This document shows positions 1-11,735 of a DNA stretch of 11,735 bases, in pieces (the stretch's first letter is position 1; each line of letters begins with the position of its first letter). The translations under genes and the position numbers were made by a program. The DNA comes from Chloroflexota bacterium (lineage in GTDB: Bacteria; Chloroflexota; Anaerolineae; Anaerolineales; UBA4823), in assembly GCA_021849525.1 (NCBI GenBank), contig JAJZSS010000015.1, positions 1 through 11,735 on the forward strand, read 5' to 3'. The notes beneath the pieces are model-generated. The model was not told the DNA's origin. It ran no database searches and worked only from the letters and a program-made list of their open reading frames with translations.

Positions 1-730
1 CCTGAACCTCGGCCGGGGAATTACCCATCGCCACCGCCAGGCCCGCCACTGCAAACATACTCAGGTCATTGTGATGGTCGCCAAAAGCAGCAACTTGTTC
101 CATGGGAATGCCTTTTAGCGCAGCATACGCCTGCAGCGCCCGCCCTTTGGTCACACCCACAGAATTGATCTCAAAACCATTTTCAAGTGATCGTACGAGC
201 GTCAGAGGTAAATTGCGTCCCTCCAGTGTTCTTACGGCTTCCAGTAAAGATGGAATATCACCCCACCAAAATATTTTCCCGGGAAGTCCAATCCCAGCCG
301 TAAGCATATCCTCGACAACAAGCGTGCCGGGAGAACTATAGTACTTAAGCATCCATTCCACCCACCCGGTTGGGCCTTCCAGGTAGGTCGCGTCCACTTC
401 AAAAAATCCCATCCCTAATCCGTAATGGCGGGTAATATCGACAATCTCTGGAATATAGGTGGCCGGGACAGGCTCATGAAAAAGTATACGTCCATCGGGG
501 TGGGCCAGATAGGCTCCACCGGTGCCGATATGCGGAGTGCGCAAGCCAAGCTCCTGCAAAACAGGCTCCACCGCCGGGCGATTGCGCCCGGGGGCGATAA
601 TCAGCTCGATCCCGCCAGCAGAAGCCTGCCGGACAGCATCAGCGACTGCGGGAGTGACCCGCCCCTGCGAGTTCAGCAGCGTGCCATCCAGGTCGGATGC
701 GATCAGAAGGTAATTATTTCTTTGATCCAT
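1..730 (-). CDS. Cof-type HAD-superfamily phosphatase, C-terminus cut by window edge
   Basis: Likely a cytosolic hydrolase of sugar phosphates or related small phosphate esters (HAD class IIB, Cof/YidA-like). Translating the minus strand gives 243 open codons. Motif I, DLDGT, lies at residues 13-17 with nucleophile D13 and acid/base D15. A large cap domain follows, then motif III as the lysine of GVTKG and motif IV as GDHHND close to the left edge. After that come MGN and the edge, so roughly the last 30-40 residues are missing. Motif II reads APGR where the family usually has a Thr or Ser followed by GR; residue 47 is Pro. The ATG at 728-730 puts motif I at the usual distance from the N-terminus but has no nearby Shine-Dalgarno. 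A TTG at 752-754, eight codons upstream and in frame, has GAGGG and GGAGG just before it and may be the real start. Substrate unknown. Confidence 0.85.
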   Translation of the reverse strand, partial: MDQRNNYLLIASDLDGTLLNSQGRVTPAVADAVRQASAGGIELIIAPGRNRPAVEPVLQELGLRTPHIGTGGAYLAHPDGRILFHEPVPATYIPEIVDITRHYGLGMGFFEVDATYLEGPTGWVEWMLKYYSSPGTLVVEDMLTAGIGLPGKIFWWGDIPSLLEAVRTLEGRNLPLTLVRSLENGFEINSVGVTKGRALQAYAALKGIPMEQVAAFGDHHNDLSMFAVAGLAVAMGNSPAEVQ

Positions 731-842
731 TAACGAATTGCGAAGTGCACTCAATTAACCCTCTACCTCCACAATAACTTACTTCACCTGGCTCAATTGG
801 TCAAACCTGATCTCAAGCTTCGGCAGGGGCCAGCATTCCCCG

Positions 843-848
843 ATTATA
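843..848 (-). promoter_or_regulatory. possible -10 element for the HAD phosphatase gene
   Basis: The minus strand carries a perfect TATAAT here, about 90-115 bases before either candidate start of the phosphatase gene. No convincing -35 hexamer sits 16-18 bases upstream, so this is only a candidate. A TTGACC at 799-804 with TAAGTT at 776-781 (17-base spacer) is an alternative, but transcription from it would begin at or inside the GGAGG at 766-770. The rest of the 731-1006 gap holds only the gldA terminator. Confidence 0.3.
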
Positions 849-903
849 ACTTCTTGATCGGAAAAAGCCTGGCTACTCCAAAATTCTCCTCGCTCATTAG
901 CAG

Positions 904-936
904 AAAGGGCCTGTATTGGAATTCCACTACAGGCCC
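904..936 (-). terminator. hairpin terminator after gldA
   Basis: A perfect 9-bp inverted repeat, GGGCCTGTA at 907-915 and TACAGGCCC at 928-936, encloses a 12-base loop that contains the palindrome GGAATTCC. Read on the minus strand the stem is followed by TTTCTG, a short U-tract. It lies about 70 bases downstream of the gldA stop codon and upstream of the phosphatase gene. It therefore probably separates the two minus-strand transcripts. The weak T-run lowers confidence in strong intrinsic termination. Confidence 0.5.
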
Positions 937-1006
937 ATTCATGTATCCTAAACACTTCGCTATGAAAACCGTCAAAACCATATTTCTGACCCGACCTGGT
1001 TTTGCT

Positions 1007-2101
1007 TTAGAATCCCATCCGGCGGCGTCCTTCGGCGTCGGCCGCCTTTAATGCCCAGAATACCCGCAGCGGCGTGACCGGGATTGGCTCGTTGTGAATG
1101 GTCTCGCCTTCGGCGCAAGCAGCTTCCGCTGCCTTCATCAATTCCACATCACTGGCTTCACCCAGACCAATCTCAGCCAGGGTGGTCGGCAGACCAACGT
1201 CTTCACAGAAACTATAGACTTCGTCGACCAGCTCAGGTTCCTGATCCGTCAGGAACAGGGAAGCCAGGGTGCCAATGGCAACTTTTTCGCCATGGTAATA
1301 GGCATGCGTTTGCTCCAGCACGGTCAAACCATTGTGAATCGCATGGGCCGCTGCCAGGCCACCACTTTCAAAGCCAAGGCCACTCAAAAGAGTATTTGCC
1401 TCTACAACCCGCTCCAGCGCCGGAACTACGGCCTTATTTTCGCAGGCCGATTTCGCAAGCACGCCGTATTCAATCAAAGTATCGTAGCACAAGCGCGCCA
1501 ACGCATAAGCCGTCATCGAGCCGAGATTGCCGGTCATATTGCCGCGATATCCCTTACGGCAGGATTCGGCCTCAAACCAGGTTGCCAGAGCATCGCCCAT
1601 CCCTGAGATCAAGAAACGGACTGGTGCAGCTGCCACGACCTGGGTATCCACCAGCACCAGGTTTGGGTTCGCCGGCAGCAATAAATAACGTTTAAACGCT
1701 CCTTCCTGGGTATAGATGACCGCCAGTGCACTGCACGGGGCATCGGTCGAAGCAACCGTTGGAACCACGGCGATTGGGACCTTTAAGCTGTAAGCCACCG
1801 CTTTGGCAGTGTCGAGGGTCTTCCCACCGCCTACACCGACGATTACGTCACAACCCGACTCGCGGGCTTCCGTGCTCAAGCGATCGATCTCCTCATCGGA
1901 GCATTCGCCAGCAAAGCGCACTATTTTAGCCTGAACTGCTTTCTCGAGGGGGGCTTTGAATTTTGACAGTAAGGTATCCATGACAAATGGATCACAAATG
2001 ACATAGGCATTCTGCCCAAAACGAGCAACTTCTGCGCCTAGAGTATCCAGAGCGCCTGCACCCTGGGTATAACGTCCGGGAAAAATTGAGGTACTGATCA
2101 T
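1007..2101 (-). CDS. gldA: glycerol dehydrogenase, NAD-dependent, metal-containing
   Basis: Catalyses NAD-linked oxidation of glycerol to dihydroxyacetone in the cytosol, and the reverse. The 364-residue protein matches the family along its whole length as I know it from E. coli GldA. The dinucleotide-binding motif GGGKTLDTAK covers residues 91-100. STDAPCSAL lies at 118-126, and GDALATWFEA at 169-178 includes the presumed metal ligand D170. HAIHNGL begins at H253 and YHGEK contains H270, the other two presumed zinc ligands. Length is normal and no key residue is missing. The ATG start has GGAG about ten bases upstream. The gene diverges from rarD. Two CRP/FNR-like palindromes sit in the shared intergenic region, so carbon- or redox-dependent control is plausible. 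It is monocistronic by the hairpin after its stop. Dihydroxyacetone kinase genes, the usual pathway partners, are not in view. A different small polyol or hydroxyketone substrate is possible. Confidence 0.95.
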   Translation of the reverse strand: MISTSIFPGRYTQGAGALDTLGAEVARFGQNAYVICDPFVMDTLLSKFKAPLEKAVQAKIVRFAGECSDEEIDRLSTEARESGCDVIVGVGGGKTLDTAKAVAYSLKVPIAVVPTVASTDAPCSALAVIYTQEGAFKRYLLLPANPNLVLVDTQVVAAAPVRFLISGMGDALATWFEAESCRKGYRGNMTGNLGSMTAYALARLCYDTLIEYGVLAKSACENKAVVPALERVVEANTLLSGLGFESGGLAAAHAIHNGLTVLEQTHAYYHGEKVAIGTLASLFLTDQEPELVDEVYSFCEDVGLPTTLAEIGLGEASDVELMKAAEAACAEGETIHNEPIPVTPLRVFWALKAADAEGRRRMGF

Positions 2102-2167
2102 GATAAGTTATCTCCAGTAAATGATTGATATTTTTGCACCGGTAAACCGGCGTGGTTTGTTGGTTAC

Positions 2168-2173
2168 ATCATA
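2168..2173 (-). promoter_or_regulatory. candidate -10 element of gldA
   Basis: The minus strand reads TATGAT, five of six matches to the -10 consensus. The -35 position 17 bases upstream is poor (CTTAAT), as is common at activator-dependent promoters. With a start near 2161 the two CRP/FNR-like palindromes would be centred at about -48 and -70. The leader would be about 60 bases long and end in the GGAG before the gldA ATG. Confidence 0.4.
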
Positions 2174-2201
2174 ACACGGTGAGCAGGTAAATTAAGCTGT
2201 T

Positions 2202-2239
2202 TGTGATTAATTTCACGATAGTTAGTGACAAAAATCACA
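2202..2239. promoter_or_regulatory. tandem CRP/FNR-family operator-like palindromes
   Basis: Two 16-bp sites have the architecture TGTGA-N6-TCACA. The first is TGTGA-TTAATT-TCACG at 2202-2217, the second AGTGA-CAAAAA-TCACA at 2224-2239. Each differs from the CRP consensus by one outer base. Their centres are 22 bp apart, about two helical turns, so both would face the same side of the DNA. They lie between the divergent gldA and rarD genes. The match to the CRP-type consensus is read directly from sequence. The regulator that binds and the gene it controls are not known. Confidence 0.6.
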
Positions 2240-2254
2240 ATTCCTTATCTTATA

Positions 2255-2283
2255 TTCATATTCCCCCTCTTGATCAATATAGA
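2255..2283 (+). promoter_or_regulatory. candidate rarD promoter
   Basis: TTCATA at 2255-2260 (four of six matches) and TATAGA at 2278-2283 are separated by 17 bases. Transcription from about 2290 would give a leader of some 55 bases ending in the GGAGG at 2337-2341. The nearer operator-like palindrome would be centred close to -58. Confidence 0.4.
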
Positions 2284-2345
2284 GTAAATCAAACCCCTTT
2301 AGTTCAGCCTCAGAGTGGTATCATTGACGCCATTGTGGAGGCATC

Positions 2346-3257
2346 ATGAACCGCGGCATTCTATCAGGACTCGGCGCTTATCTCATCTGGGGATTTATCC
2401 CCATCTACTTCAAGTTATTACACTCGGTTCCCGCCCTGGAGATCATGTTTCACCGGGTGGTCTGGTCGCTGCTATTCCTCACAATCCTGATTACTGCCCG
2501 GCAGCAGTGGGGGCCGCTGCTCCAGGCTTTTCGCCAGCCGCGTTTGTGGGCTATTTATGGACTGGCAGCGGTGCTGCTAGCTGCCAACTGGTGGATTTAT
2601 ATCTATGGAGTCAACAGTGGGCAGGTGATCGAGACCAGTCTGGGATATTTCATCAATCCCTTACTGAGTGTGGTTTTAGGTGTACTATTCTTACGGGAGC
2701 GTCCACGACCGATCCAATGGCTGTCAATTGGACTGGCACTGCTGGGTGTGTTATATCTGGCGATGCAGTATGGGCGGCTGCCCTGGATTGCCCTGGCGCT
2801 GGCCTTCAGCTTTGGATTCTATGGGTTGATCAAAAAGGTAGCCCCACTCGAATCTTTGCACAGTCTATCCATGGAGACAATGTTACTATTTCTGCCTGCC
2901 CTGGGTTTCCTTGTGGCACAAGACACCAATGGGCAGGGAGCATTCCTGCACAGCCCTTGGAACACAAACCTGCTCCTGGTGGGCACAGGGATCGTCACGG
3001 CCGTGCCATTACTGCTCTACGGATCTGCGGCGCGCAGCATTCCGCTGTGGATGATCGGGCTGCTGCAATATGTGGCGCCCACCTGCCAGTTTTTGATCGG
3101 GGTATTACTTTATAAAGAGCCCTTCGGTTCGAGCCAACTGGTCGGCTTTGGAATTATCTGGCTGGCATTGATTATTTTATCCGGGGAGAGCTATCTGTAC
3201 TGGCAGCGAGGGCATAAGCAAACCGGCGTTGCAAACGCACTTATCAATAAGTTCTAA
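2346..3257 (+). CDS. rarD: RarD-type EamA/DMT superfamily transporter
   Basis: An inner-membrane permease of the drug/metabolite transporter superfamily. Substrate is unproven; E. coli RarD was named for a chloramphenicol-resistance phenotype, and many relatives export amino acids or other metabolites. The 303 residues form about ten hydrophobic segments as two EamA halves, the usual length for the family. RarD signatures are visible: AYLIWG near residue 11, HRVVWS at 36-41, NWWIYIYGVN at 81-90, and SLGYFINPL at 98-106, with LAFSFGFYGLIKK opening the second half. The start ATG has GGAGG four bases upstream. It is transcribed away from gldA and converges on the tRNA unit. No partner gene follows, so it is probably monocistronic. 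A second long open frame overlapping this gene on the same strand is a shadow. Confidence 0.9.
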   Translation: MNRGILSGLGAYLIWGFIPIYFKLLHSVPALEIMFHRVVWSLLFLTILITARQQWGPLLQAFRQPRLWAIYGLAAVLLAANWWIYIYGVNSGQVIETSLGYFINPLLSVVLGVLFLRERPRPIQWLSIGLALLGVLYLAMQYGRLPWIALALAFSFGFYGLIKKVAPLESLHSLSMETMLLFLPALGFLVAQDTNGQGAFLHSPWNTNLLLVGTGIVTAVPLLLYGSAARSIPLWMIGLLQYVAPTCQFLIGVLLYKEPFGSSQLVGFGIIWLALIILSGESYLYWQRGHKQTGVANALINKF

Positions 3258-3262
3258 TAAAC

Positions 3263-3291
3263 AAAAAAACCACACCTCGATAAGGCATGGT
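3263..3291 (-). terminator. intrinsic terminator of the tRNA unit
   Basis: On the minus strand a 9-bp stem (3291-3283 with 3277-3269, including two G-U pairs) closes a five-base loop and is followed directly by seven T residues (3269-3263). It begins nine bases after the 3' end of the CAT tRNA. It is the clearest intrinsic terminator in the window. In the plus direction the hairpin lacks a good U-tract, so it would stop rarD transcripts poorly. Confidence 0.85.
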
Positions 3292-3299
3292 CTTTCGTA

Positions 3300-3371
3300 T
3301 GGGCCCGGTAGGTTTCGAACCTACGACCAAACGGTTATGAGCCGTCCGCTCTGCCACTGAGCTACGGGCCC
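3300..3371 (-). tRNA. tRNA with CAT anticodon (elongator Met or Ile2)
   Basis: A full cloverleaf is visible. The acceptor stem is GGGCCCG paired with CGGGCCC. The D-arm reads GCTC...GAGC, the anticodon loop is CTCATAA, the T-arm is GTAGG-TTCGAAA-CCTAC, and the discriminator is A. The paired G1:C72 and the lack of three G:C pairs in the anticodon stem exclude initiator tRNA. A CAT anticodon can be elongator methionine or, after lysidine modification of C34, the isoleucine tRNA for AUA. Sequence alone does not decide here. No CCA is encoded, so it must be added post-transcriptionally. It is the second gene of the unit. Confidence 0.93.
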
Positions 3372-3384
3372 TGAAAAGCGAAAG

Positions 3385-3456
3385 AGCGGGCGATGGGACT
3401 CGAACCCACGAATATCAGCTTGGAAGGCTGATGCCTTACCACTTGGCGACGCCCGC
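3385..3456 (-). tRNA. tRNA-Gly (anticodon TCC)
   Basis: Cloverleaf with acceptor stem GCGGGCG paired with CGCCCGC, D-arm GCC...GGC, anticodon loop CTTCCAA, and T-loop TTCGAGT. The discriminator is T, as expected for bacterial glycine tRNA. It reads GGA and, by wobble, GGG codons. CCA is not encoded. It is first in the minus-strand unit, 13 bases before the CAT tRNA. Confidence 0.95.
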
Positions 3457-3482
3457 ACAGGGTTGATCACAGAGCGAGGGAA

Positions 3483-3511
3483 ATTTTACCACAAACCCGG
3501 AGATCGTCCAA
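3483..3511 (-). promoter_or_regulatory. promoter of the tRNA pair
   Basis: On the minus strand TTGGAC (3511-3506) and TAAAAT (3488-3483) are 17 bases apart. Transcription would begin near 3476, about 20 bases before the glycine tRNA. The -35 hexamer begins only two bases after the stop codon of the FHA-hydrolase gene. No terminator lies between that gene and the tRNAs, so the operon upstream may also read into them. Confidence 0.6.
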
Positions 3512-3513
3512 AC

Positions 3514-5208
3514 TCAGCCCGTGAATGGTCGCGTGAGTTCCAATTTTAAGCGCATCTTGACATCGTTATCCACAAACAGCGATCCATGGTACTGCTGCAC
3601 AGGGTGAATCTCACTTCCTTCCAACACTGTGCTGGATTCCAGGATGGTAGAATCACCATTCGGCTCCATCCGGTAGTCAATTTTTTTGATTGTTCCAGAA
3701 GTATTCTTATGGATGGTCAGGCTGGCGATCGTTTTCAAACCGTAGCCGAAGATAGAGACGGCTGGTATGCTGGAGCGTACACCCAGCTCCCGCCGAAACT
3801 CCTTCCCGGCGCGCAACAAGGGAAGGTACTGCTCGGGTAACCAGCTCTCATCTTCCAGGAAGTTGACTTTGGCGCTACTGGCATCGACCTGTAAGGCGTA
3901 GGTTGGCAGAATCTGGTAGCTGGAGGGAAATGACATACTCACCTGGCGCAACCTCTCGCCCATGATCCCGAAAGGCAGGACCTCGGGGGCATCGAGCAGG
4001 CTGGTGAGTGCTTTGACGACTCCCCGGTGTGGACCACCCATTAAAATCACCCGCTCAACCCGAGCTTTTCCACCCAGGCGTTCAATGTAATAACGGCTTA
4101 CCATGGTGCCCAAACTATGCCCAATGATCACAAGGGGCTGAGTGCGCGGTAAGTTTTCGATCAACGCGCCCAATTGGGCAGCAGAGCTGCGTACATCCTG
4201 GCGCCAATCGTAGGCGAACTCAAAGAAATCAACCCCGCGCTGATAACCAAGCTCTTCAACCAGGTAATCCCCCAGCCGGTTGTACTGGTCCAGTTTAATT
4301 AAGTTGGGGACGATCACTACTTCATCAAGAATTTTGCGAGGCTCAACGGGTGAGGGATAACGCAGCATTTCAGGATTGGTGAACAAGGTCTTGATATTAG
4401 GAAACAGCCGCTCACTGCCGCGCCACAACTCGCTGCCCATTAAGCCAGGCACGAAAACCACAATCCGCCGGGCCGAACCTTTTGGCAGGGATGCATCTGC
4501 CATGGTGAGCGAATCTTCTTCGAAACCGCTTTTAAAGACGATCGCTGCATCTCCAATCTTAAATTCATCGCCATCTTGAAGAATTAACTGGTCGACCCGC
4601 GCCTCCCCGAACCAGGTTCCATTGGTTGAACCCAGGTCACGCAGCACAAAGATCCCGCCTTTGTGCTGAATTTCGGCATGGTTGCGAGAGACCCTGGGAT
4701 GTTCCAACATGAGCTGGTTGGCGTCCGTCCGGCCAATACTGAGGTTATCGACATCCCCCAGGGGAATTTCCCAGGTTCTGCGTGGGGTCATGACAACCAA
4801 CCGCGGCTGGCTTGTCTCATTGATCGAAAATGGAAGTACTTCCCGGTCTAAGGCCTGCGCAAGATCAGCTTCCCGGTCAATAACGGTCAGGCCAGCCTCT
4901 TCAGTCATAGCAGAGACTTCATAGCGGAGCTGGTGACCCCCTAAAGTGATTAAATCACCCGGACGCAATAATATTCTCTGGACGCGCTGGTCATTGACCA
5001 GACTACCATTAGAAGAGCCGAGATCTACCAGCGTGCATCCCGCAGAGCTGCACTCCAGACGAGCATGATTGCGTGAGATCCTGCTGTCAGAAAGGATAAT
5101 ATCGTTGGTGTTGGAGCGCCCCAGGGTTATCCGAGACTTGCCCAGCTCATACTCTTGTTCGGGGCCGCCCTCTGAAAGCAGGACCAATTTTCCCAGACTT
5201 TGTTCCAT
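3514..5208 (-). CDS. double-FHA protein fused to an LCAT/lipase-like alpha/beta hydrolase
   Basis: The 564-residue protein joins phosphothreonine readers to an enzyme. FHA domain 1 covers about residues 7-98 (GR at 30-31, SRNH at 45-48, SSNG at 65-68). FHA domain 2 covers about 136-226 (GR at 159-160, SRNH at 174-177, STNG at 194-197). From about 247 an alpha/beta hydrolase follows, resembling lecithin:cholesterol acyltransferase-type lipases. It has the oxyanion-region motif VPGLMGSEL at 253-261, YDWRQDV at 333-339, nucleophile elbow GHSLG with S365, GGPHRG at 391-396, probable acid D519 in NGDST, and probable base H541. There is no signal peptide or membrane segment, so it should be cytosolic, perhaps at the membrane through its partner. 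The ATG has GAGAGG four bases upstream. It starts 15 bases after the kinase stop, so the two genes form an operon. Lipid or ester hydrolysis or acyl transfer is inferred from fold motifs; the substrate is unknown. Confidence 0.9.
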   Translation of the reverse strand: MEQSLGKLVLLSEGGPEQEYELGKSRITLGRSNTNDIILSDSRISRNHARLECSSAGCTLVDLGSSNGSLVNDQRVQRILLRPGDLITLGGHQLRYEVSAMTEEAGLTVIDREADLAQALDREVLPFSINETSQPRLVVMTPRRTWEIPLGDVDNLSIGRTDANQLMLEHPRVSRNHAEIQHKGGIFVLRDLGSTNGTWFGEARVDQLILQDGDEFKIGDAAIVFKSGFEEDSLTMADASLPKGSARRIVVFVPGLMGSELWRGSERLFPNIKTLFTNPEMLRYPSPVEPRKILDEVVIVPNLIKLDQYNRLGDYLVEELGYQRGVDFFEFAYDWRQDVRSSAAQLGALIENLPRTQPLVIIGHSLGTMVSRYYIERLGGKARVERVILMGGPHRGVVKALTSLLDAPEVLPFGIMGERLRQVSMSFPSSYQILPTYALQVDASSAKVNFLEDESWLPEQYLPLLRAGKEFRRELGVRSSIPAVSIFGYGLKTIASLTIHKNTSGTIKKIDYRMEPNGDSTILESSTVLEGSEIHPVQQYHGSLFVDNDVKMRLKLELTRPFTG

Positions 5209-5223
5209 AATACCTCTCGAGAA

Positions 5224-7455
5224 TTAAGGCAGGGCAAAACAATTTCCACTTCCGGTCACAACGGAGTGATCGGGATTGGCTATCAGCGCACAGAGCTGTG
5301 TGGCATTCTGCGGCCGGTCGATCTCGGCATAACCAGTAAATGGGGAAATCCCACCATACATCAAGCGGTTCCCACCGCCCGTGGAACCCACCTGTTCAGC
5401 GGAAAATACATCAAAAAAGAAGTGGATATGGGTGCCAGGTAAAGCTGGAGTAAAGCCGTTGGCGCTGAACTCGACAACATAGCGTCCCTGGTCGTCAATT
5501 GTAATTTGTGAAATTTGGACCGCCAGATTTGACGAACTGCCTTCCGGGGTGGGAGGAGCTTCAGCAGCCGGGAGGGTACTTAGATCGCCAGAGAAGTCGG
5601 AGATATTCCGCGGCAGCCAGCAAACCTGTCCAGCGCTTACGGGATCATCCACAGTCCACCAGGCCTCATCCAATGATATACCCGTGACCAGAAGCGGCTG
5701 TCCGGCGCTCAGCTGGCCCTGAACCGGATAAATTGACCCGGGCCCTGCCAGGCATGCCGCATCCAGGATGGGTACTGCAACATTCACATCTGGCAAAATG
5801 TAACAATTACCAGAGTCCGTCTGAATGCTGTGGTCTGTATTCGCCACCCGGATGCATAATTGGGTAGCTGCAGCGGGTCTATCCGTCGTGCGATATCCTT
5901 CAAACGGGCGCGGTCCGCCATACAAGATCCAAGGTCCTTTACCCGGGTGACCTGCTTGCTCCTGGGATACGCTATTGAAATAAAAATGCACGTGCTGACC
6001 GGGGAGAACCTCTGTGTACTCAAATGTTTCGTAGTCAACAACGTAAATTCCGCGATCATCAATCCTGATGCCGTTGATGCGAGAGTATGGTACACCTACG
6101 GGGATCGTAGGGGTGGGTGATGGGGTAATCGTCGGGGTCAGGGTAGGTGGGAGAGTCGGGGTAATCTTTGGCGTTTGGGTAGCGCTGGCAATCAGGATAG
6201 GGGCAGCAGCCTCGACCGGTTGAGTCGCTGGTGGAGCGGTAGTTGCCAGTGGCTCTTCTGGCGGTGGGGTTGCATTACCCCGGCGTGCCAGGGAAAAAAT
6301 AACCACAAAGATAAGCAACAATGCACCAGCAATACCACCCCACAAAGCCAGATTCCGCGGGGAATGCTTCTGCTGGTCTGCGATTGGAGGTGCGGGCGGG
6401 ATGTTAGGTTTTGAGGCCTGAACACTTCGAGATTCAACAGGCGGGGGTTTTCCCTCGATGTAAGTTGACTCTGATTGTCCACTGGCAGCACTCTCCATGG
6501 GAGCCGTTTGAGGGGACCTGCTGCCTTGTACATCACTGTATCCAGGCAATGGGACCGCTTGTTGAATTTTTGGCTGGTCAGCCAGGGTGGGTGGGGGGAC
6601 AGCATCAGATAGCGAGGCCAATACGCCTCTCAAGGCATCGGCGAAATCCGCCATGGACTCATAGCGCTCGGCGCGGTTTTTGGAAAGGGCTTTCTCAATC
6701 ACCGCAGCCAGATTTGCAGGCACCTCGGGGCGTAATTGGCGCAAATCGGGCAGAGGGTCATTGAGGTGCATCATCATCAACGTCATCGCCGAATCAGCCT
6801 CGAAAGGTGGACGTCCATTGACACACTCAAAAAGGGTAACCGCCAGTGAATATTGATCGGAGCGTGGGTCTGGAAGTTCGCCGCGGATCAACTCGGGAGG
6901 CAGATACAACGCAGTACCGACCACAGCCCCCGTCGCGGTATGTTTCTCTCCGCCGATGATTTTGACGATTCCGAAATCCATCAAAATCGCCTGGCCATGA
7001 ATGTCGATCATTATATTGGCCGGCTTGATATCGCGATGGACGATCCCGCGGGCATGGGCATAGCCAGCCGCGCCGCAAATATTAAGGATATAGCCAATAG
7101 CTTCATTGAGCGGCATACGGCGGTTACTCGAATTCAAGCGCCGTAAACGCTGCTGCAGCGTTTCACCAGCCACAAATTCCTGGACCATATAATAAACATT
7201 CTGATCATGGTTGAAATCGTAGACCTGGACAATATTCGGGTGCCGAAGCTGGGCTACGGCCGCAGCTTCTTCTTCGAATCGAAAAACAAACCGAGGGTCA
7301 TCAGCCAGGTGAGAGTGGATCATTTTTATCGCCACAACGCGCTTCAGGTTGGGGTCATAAGCTTTATAGACAGCCGACATCCCGCCCTGACCGACCATTT
7401 CATCAAGGCGATAGCGTTCACCCAGCGTCTGTCCGATCCAATTCGGACGAAACAT
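5224..7455 (-). CDS. transmembrane Ser/Thr protein kinase with duplicated ectodomain and SH3b-like module
   Basis: Phosphorylates Ser/Thr of cytosolic proteins in response to an outside cue. The Hanks-type kinase domain (about 14-276) has glycine loop GQGGMSAVY (22-30), K44, helix-C E63, HRDIKPAN (140-147) with catalytic D142, DFG (160-162), activation-loop threonines T173, T175 and T181, and LPPE (185-188) in place of the usual APE. All catalytic residues are present. A Pro/Ser/Gln-rich juxtamembrane stretch (278-367) leads to one membrane helix (369-390). A Thr-Pro-rich stalk (396-456), repeat A (460-555), an SH3b-like module (about 556-620, cysteines 568 and 612) and repeat B (648-743) follow. 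PASTA repeats, usual in PknB-type kinases, are absent. The ATG has AGGAGG seven bases upstream and a consensus promoter. It heads the operon with the FHA-hydrolase. The function of repeats A and B is unknown to me. Confidence 0.95.
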   Translation of the reverse strand: MFRPNWIGQTLGERYRLDEMVGQGGMSAVYKAYDPNLKRVVAIKMIHSHLADDPRFVFRFEEEAAAVAQLRHPNIVQVYDFNHDQNVYYMVQEFVAGETLQQRLRRLNSSNRRMPLNEAIGYILNICGAAGYAHARGIVHRDIKPANIMIDIHGQAILMDFGIVKIIGGEKHTATGAVVGTALYLPPELIRGELPDPRSDQYSLAVTLFECVNGRPPFEADSAMTLMMMHLNDPLPDLRQLRPEVPANLAAVIEKALSKNRAERYESMADFADALRGVLASLSDAVPPPTLADQPKIQQAVPLPGYSDVQGSRSPQTAPMESAASGQSESTYIEGKPPPVESRSVQASKPNIPPAPPIADQQKHSPRNLALWGGIAGALLLIFVVIFSLARRGNATPPPEEPLATTAPPATQPVEAAAPILIASATQTPKITPTLPPTLTPTITPSPTPTIPVGVPYSRINGIRIDDRGIYVVDYETFEYTEVLPGQHVHFYFNSVSQEQAGHPGKGPWILYGGPRPFEGYRTTDRPAAATQLCIRVANTDHSIQTDSGNCYILPDVNVAVPILDAACLAGPGSIYPVQGQLSAGQPLLVTGISLDEAWWTVDDPVSAGQVCWLPRNISDFSGDLSTLPAAEAPPTPEGSSSNLAVQISQITIDDQGRYVVEFSANGFTPALPGTHIHFFFDVFSAEQVGSTGGGNRLMYGGISPFTGYAEIDRPQNATQLCALIANPDHSVVTGSGNCFALP
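5227..5514 (-). repeat. ectodomain repeat B of the kinase (protein-level duplication)
   Basis: Encodes residues 648-743, ending at the kinase C-terminus. It aligns without gaps to repeat A. By eye 50 of 96 positions are identical. Shared elements are IDD, YVV, LPG, HxHFxF, EQ, YGG..PF.GY, DRP..ATQLC, AN.DHS and SGNC..LP. Each copy carries two cysteines (722 and 739 here) that could form a disulfide outside the membrane, and an HxH pair plus a further histidine (676, 678, 730). Confidence 0.8.
5791..6078 (-). repeat. ectodomain repeat A of the kinase (protein-level duplication)
   Basis: Encodes residues 460-555, directly after the Thr-Pro-rich stalk. It is the partner of repeat B and is separated from it by the SH3b-like module and a short Pro-rich linker. 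Equivalent positions are H488, H490 and H542, with cysteines 534 and 551. I do not recognise a named family for this unit. Predicted secondary structure from the alternating hydrophobic pattern is mostly beta. Confidence 0.8.
6100..6161 (+). other. two adjacent G-quadruplex-type motifs
   Basis: Plus-strand G-runs at 6100-6103, 6110-6113, 6115-6117 and 6122-6125 have loops of 6, 1 and 4 bases. A second set at 6134-6137, 6141-6143, 6149-6151 and 6158-6161 has loops of 3, 5 and 6. Both satisfy the common G3+N1-7 rule. They lie on the template strand of the kinase gene, where CCN and ACN codons encode the Thr-Pro stalk. They may therefore be a by-product of protein composition. Confidence 0.5.
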
Positions 7456-7516
7456 GGAATACCCTCCTGGCTTGGGAAAATATCAAATTACGTGTAATAT
7501 CATAATTAATATCCAG

Positions 7517-7544
7517 ATTATATCTACATTAAATAACATGTCAA
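7517..7544 (-). promoter_or_regulatory. consensus promoter of the kinase operon
   Basis: On the minus strand a perfect TTGACA (7544-7539) and a perfect TATAAT (7522-7517) are 16 bases apart. Transcription would start near 7510, giving a leader of about 55 bases that contains the AGGAGG at 7468-7463. In the leader region an inverted repeat, ATTAC-GT-GTAAT (7487-7498), could be an operator or a minor hairpin. Confidence 0.8.
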
Positions 7545-7601
7545 GGAGATGAAAGAGGGATTCGCAATGACTGTCGGGCAACCGTAGAATCTCCCAAATA
7601 C

Positions 7602-7630
7602 TTGACAGGATTATGCTTTTCATGTATTCT
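7602..7630 (+). promoter_or_regulatory. promoter of the Rrf2 regulator gene
   Basis: A perfect TTGACA (7602-7607) is followed after 17 bases by TATTCT (7625-7630, four of six matches). The start would be near 7637 with a leader of about 40 bases ending in GGAG (7670-7673), four bases before the ATG. It diverges from the kinase promoter, with 57 bases between the two -35 hexamers in which I see nothing else clear. Confidence 0.7.
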
Positions 7631-7677
7631 TTATAAAAGCTATATACTCTATTGTTTCAGTCATCTATTGGAGCTTT

Positions 7678-8160
7678 ATGCGCCTGTCAAAACGCGGTGA
7701 ATACGGATTGCGAGCCATGATTGATCTGGCTACCTGGACAAAAGGCAATGGGATCGTCCAGATTAAAGATATCGCAGACCGCCAAAAAATCCCAGCTAAA
7801 TTTCTTGAGCAGATTCTGCTGACTCTGAAGAATGCTGGATTGCTGCACAGCAAGATGGGTATAGGAGGTGGCTACTATCTCGCAAAACCAGCTTCCGGTA
7901 TCAACCTGGGGCAAATCGTACGCATCCTCGATGGCCCCCTGGCCCCTATCAACTGCGTCAGCCAGTCGGCTTACGAACCATGCGGCTGCCCGGATGAAGA
8001 AACCTGCGGCTTACGCCTGGTCATGCTGGACGTGCGGAACGCGATTGCTCAAATTCTCGATCTAACAACTCTGGCAGATGTAACCAAACGCATCGAAATC
8101 GCTGAAGCGCTTCTCAACTCAGCCGACCAGCCGGATCCAGCCCTGCAAACAGAAAAATAA
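7678..8160 (+). CDS. Rrf2-family transcriptional regulator with cluster-type cysteines
   Basis: A dimeric winged-helix DNA-binding protein of the IscR/NsrR/CymR group. The 160 residues start with the typical MRLSKRGEYGLRAMIDLA. The helix-turn-helix lies around 28-56 (IKDIADRQKIPAKFLEQIL), followed by the wing GIGGGYYLAKP at 61-71 and GQIVRILDGP at 78-87. Cysteines 93, 102, 104 and 110 fall where IscR and NsrR hold their iron-sulfur cluster, so redox, NO or Fe-S sensing is likely. CymR-type members lack this set, so this is not a plain CymR. The start has GGAG four bases upstream. The TSUP permease gene follows after 105 bases on the same strand and is the obvious candidate target, suggesting sulfur or redox control. 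Autoregulation is usual in the family, but no clear operator is visible. Confidence 0.92.
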   Translation: MRLSKRGEYGLRAMIDLATWTKGNGIVQIKDIADRQKIPAKFLEQILLTLKNAGLLHSKMGIGGGYYLAKPASGINLGQIVRILDGPLAPINCVSQSAYEPCGCPDEETCGLRLVMLDVRNAIAQILDLTTLADVTKRIEIAEALLNSADQPDPALQTEK

Positions 8161-8265
8161 CTGGCCCGAATCAAACCGTTGGTTCTGATGCTGTAATATT
8201 TTTTAAGATAAAAGTCTACTATTCCACTAGAGATAATTACCTATTCTGAGTTTTTTGGAGGGACC
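8161..8265 (+). promoter_or_regulatory. intergenic region before the TSUP gene: weak hairpin and CTATTC repeats
   Basis: The region holds an imperfect hairpin (8170-8177 with 8181-8189, one bulged C, three-base loop). Six Ts begin nine bases later at 8199, too far away for a classical terminator. The hexamer CTATTC occurs at 8219-8224 and 8241-8246, 22 bases apart. ATAAAAG at 8208-8214 also occurs upstream of the Rrf2 gene at 7633-7639. No strong -35/-10 pair is visible; GATAAT at 8232-8237 is the best -10-like element. These could be Rrf2 contacts, but the support is weak. Confidence 0.25.
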
Positions 8266-9021
8266 ATGGATACCGAACTAAGCATTCTCGTATTTATCGT
8301 GGTAGGCTTCATCGCCCAAATCATCGATGGTGCTTTAGGCATGGCATATGGGGTTAGCTCGAACTCATTTCTACTGGGTATCGGCGTTCCACCCGCCGCC
8401 GCCAGTGCCAGCGTTCATATGGCAGAAGTCGTTACAACTGCGATCTCCGGCTTCTCCCACTGGAAATTGGGAAATCTGGATACCAGCTTAATCAAAAAAT
8501 TGCTCATCCCGGGCGCTCTGGGGGCCATCATAGGTGCCTATATCCTGACCAACCTGCCTGGAGACGTGCTCAAGCCATTTATTGCTATCTACCTGCTCAT
8601 CATGGGCGTGATCATTGTTGCCAAAGGCTTAAAAAAAGAACATAAAGAACAAAAGGTCGTCAGCCATATCAGCACGCTGGGGGTCGTCGGAGGCTTTTTC
8701 GATGCCATCGGGGGTGGAGGCTGGGGGCCCATCGTCACCAGCACCCTGGTCGCCAGAGGCAACAACCCACGCCTGACAATCGGGTCGGTGAATTTCTCCG
8801 AATTTTTTATCACATTTGCACAATCTGTCGTCTTTGTATTTTCTCTCCAGTTCAGTGATTATTGGAAGGTCATCCTGGGGCTATTGATAGGCGGGGCAAT
8901 CGCAGCGCCTATGGCGGCGCTGGTCACCAAAAAATTACCCGTGCGCCAATTGATGCTCATGGTTGGCATCCTCATCATCGCATTGAGCATCCGGACGCTC
9001 TATCTGGCTTTAGCAGGCTGA
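8266..9021 (+). CDS. TSUP-family (TauE/SafE) membrane permease, probable sulfur-compound or sulfite exporter
   Basis: An integral membrane transporter of the TSUP (TauE/SafE/YfcA-like) family, whose characterised members move sulfite, sulfoacetate, thiosulfate or related anions. The 251 residues form about eight hydrophobic segments and an internal duplication of the family type. The first half has DGALGMAYG at 21-29 and ASVHMAEVVTT at 48-58. The second half has GGGGWGP at 149-155 and SVNFSEFF further on. Length is typical. The ATG has GGAGG four bases upstream. The upstream Rrf2 gene on the same strand suggests control by sulfur or redox status. No sulfur-assimilation enzyme is in the window to fix the substrate. 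It is followed by nfeD on the same strand, but that gene has its own -10-like element. Confidence 0.9.
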   Translation: MDTELSILVFIVVGFIAQIIDGALGMAYGVSSNSFLLGIGVPPAAASASVHMAEVVTTAISGFSHWKLGNLDTSLIKKLLIPGALGAIIGAYILTNLPGDVLKPFIAIYLLIMGVIIVAKGLKKEHKEQKVVSHISTLGVVGGFFDAIGGGGWGPIVTSTLVARGNNPRLTIGSVNFSEFFITFAQSVVFVFSLQFSDYWKVILGLLIGGAIAAPMAALVTKKLPVRQLMLMVGILIIALSIRTLYLALAG

Positions 9022-9078
9022 TCGATATTCCAATTTTATCGGTGAAACCGAGTCGGTCTCGTTGCGCTGGAAACCAGC

Positions 9079-9084
9079 TATAAT
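9079..9084 (+). promoter_or_regulatory. candidate -10 element of the nfeD-like gene
   Basis: A perfect TATAAT with no good -35 hexamer (GTCTCG at 17 bases). A start near 9091 would lie about 20 bases before the ATG at 9110 and downstream of the in-frame ATG at 9062. That supports the shorter coding region. Confidence 0.4.
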
Positions 9085-9109
9085 ATTTCTTGCGATTGGA
9101 GATCGATCT

Positions 9110-10450
9110 ATGTTTAGACGTTTGCTATGGATTGTGCTTGGGATCTGTTTATTGTTTGGTAATCCATACCGAGCGAGTACTGCTCGATCCCAAACAAGCC
9201 AGACTGAAGCTGCCATCCTGACCATCGAGGGTCCGATCAGCGCAGCTTATGCCGAATATCCGGAACGAGGCCTGCAGACCGCCGCGCTACGCCAGGCTGA
9301 AATGGTGATCCTACAATTGAATACCCCTGGCGGAGGGCTCGATATCATGAATCGCATGGTGGAAGCCATTCGCAGCAGTCGCGTGCCGGTAGTCGTATAT
9401 GTCACGCCCGCCAACGCCATGGCTGGCAGCGCCGGGACGATCATCACGATCGCAGCTCATGCCGCAGCCATGGCTCCAGAGACCACCATCGGTGCAGCCA
9501 GCCCTATCAGCGGTGAAGGCGCAGATCTGGATTCGACAGCCGAAACCAAAGCTAAAAACATGATGAAGGCTATCGTGCGGAATTACGCCGCAAAGCGTGG
9601 GACACAGGCGGTAAGCCTGGCCGAACAGACCATCGATTCCGCTGTCGCAGTCACCGCCCAGGAAGCGCTGGACGCAGGCTTGATTGATTTTATCGCTACC
9701 GACCTGGACGATCTGTTAAACAAGCTGGATGGATTTACGGTGAATACCGCGGCGGGTGAGCAAGTCCTGAATTCCCGCCAGGCTGCCCAGGACCCCATTG
9801 ACCTGACCTTGATCGAACAAATCCTCGTCATCCTGACCAATCCCAATATCCTCTTTCTGCTCCTGGCAATTGGCGTCCAGGCAATCTTGATCGAGATCTC
9901 CAGTCCTGGCGGCTGGGTAGCCGGATTCATCGGCGTGATCTGTGTGGGACTGGCCATCTATGGCATGGGATTCCTGTCTGTCAACTGGTTTGGGCTGCTC
10001 TTCCTAGCTACGGCGTTTGTCCTGTTTATTCTGGATATCAAAGCTCCTACCCACGGAGCTTTGACCGCCGCCGGGGTTGGCTCATTGATTGCAGGATCAT
10101 TGATGCTCTTCAATTCTCCCCAGGCGCCGGATTTTCAACGGGTCTCCATTCCACTGGTGATCGGCACGTCGCTCGTGATCGGTGCTTTATTTTTTGTGGT
10201 ATTCACCTTTGCATTGAAAGCCCATCATTTGCCGCCAGCCATGGGTGTTCAAACCCTGATTGGACGCACCGGCACGGTCAGCGTTCCACTTAACCCACGC
10301 GGAATTGTTCAGATATCCGGCGAGCAGTGGACAGCCGAGCTGGAAGAGGGTGTCACCGAAGTGCTGCCGCGCGGCACGCGGGTGGAGGTAGTAAGCCTTG
10401 ACGGGTTCAAAGTAATCGTGCGCAAGCTTACCTCCCCACCAAAGGCGTAG
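9110..10450 (+). CDS. long-form NfeD membrane-bound serine protease (ClpP-like plus NfeD/OB domain)
   Basis: A membrane protease homologue of the NfeD family, whose archaeal member cleaves the hydrophobic tail of the stomatin-like protein encoded beside it. The 446 residues open with a signal peptide (1-25: FRR, hydrophobic core, then ASTA). A ClpP/S49-like domain follows, with NTPGGG at 71-76, catalytic S107 in AGSAG, PETTIGAASP at 123-132, and the Lys of the Ser-Lys dyad as K147 (K149 possible). Four or more membrane segments lie between about 235 and 370. The C-terminal NfeD OB-fold covers 379-440. An in-frame ATG at 9062 would add 16 residues before the signal peptide. I chose 9110 because GGAG lies eight bases upstream and the leader then starts properly. 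No stomatin/slipin gene follows. The stop is eight bases from that of the convergent peptidase. Confidence 0.9.
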   Translation: MFRRLLWIVLGICLLFGNPYRASTARSQTSQTEAAILTIEGPISAAYAEYPERGLQTAALRQAEMVILQLNTPGGGLDIMNRMVEAIRSSRVPVVVYVTPANAMAGSAGTIITIAAHAAAMAPETTIGAASPISGEGADLDSTAETKAKNMMKAIVRNYAAKRGTQAVSLAEQTIDSAVAVTAQEALDAGLIDFIATDLDDLLNKLDGFTVNTAAGEQVLNSRQAAQDPIDLTLIEQILVILTNPNILFLLLAIGVQAILIEISSPGGWVAGFIGVICVGLAIYGMGFLSVNWFGLLFLATAFVLFILDIKAPTHGALTAAGVGSLIAGSLMLFNSPQAPDFQRVSIPLVIGTSLVIGALFFVVFTFALKAHHLPPAMGVQTLIGRTGTVSVPLNPRGIVQISGEQWTAELEEGVTEVLPRGTRVEVVSLDGFKVIVRKLTSPPKA

Positions 10451-10458
10451 CTGACATT

Positions 10459-11735
10459 TTATCCCAATGAGCGCTCAAAGAAATCCACCAGAGCCGCGTA
10501 CAGGATCGCCTGATTGGTGGATTTGTAGATCCCATGCCCTTCATCCTCAAACACAAGAACTTCATAGGGGATCGCCAGGGCATCCAGACGTTGGCGTGCC
10601 TGGCGGACGTTCTCGGGTGTCACATTCGGATCCCGGCCACCCTGAACGATCAGCAGTTTTCCTTGAATCTGGTCAATAAAATGGATTGGCGAGCGCTCCC
10701 AATAGCGCTCTGGCGCCTGAACCGGGCTGCCACCCATCATTTCTTCGGATAATGGGCGAACGCGGCGGGCGGCGTGAAGATGAACAATCAGCAGATCTTT
10801 GATCCCGCAGATCGGGGCTGCTGCGGCGATCAGTGAGGGAGGGTAATGTGTGATTAAAAACCAGGCGCTGTAGCCGCCGTAAGAAGTGCCAGTCACCCCC
10901 ACTCTGCCCGGGGCAGCCAGCCCGGCGGTGATCAAAGCCTGCGCCCCCGCGGCAATGTCCGCCTGCTCCCGCCCGCCCCAGCCATCTTCCTTGATCAGCT
11001 CGCGAAAGGCCAGCCCAAAACCGGTGCTGCCGCGATAGTTCACTGCCAGGACGTTAAAACCACTGGATGCCAGGACCTGGATCTGAGCGAGCATTTTATC
11101 TTCGCTGTGGGAACTGGGGCCGCCGTGGATATAAATGACCGCTCGCCCCAGGTTCGGCCTGGACCGGTACAGCCAACCTGAGATCTCCAGGCCATCCACC
11201 GAAGGCCAGGTAAAACGTTCGGCTGGCGTTAGCTGGCTTTGATCCAGCCCGGTCAGGCTCCACACCCCGGTCAGCGAGCGTAAGTCTGATTGAAGCCCCT
11301 TCTCTTCCAAGGTGCCTGCTTCCTGCAAGCGCACTAAATCCACTGGTGAGGTAGCGGAATAGTATCTGGCAATCCAGCTTCCATCCAACGCCCTGCCCAA
11401 AGGCTGTAAATTCCCCTGCACAACAGGAAAGGCTGTTACGAGGGTTGGATTGGACTCAAGGAAGGTTGGCTGGTGCACCGCCTGGCAGATCTCATCGACA
11501 ATGATCGCTCCGTCTGGAGCGACCCAGGCGCTTTCGATGCTCCGCCCCGGATCATCCACCAACCAGCGCAAGCTGGCGCTCGGCCAGTGATACACTCCCA
11601 GGCTGGTATGATTCTGCTGCCCATTCCCGGTTCCTTCGGAAATCACCAGGATATTCTGGCTATCCGGGAACCAGCGGGCGAAGACTTTTACTTTAGCGCC
11701 AAAATTTAATATCTCCCGATCTTCGCCGCTGTCCA
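10459..11735 (-). CDS. S9-family (prolyl oligopeptidase/acylaminoacyl-peptidase type) serine peptidase, N-terminus cut by window edge
   Basis: Cleaves short peptides, probably in the cytosol; the beta-propeller of the family screens substrate size. About 424 residues are in the window and the frame is open to the right edge. The GTG at 11644-11646 is therefore internal, and the start lies outside the window. The visible N-terminal part carries propeller-like strands (WFPDSQNIL near the edge). The alpha/beta hydrolase domain holds HGGPSSHS, NYRGSTGFG, and the nucleophile elbow GTSYGGYS with its Ser codon at 10882-10884. The acid Asp is at 10630-10632 in GGRDPNV, and the His at 10534-10536 in DEGHG, so the triad is complete. 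Family members usually have about 600-700 residues, so roughly a third is missing. The stop is eight bases from that of nfeD, in convergent orientation, with no terminator between them. Confidence 0.92.
   Translation of the reverse strand, partial: DSGEDREILNFGAKVKVFARWFPDSQNILVISEGTGNGQQNHTSLGVYHWPSASLRWLVDDPGRSIESAWVAPDGAIIVDEICQAVHQPTFLESNPTLVTAFPVVQGNLQPLGRALDGSWIARYYSATSPVDLVRLQEAGTLEEKGLQSDLRSLTGVWSLTGLDQSQLTPAERFTWPSVDGLEISGWLYRSRPNLGRAVIYIHGGPSSHSEDKMLAQIQVLASSGFNVLAVNYRGSTGFGLAFRELIKEDGWGGREQADIAAGAQALITAGLAAPGRVGVTGTSYGGYSAWFLITHYPPSLIAAAAPICGIKDLLIVHLHAARRVRPLSEEMMGGSPVQAPERYWERSPIHFIDQIQGKLLIVQGGRDPNVTPENVRQARQRLDALAIPYEVLVFEDEGHGIYKSTNQAILYAALVDFFERSLG

Follow-up and report, generated by a model that had tools for sequence, protein, structure and literature searches.

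A membrane-spanning Ser/Thr protein kinase and a hydrolase that carries two FHA domains (FHA-LCAT) are encoded next to each other in the 11,735 nt of DNA that make up the window analysed here (contig 529; the genome amounts to 2.6 Mb and is 68% complete), and this kinase-lipase gene unit is real and conserved. It resembles operons of the known kinase-FHA type, differs from them in an output of a new kind, and suggests a docking code that can be tested. The case is built by computation from the domain make-up of the two proteins, a predicted fold, the linkage of the hydrolase gene with kinases of varied kinds and a motif contrast between partner kinases and others. To our knowledge, a dedicated output is known for only a few Ser/Thr kinases of bacteria. 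The conserved linkage points to a signalling circuit acting on membrane fats; one enzyme has kept an adjacent kinase while the kinase group, the sensor tail and the side on which the kinase gene lies have changed, which makes the family a natural experiment on kinase-substrate specificity.

The two genes and their products

The preliminary description had placed the two genes 15 bases apart under a consensus promoter, with the kinase supplying phosphothreonines and its partner two domains that read them. The spacing and the promoter match stand as made. The ORFs are separated by exactly 15 nt (5209-5223), with a Shine-Dalgarno-like GAGAGG in this spacer ahead of the hydrolase ATG, and a 12/12 match to a sigma-70-type promoter lies ahead of the kinase. 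When the 222-nt intergenic region was shuffled 20,000 times, a perfect match on either strand turned up 13 times, and 2000 shuffles of the whole window gave 6: a match like that at 7544..7517 (-) is rare by chance, and marks a predicted promoter whose use is not proven by the match. The features, all on the minus strand, are as follows.

7517..7544 (-), sigma-70-type promoter match, TTGACA-N16-TATAAT, upstream of the kinase
5224..7455 (-), transmembrane Ser/Thr kinase, 743 aa (ORF; Pkinase match; invariant HRD, DFG and activation loop)
6658..7413 (-), kinase domain, residues 15-266 (Pkinase)
6931..6939 (-), activation-loop T173-x-T175, both threonines invariant in the 38-sequence alignment A3
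6577..6588 (-), juxtamembrane T290-L-A-D, proposed phospho-docking site (motif enriched in partner kinases, scarce in others)
6454..6465 (-), juxtamembrane T331-Y-I-E, proposed second docking site (motif match)
6283..6351 (-), transmembrane helix, residues 369-391 (hydropathy 2.62 at 369; helix in the model)
5227..6087 (-), ectodomain, two ~100-aa beta repeats (about 457-556 and 645-743) flanking an SH3b-like segment (model pLDDT 73-96 per ten-residue block)
3514..5208 (-), FHA-FHA-LCAT hydrolase, 564 aa (ORF; Pfam; model mean pLDDT 84.4)
4909..5208 (-), FHA domain 1, residues about 1-100 (Pfam 27-90)
4876..4887 (-), linker-1 motif T108-V-I-D111 (conservation, 47 rows)
4522..4818 (-), FHA domain 2, residues about 131-229 (Pfam; fold)
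4495..4506 (-), linker-2 motif T235-M-A-D238 (conservation, 47 rows)
3526..4473 (-), LCAT/phospholipase A2-like alpha/beta hydrolase domain, residues 246-561 (Pfam LCAT; predicted fold)
4114..4116 (-), nucleophile Ser365 (GHSLG), 47/47, aligned with the Ser replaced by Ala in 4x92 (S165A)
3652..3654 (-), probable acid Asp519, 46/47 with N in one row, assigned by motif
3586..3588 (-), probable catalytic His541, 47/47, assigned by motif

A divergently transcribed Rrf2-type regulator gene lies upstream of the kinase. At the other end, genes for tRNA-Met(cat) and tRNA-Gly(tcc) (3300-3456, minus strand) follow on the same strand 57 nt past the FHA-LCAT stop codon, and a terminator-like site (3296-3264, minus strand) comes after both, so placed that read-through from the kinase promoter into the two tRNA genes is possible.

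The kinase matches Pkinase with 163.6 bits (cut-off 31.7; E 7.5e-48), as a Hanks-type Ser/Thr kinase should. Across 38 aligned kinases, the window's included (alignment A3, 38 of 120 listed homologues), H140 R141 D142 and D160 F161 G162 are invariant, K44 is nearly so, and the fixed residues of H172-T173-x-T175-G176 in the activation loop are also invariant; T173 and T175 may resemble the paired threonines of PknB. Of the proposed phosphothreonines, those of the activation loop are invariant candidates, and juxtamembrane T290 and T331 are sequence candidates only. The segment that holds the latter (residues 285-368) is modelled with low confidence and is probably disordered; it leads into a single strong transmembrane helix at about residues 369-391. 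The ectodomain repeats belong to no Pfam family that was found, and SH3_3 is recognised in 4 of 38 members. A kinase domain is present in 108 of the 120 listed ectodomain homologues, which have from 2 to 5 repeats. The repeat, ~100 aa long, has a conserved HxHF, a later His and two cysteines, and one listed FHA protein (P0131) carries five repeats of this type and has no kinase domain. The PASTA/PknB identity (NF033483) was rejected, its 336.4 bits falling below the cut-off of 450 with no PASTA family at E up to 1, and Pfam ABC1 and APH matches on the kinase were taken to be cross-hits.

In the hydrolase, Pfam finds FHA in two stretches (E 3.9e-39), which upholds the description of two readers. 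Conservation was scored on 47 rows (alignment A2: 14 of 120 listed homologues plus 33 of the 39 loci described below, L083, L086, L088, L090, L093 and L096 being omitted). The phosphate-binding residues are kept in at least 44 of the 47 rows in both domains (R31 46/47, S45 46/47, H48 47/47 and N67 44/47 in FHA1; R160 46/47, S174 47/47, H177 47/47 and N196 46/47 in FHA2), as expected of phosphothreonine readers. FHA-LCAT has no N-terminal extension, and a conserved threonine motif comes after each FHA domain: position 108 is T in 37 and S in 3 of 47 rows, with D (31), N (10) or E (4) at +3, in a stretch (103-112) of pLDDT below 50; position 235 is T in 43 of 47, with D (22), E (16) or Q (2) at +3. 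The catalytic domain matches LCAT (PF02450) with 50.4 bits against a cut-off of 21 (E 2.5e-13), and its predicted model matches the LCAT/PLA2G15 (phospholipase A2) fold over 305 residues. Among the triad candidates only Ser365 is placed by alignment to a solved structure, Asp519 and His541 being placed by motif. Hydropathy finds no transmembrane helix (best 19-residue mean 1.35) and the protein is apparently intracellular. Group XV (lysosomal) phospholipase A2 and LCAT share with it the predicted fold, the GHSLG serine and the conserved histidine, but the window protein is bacterial, apparently intracellular and preceded by two FHA domains. A literature search that covered mainly openly accessible papers found no FHA-LCAT protein in print, and the available portions of the literature on Chloroflexi FHA/kinase operons treat no FHA-lipase.

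Conserved linkage to varied kinases

Scanning named genomes with the FHA-LCAT alignment yielded 49 loci, 39 of them FHA-LCAT genes (L058-L096; L090 runs off the end of its contig, and in L096 the gene is split over several ORFs). Most come from Chloroflexota metagenome-assembled genomes (MAGs); a few carry the labels Acidobacteria, Actinobacteria, Pseudomonadales or Nitrospirales, for which binning errors are possible. The protein is rare and patchily distributed (at E 1e-60 in 3 of 399 other genomes of a phylum sample and 9 of 37 others of the family), and this rarity limits a claim that rests on computation.

The preliminary description had proposed a search for conserved adjacency of the two genes in relatives, and counted its absence as a refutation. 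The search did not refute the circuit, for adjacency is strongly conserved: in 24 of 37 loci the gene directly beside FHA-LCAT encodes a kinase, on the same strand in 22, and kinases fill 24 of 72 adjacent slots versus 2 of 259 slots at least three genes away (Fisher p 9e-16). The background is 151 kinase matches in ten family genomes totalling about 45 Mb. (This count leaves aside L082 and L086, which have no FHA-LCAT gene model, and the fragment L097; a kinase is next in L082 and L097, and an FHA-ABC exporter gene, of the kind discussed below, is next in L086.) With L082 and L086 added by inspection, 32 of 39 loci have a kinase within two genes or an FHA-ABC neighbour, and seven have neither (L061, L072, L078, L085, L087, L089 and L094). 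Homologues of the LCAT domain that lack FHA domains have a kinase next door in none of 14 loci, three of which have a flank on one side only; among the 14, L053 has a kinase about 4 kb away with ORFs between. A separate and looser check, taking in 119 of the 120 listed FHA-LCAT entries, matched 18 contigs of at least 5 kb by exact size between 69 FHA-LCAT and 82 ectodomain entries; 3 of the 18 ectodomain proteins (P0159, P0175, P0223) have no recognised kinase domain. L114 repeats L084 (near-identical FHA-LCAT), and L113 is, to judge by length, the L075 contig.

What is conserved is a kinase in general; the narrower expectation, of a kinase with the window's ectodomain, was not borne out. That kind is recognised by Pfam upstream of FHA-LCAT in five loci, and no more than 5 of 37 have it as the adjoining gene (L058, L059, L060, L064 and L065); in L095 it lies two genes away on the other strand. 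Since other tails stand in its place elsewhere, the conserved unit is a membrane kinase plus FHA-LCAT. In L062 and L063 a WD40 kinase lies downstream; L069, L071, L074 and L079-L081 have a TPR kinase in that position (as does L070, on the other strand), a PD40 kinase diverges from FHA-LCAT in L083, and short-tailed kinases lie upstream in seven further loci, so that the gene order flips among loci. Some neighbours are worth recording in passing. L061 (8441-9982, plus strand) has, just before FHA-LCAT, a WD40 protein with no recognised kinase domain, whereas in the related L062 and L063 a kinase-WD40 protein is encoded directly after it. In each of L079, L080 and L081 the gene after the TPR kinase is a 1547-aa ORF, all three belonging to one cluster. 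Large ORFs lie beside or near short-tailed partner kinases in L073 (11661-14417) and L075 (2473-7921), the former encoding a guanylate cyclase/NB-ARC-like/TPR protein.

The labels of the partner tails cluster on the FHA-LCAT tree, and distances among kinases correlate with distances among FHA-LCAT proteins (25 pairs, r 0.85, 0 of 2000 permutations). The trees agree, and much of the linkage is therefore shared inheritance. A tree enlarged by 26 other kinases of these genomes (and without the near-repeats L076 and L081) divides the partners among three well-supported groups, and non-partners are also found in two of the three; the loosely placed partners L083, L093 and L095 sit on long branches outside all three, and partner and non-partner labels require 7 changes, 3 of them forced by starred branches. 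A first tree with four control kinases had suggested a single co-inherited partner kinase; the 26 added kinases gave at least three groups, and an AU test rejects the 24 main partners as a single clade (p 3e-7, for a group named after the tree had been seen). Either the partners differ through swapping or there was one old pairing whose duplicates moved away. Because the tree fits both alike, the claim is confined to partners differing and does not extend to how often swaps occurred; under both readings tails and gene order have changed.

The juxtamembrane threonine motif

The kinase alignment shows a T-x-x-D just past the kinase domain in a segment that is otherwise unalignable. T..[DE] is found in 101 of the 108 ectodomain kinases versus a shuffle mean of 48.3, and in the same 108 the patterns T.D, T...D, D..T and S..D have no excess over shuffles. 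The signal holds for less redundant ectodomain kinases (89 of 96; shuffle 43.8) and, in these 96, with the first 15 residues removed (64; shuffle 34.8). In a forward test on partners of non-ectodomain type, 15 of 16 have it (shuffle mean 7.4, maximum 14 in 300 shuffles), as do 5 of 12 control kinases (shuffle mean 4.4). The non-partners (two sets, of 26 and 27 kinases, from ten genomes) were drawn from the best-scoring 30 loci per search, and controls were required to have a transmembrane segment 25-260 residues past the kinase domain, by which 12 and 17 were kept; L130 and L139 were then dropped from the 12 because their segment ran into another folded domain.

A refined motif, T.[AILVMF][DE], is present in 7 of 7 ectodomain or WD40 partners, 12 of 16 other partners and 2 of 10 controls; it was picked after the partner sequences had been seen and is forward on the fresh control set only. 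There, unchanged, it occurs in 0 of 17 kinases, and T..[DE] in 3 of 17. Pooled, 19 of 23 partners have it versus 2 of 27 others (p 5e-8, kinship ignored), the shuffle means being 4.6 and 3.2; removing the ectodomain/WD40 group leaves 12 of 16 versus 2 of 27 (p 8e-6, kinship again ignored). (The 23 do not count the window kinase; L070, L082 and L088 are omitted for want of a usable juxtamembrane segment, and L083, L093 and L095, which are not same-strand next genes, are included.) The four partners without the motif are L066, L077, L093 and L095. The two non-partners with it, L142 (in genome G013) and L131 (in G011), may serve other FHA proteins. In the N-terminal parts of FHA-ABC proteins the motif is wholly absent in 4 of 7. 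Most short-tailed partners carry T-E-[VIL]-D, which can be likened to the pTEAD that, in the available text of PMC5549992, is bound by Rad53 FHA1. The motif contrast suggests a concrete docking code that can be tested.

A probable recruitment circuit and its alternatives

We consider it reasonably probable that a membrane kinase with a dedicated lipase output, in full a recruitment-and-switch mechanism, accounts for these findings. The kinase would sense something outside the cell through its beta-repeat/SH3b-like ectodomain and would autophosphorylate its activation loop and, as the motif contrast suggests, its juxtamembrane T-x-hydrophobic-[D/E] threonines. The two FHA domains would bind these phosphothreonines, which would draw a cytosolic phospholipase A2/LCAT-like enzyme up to the membrane's inner face. 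The docked kinase may then phosphorylate T108 and T235 in the linkers, which the FHA domains may also bind, within or between molecules, switching orientation or activity; the analogy here is with GarA/OdhI and Rv1747. To judge by its fold, the enzyme would hydrolyse or transfer acyl chains of membrane glycerolipids; if it acts on glycerophospholipids, it would link receptor-like kinases to bacterial phospholipase activity. In clusters with an FHA-ABC gene, export of lipid or glycolipid is probably under the control of that kinase as well. As to the sign of control, we favour recruitment and activation, since the proposed docking motif adjoins the membrane, where the substrate would be.

FhaA, whose manner of binding offers one precedent, is not known to be an enzyme. 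PknB and FhaA are alike to the proposed pair in that an FHA protein reads the phosphorylated juxtamembrane segment of a kinase (PMC12077195, in the part available); the difference is that no PASTA domains were found in the window kinase. Among the closest known arrangements is that of PknF and Rv1747 of Mycobacterium tuberculosis, where, in the portion of PMC3908365 available, two genes form an operon, one for a Ser/Thr kinase and one for a dual-FHA output at the membrane, and both FHA domains are needed for interaction. A kinase beside a dual-FHA partner is conserved here too, and Rv1747-like proteins occur in some FHA-LCAT clusters, but the window's output is predicted to be a cytosolic LCAT/phospholipase A2-like hydrolase and not a transporter, and its kinase has another ectodomain. 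Rv1747 also forms phosphorylation-dependent condensates (PMC9312465, available part).

GarA and OdhI (with PknB and PknG) suggest a different arrangement, in which phosphorylated T108 and T235 are bound by the protein's own FHA domains, turning the lipase off, and the juxtamembrane segment is not a docking site. FHA2 is closest in sequence and fold to GarA/OdhI, both linkers have a conserved TxxD/E, and threonine motifs outside the FHA domain are a possible switch; one GarA-related reference is reportedly titled on an intramolecular switch. In GarA a conserved ETTS phosphorylation motif lies on the N-terminal side of the FHA domain (PMC12321487, in the part available). That motif, however, precedes a single FHA domain that regulates enzymes in trans, whereas here two FHA domains are fused to the enzyme and each motif follows its domain, and autoinhibition leaves the motif excess beside the membrane in partner kinases unexplained. 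We rate it unlikely.

The substrate invites a second doubt. The preliminary description had read the pair as a membrane or envelope-lipid response system; the link to lipids is strengthened by the phospholipase A2 fold and by exporter neighbours, and the substrate side of that reading is predicted only. That the hydrolase is an esterase or thioesterase working on another acylated substrate, and not a lipase, has a modest chance of being right, and we think it unlikely.

The same description had taken the pair to be a compact system of two genes. In the window's 68%-complete genome no FHA-ABC match was found at E 1e-40, and no FHA-ABC, PP2C, PrsW-like or VWA gene adjoins the kinase/FHA-LCAT pair in the window. 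Across relatives, 9 of 39 clusters include an FHA-ABC gene, in two cases as a fragment, so the system does not always consist of two genes and a strictly two-gene one was set aside. Seven encode FHA, ABC ATPase and ABC-2 membrane proteins of Rv1747-like architecture (L058, L059, L066, L068, L083, L086 and L088); in L060 and L064 there are fragments at a contig edge from which the FHA part is absent. It could then be argued that the exporter, as in PknF-Rv1747, is the main output and that FHA-LCAT is an accessory, preparing the lipid for export or recycling it: of the 10 family genomes with FHA-LCAT, 8 have a match to the FHA-ABC protein at E 1e-40, and L068 and L086 have FHA-ABC with no kinase seen nearby (the L086 contig is short). 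Against this, the window's genome and also G011, which is 98% complete, lack such a match at E 1e-40, and 30 of 39 loci have no FHA-ABC in the cluster; a central exporter is decidedly improbable.

Two readings fare worse. An effector role for the hydrolase, as a T6SS-type (Tle4-like) lipase or in anti-phage defence under PpkA/Fha-like control, is very improbable and was set aside: at E up to 0.001 FHA-LCAT has no match among the PADLOC families, PADLOC matches to the kinase cover the kinase domain common to all such kinases, and no secretion-system family appears among the eight window genes scanned. Neighbours with no functional link, by chance or inherited synteny, are barely credible: inheritance alone could explain the close relatives, given the agreeing distances, and seven loci have neither kinase nor FHA-ABC, but the slot counts and the FHA-less loci contradict chance, the genes change their order, and the same place is filled by kinases that differ in group and tail.

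Returning to recruitment by a membrane kinase, a wider generalization is attractive and is offered tentatively, as somewhat short of probable: that T-x-hydrophobic-[D/E] is a docking code used by several kinase groups and by the lipase linkers, in a modular pathway with FHA-ABC and PP2C members, exchangeable sensor kinases and a membrane-remodelling phospholipase/acyltransferase. In L091 and L092 (34-35% identity), from two distant MAGs labelled Pseudomonadales, FHA-LCAT is followed by a kinase and then by a PP2C phosphatase. Further along, PrsW-like and VWA genes come after PP2C in L091 (778-10300), and L092 (6228-15890) has genes of the same clusters; in L091 a divergent gene for a cNMP-binding protein of ~1100 aa precedes FHA-LCAT.
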